Source of the DNA: Erodium maritimum
Lineage: Eukaryota; Streptophyta; Magnoliopsida; Geraniales; Geraniaceae
DNA length: 64,000 bases
Assembly: GCA_963921825.1 (NCBI GenBank)
Contig: OY997594.1
Span: 10,297,001-10,361,000 of the forward strand
Direction of reading: 5' to 3'
Position numbers and translations under genes: made by a program. The stretch's first letter is position 1; each line of letters opens with the position of its first letter. This document shows positions 1 through 64,000 of this stretch, piece after piece. The notes beneath the pieces were generated by a model that saw only the letters and a program-made list of their open reading frames with translations, did no database searches and was not told where the DNA came from.

Positions 1-1606
1 TTATCAACACAGAACCTTCACAATCTTGGACTCGAACGACACCAGATGTCCAATCCAGACCCTTGTGTCTCTTAACCTCTCAGGCTCCACCTTCAGCATC
101 CCAGCTGTTTATCAAACTTTTTCTATTGTCAACTGTGCTGAGAGGGTTTCATGGACCGGAACTGATGGAGGCATAGGACCTATCAGCTGCATGAGCAGTC
201 AAAACAATTTCGTCTACATAGTGAACGCCTATGGTTCATACAACAAGCTGCCTCAGATTTGCTCTTCCTCTGCATATTCACAAGTCAAAATTCCAACTAA
301 TCAGGGTCTCAAAAAAAGTATTGATGGGCTCTTGAGGACCAAAGAGATCATGATCGGGTGGGAATATTCTAACGGATGCCGTTCTTGTGAGACTTTGGGG
401 GCATATTGTGTTGGATTCAATAGTACCACAAATTCTCCTCGGTGTCGCAAACTTGGCAAGTCTGAAGGTGAGTTATCAATCCTAAAGTCTTGTTCTGCAA
501 CTTCATTGATTTGTATACTAAGTCCTTTTGAGAATTGATATGCAGGTTCTTCTCATGACAGTCTCACCATAGGCTTAAGTGTTGTTGGCACCATTGTTCT
601 GATCGTGGTGGTTCTCTATTTCTCCTACAGAATCCGAAAATCAAACAGAGAAAAAGAAATTGAACGAAAGCTAGACAAGTTCCTCTTAGCCTACAAGAAC
701 CAAAGTCCCGTTAGATACACCTACAGAGATGTCAAGAAAATGACTAACAAGTTCGATCACAAACTCGGGCAAGGAGGACATGGAAGTGTGTACCGCGGAG
801 AACTCTTGAGCGGAGTGCCCGTGGCAGTCAAAGTGCTGAAGAACTCCAAAGACGGGAACGAGTTCATGAATGAGATCTCAACTCTAAGTAGGATACACCA
901 TTTCAATGTTGTCCGGCTTCTAGGGTACTGCTCGGAGGGGGCACGAAGAGCTCTGGTGTATGAGTACATGCCTAATGAATCGCTTCAGAAAGTGATGTCC
1001 AGAGAAGGTAAAGAGCTGAGTTGGGAGAAGATGGAGCAGATAGCAATTGGGATTGCACATGGGGTTGAGTACTTGCACCAAGGTTGCAACCAGATGGTGC
1101 TCCATTTGGACATCAAGCCCCACAATATCTTGCTTGACCATAATTTGCAGCCCAAGATATCTGATTTTGGTATGGCCATGTTGTGTTCTAAGGAGCATGG
1201 CTTTGTGTCCAAGACAGGGGCTAGAGGAACGGAAGGATACATGGCACCAGAGGTCTTGTCGAGGTCTTTCGGGGAGGTTTCTGCCAAGTCTGATGTGTAC
1301 AGCTTCGGGATGTTGCTGCTAGAGATGGCAGGATCTTACAGGAAGAGGGAGATGGATGGTGAAGGAAGCCAAATTGGTTTTTCCGAGTGGATATATGAGA
1401 GAGTGAGTAGAGGGGAAGAGCTTGGGTTAGAGGGAGAGGAGACCGCCAAGAAGCTTGCCATTGTTGGACTTTGGTGCATACAATGGGATCCAACGCAGAG
1501 GCCTTCCATGAGTATGGTCATTCAAATGCTTGAAGGTGACTGCAAGTTCTTAGATATACCTCCCAAACCATTTGTTTCTTCTCATATTGAAATTGGTGTG
1601 AGTTGA
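1..1606 (+). CDS. LRK10-like (rust-resistance-kinase type) receptor kinase, 3' part
   Basis: The gene enters from the left edge, so its signal peptide and first extracellular part are missing. Exon parts are 2-467 and 546-1606; the intron 468-545 has GTGAGT and GCAG borders and restores the frame. The extracellular part ends with a cysteine pattern (GCRSCETLGAYC) typical of the WAK-associated C-terminal domain. A hydrophobic helix (TIGLSVVGTIVLIVVVLYF) follows, then a kinase domain with the glycine loop GQGGHGSVY, VAVKVL lysine, catalytic HLDIKPHNILLD, DFG and GTEGYMAPE. The Arg of the usual HRD motif is Leu, so this is a non-RD kinase, as is common in LRK10-like proteins (often HFD). Family members sit in the plasma membrane and several act in pathogen or abscisic-acid responses; the ligand is unknown. 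The kinase reads intact to the TGA at 1604-1606. Confidence 0.9.
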
Positions 1607-1914
1607 ACATCAAATGCAAGCATTGCAACTGCTAATCAATGTAAATAACTTATCTGATATCCCAAATTTGAATTTCAAAGTTTTGATCTTTGATTTCTGA
1701 AACCCTTTCACATTTATAAATTGGGTAATTTCAGTTTTAGGCCAATCTTCAAGATTGACTGGTACAGGAGTGGGCAATAATTTTAAGTTAGGAAGGTAAT
1801 TTCAGTTTCAGTTTTAGCATTTAGTCCAAAACAGACAGCAATGATTGGATCGTCATAGGAGTATTATTGAACTGACTATAACCAATTTCATATAAGGACT
1901 ACTGAGCAAGTAAT
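1607..1914. other. Intergenic, 3' flank of the kinase gene
   Basis: AT-rich sequence with no open frame of note. It must contain the kinase 3' UTR, but no clear polyadenylation signal stands out. Confidence 0.5.
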
Positions 1915-1924
1915 TGTTGCTAAC

Positions 1925-2559
1925 CTTGCCGGAAAGTTCATCGGAGTTGGAGGTTAGACGGTGGAGAAGTCGCGGGATGTTCTTCGGGATACTCCTTCGA
2001 ACTCGGATCCTCAATTTTCCATCAATCCCGTAGAATCGGATCTTGTGCAATCGTATCCCGTAGAATCAGATCGCGTGGATCACGGCGCGTTAATTCCTGT
2101 TTCAGTTGGCATCTTATGCCAGCATTGTGGAGAAGATATAGACTTAAGTTTGACTCATAATTTTGGGCCTCGCAAAACTAGTTTGGATGGGCCTCCTAGT
2201 GGCCAGCCCAATTTGGTTATGTCTACGTGTGGGCCTGCGACTGGTCAGCACATAAGGGTTGGGTCTATTCTAGGACTCGTGAGAGAGTTGTAATCCTGTG
2301 GACATTGTGAAGCAGATTTTACAATAAACTCAAGTTGTTCAGCTGACTCATGTAGCTAAGGCTTTTGATGATCCGACCTTGACTTCGGAAGGTGAACAGT
2401 GGGTTACTGATAGGTAATTTTGTGTTACCTTCTGGGTTTTTTTCGGGTTTTGTTCTCGCAGCTCCTTTTAAGAGTTCCTTTGTAATGATTGTTTTTTGTT
2501 AAACCCTGCTTGGATCTAATTTTTTCTAATAAATTTTTCAAACTTATGCAAAAAAAAAA
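1925..2559 (+). mobile_element. Retroposed insert with poly-A tail and 10-bp target-site duplication
   Basis: The sequence TGTTGCTAAC occurs at 1915-1924 and again at 2560-2569, directly after an A-tract ending at 2559. This is the signature of LINE-type reverse transcription. The insert carries an open frame at 1961-2293 of about 110 codons that I do not recognise, followed by a T-rich 3' region. It may be a truncated or internally deleted LINE, or a processed transcript moved by one. No reverse transcriptase is present, so it is non-autonomous. Confidence 0.75.
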
Positions 2560-2569
2560 TGTTGCTAAC

Positions 2570-2988
2570 TAATCAAAACATTGATATCTTTTGTATTTAA
2601 AAAATGATGGTAAATTATTGTTTTAAAATATTGAAAATAAAAAATAATTATAACTGCACAACAAACTTTCTCTACAATGGTAAATGGTAATGAGAATATG
2701 TTTTGTTTTGTTACTTATCAAATAAAAGGACACAAAATTTTAATATGCAGATATTTTGAAGTGAAAGCCCAGCCCAGGCCATATTTTGTGGAGAAAAATA
2801 GATGACAGATTATGTAAAAGGCCCAACATAGCTAATTGATTGAATTTGTAATGTTGGATTCCAACCCAAACGAGGACAATATAAAAATCTTCCTGAAAAA
2901 TATTGTGGTCAAATAAAATAAAAAAAGTATGAAAGAGGTTGTTAGCATACGTCACTATAAAGAAGAAAACATAAACTGATAAGGAATC
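2570..2988. other. AT-rich spacer
   Basis: Low-complexity AT-rich DNA between two insertions. I see no gene. Confidence 0.5.
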
Positions 2989-2991
2989 TTA

Positions 2992-5275
2992 GAGTATGTA
3001 CATCAAGGGGGCTGAAACCCTGAGGCTTGAGGCTGAACCCTCTACTGACTTGGCAGAGTTCTGCCCCTGCCCCCCTAAAACAGAGTGTGTTTCGCATCAG
3101 AGGAGCAAGTATGGGAGCAGGGTTTTCAGAAATGCTGATTGTGAAATTAATTAAGGTTTTAACTGAATATGTTAACGTTATTTTTAAATCAACAACTACC
3201 GACTAAAATTCATATATAGAAATAAAAGTTCATTAATAAAATACAAAATTTAAAAAGTACATAACTAAAAAAAATTTACATAATTAGACATGCCATTAAT
3301 GTGGTCGATTTGTTTCTGAAGTTTTCGAATTTGAGTCATCCATACCTGCATCATTTCCAAATGATGCTCCTTCTGTTCCAGGGTAAAATTGGACGTGTCC
3401 GTAGCCTTCATATCTTTAACTTCCTGTCAAGAGTCACGGTAAGCTTCGCCTTCTCTCACCTCCCCTGATCCATTTGGACGAGATACGATGCTCTGTCCGC
3501 CATACCCTTCCCCTTCCTCTGCGCGGCCTTATTGTCAATTAGGCGCTCTCGTAGAGGCGGCATGCCAATTGGGGAACTTGGACCCCCGGTTGGGGAACTT
3601 GGACCTCCGTATGGGGAACTTGGACAGATTGGGGAACTTGACCCTCCAGCTGGTTGCTCGTCACCACTTACATGTGTGACATTATCATCGTCGGTGGGGA
3701 GTGAAGTAGGCAGGGTTGTGCTACTATAATTGTCGGACTCGTCCAATTGTCGTCGAATTACCACGGCGTAGCCTTCATCTGCCCAGAACTTGTCTTCATT
3801 TTCTAACGGCAGTATCCAATGGTGGAGATTGAAAATATTCGGCTCGTGTTTGAGAGGCATGGTGTGGATTCGATAGAGTTCCATCACCCGCTCCCTAATC
3901 CTTTCTTCGTTCCAGCCGCTATGACCTTCTTGGGCCTTCTCCTTCCTCATCAGTGTGATATACCGTCTGACTCTTGCCGCAATTTTGTTGAAATGGCTCT
4001 TGACGGCTTACACCGTCCACTGATTGTTTGGGTAATTCCCAGCTTTGCAAAATCGCCTTTTCACCGTGCTCCAGAATGTGTTCCCATCTTGAGAGGTTCC
4101 GGTGATGGGGTCGTGTGTTGTGCATAGCCAGGCGTTGATCAGGAGCATATCCACTTCAGGGGGGCATTTGGTTCGCCTTTCTGCTGTCTCCCGGGTCCCC
4201 GATCCCACGAATGATGAAGTTGACGACAGGCTGGTTCCGGTGGCGGCCGGCATCGAGAATTTTTGTTGGCCGAAATAGTTGCCCCCCATGTTGTAAGGGT
4301 CGAACATTGGGCGGTTAAATACCCCAGTCGTGTTTGGCGGTTGTCCAATTGGATTGGGCGGTTGTCCCATTAGATTGGCTGGTTGTCCCGTTGGATAGGC
4401 TGGTTGTCCTATTCCACCTACGTTGACATTTAAATTTTAATTACAATGAAAAATGGATAATTTAAACTTTGATCATACATAATTAAAATTAAACATATAA
4501 TTTAACTACAGTTGTACATACATAAAATTTAAATTAATGAAATGTTTAATATTTTAATTAATGAAATGAATAAAATTATAATTCATAAAATTACCTTAGC
4601 CCTAAAATGAGGCCATGTATTGGTTGAATGCCTCAGGGTTCCAACCACCGGTTAGGGTGAAACCGGTTTGCAACATCTGTAGGTAGGTCGACCCGGGTTG
4701 ATTGGTGGTCGCACCTTGTTGATTGGTGTTCGCACAATGTTAATTGGTGTGAAAACCTTGTTGATTGGTGTTGCCTCCTCCCCCGTATTGAAAACTTGGG
4801 GTTCCGGCGGTTGAGTAAAATCGTCGTCAGACATTGTCGATCGGATTTTACAAAGACGATATGAATTTGAGAGTGTGAGGTTTGAGAGAATGTAGAAGAT
4901 TGTTGTGTGGATTTGATGAAATGGGGTGAGTGATATTTATAGTGGGTGAAGAAGTGTTTTTTTAGTGTATTTTGTATTCAATTTAAAAAAAAATCAAATA
5001 GAGTCGTTGTCGATCGTTGCTCTCAGCAATGGTAATTTTTTTTCATCCAGGCCACGTGTCACCGACCTATTGGCCAGAGGAGAGGCAGAGGGGCTCGGGG
5101 CTGAAAAAGGCCTCACGCCTCGGCCCCCCGAACCCGGACCCAACCCACACCAGCCTCAGCCCCTCACACCTCGTGTGCCTCACACCCCACACCGACCGAA
5201 CCCCGAACCCGACCCCTCTCTCACTTTAGCTACCGCCCCAGCCTCGCTCTCACGCCCCTTTTGATATAGTTACTC
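2992..5275 (-). mobile_element. PIF/Harbinger element carrying only ORF1, with TIRs and TTA target duplication
   Basis: The left end reads GAGTATGTACATCAAGGGGG. The reverse complement of the right end reads GAGTAACTATATCAAAAGGG. Similarity continues inward, with GAGGCTTGAGGC against GAGGCTGGGGC. Both ends are flanked by TTA (2989-2991 and 5276-5278), the usual Harbinger target duplication. The only coding content is a Myb/SANT-like ORF1 on the minus strand; no DDE transposase was found in the 2.28 kb. The element would depend on a transposase supplied elsewhere. Divergence between the ends and the damaged ORF1 suggest it is not recent. Confidence 0.8.
3456..4834 (-). pseudogene. Harbinger ORF1 (Myb/SANT-like, NAM-associated) protein, broken
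   Basis: The frame opens with ATG at 4834-4832 (MSDDDFTQPPEPQVF) and contains short repeats of the type TPINKV. The next block (4370-4008) has the conserved helix region DMLLINAWLCTTHDPITG followed by TFWSTVKRRFCK, which matches the trihelix/SANT-like ORF1 protein of plant PIF/Harbinger elements. The C-terminal block (3950-3456) holds SGWNEERIRERVMELY and a Pro/Ser-rich tail. An A/T-rich intron probably lies near 4435-4600. At least two lesions are seen: a reading-frame shift near 4685 (the frame giving YLQMLQTGFTL is out of phase) and a TAA where the block QWTV meets AVKSHFNKIA. ORF1 proteins bind DNA and partner the transposase. Confidence 0.75.
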
Positions 5276-5278
5276 TTA

Positions 5279-6455
5279 GCTTAGTTATTCTACCATGTAC
5301 TCTATGTGTTGTTTCACCATCTCCTTCCTCCTTCTCATATCATGTCTGTACTGGTCTCTCTCATACGACGACTTTTATCTCTTCAATAATGTGCATGACA
5401 AGGTCCCCGTCATCCTCAGTCGATCAAGTGTTGCTGATCTTGCCTTTTGTCCATCATACGACGTCGCCCGCCCTCGCCCTATGCACAAGACCTTCTTGAC
5501 GTGTTCTGGAAATTCATCTCTGATGGTCCCCTTGTCGTCTCGGGAGATCTCATCTCTATTGATGAAGGTTCCCCGTTGCACTAGAGGTGAACGAACCTAG
5601 GTCGGGTCGCCAGAAGAGGTCAGGCTCGTGATCCCTCGACAATAAAGAGTCACCGTCGCGAAAACACCGTGGAGTGGAGATGTGGTGGTGATGGGTCTCC
5701 CAGCGATTAGGCCACGGTCTCTTGTCCCTCCCAAACCGGCTAGACAGTAGGATCTCGCCATTTGGTTGTTTGGTCTCTTATCCCTTCCGGTATGGCGAGG
5801 TTGTCGTCCTAGAACTCTCGCTCCATTGAGGTATCGAGGGTGGGGTTCATCTCTGTTGACGCTCCTGGACCGAAGGTCAATCAATGATCGAGTTCGAAGC
5901 CATGACTGGTCGCGCCTCCACTGTTAGAAGACAGATGGGCTGCATGAGGACTTTTTGGGCCTCAAGGAGCCACCATCCGATGCGCCTACTCCACGGGGTC
6001 CGGTTCCATGGCTGAGGTCCGTCGTTCTGCCTAATCCGAGAGATTCAGTTGGTACGTCCAACCCAACCCGGGGGGGACAGAGAAGGATTCAGTGACGTCC
6101 ACCGTTCTGCCTAACGCGAGAATAGAGGGTGACGTCCTTCTGGAGGATATATAGGGTTTCTCCCGAGGGCCTAGAGTTGATGTCCATTCCCATCTGTAGG
6201 AAGAGAAAGAGGGATGGGTTGAAAGGAATTCAGTCGAGGCTGGGAAGCATCCCCACCGGGATCCATGAGGGTCTTTAGCGATGGGCTGCATTGGAGGACT
6301 GGAAGTCGTCTATACTAGGGACCCTCCACCATATTATGTGATCCTTCCCTAAACCACGCGCGTCTCCTAAACGCCTAGAGATGTCGGTTGGCGGATCCAC
6401 AAGTTTTCAGATTATGATGGGTGGGCTAAAGTTGAGGCGGAAATAGTTTTTTGGT
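5279..6455. other. Unassigned repeat-like sequence
   Basis: Only short overlapping frames on both strands. The GC-balanced composition resembles degraded retroelement coding DNA, but I cannot assign a family. Confidence 0.4.
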
Positions 6456-6990
6456 TAAGTTTTTTTTAGATAACCCCGAAAATTTTATTAGAAAAGATCA
6501 GATCCAAGAACGATCAGACCAAAAGGCGACCATTACGGAGGAGCTCTCAAAAGGAGTTGCGGGAAACAAGACCCGAGAAATACAACCAAACAAAAGAAAC
6601 CCAAAAACGAATACTCAACCTGCATCAGTGGACCACTCTTCACCTTCCGATGTCAAGTTCGGATCATCGAAAGCCTTTGGATGAGCAGGCTTAATTAGCT
6701 GAGCGGATCGAGCTTGTAAAATCTACTTCCCAACTTCCACATGATTTACAATTCTCTCCCCACTTAAAGAACAGACTGATTTTATTTCAATAGTAAAAAA
6801 AGTCCCCTAGGAACTTGGTGGTCGACTCTGACGATTCGAAGCTCCAGAGGTTTAGATTTCGAAGGTTTAAGGAGAACCTCCTTCCACGGACTAATATATT
6901 TATCCCTAATAGATGACTAGCCCGCTGAAATAAGTTGGACCCTATCACCCTGAACAATATCTGAAATAGGTACCGTTATAGCCAAAGTTT
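6456..6990 (-). mobile_element. Probable LINE 3' end, inverted
   Basis: A T-run at 6460-6468 followed by a sequence that on the minus strand reads as a 3' untranslated end with AATAAAATTTTC and poly-A. The body would extend rightward. No conserved protein domain or target duplication was found. Confidence 0.35.
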
Positions 6991-6999
6991 AGTCAAATT

Positions 7000-8126
7000 T
7001 AGTTAGTATTCTTGAGTCTTATTGTTTGAGTCCTAGTTCCATGTTTCTTGTTTTTGATTGGTCTAGTAGTTTAAGTGTTAAGTCAAAGTGTTTGGTCATC
7101 CACATGTTGTCATTGCCCGACATGGTAAAAGGAACTCTCGGTGCTCCGACGCGAATCAGAACTCCCATGTTCAGGTAGTTGTGAAACAGAGCCTCATCAC
7201 CGTGACAGGGACGAAGGTTACGCATGATGGTTCAGACCCAATTACATTACAAATGGTATTTCGCAACCTTAACTTGCAACTCCGACCGGAAAACAACCAG
7301 GGACAAGTAGATATAGGGTCCGAAACTCACGCCAGCATCGCTGCTCAGATGGAAAACCTATAGCCAAATCTGGTGGTTAATGAGAGAGATCTGCACGATT
7401 TCATTCCCTTTCCTGTAGTTAATATCGAATCATATTTCGTGATTTCTCTAGCTCGACTAAGGGATTGGGTGTAAATTTGATTCCGATGCCAAAAACAGCG
7501 ACTCAATTGGCTCCGAACAAGGTGCACATGCCAAAAGGTCCAATCTACGTGGGAGTTGGCCTGACTCAAGCGCATGCCCAGTTAGAGTCCTTAGCGGCTG
7601 GGCTTGTGGTGAATGGACTTAGTCCAGATGCGGTGCTTGCGGATGAGCCTGATCAAGCGGAGGTTGAGCCCAAAAATACTCTTAGTATGATATATCCCTA
7701 TTTGGTTGAAACGGGAGGACGGGTTGGTGATTGTAGAGACAGCCCATAGAAGGACGTCCTTCTTAAACCCCCAAAACCTGTAGTGACGAAAATCATAAGG
7801 ATCAGGGGGAAATCAGGGTTGTACCTACACTATTCAAATCTGAACTACAACTCAGAGCGAACAAGAATAGATAGCAGTGCAGCATAGAAAAGATATTTGG
7901 AGACAGTTTGTTACCACAATAAAATTGGCGACTGAGTGAACTATCTCTTGAATCTTTTCCAAATGTGTTTGTTAGGGTTTCTGTTTTGAGTTTGGTGTGT
8001 TGTGTTGCTTTTCGTAGGAAGAGCGCTTTAGTTCTGGGACGACCTACCTTCGGGTGGTCCGTCCCCATCTTTGTAATTTTTCTCATATTTTAAAGATAAA
8101 TAAATTCATTCCTTATAAAAAATATC
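7000..8126 (+). mobile_element. LINE relic with 3' UTR
   Basis: The right end (7990-8126) has the look of a plant L1 3' UTR: a T-rich stretch, ATTTTAAAGATAAATAAATT, then a short A-tract. An open frame at 7465-7749 could be an ORF1 fragment but shows no zinc knuckle. Borders are uncertain because no target duplication could be matched. Confidence 0.45.
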
Positions 8127-10120
8127 TAGGAATGTATTACTCTCCCCTTATTTCTTTACATGTTTGATGGTTTCAAATTAATAAAAATCGTTCCCTGCTA
8201 AATAAAATCAGACGCCACAGCACATAATTACAAAACATCATGGTCTGGTCCAAAACTAGGCTATATTTTCACGAATAAACGAACCAAAAGACTCCAACAA
8301 GGTCCGGAAAGAGCAAAAGTGAATCAAACCATGACAAAGTAGAAACTGGCTTCAAGCTTGCTAAACTACACTCTTGGACTATTATTAAAATGATCAGTAA
8401 GCAATAGACAGACTAAACTTAATCGATAAATAAATAAGGAACTGATATAAGATAAGAACACAATCACAAGTTGGACTGAAGTCATTTCATTTCATTATAA
8501 TATTTTATAACAGAAACCAAATTACATAATATGGGTGTAAGTGATGCATGCCCAGCAGCTGTAAACATCACACTTGTTTCTCCTAAACACAATAGGTACG
8601 TGCTAGTCAGCTACCTCGTATGCGTCTCTTACATCCCATGTTCTTCATAACACACAATCAACATTAAAAAAAAACAACCACAACTATCAACTGAAGAAAC
8701 AAACGACAGGTTAAGGAGTAAATCAAACAAGAGATCAAAGTAAGATGAAGGAGTTAACGTAAAATCGGACCGCTACCCTCAATTCCCCGCAATGCAATAA
8801 GTTTAATTGCACTGCTTCTTTTGCTATTAGCTTTTGACCATATTTACAAGACAACCCTGCGCCGTCGCCTCCAGCACCGGTGCTGGCTACTCTCTCCTCC
8901 TCCTCCGTCTAAGCCACCCCCCATTTGATCAACTCACCAGTAGCTATGGCTAATGAGCTGAGCCAAGTACATGGAAGAAAGGCTGTGTGTTTGTGTGGAT
9001 ACAGAGCTGAGAGATGGGACTTGATGGGTCGTATATAAAGGTAAGATTGTAGAACCATTTCTTCTTCTTTTTTCCTTAATGGGTTTCTTATTTGCTCTTT
9101 AATTTAATAATCAAAGGGGGAAAAAGAAGAGTGGGAAGTGTTGAAATTCTCGGTCCAAGCTTTGGCTAGCTAGCTAGCTCGGTAAGGGCATGTTTGTGGG
9201 GAATGGTAAAAACTCCACTAACTCGAACCCCAATGCCCTTGGAATTACCATTTTATTCTGCAAAGAAAAAAATAAAGTGGGCACTAATATGGGTCTAAAT
9301 TACTATATATGTATCACTTTTATTATCGATTATTTTGTTATAAGATGAAATTGATGTATGAGAAAGTGAAATAAAACAGTAAGGGTCCATATATGTGTTC
9401 TGTTTGTGCAGAGTACTGTAGCGATGATTGATGGGTGCATACATATACGCTTTAGGTTGAGGGAGTGAAGACAAAAGTGATACATTGATGAGCAACTTTA
9501 TAGTTTTATTATTATGGAGAAGCGAGCATGCGTGTGGTAGTAAGGTCATTGTTTTGATCCTCGCGCTCTTGATCGTCTCGGAAGGGTCTTGTGATTTGTT
9601 GTTGCATATGCTACCACACGATATCACCGAGTCTCTCCTCCATCTCCGCTCACTTGATTGTGCAATCAAACCATTCTACATGGAAATTGGATATTGTAGT
9701 TTTGAGAACTGTATTTCATGTCTTCAACTTTTGTGGCTGAAAAATAAGTATTTTATGATCAAGCTGTTGCTCTAATTAGTGCACTCATAGTGGGAGCGAT
9801 TGTGATTCGGGGTCGAGTCGACGTCGATACACAGTGGGAGTCGATTCTGACGCATCGAACAGAATTGACATATGTGACGAAAAAACATGGTTAAAGGGAG
9901 GAGAGAAAAGAAATATGGTCTATTCTCGAATCTACAGGATCGACAATTTCCTCAACCCAAGAGAAAAGTATATGGGAGAGTGCAAATGAATTTGAATAAA
10001 ATATAAAATAAAAATTATTAATCTATATATGTCTTGTAAAATTAGATATCACAATCCATAAAATAAATATTACCTGCAAATTCAATGATATTGTAAGTGA
10101 TGTATAAAGTTTAATATTAA
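8127..10120. other. Intergenic; possible small transcription unit near 8.97 kb
   Basis: Mostly AT-rich and without a long frame. A TATATAAAG box lies at 9032-9040. On the minus strand a short frame starts at ATG 8973 (MYLAQLISHSYW) and runs into a perfect donor GTGAGT. This could be the first exon of a short gene or a non-coding RNA, but nothing downstream confirms it. Frames at 9295-9775 are not recognised. Confidence 0.3.
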
Positions 10121-10137
10121 AAAAGAACACATGAGTT

Positions 10138-11093
10138 TTGACTTTACCTATTGCTGGTTAAGAAATGTTAGTTGGTTATTCATTCCACATCGGATTTTAG
10201 TTGAAACTTTATTTTTCGTCGTTATCTTCTAGATAGAGAGCTTTTTGTTTGGGAGGGTCTCCGCTCTTTTTTCTTGGGCGTTCGTCTTGACTTTTTTCGC
10301 CCAAACAGGTTGAATTGGTCTTCTGATTCTCATGGTTTCTCGACTTCGACAGCTTTTGATGTCTTTTCTAACGTCGACGGTTTGAACTCTGTTGACTAGG
10401 CTTCTATAGTTTGGAAGAGTGGTGCTCCTCCTAAGTTCTAATCCTTTGTTTGGTTCGTCGCTCTCGAGGTCATCCCTACTAGATCATTCTTGGTAGCGAG
10501 AGGTATCCCGATCCCGGGGGGCCTATGGTTGTGTCCTATCTGTGGCAGACACATTGAGCAATCCTCTCACCTCCTTTTTACTTGTTCTTGGGCTTGGCAG
10601 GTCTAGTCTTTAGTTCTCTAGTGGTGTGGAAAGCTCTCCCTTCATCTCTTGCGTTCATCTCTTCGTGTTATATTTGTGGGGTGTGTCGGCTGCACAAATC
10701 TTGGTCACGTCTCAATATTTTAGGTTTATGGTTCATTTAGAAAACTCGGAACGTAGGGATCTTCTAGGGAGCCCGGTCCTAGATCCTTCTATCATTCTGC
10801 GGAGAATTCAGTTTGGGTCGCTTACGTTGATCCAAGCGGAAAGAAAAGTGTCGTCATCTAGTTGAATGGTGTCACTGGCCGAGGCACTTTTTCAGCATGA
10901 TTGAGCTCTTCCTTCCTGTCTTCTCTCAATTCAGAATGTTTCTCCCTTTTTTAGTGATGCGATTGTCTCTTTGTTTTTTCGGCTTTTTTGGGGTCTTTTA
11001 GACATTTACATCTTGGTGGTGTTTTTCACGTACTGTGGTTTTTTTCTAGAAACCCACGTCACTATTTTAATGCATTTATTTATTTTTCTGATA
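10138..11093 (+). mobile_element. 5'-truncated L1-type LINE (ORF2 C-terminus)
   Basis: Sequence near 10410-10610 encodes the zinc-binding domain found after plant LINE reverse transcriptase: VWKSGAPPKF, SFVWFVALEVIPT, then CPICGRHIEQSSHLLFTC. It is interrupted by stop codons, for example after GAPPKF. The insert ends in a short A-tract. CACATGAGTT is found at 10128-10137 and 11102-11111 within a longer imperfect duplication of about 17 bp (AAAAGAACACATGAGTT at the left), which fixes the borders. Confidence 0.8.
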
Positions 11094-11111
11094 AAAAATA
11101 GCACATGAGTT

Positions 11112-12004
11112 ACATCATTAAAATTTGATAGAATTTAGCCAATCATAGTAAACTAATGATTTTCTAACCTTCAATAACATTCCAATTGTGTGCAAATGAA
11201 GATAACCTAATTATGCATAATTTGGAAGGGAACAAAAACAAGTATGATGCAAGCTTCATATTAAACAATCAGGATGATTTGGGTGTTCTCATATAGGGTT
11301 CCTTTCTCTTTACTCACTAGACAAAGCAACAATCATTAAGAAGCTTTATTAGTATCATATAGCAATTGATAGTTTTCTAAGTGAGAAAAGGGAGCGAATC
11401 AGATCGGATCCATGAAAACTTTGTCAAAGCAAGGTTTGGTGGCAAGACATGCAAAGAATTTGCAGTGGTCGTTGTCTTGATAGAGACCCTTGTCGTTTGG
11501 ACATAACATAGAAAACAATCTCTCTTCTTCTTTTTTATGTTCCATCATTTTGTCAAGAAATTAACTGAACTTTACATATACCTATGGCGTTATCTCATGA
11601 ATAAGTTATATCAAAATCCGAGTATGAGGAAAGCAAAGATATAAAGCATATGCATAAGTCAGCCTTTGGATTCTCTTTTTGGCATACTTTTGTTTTGTAT
11701 AATTGGTTAAAACAGAATTAATTGATATTTTTTTTGTCTTCTCTTTTCAGTTTTTATAATGTGTTCACCATATCAATTTCAACGCCACATGAATCGGTGG
11801 TGTAATCTAATCATTTCAATTCCATCATAAATAGTTTAGATGGTCTATGAACTGTTTAGCTTTTTCACCCAGCTATTGCTTATGATCACCCCAAAAACAT
11901 TGTGTCATACAAATACAAACAAGAATTGATTGAGTGGTTAGGTAAATATTCTATTTAAAAATGGATAAAAGGAACTGTGATCACATAAAAGACATACCAC
12001 AAAT
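11112..12004. other. Intergenic, AT-rich
   Basis: No open frame or repeat of note between the LINE and the Mutator-like element. Confidence 0.5.
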
Positions 12005-12013
12005 TTTTAAGTA

Positions 12014-12336
12014 GGGTTATTATCATCCGAGTATCCTAAAAATACTTGATTTTCATCCGAGTACCCTGAAAATTCTTTGCGACATTTTAGTACCCAAAAC
12101 ATACTTTGTCTTTCATATGAGTACCCAAACGCTTACGGCGTCAAATTTTGGACGGAAACAGGCCACATGTGCCCCTCATGTGCCAGTTGATGAGTTGAAA
12201 GGTCCATTATACCCTCCTCCCTAATTTATGTTATTTCCTCTCTCAGACACGACCCTCACTTCACTCTCTCACTCTGTCAGACACACGAAGACGAAGACGA
12301 AGACGAAGGAGGAACAGGTTGCAGAGGGAGACGACG
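12014..12336. repeat. Left terminal inverted repeat of the MULE
   Basis: Pairs with 17539-17872. It contains two copies of TCATCCGAGTAYCCT and a third variant TCATATGAGTACCC near the tip, likely transposase-binding repeats. Further in lies CT-rich sequence that may serve as the 5' UTR of the transposase gene. Confidence 0.9.
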
Positions 12337-12442
12337 AGCTTCAGGAATCAGAGGTAGACGACGAGCTAGGACTAGGGAGGAGGACCTTGCAGGTCGAACA
12401 CGAAGAGCGATTCAGAGGAAGTAGGTTCGCGATTCAGACGAG

Positions 12443-15400
12443 ATGAGGAGGGTAAGTGTTCTCAATCGATTTCGATAGTTAGGGTTTCGGAGTAGGAAAA
12501 AACTGCTTCGTTTATTTGTTTCAACGATTAAGGCGACTAATTTACAGTGTGTAAGGCTTTAGGAATCTGATTTTTAGGGTTTAGGGTTTTGATTTTAGGT
12601 TTCCATTTGTTTGTTTGAAGGAATTAGGGATCAATTCTGTTGTAAATGGTTTGTTTTGATTCCGTATATGTGCAGAAACGTGGTGCTGTAAAACCAAATC
12701 GTTTTGCTGCTGATGATCCCTTTCTTCTTCAACCTTTTTGTGTTGAACTGCATTTTGGGGGCAGTTTTGTGGGAGATGATAATAGGTATGAGGGGGGTTC
12801 TGTACGAGTTTTTCTTGTCCGTGAGGATGAATGTAGCTTCTACAAACTGTCCTACTTAGTGCATGAGGTAGGATGTGAGCCCACAAGTACCCTGCACTTT
12901 AAAGAAAGAAATGTAGTTAGGACTATGGTAAACGATGATAAGTGTGTAGGTAGATGGTTGAAGAGGTACAAAGGTACAAGGGCAGCTAGGAAGTTGTATG
13001 TAATAGATGGAGAACCACCACTATATATGGTGTCTCCGAGTGGGGTTATCTTGGGAGGGAGTGAGGCAAAGAAGAATGAGACTATAGGTTTACAAGTGAT
13101 GAAACCGAAGGAGAGGCAGAAACTGTATGAGGATGAGAACGAATATTTCTCTAGGAAAGGTCTTATTCATATGATAAAACATGGGCATAAGCTAGACAAA
13201 TTCTCCATGTTGGATGGAAGGAGGATTATTCAGGTGGTTCCAAGTGACAGTGAAGAAGAGGGCTTGGATGGAGGTCATGGCCAGAGGGGAAGTTTTTTTG
13301 GTATGAAAAAAGTTTACTCTTTATTTTTGTATTATGATATTATGTGTTACGAACCATAAAAATGTACAATTTTAATTTGTAATGTGATGTTGTTTGTAGG
13401 ATATGATAGTGATCTTGAAGATGAGTATGATAGTGATGGAGAAGCAGAGTATGGGTGTGGTGGTAGGGAAGGAGAAGCAGATTATGGGTGTGGTGGTAGG
13501 GATGAAGAAGAAGCCCATGCCAATGATGGTACTGATGAAGCAGCAGAATCTGAAGAAGTGTATGTCCATTTTGGTAGTGATGAAGAAGGTGATGTTGGCA
13601 TTGCTGGAGAGGAGGTCCAAGATGATGGGAATGGTGAAGATGAGGTCCATGATGAAGATCATGGAAATGCTGAAGATGAGGTCCATGATGCAGATCATGG
13701 AAATGCTGAAGATGAAATGGGTATGTAAATGACATTAGTATTGGAAGTTACTCTTCAATTTTGATGTTCATTACTTTTGATGCACTTAATATTTGGTAAC
13801 ATGTTCATATCATTTATGTAGGAAATGATAAAGATGAGTTTATTCAGGATGTAGATAACAGTATGGGGAAGGAGGCAATTGAGGAAGAAGTGCCCAGTGA
13901 GGTACCGTCTACTGAAGGAGGAGGGCAAACCAAAACAACGACAAATGAGGAAGAAGACCTAATTAGGAAGGAACGTAAGAGGAAAGGCAAAGCCCCATTA
14001 ACTGAAGAGGATGAGGAAGAGATGAATGAAGCAGCAAGGGAAGAGATGAATGACGATGAAGACGCAAATATGGGTAAGAAGCATATTCTGCTTTGTTGTT
14101 ATGAATTCATTACATTTAGGTATGTAACTGATATTCAGATGGTTTTGTGTACAGAAGATGAAGATGATGATGGTTTGTGTAACGGATGTTCTGAGACATT
14201 AGGTGTTCACGTCTGATAGGCAGAAGGTAAGTTGTCCTCTATATTTTTCATTCATACTGCATACTTACTTGTTTCCCATACCCAATGTAATAACACTGTG
14301 CTTCTTCCATGTAGGGGTTGCTGTCCCTGTTCAAAGAGTGGTTGCCCAACACAGAACACCGATTCTGCTTGAGGCATATGTACGAGAACTGGGTCCTCAA
14401 GTTCAAAGATGCAGAATTAGACTCACTCCTCTACGGATGTGCGAAAGCTTCATCTGTAGAGAGGTTTGAGCAACGAATGGAGGAGCTGAAGAGGCTGAAT
14501 GAGGATGCCCACAACTGGCTACGGGATATTGTCCCATCAGGTTGGTCCAAGGCATTTTATTCAAGTAGGGCTAGTAGTGACATTCAAGTAAATTCCATGA
14601 GTGAGTGTTTCAACAACTGGATGAGGAAGGGTAGGTCTAAGAGTATTTTAGATCTTTGTGAGTTTTATAGGCTTAAGTTGATGAAAATGTTCTTCAAGAG
14701 GAGTCACAAGTTTGATGAACCAAGTAGTACCCTCACACCTTATGCAATTACAATCCTAGAAGAGAACAAAGTTAAGAGTACTGAGTGTGAAGCAATTAAT
14801 AGTGAGGACTTAATCTTTGAGGTTAAGGAGGGTGAAAGGAACTACATTGTGGACATGATAGAGGAGAAATGTTCATGTAGGTCTTGGTTGTTATGTAGGA
14901 TACCCTGTAGGCATGCAATTGCTGCATTAGTACATCTTAGGGTTGAACCAGAGGAGTATGTGAGTGACTACTACTATGTGAAGACCTATAAGACCATTTA
15001 CTCACACTATATCCAGCCCCTGCCAAGTAGGGATGATTGGCCACTCATCCCACACTACCCCAAGGTTTTACCACCAATTGTGCAAATCCCACCTGGTAGA
15101 CCTAGGAGTAGGAGGGTTAAATCCAAGGCTGAAAAAATAATTGCAAATGCTAAAGTAAAGTCCAAGGTCATGAAGTGCTTTGTGTGTGGTGGGAAGGGGT
15201 ATAATTCTCGAACATGTTCTGCGAAAGACCATGGGGAGAGTAAGGCCAAAAGGAAAGTCAGAAAAGGGAAAAAATCTGGCCACACTACTACAGAGGATGA
15301 GTTTGCAGAGTTGATGGCTAACAGAAAGAGGAAGGTCGAGGAGAACTTGCATAAGAAGCGGAAAAGAGAGTGCTTTAAGGAGGAAATTGAAAAAAAGAGG

Positions 15401-16111
15401 CATGCTGCTCTTGAAAAGTTGAACAAGAGGAGGAAACATACCAAGGATAAACAGGTATGAAACTGTCATAACAATCCTTGCTGAATTTTTGCATTCCATG
15501 GTGAACCTTTGAAACCTTGGCTTTCTTCATATTCATTGTAGGTTGACACAACCACACCAGCTACGATGGGAAGTCAAACAGGTAGTCCACCTACTGTTGG
15601 CTTAGCTCAAGCTGACCTTCACCAAAGCAGACAAAAGAATCAGGTATTAAACTGTCATTCCAATAACTTAAATGTTCTAACCTTTTATGCTTGGATACAA
15701 TATGTAGATGGGTATGAATCTGACATACCATGATTTGTTCTGCAAACTGCTATGGGAAGTGAATCAGGTACTCCTGCTACATCACAACACCCACTTGGTA
15801 TTGGCTTAGCACAATCTGAGGTCAACAACACAAGTCAGAGCAATCAGGTATGAAACTGTCATACAAACCTTACCTTACCTGTTATGAACTGTCTGCTACC
15901 ATTCATATGGATTTAGTTGCTGAAATTTTCAATTCCTTGCTCAAATCTTCTGCTGTAGAGCCCCTTTGTGTCTCTGAGAGGACAAGAATCTGGGACAACA
16001 AGAACTGAGGATGCCCAATTTGTGAGAGGACAAAGAGGCAGAGGAAGGGGGAGAGTACGAGGAAGAGGAAGGGGAAGAGGACCTTCAAGGAAACCCACCT
16101 CTTCCACATGA
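12443..16111 (+). pseudogene. mudrA-like MULE transposase, internal deletion derivative
   Basis: A likely first exon is ATG AGG AGG at 12443-12451 with donor GTAAGT, spliced to 12676 in phase; ATG 12646 is the alternative start. The N-terminal MULE domain (FCVELHFGGSF, KLYVIDGEPPLYMVSPSG) ends at 13300. Acidic exons 13400-13720 and 13822-14074 follow. From VFTSDRQK (exon end 14226) the reading resumes at 14315 with GLLSLFKEWLPNTEHRFCLRHMY, then a SWIM zinc finger (CSCRSWLLCRIPCRH) and a knuckle CFVCGGKGYNSRTC in which the usual His is Tyr. The last exon ends in an RG-rich tail at 16109-16111. The block between the acidic linker and SDRQK, normally holding the first catalytic Asp residues, is absent, and the frame is unclear around 14075-14210. 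No catalysis is expected. Confidence 0.88.
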
Positions 16112-16431
16112 TCTGCAGTAGCCCCTCCTCCTTGGATTCCTTAGGGTTTGTGGGATTTGTTTTGTGGCTGTGGTAGGAATATGTCAACTTTTGGGAGAAT
16201 GGGTATTTTTTGGAATTTTGTGGTGGTTGTAGAAGTAATTAATGTGGAAAGTAACTTGTGCACATGTATGATGGGGACAAGGACACAGGGTGTAAGGCTT
16301 TATAGCCTTTTTGTTTTGGATGGATGAACACAACACCTTTCTTATGCACACTTTCAATGCTATATTTTACCAACATTTAAATTTGTGAATGAGTTCTGAT
16401 TTTCAAATGACCAATATACCTTGCAGGTAAA

Positions 16432-16716
16432 CAATTTCTGTGTGAATGAGTTTTGGACATTAGGTTTGTGGCACACAAACAGATGGGTCATGTCAAAATG
16501 TCAGAAAACTACTAGTTTCAGATTAGTACCCATCATCAAATTCAACAACCAGGCCAGTTCCATTCCCCTTTCTTTCAAATACCAAGTAGTACCCTCACAC
16601 CTTATACAATTTTTGTGTGAATGAGTTTTGGACATTAGGTTTGTGGCACACAAACAGATGGGTCATGTCAAAATGTAAGAAAAATACTAGTTTCAGATTA
16701 GTACCCATCATCAAAT
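16432..16716. repeat. 110-bp direct duplication with a copied piece of transposase exon
   Basis: 16432-16541 and 16607-16716 are the same sequence with about three mismatches. Between them, 16581-16611 matches transposase exon 14719-14749 at 30 of 31 bases. The copied piece and the second repeat overlap in CAATT. Confidence 0.85.
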
Positions 16717-16911
16717 ACCAACTTTCATATTAATACCCATCTACAAATTGAACACAAGTAGGCACATTCCATTCACATTTCCTTAACATACCAACTTCAA
16801 ATTCATATTAATGTACAACTTCAACACAAGGACAACAATTTCATTCCAATTCACTTACAATACCAAATGTCTGATACAACCCATGACCTAATACAAGGAA
16901 TTCATTACATT

Positions 16912-17491
16912 TTACCTAAGACAATACAAAACAAGTCCTACAATGATGAACAACACAGCAATTAAATTTCGGGGGATGTCTTTCTTCAGATCCACCTCCA
17001 TCCTCATCCTTAAATTGATTTCTTCTTTTCCAGGTACAGGAACCCCAGCAATATTGCACGGCTCTTCATCAATCCAGCAGAAAAACTTGCACTTCCATCC
17101 ACGTTATGAACAACATTTACCAAAAATTAGCCTCAAATATTGAAAAACCCTAAATTTCACATAAGTTCAATAAGATTTCCCAGAGATTAGCTCCCAAATT
17201 TGTAAAACCCTAATTTTCACACAAATTGATTAACACAATACTTATTTCAGATATGAACGACCCTTACCAGAAATTACCCCCAAAAAGTGTAAAACCCTAA
17301 TTTCACAGAAGTTGAATAACACCAAAATTGGTTGAGCTTACACTGTACATCCCACAGCCACCAAACCTTCTTCCAGGGTTATCCTTCGTCCTCGAGGTTT
17401 GTATGGCTGCTGGAACTCCACAGTAGCAGTACAACTCCTCAATCTTCATGTTCCGAAACCCAGAACTGGCGCCCTTTGATTTCATCGACAT
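16912..17491 (-). CDS. GRF zinc-finger protein with C-terminal membrane helix, carried by the MULE
   Basis: Exon 1 is 17491-17342 and exon 2 is 17091-16912; the intron runs from GTAAGC to an AG at 17093-17092 and joins in phase 0. The 109-aa product starts MSMKSKGASSGF. It has a GRF-type zinc finger: CYCG (Cys22, Cys24), then TSRTKDNPGRRFGGC (Cys46), then CKFFCWID (Cys51, Cys55). Near the C-terminus is a hydrophobic segment (LIAVLFIIVGLVLYCL). GRF fingers bind nucleic acid in other proteins; small plant proteins of this build (for example At4g04775-like) have no firm function. The frame is whole, with no stop or shift. It occupies the place of mudrB in MuDR-like elements. It could be a captured host gene or a standing part of this transposon family. 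Confidence 0.8.
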
Positions 17492-17538
17492 CCAGGCTTC
17501 GTCTTCGCGGTGCAAGCTGCTCCTCCTTCTCAATCAAC

Positions 17539-17872
17539 CGTCGTCTTCCTCTGCAACATGCTCCTCCTTCGTCTTCGTGTTCGTGTGTCTGACAGAGTGA
17601 GAGAGTGAAGAGAGTGAGAGAGTGAAGCGAGGGTCGTGTCTGAGAGAGGAAATAACATAAATTAGGGAGGAGGGTATAATGGACCTTTCAACTCATCAAC
17701 TGGCACATGAGGGGCACGTGTGGCCTGTTTCCGTCCAAAATTTGACGTTGTAAGCGTTTGGGTACTCATATGAAAGACAAAGTATGTTTTGGGTACTAAA
17801 CTGTCGCAAAGAATTTTCAGGGTACTCGGATGAAAATCAAGTATTTTTAGGGTACTCGGATGATAATAACCC
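17539..17872. repeat. Right terminal inverted repeat of the MULE
   Basis: Inverted copy of 12014-12336 with about seven substitutions. Relative to the left copy it has an extra tandem piece of about 21 bp (CACTCTCT motif) and one fewer GAAGAC repeat. It is expected to hold the promoter of the leftward GRF gene. Confidence 0.9.
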
Positions 17873-17881
17873 TTATAAGTA

Positions 17882-18200
17882 TTTACTTATTAATTCCTTT
17901 TAAGAAAAGGATGATTTACATACAATTTTTTGTGCCTTTAGAGTTCTGCGCATCTTCTCTCTAAAAAACTTCGTCATCAGTTTCTTTAAGGTTTCCTCTG
18001 CAGCGCTTTGTTTTGCGTTCCTCTCATGCTCTGCCCTATGAAGACTACCATGTCAACTTCCAACGTAACTCTAGTTCTCAACGTTACTATTGCGCCGCCC
18101 ATCAACCACGTGTTGTCTTCCTTGCACCATGATGTCCCAATTCACGCCACATCATCGTCGAAGACCCTTCATATCATGCCATAGGCCCTACCGAGAGAGT
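17882..18200. other. Intergenic relic
   Basis: Between the MULE target duplication and the first solo LTR. No gene recognised. Confidence 0.4.
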
Positions 18201-18205
18201 TTATA

Positions 18206-20986
18206 TGTAAAGACGTGGGTTTTTATTTCAATAATTTATTGTTGGGAACGTCGTTGGGTTGGGGAACGAGTCGAATTTTGGATCGACTTCAAAAAAAAAA
18301 GGAAAGGGTTTTGGGCTGGGTCAGGCCAGACCCACGTCTTGGGCCAGAGCAGACCCAGCCCGCTTTCAGCACGCGAGCTCATCAGGCCCAAGCCACGCGC
18401 GACTAACCCTAACCCTCTAACGCTTCAGCTCCAATTTTTGGCACGACTCCCAAAGCGCGTCCCTCTCTCTCTCGTTCCTCTTCTCTCTCGCGAACAATCT
18501 CATATCGTTGCCGCCCTTCTTCTCCGACCACCTCCACCTTTCTTCTTCCTTCTCCTCCTTCTTCTTCTCCTTCTTCTGCTTCCACCCGTGACAAAGCCCC
18601 ACCACCTGAAACCCTCTTCCTTCCCTTCTTCTTCCTCGAACCAGAGCAAAACCTAGCCCCATCTTCGGTCCGAGCTCCGCCACGCCTTCAACCGTGAAAA
18701 TCAACCACGGTGAGCTTCGTCCCGAGCTGTTTCCCCTTTCCCTCTACCCTTCACCTGAAAATCGCGAGTCTTCGAGCTCATTTTGAGCTGGGTCTGACCG
18801 GAGAGGAACGCCGGAGAGGAACGCCGCCAGATCTGGCTTTTCCACGCCGGCGAGCCTCTAACGCCGCCAGATCTGGTCGGAGGCACCGGGGTTCACTCCA
18901 GCGACTATTCCCCGTCTTCCCCTCGCAACCTGACGTCGTCCACCGCCATAGCAAGACCGGGAGCTCGCCGCCGTCGTACTCGACCTCGCAGTGCTCGGAC
19001 AGACTAGAACCCTAGTGGGACTGGGCCTTGGGCCAAGAGTGGTATCGGGCCAGGGTCCACCTCGGGCCAGTTAGGCCTTGGGCCAGACTGGACCCTGGTT
19101 GAGCCTTGGGCCGGGCCGGGCCTTGGTCAGGCCCAGATCCGTTAGGGCGAGTCCGGACTCGGGCTTGGACTGGGTTCTGGACCGAGTCTGGAGCCGGGTT
19201 CGGGTCGGTCCTGGGTCCGGTCGGGCCTGGGTTCTGGACCGGGTCGGATTCGGGTCTGGTTCTCGGATCCGGTCGAACATTAATTATTTAATTAATTTAA
19301 TTAATTAAACTTTATTTTGGACTAAAATCAAATAACTCAAGGACTTATCAGTTAAATTAAAAGGCGAACTAGTTAATTTAGAGGACTGCTCTTTCTGGAC
19401 CCGGACTGATTTTGGACTTTAACTGTTAAAACCCAGACTTGGACTTCGCCCGAGAAGACCGGAGTTAAGCCAGGACGTCAGCAGCTAGGAGACGCAGCTG
19501 TTGTTATCGTCTTGAGGTAGGGAAAAGCCGCAAACACCACTCCTGATTTAAGAACTGCTAATAGCATGCCTATAGGATAATTAATAACCGGAAATGTCCT
19601 ACTTTGCATATAGGATGTGATTCACTAGAATACCTGTATTTTAATTACAATAATAAACGGACGAGTCTTAGTATGCATATAGGACGGCTTTGAATAGGGT
19701 ATTCTTATAACATGCGAACGACCTACGAGCAATGTCGTGCCGTAGGTGTTGGGATGTTGTGTTGGTAGAATGGTCATGTCGAGCCTTAGGATTGCGTGCT
19801 GATTGTATTATTGTTGTTTGTTCACCTAAATACCGATGCATGTTCCTTCTTAGGTTGAGATAAGAGTCAAACTAGTTTAATTAAATTATGATGATCGTGA
19901 TGTGAACGGGTGTTCCGTGTTTAGCCTGATTGATTGATTGAATGAACGTTTGTGTGCAATTGGTTGTGATGTCGGATGTGATCGGGTGAGTGATAGACTA
20001 GTGATACGTGGTTGGTAAGTCAAAGTGGTAAGCTTGATCTACTATGGTATGTGTGACTGTGTTACGTGTGTTATGCTTTCGGGTGTTTTCGAGTGTGCAC
20101 CCCGAGGGGGTAATCCGGGAAGATACCTAGGCCGATGTGCGGTTCCGGTATGGTATATGATTATAGACCCCAATGTGCGTTACCGGGAAGACGTCTAGGT
20201 CGATGTGCGTTTCCGGTATGGCGTGTGACTGTTCACCCCGAGGGGGTAGTCCGGAAAGATATCTAGGCCGATGTGCATTTCCAGTATGATATGTTACTGG
20301 TTACTGGTTTCGTCCCGATGATTTGTGGTCCTTTGGAGACATTTCCGGGGTCTCTGACGATACGCATTCTGAGGGAATTCTTCGGGAAGTCCTGACGGCA
20401 TGTGCCTCCTCTAGACCGAGGGGCAATCTGATATGATGTACCGATCAGTGTACGGATCAGGGTCATGGGTTGATATTTATCATTTCGATATTTTTTATGC
20501 TTCTTTAACTTAATTAGTTCCTCGTTACACTTGTTATCTCTGCATAGATATCTCTGAGTGTTGCCTTTTCTAAATTGTTATGATTCTTGTAATTCTTATT
20601 TAATTTTTGTGGTTACCTGTATTAATCAGTTTTACTGTTAAAACGGGGGTCTCTTAATCTTTTACTTTTTCCTACTGAGCGAAAACTCACCCCCTTCGTG
20701 TTTACTGTTGTTTTACAGGTTTCTTGGCAGAGTAGGTTGTAGGACGTCTCAGGGCTCGGGAGCTTACTGAAGGTCTGGGAGTTATCTTATTAGAGACGTA
20801 CTTTCTTCTGTTTGTTTTAAAAAAACATGTTGTTGTTATTATATTTTGAGATTCTGACTTGTTAGTTGGCTTCGAATTATACTTTTATCAGAGTTTTTGT
20901 GTTTAAAGTTTATTGTAGTGATTGTTATTTAACTTCTTTTAAGATCACGTCTCGAGTCCGGTCAAAACCGGATTTGGGGCGTGACA
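18206..20986 (+). mobile_element. Solo LTR of an LTR retrotransposon (probably Ty3/gypsy type)
   Basis: Begins TGTAAAGACG and ends GGGGCGTGACA. It is flanked by TTATA at 18201-18205 and 20987-20991, the five-base duplication of LTR elements. At 2.8 kb it is a long LTR. A conserved-looking motif GAGCGAAAACTCACCCCC lies near 20676. No internal gag or pol sequence is attached, so it is a solo LTR left by recombination between two LTRs. Solo LTRs cannot be dated from a pair; the exact duplication suggests moderate age. Confidence 0.8.
20095..20290. repeat. Tandem repeats inside solo LTR 1
   Basis: Units containing CACCCCGAGGGGGTA, GGAAGAT and GGCCGATGTGCG recur three times in variant form. Confidence 0.7.
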
Positions 20987-20991
20987 TTATA

Positions 20992-21294
20992 AAACAGGCT
21001 CGACCAAAGAAAAGGAGGCACTTTCCGCCTCTCCCATCTCCTTGCTCACCGCCAGTATCGTCCACGTTTGTCCCCTCTTCTTTCTCACCACTAGCGTCAT
21101 CCACGACTGCCCTATCTCCTTACTTGTACCAATGTCTCCCACGCCTTTTCATGCCGTAACACATCTGGGAACACATGAGCTTGAACCCACAGCTCCCATC
21201 ACTTAGATTAGTTGTGCCACGGGCCATGAGGCACAAAGATCCTTCCTGACCTCCTCCTATAGATCCCGTTCTCAAATCCCTCCCTCAATCATTG
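20992..21294. other. Spacer between the two solo LTRs
   Basis: About 300 bp without a recognised gene. Together with 17882-18200 and the sequence right of 24505 it appears to be the older DNA into which both LTR elements inserted. Confidence 0.5.
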
Positions 21295-21904
21295 TTCTTT
21301 GTCACGCCCCAATTTCAGTGAACCGAACTCGGGACGCAAACATTTAAAAACATACAAACACTTGAAACCTGTTTTGAATAAACACTTTAAAATCTCCATT
21401 TAGTTAATCAAAATAATATTTACAACTCAAAAATAAGTCCCAACAAGTGGACAAAGTACAAGGTATCCGTCACTAGACTCAAAAGATAAAAACCCGGACT
21501 CCGCTCCTAGCTCCACAAACTTCGAGAGCTCACCGAGTCCGTCATGTGATCAGTACTTGTAGGAAAAGCAGCTAGGGGTGAGCGTTCGCTCACCACCACA
21601 GATAACAGACTGACTACGGCATAATTAGCAGACAATGCCGGTAACACCCACAACAAACTCAACTCCGGGGATCACTGTCCCCAACCCAAGTACTCCGACT
21701 GAACACACACCCACAGTTACCTTCCTTGACCAACTCGACACCCTGACACGTAAAGTAGACCCGACACAACGATCACGACCTCTTCCAAGGACTCAAACGA
21801 AAGCTACGCAACATCAAACAAGATCACAAAGGATCGCACACCAAACAAGATCACAAAGGATCGCATACCAGCTGCTCAGTAACCTCTCCCACTCACACGA
21901 ACAC

Positions 21905-22124
21905 GGATCAGGCTAGCCAATGAATGCTTACAACCTGTGATACTCAAACTCGGACCAGGCCAGCCAAAGAATGCTTGCAACCTGTTGATACTCAAACTGT
22001 ATCAGGCCAGCCAAAGAATGCTTGCAACCTGTTGATACTTAAACTGTGTCAGGCCAGCCAAAGAATGCTTGCAACCTGTTGATACTCGAACACGGTCAAG
22101 CCAGCCAAAGAATGCTTGCAACCT
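21905..22124. repeat. ~47-bp tandem repeat in solo LTR 2
   Basis: About four and a half units built on GCCAGCCAAAGAATGCTTGC followed by AACCTGTTGATACTC. Confidence 0.85.
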
Positions 22125-22204
22125 ACCGGGATCCGCAACCACAATCACAAGCACAATCACAATCACAAGCAAGTTCAACAACCAGTAACAAGACCAGTTC
22201 AACA

Positions 22205-22835
22205 CTCCACAGGCACTCATGGCCACATAAGACACCGACAGTAAAACACGGACTCAACAACCCCAAACCATTCACGGGCACTCACGGCCACCCAAGACAC
22301 ACTAACAGTAACTCACGGGCTCAACAACCCCACGGGCACTCACGGCCTCCCAAGACACACCAACAGTAACTCACGGGCTCAACAACCCCACGACACTCAC
22401 GGCCACTCACGACACCAACAACAAAGTAACACGGCTTCAACAACCCAACGGCACTCACGGCCACCCAAGACACCAATAATAAAGTAACACGGGTTCAACA
22501 ACCCAACGGGCCCTCATGGCCACCCAAGACACCAACGGTAAAGTACGGGTTCACAACCCCACGGGCACTCACGGCCACCCAAAACACCACTAATAAAGTA
22601 ACACGGGTTCAACCACCCAACAGGCACTCATGGCCTCCCAAGACTCGACGATAATAACACGGCTCTCATGGCCACCCAAACTCAATAATAACAACACTGG
22701 CTCTTATGGCCACCCAAACTCAATAATAATAACACGGGCTCTCATGGCCACCCAAACTCCATAATAATAACACGAGCTCTCATGGCCACCCAAACTCAAC
22801 AATAATACACGGGCTCTCATGGCCACCCAAGACAC
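22205..22835. repeat. Two linked tandem repeat arrays in solo LTR 2
   Basis: Units of about 60 bp with GGCACTCACGGCCACCCAAG and CAACAACCCCAC give way near 22650 to shorter units of about 40 bp with GGCTCTCATGGCCACCC and AATAATAATAACAC. The second looks derived from the first. Confidence 0.85.
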
Positions 22836-24505
22836 GAATTAAACAGTCAACCTCCGGGCATGGTCATATGCCTCCAGTAATTCTAATATCACTAAGTTCT
22901 CTACTCCTACGACACTGTTAAGTGTCACATGCTTTTCTCATAAACACTACGTTCCCGTATCATGCTTTTCTAATATTTAAATAAACCTACTCAACCCACG
23001 ACACCCCGGTGTCACATGCAATTCTACTGTTAACTTTCCCTAGTCAGGGCCGAGATCCGACTACTTTTCCCTACCTCGTATATAAATCCAAAAGTGCTCC
23101 ACTAAGCCTCGACGTGATCCCAGTCACTCACCGAGCTTCCCTTTGCCTCGGTCCGCAGCACGATCTAAAAGAACACAATTTTTAATGCACTTTAAACTCG
23201 CAGGAATAAACTGGAATTTAATAAACTTAACGCCCAAACGTAACCCCAAAAATGTCGATCACTCCCAACCTTCCCAATTACTCGACATTGTCGATAAAGG
23301 ACCCGTAAAGGCCCGATTCGCCCGACATGGCGAATCTGCCCGGGTTTTGTAAATGCCCTTCCGGGGCTCCAAAAATTCCAGTTTTTGTTTCTACGGTCTT
23401 AGAATAATTCAAGGACCCCAATGTACTTGACGGAATCGAATTCCGACTTCCGAGTCAATTAATTAACGTTTAAAGTTTCTAAAACCCGTTAATTACAACT
23501 TTTCCAATTTAATTCAAAATTTCGATTCGGTTATGGATAAATAGTCCGGGGAATGTTTTAAACCTCCCGACCACTAAACCCGAGCACCCGAGCACGTGGG
23601 CCCCACACGGCCATAATGGGAAAAATTCCCTTTTTGCCCCAAAACGTTCCTAACAAACCCCAAACCTCAACCATACATCTTTAAACCAATCTTAAACAAA
23701 ACCCAACCTTAATAAAACCGTTTAAACTCAAACCCTAAAATTCAAACATGCCGAAATGAGAAAAGATTGGGTTCTCACCGTAGGGAATGACAAGGGGAGT
23801 TCGAATCTTCAATCGTTGAGCCGATCGGTCGGTCGGATCGTCGGGAAATCACCAAAAACCCAACCTTCTTCTTCCTTTCTCTCCTCCCCTTTCTCTCTCT
23901 TCTCTCTCCTAAATTCTGAAATTTCCGAACATCTCACTCTCTTCCCCTTTTGTTTTGTTTTAAAAATCAAACCACACATCAAAATAACAAAAGTACCCTT
24001 TCTTCTTGTTTTTGATTTTAAGTCAAAGGGTAATGTGGTACTTTCAACTCTCTTCCACAACTATCTTGACATGTGTCAAGTGGGTCCCACATCTTTTGGA
24101 AAATATCTTCTAGATATTTTAAAGTCAGATTCGCGAAATTCGGCTGTTTCGGGCCCCGAACGGGCACTTTTTCCCAAAAATACGAAACTTCACGGGCTAC
24201 AAGGAAACGGCTCAACTAAGACCGCTGCGACGACGGCTAAGCTTTTTGGATCCAAAACGGTCCTCGAATGGACCAAAACGTCGCTCGGTTGACTTTTCCA
24301 GCGAAAAGTCATCTTTTCCCAAATTGATCAGAAAGTTGCCCTGAGTCCCCCGGAACTCACTTTGTCCAATAACGGGGTCAACTTAAGTCCGGTATGACAC
24401 TCGGGGTCATTTTAGGTTCACTTAACTGTCAGTTTTAAAAAATTTAAATTTTCCTGTTTTTCGCAGGTTTGACTGGCGTTGACCGGGAGTGGTTATTACA
24501 TTCTT

Positions 24506-27500
24506 GATCGGACTCCCCACAACTAAGGAGATCAACCACGCCCGACCTACCCTCCTCAGCAAGGGGAAGCACTAGAGCGTCCCTCCTATCCCTCGGTCTG
24601 ATGACAATGGCTTCATCCCTAAGGAGCTCAATCTGGCCACCCTACACCATCAACCGATGTGAAGGCCGAGAGCCCCTCCCCAAGGCCCTCGCTAAAACCA
24701 AACCTTTGGCGGGACACAACGGCAAGATGACTCTCGCCCATTCTTTTGGGGCGGGTTTGGTAAAGTCAAGACATACATATCAGAACCTTCTGCCTATGCT
24801 AGGGAAAGAGAAAAGAGGGAACCCTGACTATTCCCTTGGAAAGCCAACTCGTGGTTCCATGCTCTACTGGAACGAAGAAACATGCTCACCTTGTAAGATT
24901 TCTTGCCCACCACACTAGCTCATCCGCGACATTGGAAGCACGCGCACCACTGCGCGGTACCACCGTCTCAAACCCTAGAGACATCAGGACCAAGCAAAGC
25001 TGGGTAATACAAGATCTACTACCTAACTAGGAGAATCTTATTGTAGGCTCCAAAAACTTTCACGCCTCAAGAGAAATGCCACCACCCCCCCCCCCCCTCG
25101 CTAGAGCTTCAGCTTACCAGGGGATCTCAAAAGCGAGGACTACATGGAAGACCCACATTGAAAAATGAGTCTGAGATCGAGTATTAGGGCGTGTATGGGG
25201 ATGTACGCCTCACATTGAAAGTGTTAGTGCAAGTCCGATACCCTCCTTCCCCCATTACTTGGTGTTCTCCCTAGAAGCATGTTATCCCCTCAAACACGCC
25301 ATATCAATGATCACGAGAGTTTTCAGGTCGAGTCAAATAATGATCATTGTGAGCTGCAGTTGAGTAGCCATATGTGTGGAGACTATCCACCAATATTTTA
25401 TCCCTGGATTAACCGGGTGTTTGGTTATAGGGTTAGCGTCTGGTACGTACGAGTCAAGACTTATGTCTCACCTTTTTTCGACATTACTTTAGTTTTTACA
25501 TTTATGCATGTGTCATTTATTGCTTAGAAAAAAGGGAGATTTTATTAATAACAGAGGACGATTGCATTAAGTGTAAATAAGACAAGGGTATTAAATAGAA
25601 TGAATACCAAATTACAATATGAGTTATATTTTTGGAGACGGGCAAACCCTACGCTTTGGTCTAGAAGGAAAATCGATTTTTCATCACCTGTTTTGATCTT
25701 ACATTATAACTCCAGATACTATTGAATTTCAAAAACACCATACTCGAACCCACTTGAGATGAGCTAGGTTTCCTTGAATGCGTGTTGATCGCATAACGAC
25801 GTCCAATACCATAAATAGTAGAGCGTGCTAGTTGCTTAAGATTAGGCTCGTACCATAGGTGGGGAGAAAGACCGAACCAAAGTGGCCTAGGTGGCATAGG
25901 ATTGTACTCTCATGTCATCCTACACATGTGTTGGGGTCTCATTCGATCAAGCAAGGTTGCTTAACAGATTTCGCCTGAGTTCTAGAGGCAACCACCACAT
26001 CCCATGGAGTTGAGACTCTTCAATGACTGGCTTTTCTTGGCACGAGTATACGCAATGATGATTTTAGAGGCCTTCCAAAAGAGAGACTTCATAGACTCCT
26101 AGTAGTAGAATAAGGTATCTTTTGCTGCCTACATATCCCCTGGTACGTGTTTAGTGGCCATTGACAACCCTACATCCCTCAATACATTTTTGGCTTGTAC
26201 AACTACATCTCGATCCATTCGGTTCTTCATCTCTAGACTATTTCTGCTCTACCACGGACACCATTCACATGGGCACCAAAAAGGGGCCACTAGTCAGCGA
26301 AAAGATGAGCCTTACCAAGACCGTGTTGGACAAATTTGTGCCATCTAGCCTCCGCTTGCGAATACTGTGTGCCCCGCCGGAGGTCGCCTCTGTGCTTATG
26401 AATTGTCCCATCTCCATCCCGATAGATAGATCCAGGTCTAGAAAAGGGTGAGTGGTATGTCCGCCTCACCCCGCTTCTGTTCTCGTGTCCATCTTGTGCC
26501 CTATCGTTGGACCACCCCCACGCAATCTTACACGCATAACCAAAAAGGACCAGAAATAGTCTCATTGATCAGTAGTCATAGAAGCTGCGATATGACTAAA
26601 CAATCTTGCGTTGACGTGCCTCAAAAATCCTAAAGGATCTTTAAGGCGAGAAAGACTCATCCCTCCGTATTTACTAAGATACTCTTTAATGTATTCACTT
26701 GCTAATTTGAATTATGTACTATATTTCATTTAACGTAAGGAGGAAATTTATAGATAAACGCCTAAATGCACAATTCGATAAATGACTACACATAAGAGTC
26801 CATAAACCAAAGAAAATGTGGAAACTGTAATAAGTATAAAGTGCTAACATCTTGGGACTATAAGTAAGTAAAACTGGCCATAGGAATCAAAAGGTTTTCA
26901 CCAGGATGTAGCTACGGTAGTATATGGACCACTGATACAGCTTCTGAAGACTGAAAACAAGGTTTGGCATGCCCGGAACTTGAGATATAGTGGTGCACAA
27001 CTAGATACTCCCTTACAGAACTAGCAGTTGTCATCCTTTTTGAGATTATCAGTGAGGGCCCCAAAAACATATAAATTTTGGGGCATGGTGGCACATCCAA
27101 AAGGACTGTAAACAACAACGGAAGCAACAAGGGCGCAAGGATGGACAAAGTATCAGCAAGTCGGGAAGCGTGTGGATCCGATTCGTCGATGGGGGCGGGG
27201 TAAGTTCTCGTTTGTAGAAGAATGTAGGGATATGGACTGAAGATTCGTCCTCTTTGTGGGTAATGAGCCTAGTTTCTTAAGTATTGCGGCAACCACCACA
27301 AACCGGAAATGAGCATGCTCGACGGTTACTGGCGACGGCGAAGCTTGTGTAGGACCCGAAAGGAAAGGCTCGGAACTTAGGAGCAGGGACGACGCCCAGG
27401 CGGGAGCAATGTTAGACTACTATATGATCCCAATCAAGTGTGGCACAACCTCAAGTTATTGGTCAAATGTAGGCTGGCGGAGCAAGTCTAGGCGACGGTT

Positions 27501-28101
27501 ATTAAGGCACGATATCCTCCTCCTAAGTAAACGCATGGGGTTGTTGACGTTGAGAGTGTCAAGGATACAGGCGAGGGGTGCCATGCACCCTCGCATATCT
27601 CGATGAGCAGCAAATTGGTCGGTGAGGGGTCTATAGATACTACCTTTTCACCGATCGTGGGGTTGAACAAGATCCACCAAGTATCATCACAACGATATCC
27701 TACCATGTCAGGACCCATCACTTCCACATTTTATAGAGCCTTTATTGATATCAAAGGGAGGACGGCATCAGTTGGATCCTCAAGTGATTGTTCAATTCTA
27801 TTGCGCACAACCAGTATCATGTTTAAAGGCTTGTCATGCTCTGTCTTCAATCATCAACAAGTGTACCGGTGGTCACGACCCCTACTACAACTATACCTTG
27901 GCGATACTCATCGATCCATTATGGCTCCGTTCTTATGACTAATGTTGGAATAGCTTATAGTTTTTCGTATTTTTAGTGGTGTTCAAACTTTTTATATTGA
28001 ATAATTGATCTTTTATGTATAAAGGATGATTTTATCTTATTAGGTCTTCTGCGGTAACATATTATTATTTTAACATTGAAAGAAATAATAATGTAAAGTT
28101 A
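24506..28101. other. Degraded repeat-rich DNA, no gene recognised
   Basis: Many short frames on both strands, none with a domain I can name. Composition is mixed and resembles old retroelement DNA. It contains a C-tract at 25085-25097. No host gene is supported. Confidence 0.45.
25085..25097. repeat. C-tract of 13
   Basis: Uninterrupted run of C, prone to length variation and sequencing error. Confidence 0.9.
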
Positions 28102-28110
28102 AAGATAAAA

Positions 28111-28543
28111 GGGTTATTTTCATCTTACTACTTTTACTATGTGATTTTTTTCATCTCACTAGCCTAACTATTTTTTGTGGCACCTTACTATCCTATAATG
28201 CATTTTTTTCACTTTCCTACCCTAACTATTTTTTTGGCACCTCACTACCCTAAAATGCTTTTTTTGTGACGCCTCACTACCCCAGAATGCATTTTTGTGA
28301 CATCAAAAACTGATTTTTTTTAAAAGAAATTTTGAAAATCAATGACATGCTTTTAAAATTTTGACTGTTAATGAGGGGTATTATGGACTTTTTAAGTGTT
28401 TTCATCCAAAAATGGATGGAAAATTGACGGCAGATATGAAAATGAACAAAAATACATTCTAAGATAGTGAGGCGTCATAAAAAAAAGTTAGGTTGGTGAG
28501 ATGAAAAACTCACATAGTTAAAATAGTGAGATGAAAATAATCC
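28111..28543. mobile_element. Mutator-type MITE, 433 bp
   Basis: Left end GGGTTATTTTCATCTTACTA pairs with an inverted right end GGATTATTTTCATCTCACTA. Flanking nine-base sequences AAGATAAAA and ACTATAAAA agree at seven positions. Inside each end, CATCTCACTAnCCTAAC-like units repeat. It has no coding capacity. Confidence 0.7.
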
Positions 28544-28571
28544 ACTATAAAATTAAGATGATTCTTTGGAA

Positions 28572-28643
28572 TCAAATTAAGACATCTTCGAGACATAGCC
28601 AAGTGAGTCAAATTAAGGCATCTTCGAGACATAGCCAAGTGAG
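28572..28643. repeat. 36-bp tandem duplication
   Basis: Two adjacent copies of a 36-bp unit, differing by one base, containing CATCTTCGAGACATAGCC. Confidence 0.95.
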
Positions 28644-29071
28644 TCGGAGACTGGTGTATAGTATATTTCTCATGAATGCTTGATGACGATGATATGATTT
28701 GGGTGGATGGATATGGTGAAAGTTGACTCTTTAGCTATTAGCTTACCTACGCTGCCCTATGAAAATAAATGAATGATTAAGCAATAATGGATTTAGTGGG
28801 ACCCATTTAAAACGAACCAGATAATTACCGTTTTCACTCGGTGCGTGCTCCACTCCTACTTTCCGCATCAAATCAGTCTCAGTAAATCACGCTGGTTAGT
28901 GTGAATCTGATTTAGCCACGTCTACTATTAATATACATAAAGAATCACGAAAGTCTACCCTGATCCATTTAAAAAAAACTACATTGGCTTGATTATGTAT
29001 CTTTGGTAGGTTAATTATTTCCTCTGTTTGAAGAGTGAGTTACTTAGTTTGGCTTACCCATGTTTATTACT
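28644..29071. other. Intergenic
   Basis: AT-rich, no gene seen. Confidence 0.5.
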
Positions 29072-30060
29072 TCAACTCGATTGTATTATTGTATAACGGG
29101 AAACAAACTCTCTGACCATCAAAAAATCAGTATTAACGAACAATAGTTTACTGATCCTTTTAATATCAAAACCGACACATACGGTATTTTGATGCCATTT
29201 GGGCAAGAAAAGAAGACGTTGATGGGGAACGGGGTACCTGAGATCCTGAGGGACCTCGACGGTAAAAGGGATGGTGGGAGGCAACGCATCGTTTGGGGAC
29301 CCCTCCCAGAGCCAGTTCCCGATGCTTAGGCCGTACATCATTCCTCCTGGCGGGGTATCTTCCCCGTCTGTAGCTTGTCACCCCACATAGGAACCGACGT
29401 CATCCTTTGCAGCATTCCATCAGTTGCGCTCCCATGGGTCACGAGCGATGCCGAAACCCTAGCAATTGCGTCGCCCGGGGGAGGAGGGGCCAGAGCAAGG
29501 TCTTGACAAACCCTAGAAACCCCGTCGCCCGGGGGAGGAGGGGCCATAGCGAGGTATTGGCAAACCCTAGATACCGTGCCGCCCGGGTGAGGGGGTGCTA
29601 GAGCAAGGTCTTGGCCAAGCGGTTGGGTCGGAGGAATAGGGTTTGGAGGGGGAAGCCGAGGAGGACGGTGCGTGAAAAGGACGTAGCTGGGGGACGTCGC
29701 AAGGGCCGCCCTCTTCTCAACGTCGCGGTCGGGGATGGAGCAATTGCTCCCATGGAGAAGGAGGCCATGTCCACCGATACACCCGGGCCAGGGAGTGGGA
29801 GGATCGGCATCACCGGCGTAGAGGAAAACAAAGCCAGAACTGAGCGTTTAGCTTTTTTCCGTCGACAACTCATATCTCCAACATCGGGAACGGTCTGCGA
29901 GGGGCAGGATGGTAGTAGAGGGGCATCACCGGCTGGGGAAACATCAGTAACGACCGGAGAAACCACGGCAGAGGACAACTCGACGGTGGGGGCAAGAGAG
30001 AACACCATAGCTAGGGCGGCTAGGGTTAGGAGAGAGCTCTCAAGGGAGAGAGATTTTCAA
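29072..30060 (-). mobile_element. LINE 5' region / ORF1 relic, inverted
   Basis: On the minus strand a leader with CCTAACCCTAGCCGCCCTAG leads to an ATG at 30008 (MVFSLAPTVELSS), a layout common at the 5' end of plant L1 ORF1. A Pro/Ser-rich stretch and a basic stretch follow. Further down is EGSPNDALPPTIPFTVEVP. Frame changes break it. No zinc knuckle or reverse transcriptase is attached. Confidence 0.5.
29457..29615. repeat. 54-bp tandem repeat, three units
   Basis: Units start at 29457, 29511 and 29565, each with GTCGCCCGGGGGAGGAGGGG or a variant. The period is exactly 18 codons, so expansion would not shift a reading frame. Confidence 0.9.
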
Positions 30061-30099
30061 TATAGGGATGTTAAATACTTAACTTCAAGTCTTCGATAC

Positions 30100-30860
30100 C
30101 CGTGTTTTTTTAGAATAAGAAATCGTTTTTATTAATTATATAAGAAAATCATTACAACGGTCAATACCTTTAAAAGGATAGTGATCAAAAAACTCTCTGA
30201 AAATAACCGTTCCAACAAGACCTTGTTATAACACCCGTAACATATACAGAAAAGTAAATTAAAGCAGAAAATTAATCCAAAACTAAAATAGAAATTAAAA
30301 ACCAAAACTAAGGTAGAAAATAAACCAAAGGGTGCCAATTGCCAGAAACATCTCAACGTAGGGTCTAAACGCTGCTTGGTCCCTGCTCTCCAAGGACTTG
30401 TTTTAAATGAGCTACCGAACTTGAACCTGACAGTTTGGCTAGGAGTGACAGTATGATTCAGGGATCCTTTCAGGTAAAAGTCTTTGAATCCTTGTTTACT
30501 CATTGGGATTGGCGAGGCTGCATAACAGTCCTCGCCTGATTCGTCTGATTTTTCTCGACTATATCGTTGGTCGTGTCCCCGCTCGAGACGTGGGAGGCTA
30601 ACACGGAGAGTACGAGCATCACCGCAACAAGGAGTTGCGGATCCTCGCTGATGCACCATCCTTCCATTATAGCAACGCCGGATTGCGGATGTGCAGAGGA
30701 GAACACCACTGCAACAGAGAGTCGCGATTTGTCGTCGATACAACATCCTTTCGATACAGCACCGTTGACTTGTGGATGCACAGAGAAGAGCACTACTAGG
30801 AGTAGAGAGAAGAGAAGACTCGCGATCGATATCGTGGTGGTTGATGGCGTATATTCATCA
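30100..30860 (-). mobile_element. Possible inverted retroposon
   Basis: A T-run at 30104-30110 is followed by sequence that on the minus strand resembles a retroposon 3' end. A 204-codon minus frame (30746-30132) is not recognised. No matching target duplication was found. Confidence 0.3.
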
Positions 30861-31689
30861 ATTCTTATGATGGTTCAAGACCCTTTTTTTAGTATAATAG
30901 AATTTTTATTGAGTATCGATTCAAGTATACACCGTAATGCATTCGGTATAAGGTCTTCGAACCACAGAGGGTAGTATAACACGAGTAATTCTAGTAAGTT
31001 AGTGAGTCACTTTGTTCGCTAGTATTTTTATAAATACGAGTTTAATTAAGTGGAGAATGACTTTGACGTTCCGAATAATCACTCAAAAATACGAGGGGGT
31101 GGTGATAACTAGTTGAAGAAGTGGAGGACTAATTGGGCCACGCTCTTGATGATGATTTTAGTCCAACCTCAGTCATGTGATAGAGTCATAGTTTTCATCA
31201 AAGTGTGGGACTCGATCATGACATGACATGAGTCCATAGTGTCTTAATTACACCATTCTGAGCTTCCACGACCTGACTTGTACATATCCGACCGGAAGAT
31301 GATGCATCATCCAGATTGTTGGGTATCCCGGAATATTGCCACATCCACATTGATTGTGGTATACCTGGGCGACATGGGATTTCAACGAGTAGAAGCAGTA
31401 GAACTAACAAGAGTGGCAGGTTCTAGCGAGCAGCACCACTCCCCCACGACACAACGAGGCTCTAGCGAGGCACGACTCCAACAGTCACGAGGAGGGGACC
31501 AGAGCTTGACTTCGCCGGCGTCGAGCTTGGCTCCATGTGTATTGTTGTGGCTGAGATATATGACAGAGATAGGTTTTGAGAGAGGGGGTAGGAATAGGTT
31601 GTAAAAATGAGAGAGAGGAATAAGAATAGGGTCAAATCAGGGTTTTGTGGAGTGAGGGGTAGCATTGTCATTTTAAAAATCATTGGGGG

Positions 31690-31855
31690 CATGTGCCAGA
31701 CACATGATCATTTTCCATCCAAAAATGGATGACAAGTTGACGACGGGTAATAAAGTGAAAAAATTGCAAGTTAGGGTATTGAGACGCCACAAAACAAAGT
31801 TAGGGTACTGAGATGAAAATGAGAATTTTTTAGGGTATTGATATGAAATTAACCC
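31690..31855. mobile_element. Isolated Mutator-type terminus
   Basis: The right end reads GATATGAAATTAACCC, with inward repeats TTAGGGTACTGAGATGAAAA and CCATCCAAAAATGGATG, the same layout as the MITE at 28.1 kb and the full MULE at 12-17.9 kb. I found no partner terminus in the window, so this is a truncated element. Confidence 0.55.
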
Positions 31856-31860
31856 TTCAA

Positions 31861-32436
31861 TTAATTACGAAAATACCATTAGTTATTTACGAAAATGTCA
31901 TTTTGACTAAATTCAAAATTTCTTATATCTCTTTTATTTTATTTTTTGTATATATATTTTTAAAATAATTAAAAATTCTTGATCAATTTTTTTTTAATTC
32001 CTAAAAATAATTTTTTATTTTAGAAAAAAAATAGTTTTTATATTAGTAAAATAAAATTTTGAAAGTCATAATTATAAAAACAATTATTTTAAAAATTATG
32101 TTTTTATTTATAAAAATCAATTTATTTTAAAAAAATAAGTTTTATTTTAAAAATACAATTTATATTTTTAAAAAATAAGGATAGGTGTAGAGAAGCATGA
32201 CAACTTAAGAATATGCATATTTTTCGTTTTTCTTAAAACAAATCTTTTCGTTCGTACGAAAGTAATCAAGAATAATAATTTTCGATGTCCTGAATTGTAT
32301 TTTGAATATTGATTGTTATATTAATCTATCTTTTTCTTGAACTAAAGCTTAGAACTTACTCGATAACTGTGGATAAGAAAGAATATGTTTTGTTTTTCAA
32401 AAAATAATAAAAAAATGAAGTACACCGTAAATTTTT
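31861..32436. other. Very AT-rich spacer
   Basis: Dominated by A and T runs, no gene. Confidence 0.6.
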
Positions 32437-32451
32437 AGTAACAAAATTGTG

Positions 32452-35400
32452 GAAGAATAAGAGAGCCGGCCCTAGGAAAAGTGGGGAGATCGGAAGTGGC
32501 GCGTGAGAGACATCGACGCCGGCGGCGGGCTAGGGCCGGCGTCCGGCTGTGAGCACAATACGGGGACGGTACGTTTTCACTATCCTTTCGTGTTTTCTGG
32601 CTTTTTATTGTGTCGATTGCCGGAGTGGGGAATAGAGGCCGTCCGAGTGGGGCGTGTCTGAGTGCGCGATGTACCCACGGTGGTGTCTGACGCCGGCGTG
32701 GTTGTGTGGTGGCCTGGCAGAAGAGGCTTCGGACGGTTGAGGCTGGGGCGTGAGAGATTGCTTTCGGGACGCCGTTTCGGGGTTTCGGTAGAAGGTGTGG
32801 CTGTTTGCAGTGAGGTTGGGTTGCAGGAGCGGCTAGTCCCTCCGGTTCAGAGTGGTGCAGTACCCGGTTGGGGGTTCAGACAAGTCCGGGTAGTTTTGAC
32901 CTACACTGGGACTTGGTACGGTACGGGAGGACCGGATCGAGCAACAGGCAGAGGTGTGAGGAATGAAGTTCCTATCCTGGAACTGTAGGGGGTAGGGTAA
33001 GCTAGCCACCGTGGAGTATCTGAAAGGGGTGATACGGCGCAGAAAAATGCACGTGATCTTCCTAAGTGAGACGTTGGCTCGGTAGGGGGAAGTAGATATC
33101 CTGAAACTGAAAACGGGATTCACGGGCAGATGTGAAGTTCCGGCGGTGGGACAAAAAGGGGGACTGATACTGCTATGGACAGCGGAGTTGATGGTAACGT
33201 CGTACCCTAGTGAGGAGCGATTCATTGATGTGGAGATTGTAGGGCCGACTGGAGAGGGGTTTCGGTTTACGGGCGTGTATGGGGAGGCGAACAGAGAACT
33301 ACGGTGGCAGACGTGGGATATGATTCGGTCCCTTGGTGCGAGGACAGGAGCCTCAAGGAAATGGTTCTTGATGGGAGATTTCAATGGCATCCTACGCAAT
33401 AAGGAGAAACGGGGTGGTCGGCGGTACCCGGAGCGTCTGATTTCGGGCTTCCGGAATGCAATGAGAGATGTAGGAATCTACGACGTCCCGATCCAAGGAT
33501 ACGGGTTCACGTGGCATAGTGGAAGTGAACCAGAGACGCGAATGGCAGTCCAATTGGACAGGGCCCTGATATCTCGGGAGTTGCGGTCGATGTGGCCGGA
33601 GGCTCACCTGGCCAACCTGGGAATTTCGACATCGGATCACCCACCAATCCTACTGGATTCGGAGAAACGAGTGGAGCATGTGGGGTCGCGCCAGTTTCGA
33701 TTTGAGAACATCTGGGCGGAAGACCCGGAATGTGGTTTGTTGATTCAGTCTAGTTGGGGCGCTCCGAGAGACCGTGAGGTCGAATGCAAGATTCAGGAGA
33801 CAGGCTCGGCACTGGATACCTGGGGCAAGGAGGTGTATAATGCACTTGCCCGGAAGATTGCACGTTATGAGAAGGACATGTTGTGGTTAAACGGTAAGGA
33901 AGACCGACCGAGTATTCGGCGTCGAAGAGCTTTGCAGAAACTATATGTTAAAGTACTGGAGCAGAAGGGGGAGTTCTGGAGGCAGCGGGCTAAGAAACAC
34001 TGGCTCACGGATAGCGATCAGAACACTAAGTTCTTCCAAGCCTCGGCGTCACAGCGGAAGAACATAAACAGGGTATCGGAGTTGCGGGATGGGGATGGTA
34101 ACGTCCTTACCTGGGAATCCGGATTGGGGGACCATATACTGGATTTCTATAAGGTCCTATCTAAGAGGACGAGGGGAGACGGAGTGAACTTCCCGAGTTT
34201 CCGTCAGCAAGTGACGGAGGAGCAGAACAGAGCACTAATGGGGGAGGTGACGTCTGAGGAGGTTCGGGATGCGACCTTCTCCATGGGCCCGAATAAATCG
34301 CCAGGGCCGGACGGTCTCAACCCTTTCTTTTACCAAAAGTACTGGGGGACAGTCGGGGAGGATGTCACCAGGTGGGTGCGAAGGATCTTCGCAGGGGAGG
34401 ACATCCCACGGGAGTTGAATAAGACTACGCTAGTCCTGATCCCGAAAGTGGAGTGCCCAATGTCGCTCAAAGATCTTCTCCCTATAGCCCCGTGTAATGT
34501 GGTTTTCAAGGTGGTGTCTAAAGTGGCTGCAAATAGACTGAAAGGTTTATTGGGTGGACTTATCTCTGACACCCAGGGAGCGTTCGTCCTGGGCAGATCT
34601 ATACAGGACAATATAATCCTGTCGTACGAGACACTACACCATCTACGCAATAAGAGACATGGTAAGGAAGGTTGGGTGGCGCTGAAGCTGGATATGAGCA
34701 AGGCCTATGACAGTGTAGAGTGGGGCTTCTTATGGGACATTATGAGAGGCTTTGGGTTGAGCGAGGAATGGATATCTTTGGTCCGCCGGTGCACATACTC
34801 AGTTATGTACAACATTGTGACGGGTGGTCAGCAGACGGGGTTTGTTCAGCCTGAAAGGGGGATAAGGCAGGGAGACCCGCTCTCCCCCTATTTGTTCCTG
34901 TTCTGTATGGAGGGATTCTCCCGCTTGCTTCAAGGAACAGAGGGCAGGGGGGATATCCACGGCGTCAGGATAGCTAATGGAGCTCCGGCGTTGACCCATT
35001 TGTTCTTTGTGGACGACTGCTATGTGTATTGTAAGGCGGTTCCAGAAGAGATGACAAAAGTGCGAACATACCTGGGTATGTTTGAGGAGGCTTCAGGGCA
35101 GGTAGTGAATCAAGCTAAATCGTCTCTCTTCTTCAGCCATAATACTCCAGAACAACGACGTCTGAGCGGCGTGCAGATATTGGGGATACCTGAGGTAGAT
35201 ACCCCGTCCACCTACTTGGGTATACCGAACATGATGGGACGGAGCCGGAAGCAGAGCCTGCAGTTTGTTATGGATAAGGTCCTTCGGAGGATCAGGAGGT
35301 GGGATGGTAAATTGCTCAATGAGGCAGGTAAGGAAGTGCTCGCCAAATTGGTGCTCCAAGCGATTCCCACTTATACGATGTGTGTAATGCGGATTCCTAA

Positions 35401-37055
35401 GGGGATGCTGGAGAAGATGAATGTGGCTCTCGCGAAATTCTGGTGGAAATCAGGGGGCCCGGAAGGAAAATGAGTGATCTGGCAGTCCTGGGCGAATATG
35501 TCTTGGCCGAAGGAGGAAAGGGGTATGGGTTTTAAGAACCTATACGACTTCAACTCAGCCTTACTAGGGAAGCAGTTGTGGAAACTAGTCACGGAGGAAT
35601 CAAGTTTAGTGGCTAAAGTTCTCAAGGCCAAGTACTACCAGGGGACTTCGGTTTTGGAGGCAGTTCGTAAACAAAATCAAAGCTATATCTGGCAGAGCTT
35701 GTTATCGGTACATGAGTTGATTCGAAGCGGAGCGCGAAGGTCTATCGGGCCGGGTACGGAGACTTCAATACTGGGACATCCCTGGCTGACAGGAGTGGAA
35801 GCAAGGGTGCAATCAGTAGAACATGGGCTTGAAGGAAAGTTAGTGTCGGACTTGATGATGCCACAAGGGAGGTCTTGGGATGAGGAGAAGATCCGCTCCC
35901 TAGTTGGGGGGGAGGATCAGCAAGCGATTTTGGCAGTCCCGATTAGTCGGACGGCGGGCCGAGACTCCTGGTACTGGTCGGAGGACTATTTGGGCCAATA
36001 CACGGTAAAATCGGCGTACGGCATGTGCCAACAGGACCAGGTATCTGCCCAGGCACATCAGGAAATCTGGCCGGCAATCTGGAAGCTAGAAGTAATGCCA
36101 AAGATCAAATCGTTCCTATGGCGTACGTGCTCAGGTTGTCTGCCGGTGGCGGAGAACCTAAGACGAAGACGTGTGGACATAGCGGCGACATGCCCGGTAT
36201 GATTGGGAGGAGATGAGTCGGCTTTTCACCTGCTGGTCAATTGCCCAGTGGCAGCAGAATGTTGGGCGAAATCGGGGTTGCACCTTCCGCAGGGGACTCA
36301 GGCGATAACGGAATGGTTGCTACAAATGCTTAGTATCAACTCTTCGACGAAGGGAGGTCTGATCGGGTGCCTATTATGGGAGGTGTGAAAGGCACGAAAC
36401 AAGGTAGTCTGGGAAAATATAGCACAACCAGCGGCTGGTATTTTCCAGACAGCGTTCCATCTTCAATTAGGATGGCTGGAAGCACGACGAAGGAAGCTAC
36501 AGGCCCAGGCTTGCCCGCGACAAACTCAGGCTAGGGGAGCGGAGGTTTGGGAACGCCCTAGTCAGGGTTCCTGGGCGCTCAACACCGACAGAGCTCTTTT
36601 CGCAGCAGCAGATAAAGTGGGAACATGTTGGATATGTAGAGACGACAGGAGGCATCTCAGGGGAGCTCGATCGATTTCATTCCACGGGGCCCAGAACCTG
36701 GGTCTAGTGGAAGCTTTTGCAATTCGGGAAGCGCTGATGTGGCTCCAACAATTCCCGCTCCAAAGAACAGTGGTTCGAAGTGATTGTAAGGTCATAGTGG
36801 ATATGATCAAAAGAGGTGGGGGGCTGCCCTCACCTCTGGGGACGATCGTTACAGATTGTTTTTCCCTTTTATCTAAACTCGAGTGCGTGCAGCTCGAATT
36901 TGTAAAGCGGACAGCGAACAAAGCAGCTCACTGACTTGCCAGAGCGGCTTGTTCTAACCCTGTCTGAGAGTGGCAAGGGGGTCATGTCCCCGAGCCCCTT
37001 CAACATATCATTGTTGCCGAAAATTAATACAATAGTATTCCTCTCAAAAAAAAAA
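32452..37055 (+). mobile_element. L1-type LINE, 4.6 kb, with 15-bp target-site duplication
   Basis: AGTAACAAAATTGTG occurs at 32437-32451 and 37056-37070, directly after a poly-A tail, and sets the borders. The element holds about 510 bp of GC-rich leader and then ORF2. No ORF1 with zinc knuckle is seen, so it is either 5'-truncated inside ORF1 or lost it. The exact target duplication and single continuous reading frame mean insertion was not very ancient. Confidence 0.93.
32963..36967 (+). pseudogene. LINE ORF2: endonuclease, reverse transcriptase, RNase H
   Basis: The frame starts MKFLSWNCRG, the hallmark of the AP-type endonuclease, with WFLMGDFNGI and STSDHPPILL further on. Reverse transcriptase motifs follow: NKSPGPDGLNPFFYQKYW, AFVLGRSIQDNI, KLDMSKAYDSVEW, GIRQGDPLSPYLF and FFVDDCYVYCKA (FADD is usual; both Asp are kept). 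Next come a zinc-binding region and an RNase H-like end (VRSDCKVIVDMI, FVKRTANKAAH). The length equals 1334 codons, normal for plant L1. Six in-frame stops break it, at 32993, 33083, 35471, 36200, 36386 and 36932, with no frameshift. At least 36386 (Trp) and 36932 (Arg) fit C-to-T type changes of TGG and CGA. Confidence 0.93.
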
Positions 37056-37070
37056 AGTAACAAAATTGTG

Positions 37071-37554
37071 TTGATAATATTATTATTAGAATATGATAAG
37101 AAGTTGAGTGATATTAGAAGTAGAGCCCAGCGTGGTGGAAAAGCCATAAATAGCAAAAATAACAGTCAATCATTATACACTCGACTCCTAAAACAGTGGC
37201 GTGTGTAGTCCCACAAAATGACATCTGTCCCTAAGTGTCTGTGGATGGTCGGACAGGTTGCGGCGCGTGAGGCTCGAAAGGAGCGTGGGCCCAAACAACT
37301 GGCCCGGCGCAATTTAGCCGTTTCAAAGTAGAGACAGCTGAGACCACACGCACGCCTGAGCATCGGATCCCGTTTGGCTTTTTCGGGACCCATTTCAACT
37401 CTCTCTTCTTTTTTTACTTTGTCAATAAAAATAAATATAAAAAAGGGAGAGTTATGGGATTAGGTGAGAATGAAGGGGCATGTGAAAGAATTTAGTAAGG
37501 CAAAGGGGTTGATACTGATAGTGGTGTGGGGTCTAGTATTATTTCCTTGTTCTA
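37071..37554. other. Intergenic
   Basis: No gene recognised in this stretch between the LINE and the next retroposed insert. Confidence 0.5.
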
Positions 37555-37565
37555 GGGTTATTTGT

Positions 37566-38057
37566 TTTTTTTTAACATAAAAATTTATTAAAAATTAATA
37601 AATCTTATAGACCGAATCGGTCATTCTTAAGAACCCGATAAACGACGAGTAAGATGAATAGATCTCGAAAAGAGCGACATAGGGTCTAGAAAAACAACGA
37701 AAACCAAGTCAGTTCTTCTTACCGACTCTCCGGAGAGAGATGTCGCAAAAAAGTCCCGATTGGATACGCTACCAAAGGCAGGAGTCACACCTATCGGAGA
37801 TCCAAGACTCCGATAAGGGAACACCAAAATACAACCAACATAAACAGACAACATAACAAAAACAACAATGACAAGCAACAAATACTCGTAGTCGGCCTCC
37901 GAAGTCTAGAGCGAGGAGGGTGGCGCCGTCGGGTACAGATCTGATCCGCTTGGGGCTGGTGCACGGAGCTAGCCGAAAAAACACGAAAGGCATGAGCACG
38001 GCGTAACGGCTCGGACTGTAGTAAAAGGCGGGGGGGGGGGGGGGTGCTTCTCACCGG
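37566..38057 (-). mobile_element. Retroposed insert, inverted, 11-bp target duplication
   Basis: GGGTTATTTGT at 37555-37565 and 38058-38068 brackets a piece that begins with a T-run, so its 3' end is on the left. The far end contains a G-run of 15 (38030-38044). Open frames on the minus strand are not recognised; it is probably a 5'-truncated LINE. Confidence 0.7.
38030..38044. repeat. G-tract of 15
   Basis: Uninterrupted run of G close to the 5' junction of the retroposed insert; length may be unreliable. Confidence 0.85.
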
Positions 38058-38236
38058 GGGTTATTTGTCAACTTTAAAACAATTGGGATACTCATATTCT
38101 CACTTGTAATGCATACTCATTATCTTCGACTTGCGTTTTCGGTGTACTGGATGCACTAATCATTTTTGGTTTGAACACCAAGGTATGGTATTTGTTTTAC
38201 TTTGCTGATAAATTTGAGTATCTAACATGTCATTTT

Positions 38237-38971
38237 TTTGAAACGGGAGGTATATGATTTTTATTCATAATGTCGATCGATAATAACAAAAATTGGGTTA
38301 ACGACCTCGGACTCTAGAATATATCTAGAATTCCCGTAAATTTCATGGCACTCTTGGACCAGTGAAAATAATCTATTCTGAATCATACACAAGATAAGAG
38401 CTGAAATAGAAAACATAAAAACACATGAAACACAAAAGTTTCAGAATCCCAGGATCAAAGTAGCCTAAGGAAACTTGAGAAAAGATGCATAGGTGTCTGT
38501 TCGACTGCCTCTTAGTAGATATTGTTTTCTGGAGTAGATTGAGATGCTCCGCCCGAAGGGGATCGATTGGCCCGTTGTCTTGATTCAACGGGGTAACCCG
38601 ACCTAGAGTGTCGTGGAACAACACCATCTTACTTTTCCACCCCCGTGATTACAAATCCACTGGTCGGATAGCTCCAATGTCTTTTTCATCCGTTTTCATC
38701 TGGTGGTTGTCGCATGTAAGACGACGACGACATGAAAATGAGATTCGTACATGGTGTTCACTAGAGAAATGGCGCCCAAAACCTTAACCTCGACGGATGT
38801 CCACGACTCTCCTTAGTTGTAGACGAATGTTATTGACTCTCACCATAGACAGAAGTACTTGACAACGCTCAACATTGAGAAATCACTCGTAAAAGAAAGA
38901 AGTTAGGGCCGACTAATATCTTATATATTCTCTAGTATTTAACACTCTCTTTGTTTTACACAATTTTTTTC
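38237..38971 (-). mobile_element. Retroposed insert, inverted, 15-bp target duplication
   Basis: CTAACATGTCATTTT (38222-38236) and CTAACCTGTCATTTT (38972-38986) differ by one base. A T-run follows the left copy, so the insert is on the minus strand. It has an 84-codon frame (38627-38373) without recognised domains. Confidence 0.7.
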
Positions 38972-39056
38972 CTAACCTGTCATTTTAAATCAGTGACATA
39001 CTAATTAGATAAAAAAAAAGATCTGGATACAAGCTTTTTAAATCAATAAGTTTTTT

Positions 39057-40396
39057 TGTTTTTTGTGTAGTTGTCCAAAATCTTTGGTCTTTAGGGTTTT
39101 CGATTTTCTCTCTGCCTCCCAACCATTTTCGTCCCTCCAACTCAATACCAGTTGCATCTCCGCTGTCACGATGTCATAGACACCACCACCACCAATGCCA
39201 ATTGCTCCTCGCCACGCTGCTCGACGTCCCCCCATGGTCCGACCGATAGAATGGGGATCATGAGTCCTCCCCTCGGGTGCAGGTCACGTCCTCATCCCTC
39301 GACACCATATTCTCCCCCTTACCTGGTATGTCCATCGATGGGTAACCCTCTTCCCATGACCGCCCCTTGCGCGGTGACACCGATCATGAGACAACACGAG
39401 GCGGAGATGATCAAGGCGATCATCCAATGCATTCCTGCGGGGGAAACCATGTAGAGGTACAAGAAAATGATCGGACGAATCCAATCGTCGGACCCACTAC
39501 CGCACTGCCGGGAGAGAGGCCATTGAGGATCCATTGTTGTGCCAACGTTGATAGATTCCGATCGATCAACCCATTTCTGCTTTACCCGACGCCCGAGATG
39601 CACACGGAGTATCCCAATCCACCTAGTTGGCGGTCCCTTCCACGAGGATCAAACTGCATGCTCCATCCTTACCTGTCAGGGCTGAATCCATGGAGACTGT
39701 TCCACATCCAGGAACTAGTGGTGGAAAAGATTATCACGCTAGTCAGGAGATGCGAAACAATAGGGGTGCACCTTGTGCGCGTACCATGCTGTTCAGAATC
39801 CGGATTACCGTGGACATACGACCCCGTATGCATTCATTAGGTGGAAGCAATAGCCCGGGGGAGGAGATACACCGCTCCAGGGTCAAGAGAGGAAAACTAG
39901 TGGATGAAGGGTTTATCAATTCATCAGGAACCCAATCTTTGGGGAATTTGGAATCCCTATCTTACCTAGGGACCTTGCTCCAAGGGGGCAGATGCGAGAC
40001 TTGTCAAGTAGCCTCGTTACTCTTCATGAGACCGTTAGGGCACTACGGGGTCTCAGAGGATGCATACCCCGACCCATAGGGAACAAAATCCAACTGTCCC
40101 TCGGCCTCTTCCTTCCCTTGGTATACTAACTAGACGACTGTTGAGAAACCACATGCTTGTTCAAGTCGAGACGAGAAAGCATTTTGGACGTCACGCGCCG
40201 ATCACAGAGAGAATAGGGAACCACCCCTACTTTAGTCTCTAGTTGCACCGAGCATGTTGTTATAAGATCAGTGTTCCAACCATCATCGGAAGGTTATCTT
40301 GTTCTTTTACATTTATTTCCATTACATTCCACGTTGTTTAATCGATAGGGTAGTTTTCCTGTATTTTGATAAAATAATAATATTTATGCTAAAAAG
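39057..40396 (+). mobile_element. Retroposed insert, 15-bp target duplication
   Basis: ATCAATAAGTTTTTT occurs at 39042-39056 and 40397-40411. The right end (GATAAAATAATAATATT) resembles a plant LINE 3' UTR, and the left end has a CT-rich leader. Several fragmentary plus-strand frames lie between; the longest (39367-39840) is not recognised. Confidence 0.65.
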
Positions 40397-40411
40397 ATCA
40401 ATAAGTTTTTT

Positions 40412-41430
40412 ATGGATTTTTCGATATAAGTTAATGTGCCAAAATAGTCAAGGGCTCTAAGCTTATGCAGTTTGATTAAAATCAGGCCCATCGTGATGAC
40501 ATGAACTTGCAATGCCAAAATTACTGCCGGGCCAGCTTGGAAGCCCAATTTGATTATGTTTGCTAGAGACGCTGGGATACTCCAATGGGCACACACTATT
40601 GTTCTTATTCAAAATTAGAAATAAAACATTACCAAAACTAAATGTATGATCCAATAATACTTCATCCAGATGTATGACTCAATCAGGACGCATGATTTGA
40701 CTAAAATAAATTATTTTTTTCATGCAGGTCAACTAAACTTGAAATTTGCTTATTTCTGACCATCAATTTGAACTCGATCCATGTTTTTTCAAAATATATT
40801 TCTTCTAAATTCATGTTCTTTGATGTATTGTTGGATTACCATACGGATTTTATAAGAGTATTATAGTCTATACAGTATATGGAATGATGTTTGATAGATG
40901 CTAAAACCTTACAATTCTGTTAGTTAAACATCAATAAGTTATAGTGATAACTACTGATAGATATTCCTAAATAGCCATATTCTTAAAGAAAAATGAGTAG
41001 AATAAAATTGATCTTAAAGCTTTTGATTAATCAAAAGGGTTAGCCTTAATGTGTTTTTCTCCAATGCAAAAAAGAAAAAGAAACCCATATCAAAAAAAAA
41101 ACATTCATCCATAAAATTCAGAAAGATCGAGTTTACAGGGGAGTTTCTTAACCTGGTATGATTGCTTAATTGTCTCACAATAGAACATCATAACAAGACA
41201 AAAGGATCCAATAGGATCTCTCATTACATTCCTCTTACCAACATTAATCTCAAAGACCAATTATATATCTAACTTTCTCAGCCCAATTTATTTATCTTAC
41301 CCAGTTTTCATATTTATACTTGCTCCACAGAATCTTATACCATATTATTTACCCATTCTCTGTTTTGAGGATATAAACACCATATATTTCTACTTGACCT
41401 TGAATGCATCACCCTACTGGCTTGTCATCT
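40412..41430. other. Intergenic, 3' flank of the CCCH gene
   Basis: AT-rich. The part near 41.2-41.4 kb probably holds the 3' UTR of the CCCH gene on the minus strand. Confidence 0.5.
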
Positions 41431-43084
41431 TTACATGTCCAACAGCTTGGTACCCATGAGCCTCTCCTGATCAGTGAGAGCATGCCTGAAATGGCAGCGG
41501 TGGCCATAAGGACAAACATCACCAGCAAGCACCATCCTGCATACCTCAGTCTTGTAGCGTGGGTGACGGATGACAGGGCGGAGCTCCTCTATCCCATGAG
41601 CAAACTGGCAGTGATCACCGTATGGACATGCCCCTGTCTCCTGCCATTTGTTGCACAGCTCAGTCTTGAACATTCCTTGATTGAAAACCTCCAGCTCCAG
41701 TGGATCCTCTTCTTGCTTCCCTCCATGCACAATCACCTTCTGCTGCTGATCAGTGATCACACACTTCTTATCTCAGTCCATATATAAATACAACAACCCT
41801 CATTAGATATACACACTACCTTCTTTGTATATGTTATGTCATATACATTGTACCACCAAAGTTGGAATGGTAACAGTGTTACTTGCACTCACAGGATACA
41901 AATCCCAAAATGCCAGCATGCAATAACTAATTCACAAACATCACATGACCCATTCTCTACTATTGCATCCTAAATCTTCATGGTTAGGATTGGTGCATAA
42001 TAAGCACTAGTGCAGCTACCATTACTGAATATGTGCAGATTTGGGCAGGACTGGCTGTGTAAGCCTACAGTTGAGCCTTTGGCATGACATTTTCAAACTA
42101 GCATACCTCACACATACTAGATGAGGTTTAAACCCTAAGACTGTCAAGAATGACCAACTAGGGGGCTCAACCTTGGAACTGAAGTCCAGTACTCAAACAA
42201 AGTTGTAGAGTTCTAGAGCCTACACAGTCTTGCTACTAGACACCTGTTCAATGTAGTTAAGTCTCCCTCTGACTCCGTAGTAAAAATTCCATAAAACCCA
42301 AATGCTCTCAGAGTTAGGCTGAACAAATCATGTGCCTAATACATGTGAATCATTTTCTACAGCAAAGAGTTTTGGGGAAACAGATTCATACCATTGCACT
42401 GAGTTGGCTAGTCATCCTAGGCCAGGTCGCCTTCCCAGTCTGAATCTGAGTCTGACCACCTTGACTCGCCCCAGGTTGACTGATTTTCACGTACCCATTT
42501 GACCTCACGGAAATGCTCTTTGGCAGAGAAACCCTCTGGATCCCCACAGCTTCTGCCTTCTGGCTCTCCATCACGCTTGTCGGGCTCTCATCAAGATCAG
42601 AAGACCCCTCATCCCAGGCGCGACCCTCTGCTCCTTCCTCTCCAATGCAGAGACCGTGGAATTGATTCACAAAATCATCCGACGCAGTCCGTTTCTGGAT
42701 GGCATCTTGGATCATAAGGCTCAAGTTCTCGTTGAGTTCGCGGTTCAGGAATCGGAGACTGGCGTTCTCTTGGCGGAGAGCTTCTGCTTCTCTGGTGGCC
42801 GCGGAAAGGTGATTGAGACAGAGGTTGTGTCGATTTGTGAGGTCTTGGTGCTCAAGAATCAGGCGAGACTGGTACAGGATGTCGCCTATGGTGGATGGGC
42901 TTGCCGGCGGCGAATCTTCCGAATAAGACGTGGCGGAGAGGGAGGACGGGAGACCTTGAATCTGAGAGAAGAGCGAAGTGTATGAGGCACTGTTTGGCAG
43001 GTATCTGGATCTGAAAGATGACGACATGGCGGCGTTTGATGCTGCTATTTCGCCGTGCGAGGAAGCGAAGGTGTCGTTGTGCAT
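41431..43084 (-). CDS. Tandem CCCH zinc-finger protein, C3H14/C3H15 type
   Basis: Exon 1 is 43084-42392 (231 codons) and exon 2 is 41745-41431, joined in phase 0, giving 335 aa. The N-terminal half is Ser-rich with a predicted coiled stretch ([20 protein letters not shown]). Two C-x8-C-x5-C-x3-H fingers follow at residues 262-281 ([20 protein letters not shown]) and 300-319, spaced 18 residues apart as in TTP-type RNA-binding proteins. Arabidopsis relatives (C3H14, C3H15/CDM1) bind AU-rich mRNA and act in anther callose and cell-wall control. ATG 43084 lies just after an acceptor (TGTACAG), and a 5' UTR intron back to about 43686 is likely. A second in-frame ATG is codon 20. Similar to neighbours in strand, no damage seen. 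Confidence 0.92.
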
Positions 43085-43808
43085 TACCTGTACAACAATG
43101 GAAAAGGAAATACATATTTCAGTGAGTTATTTCTGTAAATGTAACACGGAACGCAGCGAAACTTAGATCTACATCCTTAAAAGGTCAAATTCAACAGCAA
43201 TTTACAGAGAACAAAGCCAAAACAGGGGGAAAACGCAGACGACGAGTTACAGGGAAGAACAAATCACACGTCACAAATAGGTGGCTAAGCAAATATATTA
43301 CACAAAATTTATCGTCAAGAACAACACGAGAATCGAGTTCTTCGCAATTTTGCAGTATATTCAGCAAAGAGAAGCCAAAATTAACAACATGCGTAGAAAC
43401 CTACCGAAATTCAGTGAAAGCTCGAGCAGATACTTAAATCAGAGGGAAAAAACACATGTATATTATTGAGAAACGAATTACCGAAACTAAAACTAAAATT
43501 CAGCGTAACTTGCAAATATTTCATCCAAAGATCGGAGAAAAAGTAGTTCTAGAAACGCCTAATGTTGCAGAAACTACAACAAATTGTTGCTTAGGAGAAG
43601 TATAGATTGCTAAATGCATTGCAATAGAATAAGAATAGAATTCATGTGATGGAGCAAAATCGAATTCAGATTTGGAGATTCTAACCTGAACCAGACGGCA
43701 AGCACAGGGAGAACGGCGATCTGGTTGTCAGAGTTCGCGTCTGGTCTGCTTCGAGAGTTTAGAGAGAGGGAGAGAGAGGAAGGTGAGGAATGATGTGCAA
43801 TCAGTGAA

Positions 43809-43814
43809 TTTATA
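43809..43814 (-). promoter_or_regulatory. TATA box of the CCCH gene
   Basis: CTATAAATT on the minus strand, followed downstream by a CT-rich leader (CTCTCTCTCCCTCTCTCT) near 43.76 kb that would form the 5' UTR before the leader intron. Confidence 0.55.
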
Positions 43815-43829
43815 GGGTAGGGAATCGGA

Positions 43830-44640
43830 GGGAAGCTAGGGAACGTGCTGGGTGCAAGTGGAACAGAGCACCGCCTTCAATATCCGTTGAAACAGAACCA
43901 TTTTGGTTTCTAACAGAAAATGAATGCGTTATACCCATTTTACCCAGTTCTCGTATCCACCCACACCGGTAGTTGTATGTATTAAGGAGGACATGTTCGT
44001 CAATTTCCCACTCAGTTCTGTACAGAGTTTAGTAGACAAATCAGGTTTTATACTCTACGGTAGGACGTAGTAGATGATACTAAAGGGGCCTGTTTGATCG
44101 AGTCAAGTTTCCTTGATACGGAAGAACGAAGAATCGGTTCGCAAGTACAGTCCGTGGTAGTGTTCATCTGGTTTGTTGGTTCATGGATGACACAGGAGAG
44201 TGAGAGCAGAGGATTATATCCTTTGGGCGGGAAAAGCCAATAGTGTTAAATCACATACGCCAACACAAAATTTGTGTCGAATCCGCGTGTTCAACAAACC
44301 GAACCAAGCCTTGGTCGCTGCCTCCTTCGCTATCACGGATTGGTCTTTTTCTATTGCAGACCTTCTCCTCCTGTAATTTTTGATTTTGACTATCAGTATC
44401 GATGATCGGGGGTCGTTTTTGTTTGGCTCCAGTTAGTCATAAACTATCCAAGCTATTCATTTAAAAAAAAACTTACTATTAGTAAATTACGGTTTCATTT
44501 GTAAAACTATATCAACAATTAATTATAGCATGTACATATTTTTTTTTCTAAAGAAATCATGTGAATACTACACATTTCTAATACTCATCTTATACATATC
44601 TAGATCTTTTCTTCACACGTCCAATAATTCAAAACAAAAA
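43830..44640. other. Promoter region and spacer
   Basis: No gene. The left part is upstream DNA of the CCCH gene; the right part is AT-rich. Confidence 0.5.
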
Positions 44641-45910
44641 ATAGTCATACAACTTCAAAACTCAAGGCACGGAGTGAATTGGACTTTTCTATTCGAGATT
44701 GTAACTATGTCCGATCTCTCGGTGAGGGGCACGAAGCGTCAAAATAGGTGTATAGGTTGGTGACAAATTAGGGAGATGCATGGAAGTGGATGTTGCTACC
44801 ATTGGAAAGGGTTGGACGGTCCACTCCACGTACAGATTAGGATCAACCTAGTCCGACCTTTTAACTATCAACTTCTCCTCATAGTAGGGAATGAGGGAAG
44901 GAAGGCTCTCGTCAACATCAGATACAAGAGGTTATCGGAACACTGATACGACTATGGTCGCATAGCCCAAGATTGTAAGTATAAAACGTTGAGGCCCAAG
45001 GCATGTTGATGGGGTCCAAGAAGGGGTAAATTCCTTAAACGGAGGTTGAGAGACAACCAGGTCGATCATCGATCGATGGTGACTACATCTCAAACACCCA
45101 TACTGTAAGTACAGTAGACTCACATTCCCCTCGAAAGACTAGATTACGAAATTGTAAGGAGAAATCTTTCTATGCAGGGTTGTCCTAAACTACGCCTTAG
45201 GACACGACGGAGCCAGGGAAAGACTCGATCTAATTTAGCACCTAGAGGCTGGAGAACCAAGACATGACCCGAAGACGTCAATGGAAAAGACATTTTGTTA
45301 CCGCCCCACTACCCAAGCAATCAACTCCATCGCCCCAGCTGATTGCACCACCTCAAGATACCTTAGACAGATCGATCCTAAGTTTGGGGTGGAGAGGTAG
45401 CAAAGAAGAAACAAATCTGCATATAGCCGAGGTGATCCTCTGATCCCCGGGATCACTAGCTGGAGAAGTTACGGAAAATCAAGGTTAGGGGAACAAGATA
45501 TCTGGAGATGGAATAAACTCATACTCTGTAGGAAAACGGTTAGAACTCGGGCCCTTACCCTCGAGTTTAGTTGATCCATGAGGCGAGTCGAAGGAAAGGA
45601 AATGGTGCAACAGACGAGGGGTAGGAAGCACACCTGCCTCTCCACATGATAGCGTCTCTAGCAGGTGGTTGAGTAAATACTCTCCAGCCACTGCATCAAG
45701 GGTGGAACCGACACCACCCGATATCATCTTGGCTTCCTTTAGTCAGGTCGATCAGATTTCAGTAAACTATATATATTCGAGACTTTTATCTATATTCGAG
45801 GGAGGACGAAGGACACTGATATTCCGGAAGGGAGTCCAGTCTTGTCGTATCAAACCAGATTATTCAGGACGGATAAGTCAAACCTCTTTTTCAATCAACC
45901 AACAAATATC
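44640..45910 (+). mobile_element. LINE ORF1 relic
   Basis: Around 44.91-44.98 kb the plus strand encodes IRYKRLSEH, a stop, then YDYGRIAQDCKY, which is a decayed zinc knuckle of the type found at the end of the LINE ORF1 nucleic-acid domain (LPxFCYxCGxIGHxxxxC). Adjacent frames fit the rest of such an ORF1. Borders and target duplication are not resolved. Confidence 0.5.
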
Positions 45911-45919
45911 TCCAAAATA

Positions 45920-47263
45920 ATCGTCACTCAAATGATAATGTTCTGAGTATTAGAAGTTATGAGTACTTCAATTAACACTCCCAATTTTTCTTAATTCTTG
46001 TCTTTTTGTTTCGGTTTCTGTTATATAGCCAACGGCTGCATGCAATAATTTTGTAACCTCCATGTGGTCCTTCTCATCATAATATAATGTATGTACAAGT
46101 TCAAAAGAAAATGGCGTCTTATCATGACATGTGTTTTTGTGGGTGTGGAACGTATCCACCTATCGCTCATGTTCCTCTAATACTGTTTGGATTCAAGAAG
46201 GAACAATATCGATTGTGTAGTATACATGTACTATAAAATACATTTATGTTAAGTTAGTGGCTCCATCAACCTTTTACAGAAATAGACATTCATACAACAT
46301 AACCATCAATCCTCACGCCCCAATTATATTCACTCACCTCTTTTATGTGTGAAAAATACTGTGATCTAATAAAACTTCTTACGAACTAATATCACTTAAG
46401 ATAAATTGGTTTACACTTTAAAATCTCACTTCTTTTGTGTATTATTGTATTAATATAATCATTTGATAACAATTGTTGAAATCTTAGTTTAAGTCACCAA
46501 ACATTTAGGATCCATTTAGAGTAATCCTTAACAACATCAAAAGACATAATGATGAGCAAGTAATTCCATAGTTTTGGTAGAACTAGTTAAGACATTGCTA
46601 AAGCATCGTTGTTCAAGGGAAAAACATGATTGTGAAGGGGGCCAAACAAATGATTGTACTTAAATTAGGCGCACCTGAAAATGAGTTAAACTAACATATT
46701 TTTCAGTTAGAGTGACATTTGATTCAACAATGGCTTGGTTCATAAGCTTTTAAGGAGAGAGTAGCATTGTGGTGCTTAATAAATACACTTTCTCATGAAT
46801 CTTAGATTAAGACACATACATGCAGATGACATGGTTAATGGGAAATGCAGTTTAGGAAGATAGAGAATCACCATCATGTCTTTTCTTAAGAGGCCTTGCT
46901 TCTTTATTACAACTCATCATTATATCGTCAACAACGTTTGGTAAATCCTAGTCACAGTATCATCTCAAAGTTGTTATGTTGGCCACATCACTATCATTTC
47001 CTTAACCAGACAATACAATGGTTGTTTCTCATTCGCTTTCTTTATAGTCTGGCCACGCTATGTTTTGCGTATTTTCATTTCACGTAACTCTCGACCTGGT
47101 CGCCTAGATGTTGGACATTCTCAGGCAATGCTACATAGGTCATACATGTACTGTAAGACCGAAAGAATGGATTGAATAAAGTTAAGAACATGACAGTACC
47201 GTGTCATTATTGGGTTGTTGCTGGAACTGGCATACATAGATACAGAACTGAGATGCTATAAAT
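45920..47263. other. Intergenic
   Basis: AT-rich, no long frame. Its right end holds the 3' UTR of the B-box gene. Confidence 0.5.
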
Positions 47264-50200
47264 TTAGTAGCTTCGCGCCACTTCAATAGTATCGGATTCA
47301 TAGCCTTCTCCTCTTACGAATCTACCCTTAACCTGCTTTCGGACATCAGTTGTACCTTTACGTGATGTGTATCTGGTGTGTTTCTCAAGCCTGAAAGTAA
47401 AACCAGTATTTACCATAAGGAGGCAAAAGCTAAAGAAGTATAACCGATATCTGCTTGCACAAAATTGACTAGCTACCAAGACAAAATATATTAATATTCA
47501 GACCATTCTACTAAACGAGTTTCTTATGGACAGTCCTGTAAAGTTGTTCCGGGAGAAGACAGTATATTTAATTATCCCAGAGTGTTTAAGAAGTTTCCAT
47601 AATCAGATACTTACAGTCTGGCTTTCTTTTTCTCTTTGTATCTCATCAAGATATTGTCCTTAGCTTCCAGGTTAGGTGGACCATAGGAGGACTCATCTCC
47701 TGTAATGTTGGGAGAAATTCCAGTATCAAGACAATCAGTGCCAGTGCTTTCAGTGCTGAACCTTGAACACGAGATTGACATGGTAGAATGAGATTGATGA
47801 GGAGAACCCATCCTTGCACGAATGTGACTGACTTGATTAGGAGGAAAATTGTCCGTGCCTGAAATCATTGACTGCCTCGTGTAATTGGATGAAACATCTA
47901 CAGCGTCCTGTCATTGGCCAAAACATTAGAAAACAAGAAGAAAAAATGTCAGAAGAACATATATTTTTAGAAAACAAGAATATAGTTATGAGCAAATAAA
48001 GAGATTGGCTGTATGTGGCAAGAAACAATTATTCTGGATTCTTAGTCTAGTAGACTTACATGAAATAATGTAAAGATCAAACTTGAGTGAAATAGAGGAG
48101 CTCTTATGCTCTTGGTGAGAGTGCAAGACAAATATATAGTTCATGCCCCAGTATTTACTAGAATTTAACTTTCATGGATTTCCATCAAGATTTTCTATTT
48201 ACACAATTCACACAACTAATCCTTATAGTTTCACCATTATTACCCAAGAGGAGAATGTCTGACCGAACTGAGGGAAACTCCCTATGACATTCAACCCAAA
48301 TTAGGTGTTCCATTCAAGTATTTGGGAAATCAGTGAATGGACAACTATGTAAGATCTCAAATTAGATAAAACATTTACTAAATAAGAGGAACTGAAGTTA
48401 GATTAAGCTAGTAACAACACAAGGGTTAAGGAAATAACTATTCACACAACCTATTTTTGGTCGGATCTGATAATGATACTTCATTAATAGACAAAGCTCC
48501 ATGGGGACACACCTAAATGGTTCAAACTTCAAATCTCAACAATGGATATATGGGTTTAAATTCCAAGATATGGCTTACTAAAATTTCCGCTGCTAGAAAT
48601 GTAGATAGATAGGCATGTGATACTGTTTGTGTAAGTATTTTATGTGCAAAGACATTCCAATTTTTATGTTTCTCAATTCTTCATTAGCAGCTAGGCGAGG
48701 TTGGTTAATACATTTTGTAAACCATCCAAGTGTCAAATGATAAGGGCATTCAGACCTCCATTGCGGATGAGTACTCATTCTCAGATTTATCAAGGGACAT
48801 TTCCTTCTCGATGGAGGAGTATGATGCATCTTTATCAGCAAGTAGCGATCTGGCTGGATCTTGATCACCTCTAAAAAGATCTTCAAAGTTTTGGAACGAA
48901 ACATCAACATCAGGAGTATTGAGTTCATCATGCCAAACAAGTTCTTCACATACCCCAATATCTTGCATGCTTTGAGACCATACCTGCACATATTAATGAA
49001 GTTTATTTTTTCAAATAAAATTACATGGCATAAGGATAAAGTATAAGAATATGAATTAAATGCAACCGAGATGAATGCAAGACTAAGAATTTTCAGTGCC
49101 ATTACACAACAGTACAGAAGTAATCAAGAAAGGTGCAACACTAAACACATGCATCCCCAACTGTCAATATTTCTCCATGTGAAAGCTCCAAATAAATGAG
49201 ACAAGAAAAAGGCATAGAAGCAATTATTAAGTCCGACAACAACACACTAAACCACAAAAATTGTTGAGTAATAATAACAAGAAACACATGAAAAAATCAT
49301 TCTTCAATTCCTTCCTTTTTCATCAATCAAAAATGATCTCCATGGTACCGAAACTGGCAACAGCCTGTGTAATCTTCTTACCTATTCAAACAATTTACTC
49401 TGTAGTCCAGGCAAATAGTGAGGGTAGCTGAAAGAGCGGTTTTCTAATGCTAATTAATTATAACTATTATAGTACTCTCTCCAACCCAGAGAAAGTGTTC
49501 CGTTTGAATTTTTACAAAAACCAAGGACTATTTGAATTAGCACTTGATTTTCTACTACATGCCCAATTGAGTTACTTGCAATGGAAATAACAAACCTGAC
49601 TACTTTGAGCTGGATTTTTGTACTGCCAAAAGGTTTCTCCATTCAAAGGATTCCCAACAGTGGAGGACAATGGTAACTGTTCCAAATGAGATAGTGACAA
49701 AGGCAAAGGTTCAGCTTTCAGCTCCAAAGGTGTATGATCCCTTTTTTTGATATCAGTGGCAAGGTTTTGAGAACGTAGTGAAGGTTGATCGAGATTGCCA
49801 TCAAGCTTCTGTGAAGGTGTGTCAAATTGTCCTTCCCCGCGTAACAAAGGTGACGGGTTAATCCCATCAATGAGTTGAGTCTTTCTCAACTCAAGAATCT
49901 GCTGCAAAATAAAGCGGTTCTTTTGGAGCTGCTGTTGACTTCCAGAAAATCTCTGCAAGATGATGTACAACACAGAGAAATCATGTAATGCCCATTGTCC
50001 TAAATCCACTTTAATGTGCAAACTCAAGTAAATTTCAGAATTCGAAGCATACACACTATATATCATCCAATCTACCTTATCTAGTTGGCTGCTGGATTCC
50101 ACTTTAGATTCCAAGGCAGACCTAAAGCTTGCACGGTCCGCTTCCGATGCTGCTGACGATTCTGCTGGGCAAGACTGCCCCATTTCCACGTACTGATGCT

Positions 50201-50546
50201 CAAAATCACTGTTGTCAAGTTCATTCAAGTCCCAATTCCAGAGCGATGCAAAATCTTGGGCAGAAGGGCAGCCCATGAAGCTATTAAGAGAGCGCTTCTG
50301 GTGCTGGCTGGAGAATCCGTGCAGGGTCCGGTCACAGTTCCGGCATACCAGCATCCGGTGATCCAAACACCGCACGTGAGCCGGGTTGTGCCGGCACATG
50401 TCACAAAGGATGCTCCTGGGGTGCCTACCGGAGAGGGCGTTTGCGGAGTGGACTTTGGCGTCACAGGACAGACATAGACGCGCCAAATCTGACTTGCAGT
50501 ACACAACTGGCCTACACGCGCTGCAGATTTCACACCCTTTATCCAT
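47264..50546 (-). CDS. B-box zinc-finger / CCT-domain protein (CONSTANS-like family, At1g68190 type)
   Basis: Five exons: 50546-50076, 49952-49596, 48983-48756, 47907-47615 and 47390-47264. All borders are GT/AG and the product is 491 aa. B-box 1 spans residues 5-42 (CEICSACRPVVYCKSD then LCLSCDAKVHSANAL) and a second box spans 48-82 (CDMCRHNPAHVRC then CRNCDRTLH). The C-terminus has a CCT domain, KEKKKARLLEKHTRYTSRK then DVRKQVKGRFVR, split by the last intron. The CCT deviates from the usual FDKxIRY and KARADxRKR forms. Such proteins are nuclear regulators in light and flowering pathways; the CCT normally contacts NF-Y or DNA. No damage seen. Ends at stop 47264-47266. Confidence 0.92.
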
Positions 50547-51035
50547 TTTCTAAAATTACGCAAGTTCTACAAGGTTCCTGAATTCCGAATTTGAGCTCCA
50601 CACATCTCACTTTCGCGAGTCTATGAGCTCAGAACCAAAACAAAAATCTCAAAAATCGCATTTACATAATCGATATTGAAACTAGAAGCTACAATCGGAA
50701 GAAAACAACAATCTGAACTTAACCAGACAGAATCTAGAAAACTCGGACCAAATTGAAATCTAAACAGTATATGAATCCAGAGATACAACAAGTCAACTAT
50801 GAGAAGGAGGAAGATGCGTACCAGCGGCTGTTTGTTTCCCGAGAAAATTACAGAGCGATGCTTTAGCGGAGGCTCCGTCTGATCTGACTCTTGGAGACTG
50901 GAAGCTTTATCTTGTGTTTCGTCTGTGCTTCTCACTATCTCCGCAGCATTGTTATTCTTTCTCTCCAGCTTTATGGATCCGACGTGGTGGTAACTTTTGG
51001 GTGACGTGTTTCCAAACAAGTGGCAATGGGGGCCC

Positions 51036-51041
51036 CACGTG
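51036..51041. promoter_or_regulatory. G-box CACGTG upstream of the B-box gene
   Basis: CCCCACGTGCG lies about 490 bp before the start codon, close to a GATAA-like element (TTATCC at 51044-51049). G-boxes are bound by bZIP, PIF and HY5-type factors, which would fit light control of a B-box gene. The transcript leader may reach close to this site: 50.82-50.99 kb looks like a spliced 5' UTR exon. Confidence 0.45.
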
Positions 51042-51099
51042 CGTTATCCGGGTACATGTGAAGCATGTCCTAAAGTTAACTATTAGGAGCCAATGAGGG

Positions 51100-52244
51100 A
51101 CAAACACGTAGCGCTCCTTGATGATCGTAGTTTGTAGATGACGGGAACGAGATGCGAAGATTATGCGGATTGGGCTTAGTGGATTAGGCTGGCCCACATG
51201 GAAGGGCCTTTTGAGTGCTCTTTTAGGGTGTTGTTAAGATTGGCTGCAGAGGGTGAGATCGTGAAAGTTAACGACATGGACTATAGGGCCCACGGAGAGG
51301 TGGCGAAGCCGAGAAGGAGGTAGATCGATAGATTTCATTTCACTTTGCCCATTCCTATCCATCACTTTCGCTGGTGACTTATCCACAAGGGCCAAGCAGA
51401 CACCATTTCAGCATACTCAGCTCATTTGTAATCAATATTTCTGATTTGAAATAAGTAACTGATAGAAACCTGCACATGATGCACTGCACATCTACCCCAA
51501 AAATCCATCAAAACCACCAGCTAAAAATATGGAACTAAATACTCACCACAAAACAAGCAATAGGTCAAGGAACTATGAAGAATGGATATTTAATGCTTAA
51601 TTAAGATATCAGTTCAACATTTTAGCTACAATTGAACAAATTCAAACATCTGTGAGTCACTCAATGTACAATTGATTGGCCACAAAAACAACAATCCAAA
51701 AGTTATTTCAACAGAGGAAGGTCTAGTCCACACACAACTTGGGCATGATTTGAGCTCCATAGCTGAAGCAAATCCCTGAAGTCATGAGAAAGTGGATATA
51801 AGCTCCTTAACTGAAGTAACACCCATAATTTAGAAACGATCAGACAATATTTCATTTACTAACAAGACATGCAAATATAATTAGTAAACTGTCAAGAGTA
51901 TACAAAATTATAGATATGAGCCTGAGTCCATTCCCAAATGCATTTGATAGGTAAACATATTATGCTCGGGCAAAATATACAACAATTAAAAATATAACCA
52001 ATGGACAGTAAGGTGATCATAACCATATGTTCAGTATAGCACGGCAAAAACAAGGTTGTTTACATTATTGTTTCCTCTACGGAAGCAAACATATTGATGT
52101 ACATTATTATCCATGATCCAAATCCAAAAAGTAGATGATGGAGTCATTGTTCATGCATTGATGACAAGAGTACTGAAGTGTTAGAACTTAGGATTCACAA
52201 AAAAAGATGAGGGAAGATACCAAGATACGGCCTTAGTATGATGC
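51100..52244. other. Intergenic between the B-box and Rad60-SLD genes
   Basis: AT-rich with no recognised gene. It includes the promoter of the B-box gene and the 3' UTR of the SLD gene. Confidence 0.5.
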
Positions 52245-53988
52245 CTATTTCACGTGCACTTCAATGATATCTTCATCCTCCATGTCAAGGCCCTTTGGAG
52301 TTTGTGTTGGGTCTATTTTCTTTCCATCAAAACTAAATGCCAAGCTTTGCAGGTCAAGCTTAACCTTATCAGCATACATTTTAAAGAGCCGCTCAAATTT
52401 GTCATCCTATGAGAATCAAAGCAATTCAATATAGTTACAATTGTTGAACCCCATACATCATATGATAAGAAGAAGAGACACGTTCATTACAAGGAGTTTG
52501 CAGTTATTTTTATTGACACAAAACTATACAAGGACCAGTAAGGACTTAAACTTGTAAAATTCATAAATATGTGAATATACATTACGATATTGGCTTCCAG
52601 AGTATTGTATTTCAATGGAATTTTCCCCCTTCTCAAGCTCTCTTACTAATACATATGAACCAAAAGATATATCAAAACCCTTCAGACAATTCTGTATTAA
52701 ATCTTCAGCATTTTAGACCCTTATAATATGAATGCTTCTCTACAACAAGACTGATTTAAGCTTGCTGAGTTCCTTTCAATAGTGTGTACAGCAGAAAAGA
52801 TATCCCTCGTAACAGAAATGACAAGCCAAACTTCAAAATAACATACTACATAACAATTTATAGGGTAAATCGCAACAAAGTACCTGATAGACACGAAATT
52901 GCTTTTGTCCATCTTTGTCCTGCACAGAAATTATTATCTTTGCTCTTTGACCATGAGGTTTTGATGGTTTCTCAGCAACAGTCTCCAAAGGAGATTCTAA
53001 AGACCCACTCAAATCTCTTTTTGCTGATTCTTCCACTCCTCGTATAACATCTTCAGCCGACTGAAATGATGCCAGCTCCTGTTTCTTTAACCTACAGTAG
53101 GAGATTACATTTGATTGTGAAAAAACAAAACTACCAGATGCTCAACAGAGAGAAGCCACTGCATCCTAATACATAAATAGATATTAGCTTAATAAACGGT
53201 CTTAGAACTCAAAATATGCAGACCAAACAACAATTTCCAACACCTCAATCACACTTCTATTCAAACCTACCCCAATCCAATAAGCATAGTGAAGTACTTG
53301 ATGTTCATCAAAAACCCACAAATCAAACATGCATATACCTCAACTCTTTTATAGTTGAATCCTCACTCAGCCTCCTATTGTCAGCATCAACCAAGACCTT
53401 GGAAGGAGGGAGTAGCCAATCCTCATCGTCCAACTCATCATCAATCACAATCTCTTTACCTTTCTTCTTATCTATCTTCTCAACCTATCCAAGTATAACT
53501 ACATTTGAGAAACAATCTTAAAGACATCAATTTATCACATTAGGAAGCACAAAAGGAGGGGGCAATCTTACGTCAGTAACAGAAATCTTCCTCTTTTTCT
53601 GAGAGACAATTGGAGTTGAATCATCATCATCATCATCATCATCATCTTTCAAGCAAAAACAAAACAACGGTTAGCCTTGGATTCTGATACTGAATAAACA
53701 GAGCAAGAAATAGAAGAAAATTTTGAGCTTCTGTAGCTCATAAATCCCCATCCTTAACGATAAATCTTACTGTTACGAGCAAACAATCACAAAGATTCAG
53801 TCTTTTGAATGAGATCTTACCATCGAGGCATATGAAATTGGCTGGCTGGACTCGGTGGTAATCGAACAAGGGTTCCAGCTCATCGACCGATTCGGCATCC
53901 GCCTGAAAAAAAATTATCTAATTCGAATTGGAAACCCTAGAAGAGTACAATTTTCAATGTACTAGAAGTTTCTAGAAGCTCACCATCG
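52245..53988 (-). CDS. Rad60/SUMO-like-domain protein (At1g68185 type)
   Basis: Six coding exons: 53988-53986 (the ATG alone), 53902-53821, 53645-53572, 53484-53339, 53091-52884 and 52406-52245, giving 224 aa. The start is MADAESVDELEPLFDY. A run of eight Asp is followed by a basic patch KKRK, which could be a nuclear signal. The C-terminal ubiquitin-like fold begins RAKIIISVQDKDGQKQFRVY and ends DMEDEDIIEVHVK, typical of the Rad60 SUMO-like domain; there is no C-terminal Gly-Gly, so it is not a conjugated modifier. Relatives (Rad60, Esc2, NIP45) connect SUMO pathway enzymes with genome stability. Same strand as the B-box gene that lies downstream. Confidence 0.88.
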
Positions 53989-54059
53989 TCAATCTCCTAT
54001 GTGCTCCTCTGGTGCTATCTGGTTCTCTTCTCTCTCTGTGAACTGTGGCGCGTGTTTTT

Positions 54060-54820
54060 GATTGACGTGTGGATTCTCAGACGACGATGATGCAGAGACA
54101 GGTTTTTGAAAATCGAAGAAAGAAGCGGATTATATGCAACGATATTGAGGAAACAGCCCTCGAATTAGGCCTTTGGACTGTCTGAACTGGTGAGGCCCAT
54201 ATAAGTCATAAGCCCAAAACTAACTCTGAATCACCCAGACCCAAAATCTCGCCTGGTTAATACTTTGGAGGGAAAATCTTATGAAACCTCATTGTATTTG
54301 GTTAATTCTCAGATCACAATTCATAGTGAATTTTTTTTACATAATAATAAGTTTAACAAATTAATTCTCAAAATGTATTTAGTATGACTTACTCCGTAAA
54401 GTACTAGTCACGTGCCTCTAAAACACTTTTAAAATGGCATGAGAAAACTTGATGTCATAACGTAGACTTCTCGTTTGTTCTCAAATCATAACCTTGACCT
54501 ACCACTTTTCTTGTTACTCACTAAACGATCGTTAAACTTGAGGACGGAAAATGACGTTGCGGTCAACGTTATGATATGAGAACCGACCTTTTGCTTCGGT
54601 TATGATTTGCTAATAAACGAAAGGTCGGGATTATGACATCGAGATACTCCTATTATTAATGGAAAACTATATTTCATAGCCCTGTATTTTATCTCATTTC
54701 GCCTTAGCAGACTGGGCATTTTGAGCAATTCGAGCTTGCGCAACTTGTTTCCAAATGTCGATAATAATATGATAAATGCTTAAGGGATGACTTTTACGTT
54801 TCAGGGTTTTGAGAAGGACA
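54060..54820. other. Intergenic
   Basis: Upstream DNA of the SLD gene, then AT-rich sequence without a gene. Confidence 0.5.
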
Positions 54821-54825
54821 TCTTC

Positions 54826-55440
54826 TCACGGACTATTCCGAGGATGATCTCCTGCAGGCAAAATCGACTCCTTTGAGACCTTGCATCCATGCATCCCTTT
54901 TGTACCCACCTGTTGATCAACCTGGGCCTCTAGACCCACAATAACGTCGTGGGCTTCAATACCTCCTAAAATTGGAGGAGCCAAGCCTTGATTCGTGGAC
55001 TTACTAACCACACTGAGCCCAATCACATCATAATCTGCTACGCGGTCCGAACACAATCTGCATTGGTCTAGTTGTAATTAAAACATGATCCAATTGGCTA
55101 GCTTGAGGCCCACCATAGCAAGCATGATCGACGGAAACGAGCGTATTCAATTGTTCCTTCTCTGCCTCTAGATATGACACAACATTTGAAATCAAAATCA
55201 ACTCTACGATCTTAACAGTTCTGTGATCCTCGACCCGGATTCTTGAAATGGCGTGTTGAGAAGATTCTGCCTCGCATCGTGAATCATCACCGGACCCCGA
55301 CGCCAGCGTGAACTCAACCAGCACCTTCAGAGAATTCTGTTCAAACCGGACTAAGCAGCCAAACACCATAGTAACCTTCATAACACCTTCAGACGAACAA
55401 ATCTCCTCATATAGCTGAGGAACATAGATCACATAGCTCT
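54826..55440 (-). mobile_element. Retroelement-like coding relic
   Basis: Two overlapping minus-strand frames (55432-55028 and 55056-54826) read as one broken coding segment with no domain I can name. Composition resembles LINE ORF1 linkers. Confidence 0.3.
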
Positions 55441-55444
55441 ATTG

Positions 55445-56125
55445 TTGAGCAAGAACGTATAGGATCGTCTCACGCTACCTTGGTCGCCTTGTTCTGCTTA
55501 ATCGACTTCTATTCAAACAATCAATCATATACACCCGATTAGTACTAGTCTATTGGTAAGCCTGATTTTCACATCTAACAACCGCTTCACAAATTTTTAT
55601 AACCTTTAAAATTATAAGTTCAATAATACGGTGGCAGAGTTAGTTAGGCTTGTGTTAAAGAACATTCCCTTGATACCCAAATGTGTCACGTGTGAAGCTC
55701 ACAAGTAAGGGGGTTTTAAATTGTGTATTCGACATCGAAAATGTGTGAATGCACTGACCACTTGATAACATATTGATGTCTCAACATATCAGCTTGATCT
55801 TTTGAGTTGGAATGGGCTTTGATAAGTTGCAAGGACAACAAAACACGAACTTGGAATGCACCACGGGAATACCGGTGTATGTGGACTCTTTCAAACTCTA
55901 ATGAATTTCACCAATCACGGGGCTAGGTTTTCTAAGCAATCTCATCAGAACAAATGACTACCAAGCAACAGAACGGGAGGACTGAAGGAGTTCTTGTACG
56001 ATCCTCACATGGAATGTGTTACACTTTTGACTTTCGATTCAACTTAGTTTCAATACGGACGTCAAGATTACACAGTAGGGGTTTGGAGTCCTACCACAAA
56101 AAACCTTTTTTGTCATTTATCACTT
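55445..56125. other. Spacer left of the Harbinger relic
   Basis: No gene. The left end of the Harbinger element should lie here, but no convincing terminal repeat was found. Confidence 0.4.
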
Positions 56126-56129
56126 TATC

Positions 56130-57100
56130 AATCGTCAACCATTTTTTCCAAGTGTTCATACGGGACCGTACTTGTCATTTATCAAGCTACTAGTGGGTTT
56201 CTATCCCACATTCGTCTTTGACGAGTGATAATATGAAAACGAGCCTACAGGACTACAAATACTGGTTTGATGTCCTTCTTCGCCACCTCTTGGTATTCAG
56301 CAAAACATCTTTGTTTTGTCAGTTGTACACATGATATTGTTTTCACAAATACAACCCAAGAAGGATAAATACCATTAGTCAAGTAATAAGGGGTTATGTA
56401 CTCGTGGTCATTCACCTTAAACCGAACTGGTAGAGCGGAGTCTCGAACTGTCTGCGCAAACAACATTGACTTATTCAGCACATTAATGTCGTTGTTCGCG
56501 TCCATGATTCCAAAAAAAGGTGTCATATCCATAGGTATTAGGATGAAACGACTTCTAGCATGATTGTGAGGACGTTCCTGTGGTCTCTCCTTGAGAAAAT
56601 ATGCAACCAGACAGTTCTTCCACTCGCAGTGTATGTAGTCGAGACCCCCTTAACATCCCCGAAAAGCCGCGGATTTCGTTGATTTTCAACAAACTGCAGA
56701 TATCTTTCTCGGTTGAGCGTCGTAGATATGTTCGGCCAAAATTCATGATGACGCCTAACCAGAACTTCTGGACGCACTCCAAATCAATGCTCTCCATTAT
56801 TTCCAAGTACTCATCAACGGAATATCGGGAAATCCATATCATAGCTGACAAAGTGTTGTCGTGCGTTTCTGGTATGGAGAGAATCCGGACTTCCCCAGAG
56901 CATCATGGCGTTGACGAAAAACATGCATACCGCTCACTCAATGCATCCATAATTCGTAGGAACACTTCCTTCGACATCCAAAAATGGCGGTGGATTTGAA
57001 GCTCGATGTATATCAGATTAGGATCGAAGTAGTCAGCAATCAATCGGTCATGTCCTTCCTCTCGCTTTCGATTTTTCCATCTCCGCTTAAGTATTGCCAA
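56130..57100 (-). pseudogene. PIF/Harbinger DDE transposase, broken
   Basis: Minus-strand pieces in order: KREEGHDRLIADYFDPNLIY, RHFWMSKEVFLRIMDALSER, YLEIMESIDLECVQKFW, RGFSGMLRGS, then DANNDINVLNKSMLF and YYLTNGIYPSWVVFVKTIS and CFAEYQEVAKKDIKPVF. These match the plant Harbinger transposase, including the second catalytic Asp in NDINVL and the Glu region. The first catalytic Asp (usually SIDCMHW) is not readable. At least two frame changes break it. The right side near 57.54-57.58 kb has GCACCTCCAGTGG on the minus strand, a common Harbinger tip, followed by TTA; its partner on the left is unclear. Confidence 0.8.
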
Positions 57101-57812
57101 TGATTGTAACCCCTCGGCATCCCCATCTTCTGCCTTTGATGTACCCTTGCCTAAATGCTATCCGTAAGCAGTTTGGTAAAAAATTTTGTCATCTTCTCTC
57201 AAGTTTTGACCAATTATTGGGTAATGATTGAGCCAATTCTTTTATTATTGGACGTGGATTCATCGGAAAAAAAAAACAAATTTTAAAAAGATTGTGAGAA
57301 GATAAAGAGAATTGTGCTAGAGAAGATGTGTGAAATTGGGAAGAAAGAGTGTTCAATATATCTCCTCACCAATTCAGGACACCCAATTCAACTGCCATGT
57401 GTCGCTTCATCATTGGGTCGGCGACTAACTGTTAGGGCTAGGTGGGCGTTGTAAAGCTGATGTATGTCGTTGCAGTACAACGACGTTCTGCAACGTCTCC
57501 TACATTCAAGACTCATGGTAGGAGGCGTGGCATCAAATGCCCTGCAGTGCCTGTATAACAATCCACTGGAGGTGCTTTAAAGGAATTAAGGTGCACGGAT
57601 ATAATTTGAGACATTGTATCAGATATTCATCCATGTTCATACATCCACACCGGACAGGTGATGCCCAAAGAACCTACGAAGGTCTATTCTCTTAAACATA
57701 TTGATAAGTTCATGTTTAGAAAATGTTCTGATTTAACAATAACTTCTTCTAATCTGATCGTATCCGAGAGAATCAAATTACAAGAATTTAGTCACGGAAA
57801 CTATACAGTTGA

Positions 57813-58558
57813 TAGGGTTGTGCAAATATCCGACCATCACCGTAAACCGACCGTCACCGACCGTCCCCATCACCGGAAAACCCGTAACCGGCCTTATCAC
57901 CGCCGGTGACGGTTTAAAAATCGGCAAACCGACGGGGTAATGGGTGCTCAACGGTTTGTGTATCAAAAAACCGGTGGTCACCGAACCGACCGACACTGTA
58001 GCTATTGGGCTAAAGATGTTAGGCCTATAGACATAATTATCAACCCATTTTGTTAAACACAAACCAATCTGTTCAGTAGCCCATTTTCACCAACAACTTG
58101 GCCCATAATTATCGACTTTTGACGATCTTTAATGAATTTTTTGTTGTAATAGGTCGATAGCATAGCAGTATTGTATTTTTTGTTCTTCAACTGTATGTGT
58201 TGTAGAAAAATGATTTTTGAAACTGTGTTTTGTATGAGGTGTTAATTCTAGGAATTTTTGTGTTTGAATGTTTGAATTCTCTAAAATAGGCAGGTTTGTG
58301 ATATTAAGTTCAATGTTTGTGAAATATGTTTGTAAAATGTCGTATGTTGGGTCATATTTTTGAAGGCCCAACAGAAAGCCCATTGAGCCTGGGTTGGCTG
58401 GTTATAACCGTCACCGTCCGGTAGTAACCGTGGTCGGTTATCAGTTGTCCCACCCGTGATCGGTGGTGGGGACGGGTACAGATTTTAGGTAACCGGAAAT
58501 CACGGTTTGGGTAATGGTTATGGGATTTTGGACGGGTACCGGCCGATGCTCACCCCTA
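57813..58558. mobile_element. hAT-type non-autonomous element, 746 bp
   Basis: The left tip reads TAGGGTTGTGCA and the right tip, inverted, reads TAGGGGTGAGCA. Flanking eight-base sequences ACAGTTGA (57805-57812) and ACAGCTGA (58559-58566) differ by one base; eight bases is the hAT standard. Subterminal regions are rich in ACCG and CGGT motifs such as CCGTCACCG. No transposase is encoded. Confidence 0.82.
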
Positions 58559-58702
58559 ACAGCTGATACCAAAAGTTAACAAAAGGATAAAAAGGTACTC
58601 TAGCTTTCATCTATTGCTATCTGCAACTCTTTGGTTCAGAATAGAACTTGACTGTAACCATTGCATATTCGTAAATATAGAGCTTCCATCTTGATACACG
58701 TT

Positions 58703-61310
58703 TCAAATATCTATGTTAGTTATAGGACCTGTAAACCAGTGGCGAGCACTGAAGATCCAGGAAGAAACCGTTAGAACAAACAAGCCTCCAACAGCAACAG
58801 GAGTGTAGTTGAGTGTGTCATTAGCGATGGGATAAGATACGGGCAAAGAGAAGAGGACCGAGATGGTTGCCACCCAAAGAACTGCAACCCAACCAACCAC
58901 AACTCCATAGCGACCCAAGTGAAAAGGTCCAGGAATGAAAGACTTGCGCGCCAATGTCACCCGAAAAAATATGGGCAAGGCATAAGCAATGTACAATCCA
59001 ATTGTTGCTATAGACACCATTGCATCAAATGCTACTAAGCTTCCCAGGGACTGCAAAAAAATGAGCACTAGAAATAAAACCATGCTCATGAATGATGAAC
59101 ATGAGAGCAAGAGAGAGGTGATATTACCGTGAGGGCCATGCAAAAAGAGATAAAAGCAGACGCCCAAACTGCATTTACAGGGACTTCCTGCTTGTTCACC
59201 TTATGCCAAAATGATGAAAATGGCATGGCTCCATCTCTTGAGAATGCATAGGCCATCCTGAGAGTGAAAATGGCAATATTAAACTTGTTCTAGATGTTTG
59301 AGATGAAATCAAAGGAAGTTCTTGTTCACTACCTGGAGTTACTAGTAACTGAGCTCATACCACAGAAAAAAATGGCAACAGCAACCACTCCCAAGCAGAT
59401 AATTCCTCCAACTCCACTTCCATATCTGCTTTTGAATACTTGGTAAAAGACCTGAGCAATGGCATAGCCACCGGCATCGTTGTCTTCACTCAGAAGGTAT
59501 GGGATGTTAGTGACTGCAAAGGTGATACCAATTAGGTAAGCCCATCCAAATATAATAGATATCCCGATGGAACTGATTATTCCTTTTGGCCCATTCTCAT
59601 CAGCATTCTTCGTTTCCTCTGTCTAGGAAAATAAATTAAGACTTAAGAAACAGAATATACAACACAAATTGCAACTATGCTGATTCTAAGTGCCAAGTAT
59701 AATTAATTTCAAGATGCTGAGACTGTACAACTTACCATATGAGCAGAAGCATCGTACCCAGTTAGCGTATACTGACTCATAAGAAGTCCCAAAGCAAATA
59801 TGTAAGCCTTACTGCTAATTCCAGACCCATTTTCAGTATTGAAGTGAGTGAAAACAAAGCTTGCACTAGCTCTCTCCGTTGCAACACAGGGAATGAGAAT
59901 CATAAGAACAAGGACACCTGAAAATGCATAGAAATTAAGTTTGAGAAGTATAAGGTTATGGGAACAGTCAGATCACATTCCATACCTAAAAGGTTCCATA
60001 ATGCAGCAAGCTGCCCAAACCAAGATAACCAGTGGATTGGAAGACTGTTCAATATAGCATGCAAGAGCAGTATTCCACCGTGTAAACCGATAACTACATA
60101 TTTAGATGCTTCATATCCGCCTCCATTTTTTCCACCTGTGCTAAGGAGAATCATCACCTGAATCATCTCTGCAAGTGAGTAGTCTACACTTGCTGTGACA
60201 GCCCACTGCAAATGAAAAAAAAAAGGTCCTAAATTGGTTAGAGCTCGGGACAGCTTATGTGGCATCTCAATGTAGCCTGTGGACAATCAAGGATTTGAAG
60301 CCCTGAAATTCTCCACATTACTATTACGGTATTACCTGACCGACAATATTGAACCTGAAAAACAAAAGCAAGAGATGTCATCAACCCTGAGCAGATGGAT
60401 GAGCAATGAATTTAACATTTTCATGAGCTCAGGAAACAAGATCTATAAATCAACGGAGAAAGGTGAGTTCCATGTGATCCCTATCTTAGTACAAGGAGCA
60501 TTTAATATGCCCCACGAGAGAGCATGATACTTTTGTGCAGCATGAATCACGGGGAGTAACTACATAATATTCAACTGGGAAACAGCACAGGAACTGAAAT
60601 TGAAAACCACAGCAAGAACAAAGAACTGAAGTCAACCCAAAATCCAGGCTTCATGGCATTCATTCAATATCATATCAAAGTCAACTATAAACACTCCATT
60701 AACAATAGGTACCATCAATCACATTGATATGGTTTCAATTAGAATGTAACTTAGATCTGATTAAGCCTATAAGCACACACACAGATCATGAGTCCAATAA
60801 AGTTAATGACTAGAAAAGGGGGATTTGAATTTGAATTTGAATTACCAGCCAGTCATCCAAGAGGCGAAGGGAGCCCATTTGTTGCCAGCAAGCTGTGCAC
60901 TCCAATAGTAGAGACCGCCGGAGGTAGGATAAGAGGAGCAAATCTCAGCCATGGACAACCCAACAAACATGGTGAAGGCACCAGCTACAAACCACCCATA
61001 AACCATTGAAATCGGCCCACCATTGCTGAGCCCGGAATTGAACAGGGTGGTTATGCCGGTCAGCACAGATATGATGGAGAACGAAAACGCAAAATTAGAT
61101 AGAACCCTGCAATTTCCGACCACAAACGAGTCAATCCTATGAGCTTCAAATATTTGGGCAAAACAGAAGAAACGGCAGAGAGGGAGAGAGAGGTTACGAG
61201 AGATCACGCTTGAGCTCTTGCTTGTAGCCGAGCTGGTGGAGACGGGCATGGCCTGAATCCAGATCATCCTTGACGACGCCGTTTGGGGCTGCATGAGACG
61301 GGAGGGTCAT
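58703..61310 (-). CDS. BAT1: BAT1-type bidirectional amino acid transporter (APC family)
   Basis: Eight exons: 61310-61198, 61106-60846, 60354-60336, 60205-59986, 59917-59736, 59622-59333, 59257-59128 and 59050-58703. They join in frame to 520 aa, the usual length for this family. Exon 3 is only 19 nt. Conserved blocks include KRDLSVLSNFAFSFSIIS, GLLMSQYTLTGYDASAHM, TEETKNADENGPKGIISS, FFCGMSSVTSNSRMAYAFSR, VPVNAVW and SIATIGLYIAYALPIFFR. About twelve membrane helices are expected. Arabidopsis BAT1 moves Ala, Arg, Glu, Lys and GABA, with plasma-membrane and mitochondrial sites both reported. ATG 61310 was chosen because it gives MTLPSHAAPNG and an intact first exon. No damage seen. Confidence 0.93.
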
Positions 61311-61319
61311 TTTTTCTCG

Positions 61320-62140
61320 GGACCCCAAGGCCGTCTCCTTGTGCAGAGAAAAAAGGGAAAGAGATTTGGAGTTGTTCAATCAAAAATGATCAAAGTGTAC
61401 TTGTTGTTTCACTCTTTTGGATTCTCAGTCCCACCAAAAAAATATATGATTTTCACAGCAAATATACAGAACAGAAGAAAAATGGTGATTGGGTTGTTGT
61501 GAGGAAATGAAATAAACTTAGTTCACACCTGGATTCTAAGCTGACTTTGAATCTAATAATTGTGTCAAAGAGTGTGTTTATTTATTTATTTTGGTAAGTT
61601 ATAGTAAAAGAATTATAATTATAAAGACAAATATTCAACTTGCTTCTTGTTGTATTTGTATAAACTGATTTTAAAAAGAAAACAAGTAAACAATAGAAAG
61701 TCAATCATCCTCCTCTCTTTTTTAGGGGTGAAAATACATATTGGTACGTAAAAACATCCAAAGGCATTGATCCGAAAATAATGACCTAAAAGCGATAAGA
61801 TTCAACTGAAACATGTACGACAAAATATGAAAAAAGGCGTCCGAACATCGTGGTACTAGTAGGAAAATAAAAGAGATATATTATTGAACCATTCCATAGG
61901 TGTCGTTAAAATGATGTTTTCATAGTAGTTGAGGCAACCGGTACAACTGTTAATGTCGGGATTAGGGTTGAACGTGCTCATTTCCAGAAAAGATGTCATA
62001 CAACCTGGGATGGGCTCTAGGAGGATATGGTGTTATTGGTCGAGACCACTGAAACAACTGTTGCATGAGAGCCTTTAGAAACATAAAAGTGCTTGTCCCC
62101 GATCTGGTAGGAGAATATTGCACCGGTACTCGGTGGACTG
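61320..62140. other. Promoter region of the transporter gene and spacer
   Basis: AT-rich, with 5' UTR and promoter of the transporter in the first few hundred bases. No second gene. Confidence 0.5.
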
Positions 62141-62149
62141 ATGTCACTC

Positions 62150-62640
62150 TATGGTCGATGAGGGGATCGAACCCCTGATTACACATCGGGAAAGGCAAGG
62201 GTACTTGCCTCCCCTCGTCGGTATTCCCGATTCCCTATCGGGATCCGTAAAGCTTTCTGATTCCGCGATTTCACAACCACCACACACAACTCCATCCACC
62301 ACATCCTTGGTTTCGGTCGGTCGTACTCCACTCACGATTCCACCACACACAACTCCAGCTATCTTGGCATTGATCGGCTGCACTCCACTCGAGATTTCAC
62401 CACCCCCACGTTCATCCCCAACTGTCGAAAAGAAGGTGGAGCACAAACCTAACCGCATGGCGACCCTACTTCAACCGCCTTTGTCCCTAGGGTCTCCGTA
62501 TTCTCCCCCACTCTTGGCTTCCCTGTGGTTCGGACTGATTAGGCGGCCTTCCGCGCCCCACCTTGCCCCGTTGTCGTCGCGAGTACACCTCCTCACCACC
62601 TCTACGAACCCACACCACCAGAAATAGAGGAAGAAGAGAG
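62150..62640. other. Repeat-like coding relic
   Basis: Frames on both strands (62151-62627 plus, 62458-62144 minus) without recognised domains. A direct repeat of CACCACACACAACTCCA occurs at about 62280 and 62342. Probably retroelement-derived. Confidence 0.35.
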
Positions 62641-63595
62641 ACGTGATCCCTCCAGATAGGCACAACCCCAACAAAGATCCAACCTCTAGTGCACGCTCAG
62701 TCTTCTTAGCCGAATCCCTATTGCAGCACTATAGAGGCACCCATATAGAGAACTTCTAAAGAGAAGCCTCCACACAAACCCATCCCGTATAATCTCTCAC
62801 CGTCTCCACCATACTTTATGTTACGATACCCATCGGAAATCAATAACGAATGGGGTCTAAAAAAACATACCAAATCATCGATAAAAGTGGGATTGGAGTT
62901 GTTTCTCTCTTTTGACGAAAGAGATACAAAAAATCTCTACAACACTTGTTAATATCCTCATCCCTCTTACTTTATAAATACAAATAAGAGAAAATTAAAA
63001 TAAAGTTAGAATTCTTGCTTTTTTTTAAAAAAAAGAATAAAATCACTATTTTTATATAGTAACGAGTTTATCTTTATTAGAAGAAAAATAAGAATGAGCT
63101 AGACGTAGACTCGGATCTTACAAACAAATTTTGAGACGCTAACCCGAAAACAATAATGCTGCTTGTCATCTAAGTTTTGTGATGTAGCACACAAATATAA
63201 AAAAATACATACAAGAGATGATTGTTCCTAGTGCATACGTATGGCATTTGACTCTATTTATGTGAGTGGCACGAGATTTTTTTCACGACTCGACTTAAAA
63301 ATGTTTGTGGTGTCTGAAAACACACCAGTCTCACGGTGGATACTTTTACGAGACAACTAGGGAATACCGTGCATCTAGGGAGAACACCAGGAAAAAAGGT
63401 GGTCGTGGGGTTAAGATGACTCTGACCCTAGCAGGGCGGGGTGTGCGTCCCTAGACACCCCCTATTTCTCGGTTGCACAATCATTGACCTTGGCGAGACT
63501 GTTTTACAGACCTCGCCTGGGTATTAGTTTCCCAATCTAGCGGAAGGGGATGGGACGGCCCTGTACGGAGGCCACAAGTGATCAGGTGCACCACA
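62641..63595. other. Intergenic, AT-rich
   Basis: No gene recognised. Confidence 0.5.
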
Positions 63596-63599
63596 AGCT

Positions 63600-64000
63600 A
63601 GGTACCGTAACCTGGGTCAGGGGTTTGACGAGCTTGAATTATTAGAGGGTGACGACGTTGGTGATGGCGGTGGCGGCGAAAGAGGCAGGGGTGGCGGCGT
63701 TGGTGGCACCCTCTTGGGAGCTCGGTAAATCCACAAGCTCGCAGTGGAGAAGAAGAAGGTAGCGACGGTGATGGCGAATGAGACATTGGCCTTAGCGTCC
63801 ATGTTACTTCCATAGGATTTTTATGACTTGCGGTTATCCTCTTCAATCCTCAGGCGAACAATCAAATTTTCCAACGACATTTCCTTCCGCTTACACTACA
63901 GGTAATTCTTGAATGTCTATCCAAGTTGGGGTAATTTCTCAATAGCTGCAGCCACTTGAAATGACTCGCTAAGAGACATATCCTCATCATGGATGATATG
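63600..64000 (-). mobile_element. Ty1/copia gag fossil, continuing past the right edge
   Basis: On the minus strand the sequence from the window edge encodes pieces typical of a copia gag (UBN2-type) protein, such as SESFQVAAAIEKLPQLG, RKEMSLENLIVRLRIEEDN and NMDAKANV. It is a broken fossil; the rest of the element lies outside the window, so length and age cannot be judged. The Pro/Ser-rich frame left of it (63802-63617) is more likely flanking sequence than a gene. Confidence 0.7.

Follow-up and report, generated by a model that had tools for sequence, protein, structure and literature searches.

Does the small GRF zinc-finger gene that faces a mudrA-type transposase gene in the 64,000-nucleotide stretch analysed here (the window) belong to the transposon that carries it and, if so, what might it do there? 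Repeat comparison, open reading frames (ORFs), and Pfam matches identify positions 12014-17872 as a Mutator-like element (MULE) of the terminal inverted repeat (TIR) type, delimited by the following features:

12005..12013, no strand: left target site duplication (TSD), TTTTAAGTA, from flank reading
12014..12336, + strand: left TIR, from arm comparison within the window
17539..17872, − strand: right TIR, from arm comparison within the window
17873..17881, no strand: right TSD, TTATAAGTA, from flank reading

The arms comprise 263 nt at 98% identity plus inner segments (~330 bp in total; 92% overall, over 334 nt), the long TIRs expected of a MULE. TTTTAAGTA and TTATAAGTA agree at 8 of 9 bases, indicating a 9-bp TSD, and a perfect 9-bp TSD flanks eight of the nine sister loci at which both ends could be seen. 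Window copy and sister loci thus fall within the 8–11-bp range of MULEs; 9-bp TSDs are also those of maize MuDR. Together with mudrA remnants on the + strand, these termini bear out the original prediction of a Mutator-like element, as does its MuDR-like plan, with two convergent genes that each begin just inside a TIR. The transposase gene can be followed through six features:

12443..12451, + strand: probable first mudrA coding exon (ATG AGG AGG, then GTAAGT), from sequence reading
12676..13300, + strand: mudrA N-terminal exon, ends approximate (ORF 12646-13359)
13400..14177, + strand: acidic, repeat-rich mudrA exons, approximate and intron-split (sequence, repeats, ORFs)
14178..14181, + strand: breakpoint of the internal deletion (1,098 bp), where 4 bases are added (comparison with sister copy L009)
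14318..15460, + strand: C-terminal mudrA exon, which encodes the SWIM zinc finger; limits are those of the ORF (ORF and PF04434)
15957..16112, + strand: probable last mudrA exon with an RG-rich tail, start approximate, from sequence reading

The SWIM finger is retained in the window (PF04434, E 1.3e-7; 31.4 bits against a cut-off of 19.6). In L009, the MULE transposase domain PF10551 is present at E 3.6e-10 and, with that copy as reference, falls inside the segment deleted from the window copy; PF03108, the MuDR DNA-binding domain, reaches 24.8 bits there, just below the cut-off of 25, and the L009 counterpart of the N-terminal exon gave no Pfam match at E ≤ 0.1. The transposase core has indeed been lost, as first proposed, the window mudrA being shorter than that of L009 by 1,098 bp (~1.1 kb), and the window copy is a non-autonomous, internally deleted member of a two-gene MULE family. 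Among the seven copies with listed ORFs, whose exons are incompletely modelled, we saw no uninterrupted mudrA.

The second gene occupies the other half of the element:

16428..16716, no strand: 114-bp direct duplication (copies 16428-16541 and 16603-16716, 96% identical) between the 3′ ends of both genes
16912..17091, − strand: GRF exon 2 as originally modelled (last finger Cys, linker, hydrophobic tail, stop)
17104..17105, − strand: acceptor site of most copies, AA in the window (comparison of modelled copies)
17117..17303, − strand: part of the GRF intron, with three diverged 40-nt direct repeats
17342..17491, − strand: GRF exon 1, encoding the N-terminus and the beginning of the finger (ORF, PF06839, copy comparison)

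The GRF gene has two exons on the − strand, convergent to mudrA, and its start codon lies ~48 bp inside the right TIR (17539..17872). The intron repeats each contain a TTAGGGTTT-type box and follow one another at spacings of 60 and 87 bp. PF06839 is the sole Pfam match of the protein at E ≤ 1 (E 6.9e-7; 29.7 bits, cut-off 25.9), as scanned with a 112-aa string made up of the 109-aa model and three codons, GWK, ahead of exon 2. Of 58 copies tried, 42 could be modelled; 39 of these have an AG acceptor, and AA stands in its place in the window, L019, and L078. Exon 2 of the 109-aa model begins at an in-frame AG four codons past the usual acceptor. This leaves an open coding frame, but it is doubtful that this copy is spliced normally. 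Finger and hydrophobic C-terminus of the predicted 109-aa, two-exon protein therefore stand, although the model depends on the later AG. The description of the gene as complete and undamaged does not survive the changed acceptor, and the suggestion that this copy is kept for a role in trans finds no support.

Other copies do carry a GRF gene in the same place. Of 186 merged mudrA-like loci across this genome, 125 are followed within 12 kb by a convergent GRF gene, and none has one solely in some other arrangement; random placement of GRF yielded a mean of 0.72 linked loci and a maximum of 3 in 100 runs. Seen from the GRF side, 78 of 150 exon-1 matches are linked convergently to mudrA and, again, none solely in another arrangement. 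No listed GRF lies within 12 kb of the remaining 61 of the 186 loci. At mudrA identities of at least 55%, linkage rises from 97/118 at 12 kb to 103/118 at 20 kb, with 22/29 becoming 25/29 in the 65–75% band and 9/10 becoming 10/10 at ≥90%, where the case outside 12 kb consists of the halves of one element ~14.6 kb apart; distance accordingly accounts for part of the missing linkage. An apparent lack of GRF in the 55–65% band was rejected, since 20/55 linked loci became 45/55 with two more GRF queries, and four mudrA loci fetched from the 35 without a GRF match in this band all proved to have a diverged convergent GRF gene. The linkage extends to mudrA relatives of about 40% identity; below 40%, 2 of 15 loci are linked at 12 kb.

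Host genes are often taken up by MULEs (PMC6446971, available excerpt), and the original prediction had allowed for a recent capture. On such an account, one element would have acquired a host GRF gene in the manner of a Pack-MULE, without function there. This account is hardly tenable: GRF holds the same position down to about 40% mudrA identity, and GRF distances track mudrA distances (Mantel r 0.85 over n=34 loci, reached by 0 of 2000 permutations). Nor did we find the few copies and close host locus of a Pack-MULE. The PF06839 profile gave six hits over the cut-off in the genome. Frames could be read around L029/L030 (an identical frame), L031, and L032, which we take to resemble cellular repair or topoisomerase-type GRF genes, while at L033 and L034 the pattern used revealed no frame that could be read; a near host source of the GRF gene was absent among the readable hits.

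A third argument against capture is selection. Between lineages, GRF omega (dN/dS) is 0.23–0.51 in 10 of 10 group pairs, with upper 95% bounds of 0.42–0.82, all below 1, in a sample of 27 of 40 rows that were all selected as stop-free, which somewhat lowers omega. Shifted-frame controls on the identical alignments gave 0.63–1.75; the lowest of these (0.63) is under the largest upper limit among the real pairs (0.82). These values show that the GRF reading frame is under purifying selection between lineages. The constraint is weaker than on mudrA, whose SWIM exon has an omega of 0.13–0.24 in 6 of 6 pairs, and the GRF tail is more changeable than the finger (pN/pS between groups 0.42–0.76 versus 0.29–0.51). 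Taken together, reach, parallel divergence, and purifying selection exclude a recent capture: the GRF gene is an old, integral second gene of a MULE group.

An old gene might still have become a tolerated passenger, selected in the past and decaying neutrally in the present copies. Exon 2 follows within 2.5 kb behind 103 of the 150 exon-1 matches, and the single intron is conserved in place among copies. Stops interrupt 18 of the 58 GRF genes for which both exons are present. The 40 stop-free rows include ten that are not intact, nine with frame shifts—seven where exon 2 begins (L046, L051, L053, L055, L073, L075, L076) and two ahead of the tail (L059, L078)—and two with a lost acceptor (the window copy and L078). 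Altogether, 28/58 are damaged by a stop, a shifted frame, or the loss of the acceptor, and 30/58 read through in a single frame from an AG acceptor, counting L063, whose frame is open as far as its retrieved sequence extends. This decay, a within-group omega of 0.36–0.60 (pairs within groups being non-independent), and the lack of an observed uninterrupted mudrA among the seven ORF-listed copies would suit a passenger. However, both exons are open in 7 of 11 close-family GRF matches (≥90%), and six of these seven have the AG acceptor. Eight sister insertions, moreover, are bordered by perfect TSDs. It follows that the family transposed fairly recently and took the gene with it. We therefore consider a mere passenger quite unlikely.

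By a narrow preference, we read the GRF gene as a long-established accessory gene, kept by selection where MuDR has mudrB and probably encoding a tail-anchored, nucleic-acid-binding helper. Convergent to mudrA and beginning just inside the opposite TIR, it is the family's second gene and would fill the place of mudrB in MuDR without its product being MURB. That product combines a zinc finger, a linker, and a C-terminal hydrophobic helix. Cys occupies the four zinc-ligand positions in 39, 37, 39, and 33 of the 40 stop-free rows, respectively, the seven rows without the fourth Cys being those frame-shifted at that point, and the L056 and L040 proteins match PF06839 at 31 and 32 bits (cut-off 25.9). 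GRF fingers elsewhere bind single-stranded nucleic acid, and this one may do the same; the tail, judged by its sequence, may serve as a membrane anchor, with the ER or nuclear envelope as the likeliest site. By tethering the transposase complex or the element's nucleic acid to that membrane, such a protein could aid transposition or upkeep of the element. It seems improbable, though conceivable, that throughout a plant MULE group a tail-anchored GRF protein tethers the element's single-stranded DNA, or the transposase complex, to the nuclear envelope, so that transposition takes place in association with a membrane; we know of no accessory of this membrane-holding kind from other DNA transposons.

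The tail could instead be a helix for self-association or transposase binding in a nucleoplasmic protein with no membrane anchor. It is short, its composition varies between lineages, and in distant GRF lineages the linker before it is a coiled coil. Yet a C-terminal hydrophobic 17-mer is found in 37 of the 40 stop-free rows, its best example per row having a mean hydropathy of 1.8–3.4 and lying 0–6 residues from the C-terminus, and it is common to compact forms and the coiled-coil form L064, which makes a nucleoplasmic helix unlikely. Somewhat less unlikely, if still tentative, is that GRF is an anti-silencing factor acting on the element's own non-coding repeats, as VANC does for Arabidopsis VANDAL. 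This would account for selection on a non-transposase gene, and candidate targets would be the diverged repeat units in the GRF intron, whose length varies from 182 to 536 bp among close copies, and the 114-bp duplication between the two genes; tandem repeats targeted by VANC21 also lie in VANC21 and VANB21 introns (PMC5735166, available excerpt). Against it, VANDALs are non-TIR MULEs (PMC13317346, available excerpt), the VANC domains described in the accessible part of PMC5735166 are DUF1985/DUF287 with no GRF finger, and a membrane tail would be unusual for a chromatin factor.

With the tail-anchored helper as our preferred reading, the family bears on an old open question, the role of mudrB-type second genes in MULEs. 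Here, a second gene of a quite different kind has accompanied the transposase gene through deep divergence while under selection. The biochemistry of GRF domains is known elsewhere, and the question becomes testable. Our results also suggest that many plant 'GRF zinc finger' annotations may be transposon genes. In peanut, GRF zinc finger genes are among the differentially methylated genes (PMC6293580, available excerpt); that these are transposon genes is a guess. The open-access PMC literature that we searched yielded no earlier description of GRF with MULEs or transposons.

Among known systems, MuDR resembles the window family in its long TIRs and mudrA-type transposase, and its second gene is transcribed in the opposite direction, as GRF is here (PMC9168764, available excerpt). 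The second protein here, a GRF zinc finger with a hydrophobic tail, is apparently different from MURB. Abermu, a MULE of barley and other plants, also has a reverse ORF (ORFR), which in type II elements lies between the transposase ORF and the 3′ TIR, has a Ka/Ks below 1, and shows no similarity between distant species (PMC9168764, available excerpt); the term 'GRF' occurs 0 times in the accessible text of that paper, and the window family is compared with Abermu by description. Arabidopsis VANDAL elements, with VANB and VANC, are likewise MULEs with genes beside the transposase and with tandem repeats in introns (PMC5735166, available excerpt), but the window family stands apart from VANDAL/VANC in its long TIRs and in a protein whose sole Pfam match at E ≤ 1 is PF06839. 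The finger itself is shared with NEIL3, APE2, and TOP3A. A PDB sequence search with the L056 protein returned NEIL3 GRF chains as its best, weak matches (E 0.061 and 0.21). Plant At4g04775-like proteins are presumably of the same kind as the window GRF protein. The fingers of NEIL3, APE2, and TOP3A are parts of repair enzymes, whereas here the finger belongs to a small protein with a C-terminal tail.

The small two-exon GRF gene, which encodes a GRF zinc finger (PF06839) and a hydrophobic C-terminus, is an integral, selected second gene of its Mutator-like element (MULE), placed where maize MuDR has mudrB. To follow it through the genome (a 763-Mb plant assembly of 40 contigs), we used GRF exon 1, GRF exon 2, the mudrA core and the mudrA SWIM exon as queries. 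For exon 1, 150 matches were scored out of 701 candidates. Among the matches listed, 78 of these 150 had a convergent mudrA match downstream within 12 kb and none had mudrA solely in another arrangement, against a mean of 0.83 linked in any arrangement under random placement.

The reverse direction, starting from 186 merged mudrA loci, gave the same picture. With the first GRF lists, the gene was found at 52 of 63 mudrA loci of at least 65% identity, among the matches listed, and four loci of 56–60% that seemingly lacked it all proved, once retrieved, to carry diverged GRF sequence at the same place. At L036 the search pattern caught exon 2 only, exon 1 coming from a further GRF query; at L039 it caught just exon 1. 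Once two more GRF queries were added, 125 of the 186 loci had GRF within 12 kb and none had it solely elsewhere, among the matches listed (random mean 0.72). The match tables for both genes are incomplete, so that an unlisted gene may still be present at loci counted as lacking it.

GRF matches within 12 kb of mudrA loci, by mudrA identity (among the matches listed)
At least 90%: 9 of 10 loci
75–90%: 21 of 24 loci
65–75%: 22 of 29 loci
55–65%: 45 of 55 loci
45–55%: 10 of 22 loci
40–45%: 16 of 31 loci
Below 40%: 2 of 15 loci

Among the matches listed for one further GRF query are several dozen for exon 1, of near-equal score and on many chromosomes (77% over residues 6–40, in a 61-aa frame; e.g., G000:C4:44059160 and C3:71260374). 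They may belong to an element with GRF that has multiplied recently. Of the 110 GRF matches newly entered from this query, only 18 were linked to a listed mudrA locus.

The two genes have also descended in parallel. At 34 loci both genes could be read; over these, pairwise distances for GRF correlated with those for mudrA at r 0.85, a value reached in none of 2000 permutations (maximum 0.38), and the two trees had their main clades in common, with low support at many inner nodes. For selection, we compared five groups of GRF rows, which take in 27 of the 40 stop-free rows and no frame-shifted ones. Omega between groups was 0.23–0.51, with upper bootstrap bounds of 0.42–0.82, values slightly lowered by the choice of stop-free rows; a shifted-frame control on the same alignments gave 0.63–1.75, and the mudrA SWIM exon 0.13–0.24 (six group pairs). 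Between the same groups, dS was lower for GRF than for the SWIM exon (0.46 vs 0.99, groups 1 and 3).

The copy in the window comprises the following features:
12014–17872: MULE insertion with both ends present; TIRs of ~330 bp each, 92% identical; flanking 9-mers alike at 8 of 9 bases
+ strand: mudrA pieces, namely an N-terminal exon, exons that are acidic and rich in repeats, and a C-terminal exon encoding a SWIM finger
− strand: GRF gene, PF06839 above cut-off, starting ~48 bp inside the right TIR

Relative to the sister copy L009, this element is missing 1,098 bp and carries 4 additional bases where the deletion ends meet. In L009, a 283-residue segment encoded in the missing part has matches to PF10551, the MULE domain (E 3.6e-10), and to PF03108, the latter with a score just below the cut-off. 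The intergenic stretch holds a direct duplication of 114 bp (16428–16716) that, judged by the match pattern, is common to at least L010 and L012 as well.

A DNA search of the genome with the element yielded close and more distant copies, of which 20 regions were retrieved. Both element ends were seen in nine loci, and eight of these had perfect 9-bp TSDs (L009, L010, L011, L012, L013, L014, L017 and L018, the exception being L019). Two further loci, L015 and L028, are halves of a single element lying ~14.6 kb apart with an identical outer 9-mer (G000:C4:20674523–20695865), probably split by a nested insertion. At L013, an additional TIR end of 131 bp lies beyond the second TIR (7285–7590), and the TSD fits the outermost end. 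An uninterrupted mudrA was seen in none of the seven copies whose ORFs were tabulated. Among the eleven close-family GRF matches (exon 1 identity at least 90%), both exons were open in seven (window, L009, L011, L013, L014, L017 and L018) and the gene was broken in four (L010, L012, L016 and L028).

All but the window copy of these seven open genes have an AG acceptor. The original prediction of an undamaged gene holds for the coding frame only: both exons are open in frame, but the usual acceptor reads AA, and the proposed 109-aa protein relies on an AG four codons further on. Of 58 copies tried, 42 could be modelled, 39 with AG at the usual acceptor and three without (window, L019 and L078).

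In 103 of the 150 exon-1 matches, an exon 2 lay downstream on that strand at a distance of at most 2.5 kb, and the splice site position is constant across lineages. Forty of 58 GRF genes having both exons were stop-free, and 30 of 58 were readable in a single frame throughout from the AG acceptor (L063 up to the end of the retrieved stretch). In the 40 stop-free rows, zinc ligands 1–4 were Cys in 39, 37, 39 and 33, the seven rows without the fourth being frame-shifted at that point, and W and D of an FFxWID motif were present in all. A C-terminal 17-residue stretch with mean hydropathy of at least 1.6 occurred in 37 rows, the others being L059 and L078 (frame shift) and L063 (end of retrieved stretch). 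The hydrophobic end recurs in L064, L061 and L038, and in L040 after GRF and a coiled coil, where the linked SWIM exon is 42% identical; L036 had none in the frame read.

The likeliest role of the GRF protein is that of a helper, which would carry nucleic acid of the element, or the transposase, to a membrane such as, probably, the nuclear envelope or ER. The main rival has the protein counter silencing, as VANC does in Arabidopsis VANDAL elements; this would fit an intron that carries repeat units and differs in length among copies. Among the 11 close copies this intron spans 182–536 bp; of the remaining 92 introns, 64 measure 97–122 bp, 21 measure 123–200 bp and seven have other lengths.

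Boxes of the TAGGGTTT/AAACCCTA type, which we take to resemble the telo-box, number seven within the 5.9-kb element versus 19 in the entire 64-kb window. Six of the seven fall in the segments that border the TIRs (12480–12590 and 17117–17303), which correspond to the probable first intron of mudrA and to the intron of GRF, and such boxes are present in L009 and L011 too.

In the open-access literature searched, we found no papers joining GRF zinc fingers with MULEs. Additional genes in MULEs are already known; a GRF zinc finger as one of them appears, on that literature, to be new. Published accounts record mudrB, mutB, vanB and vanC (PMC6446971), and ORFR in Abermu; ORFR of Abermu type II has the same place and orientation as the GRF gene here (PMC9168764).
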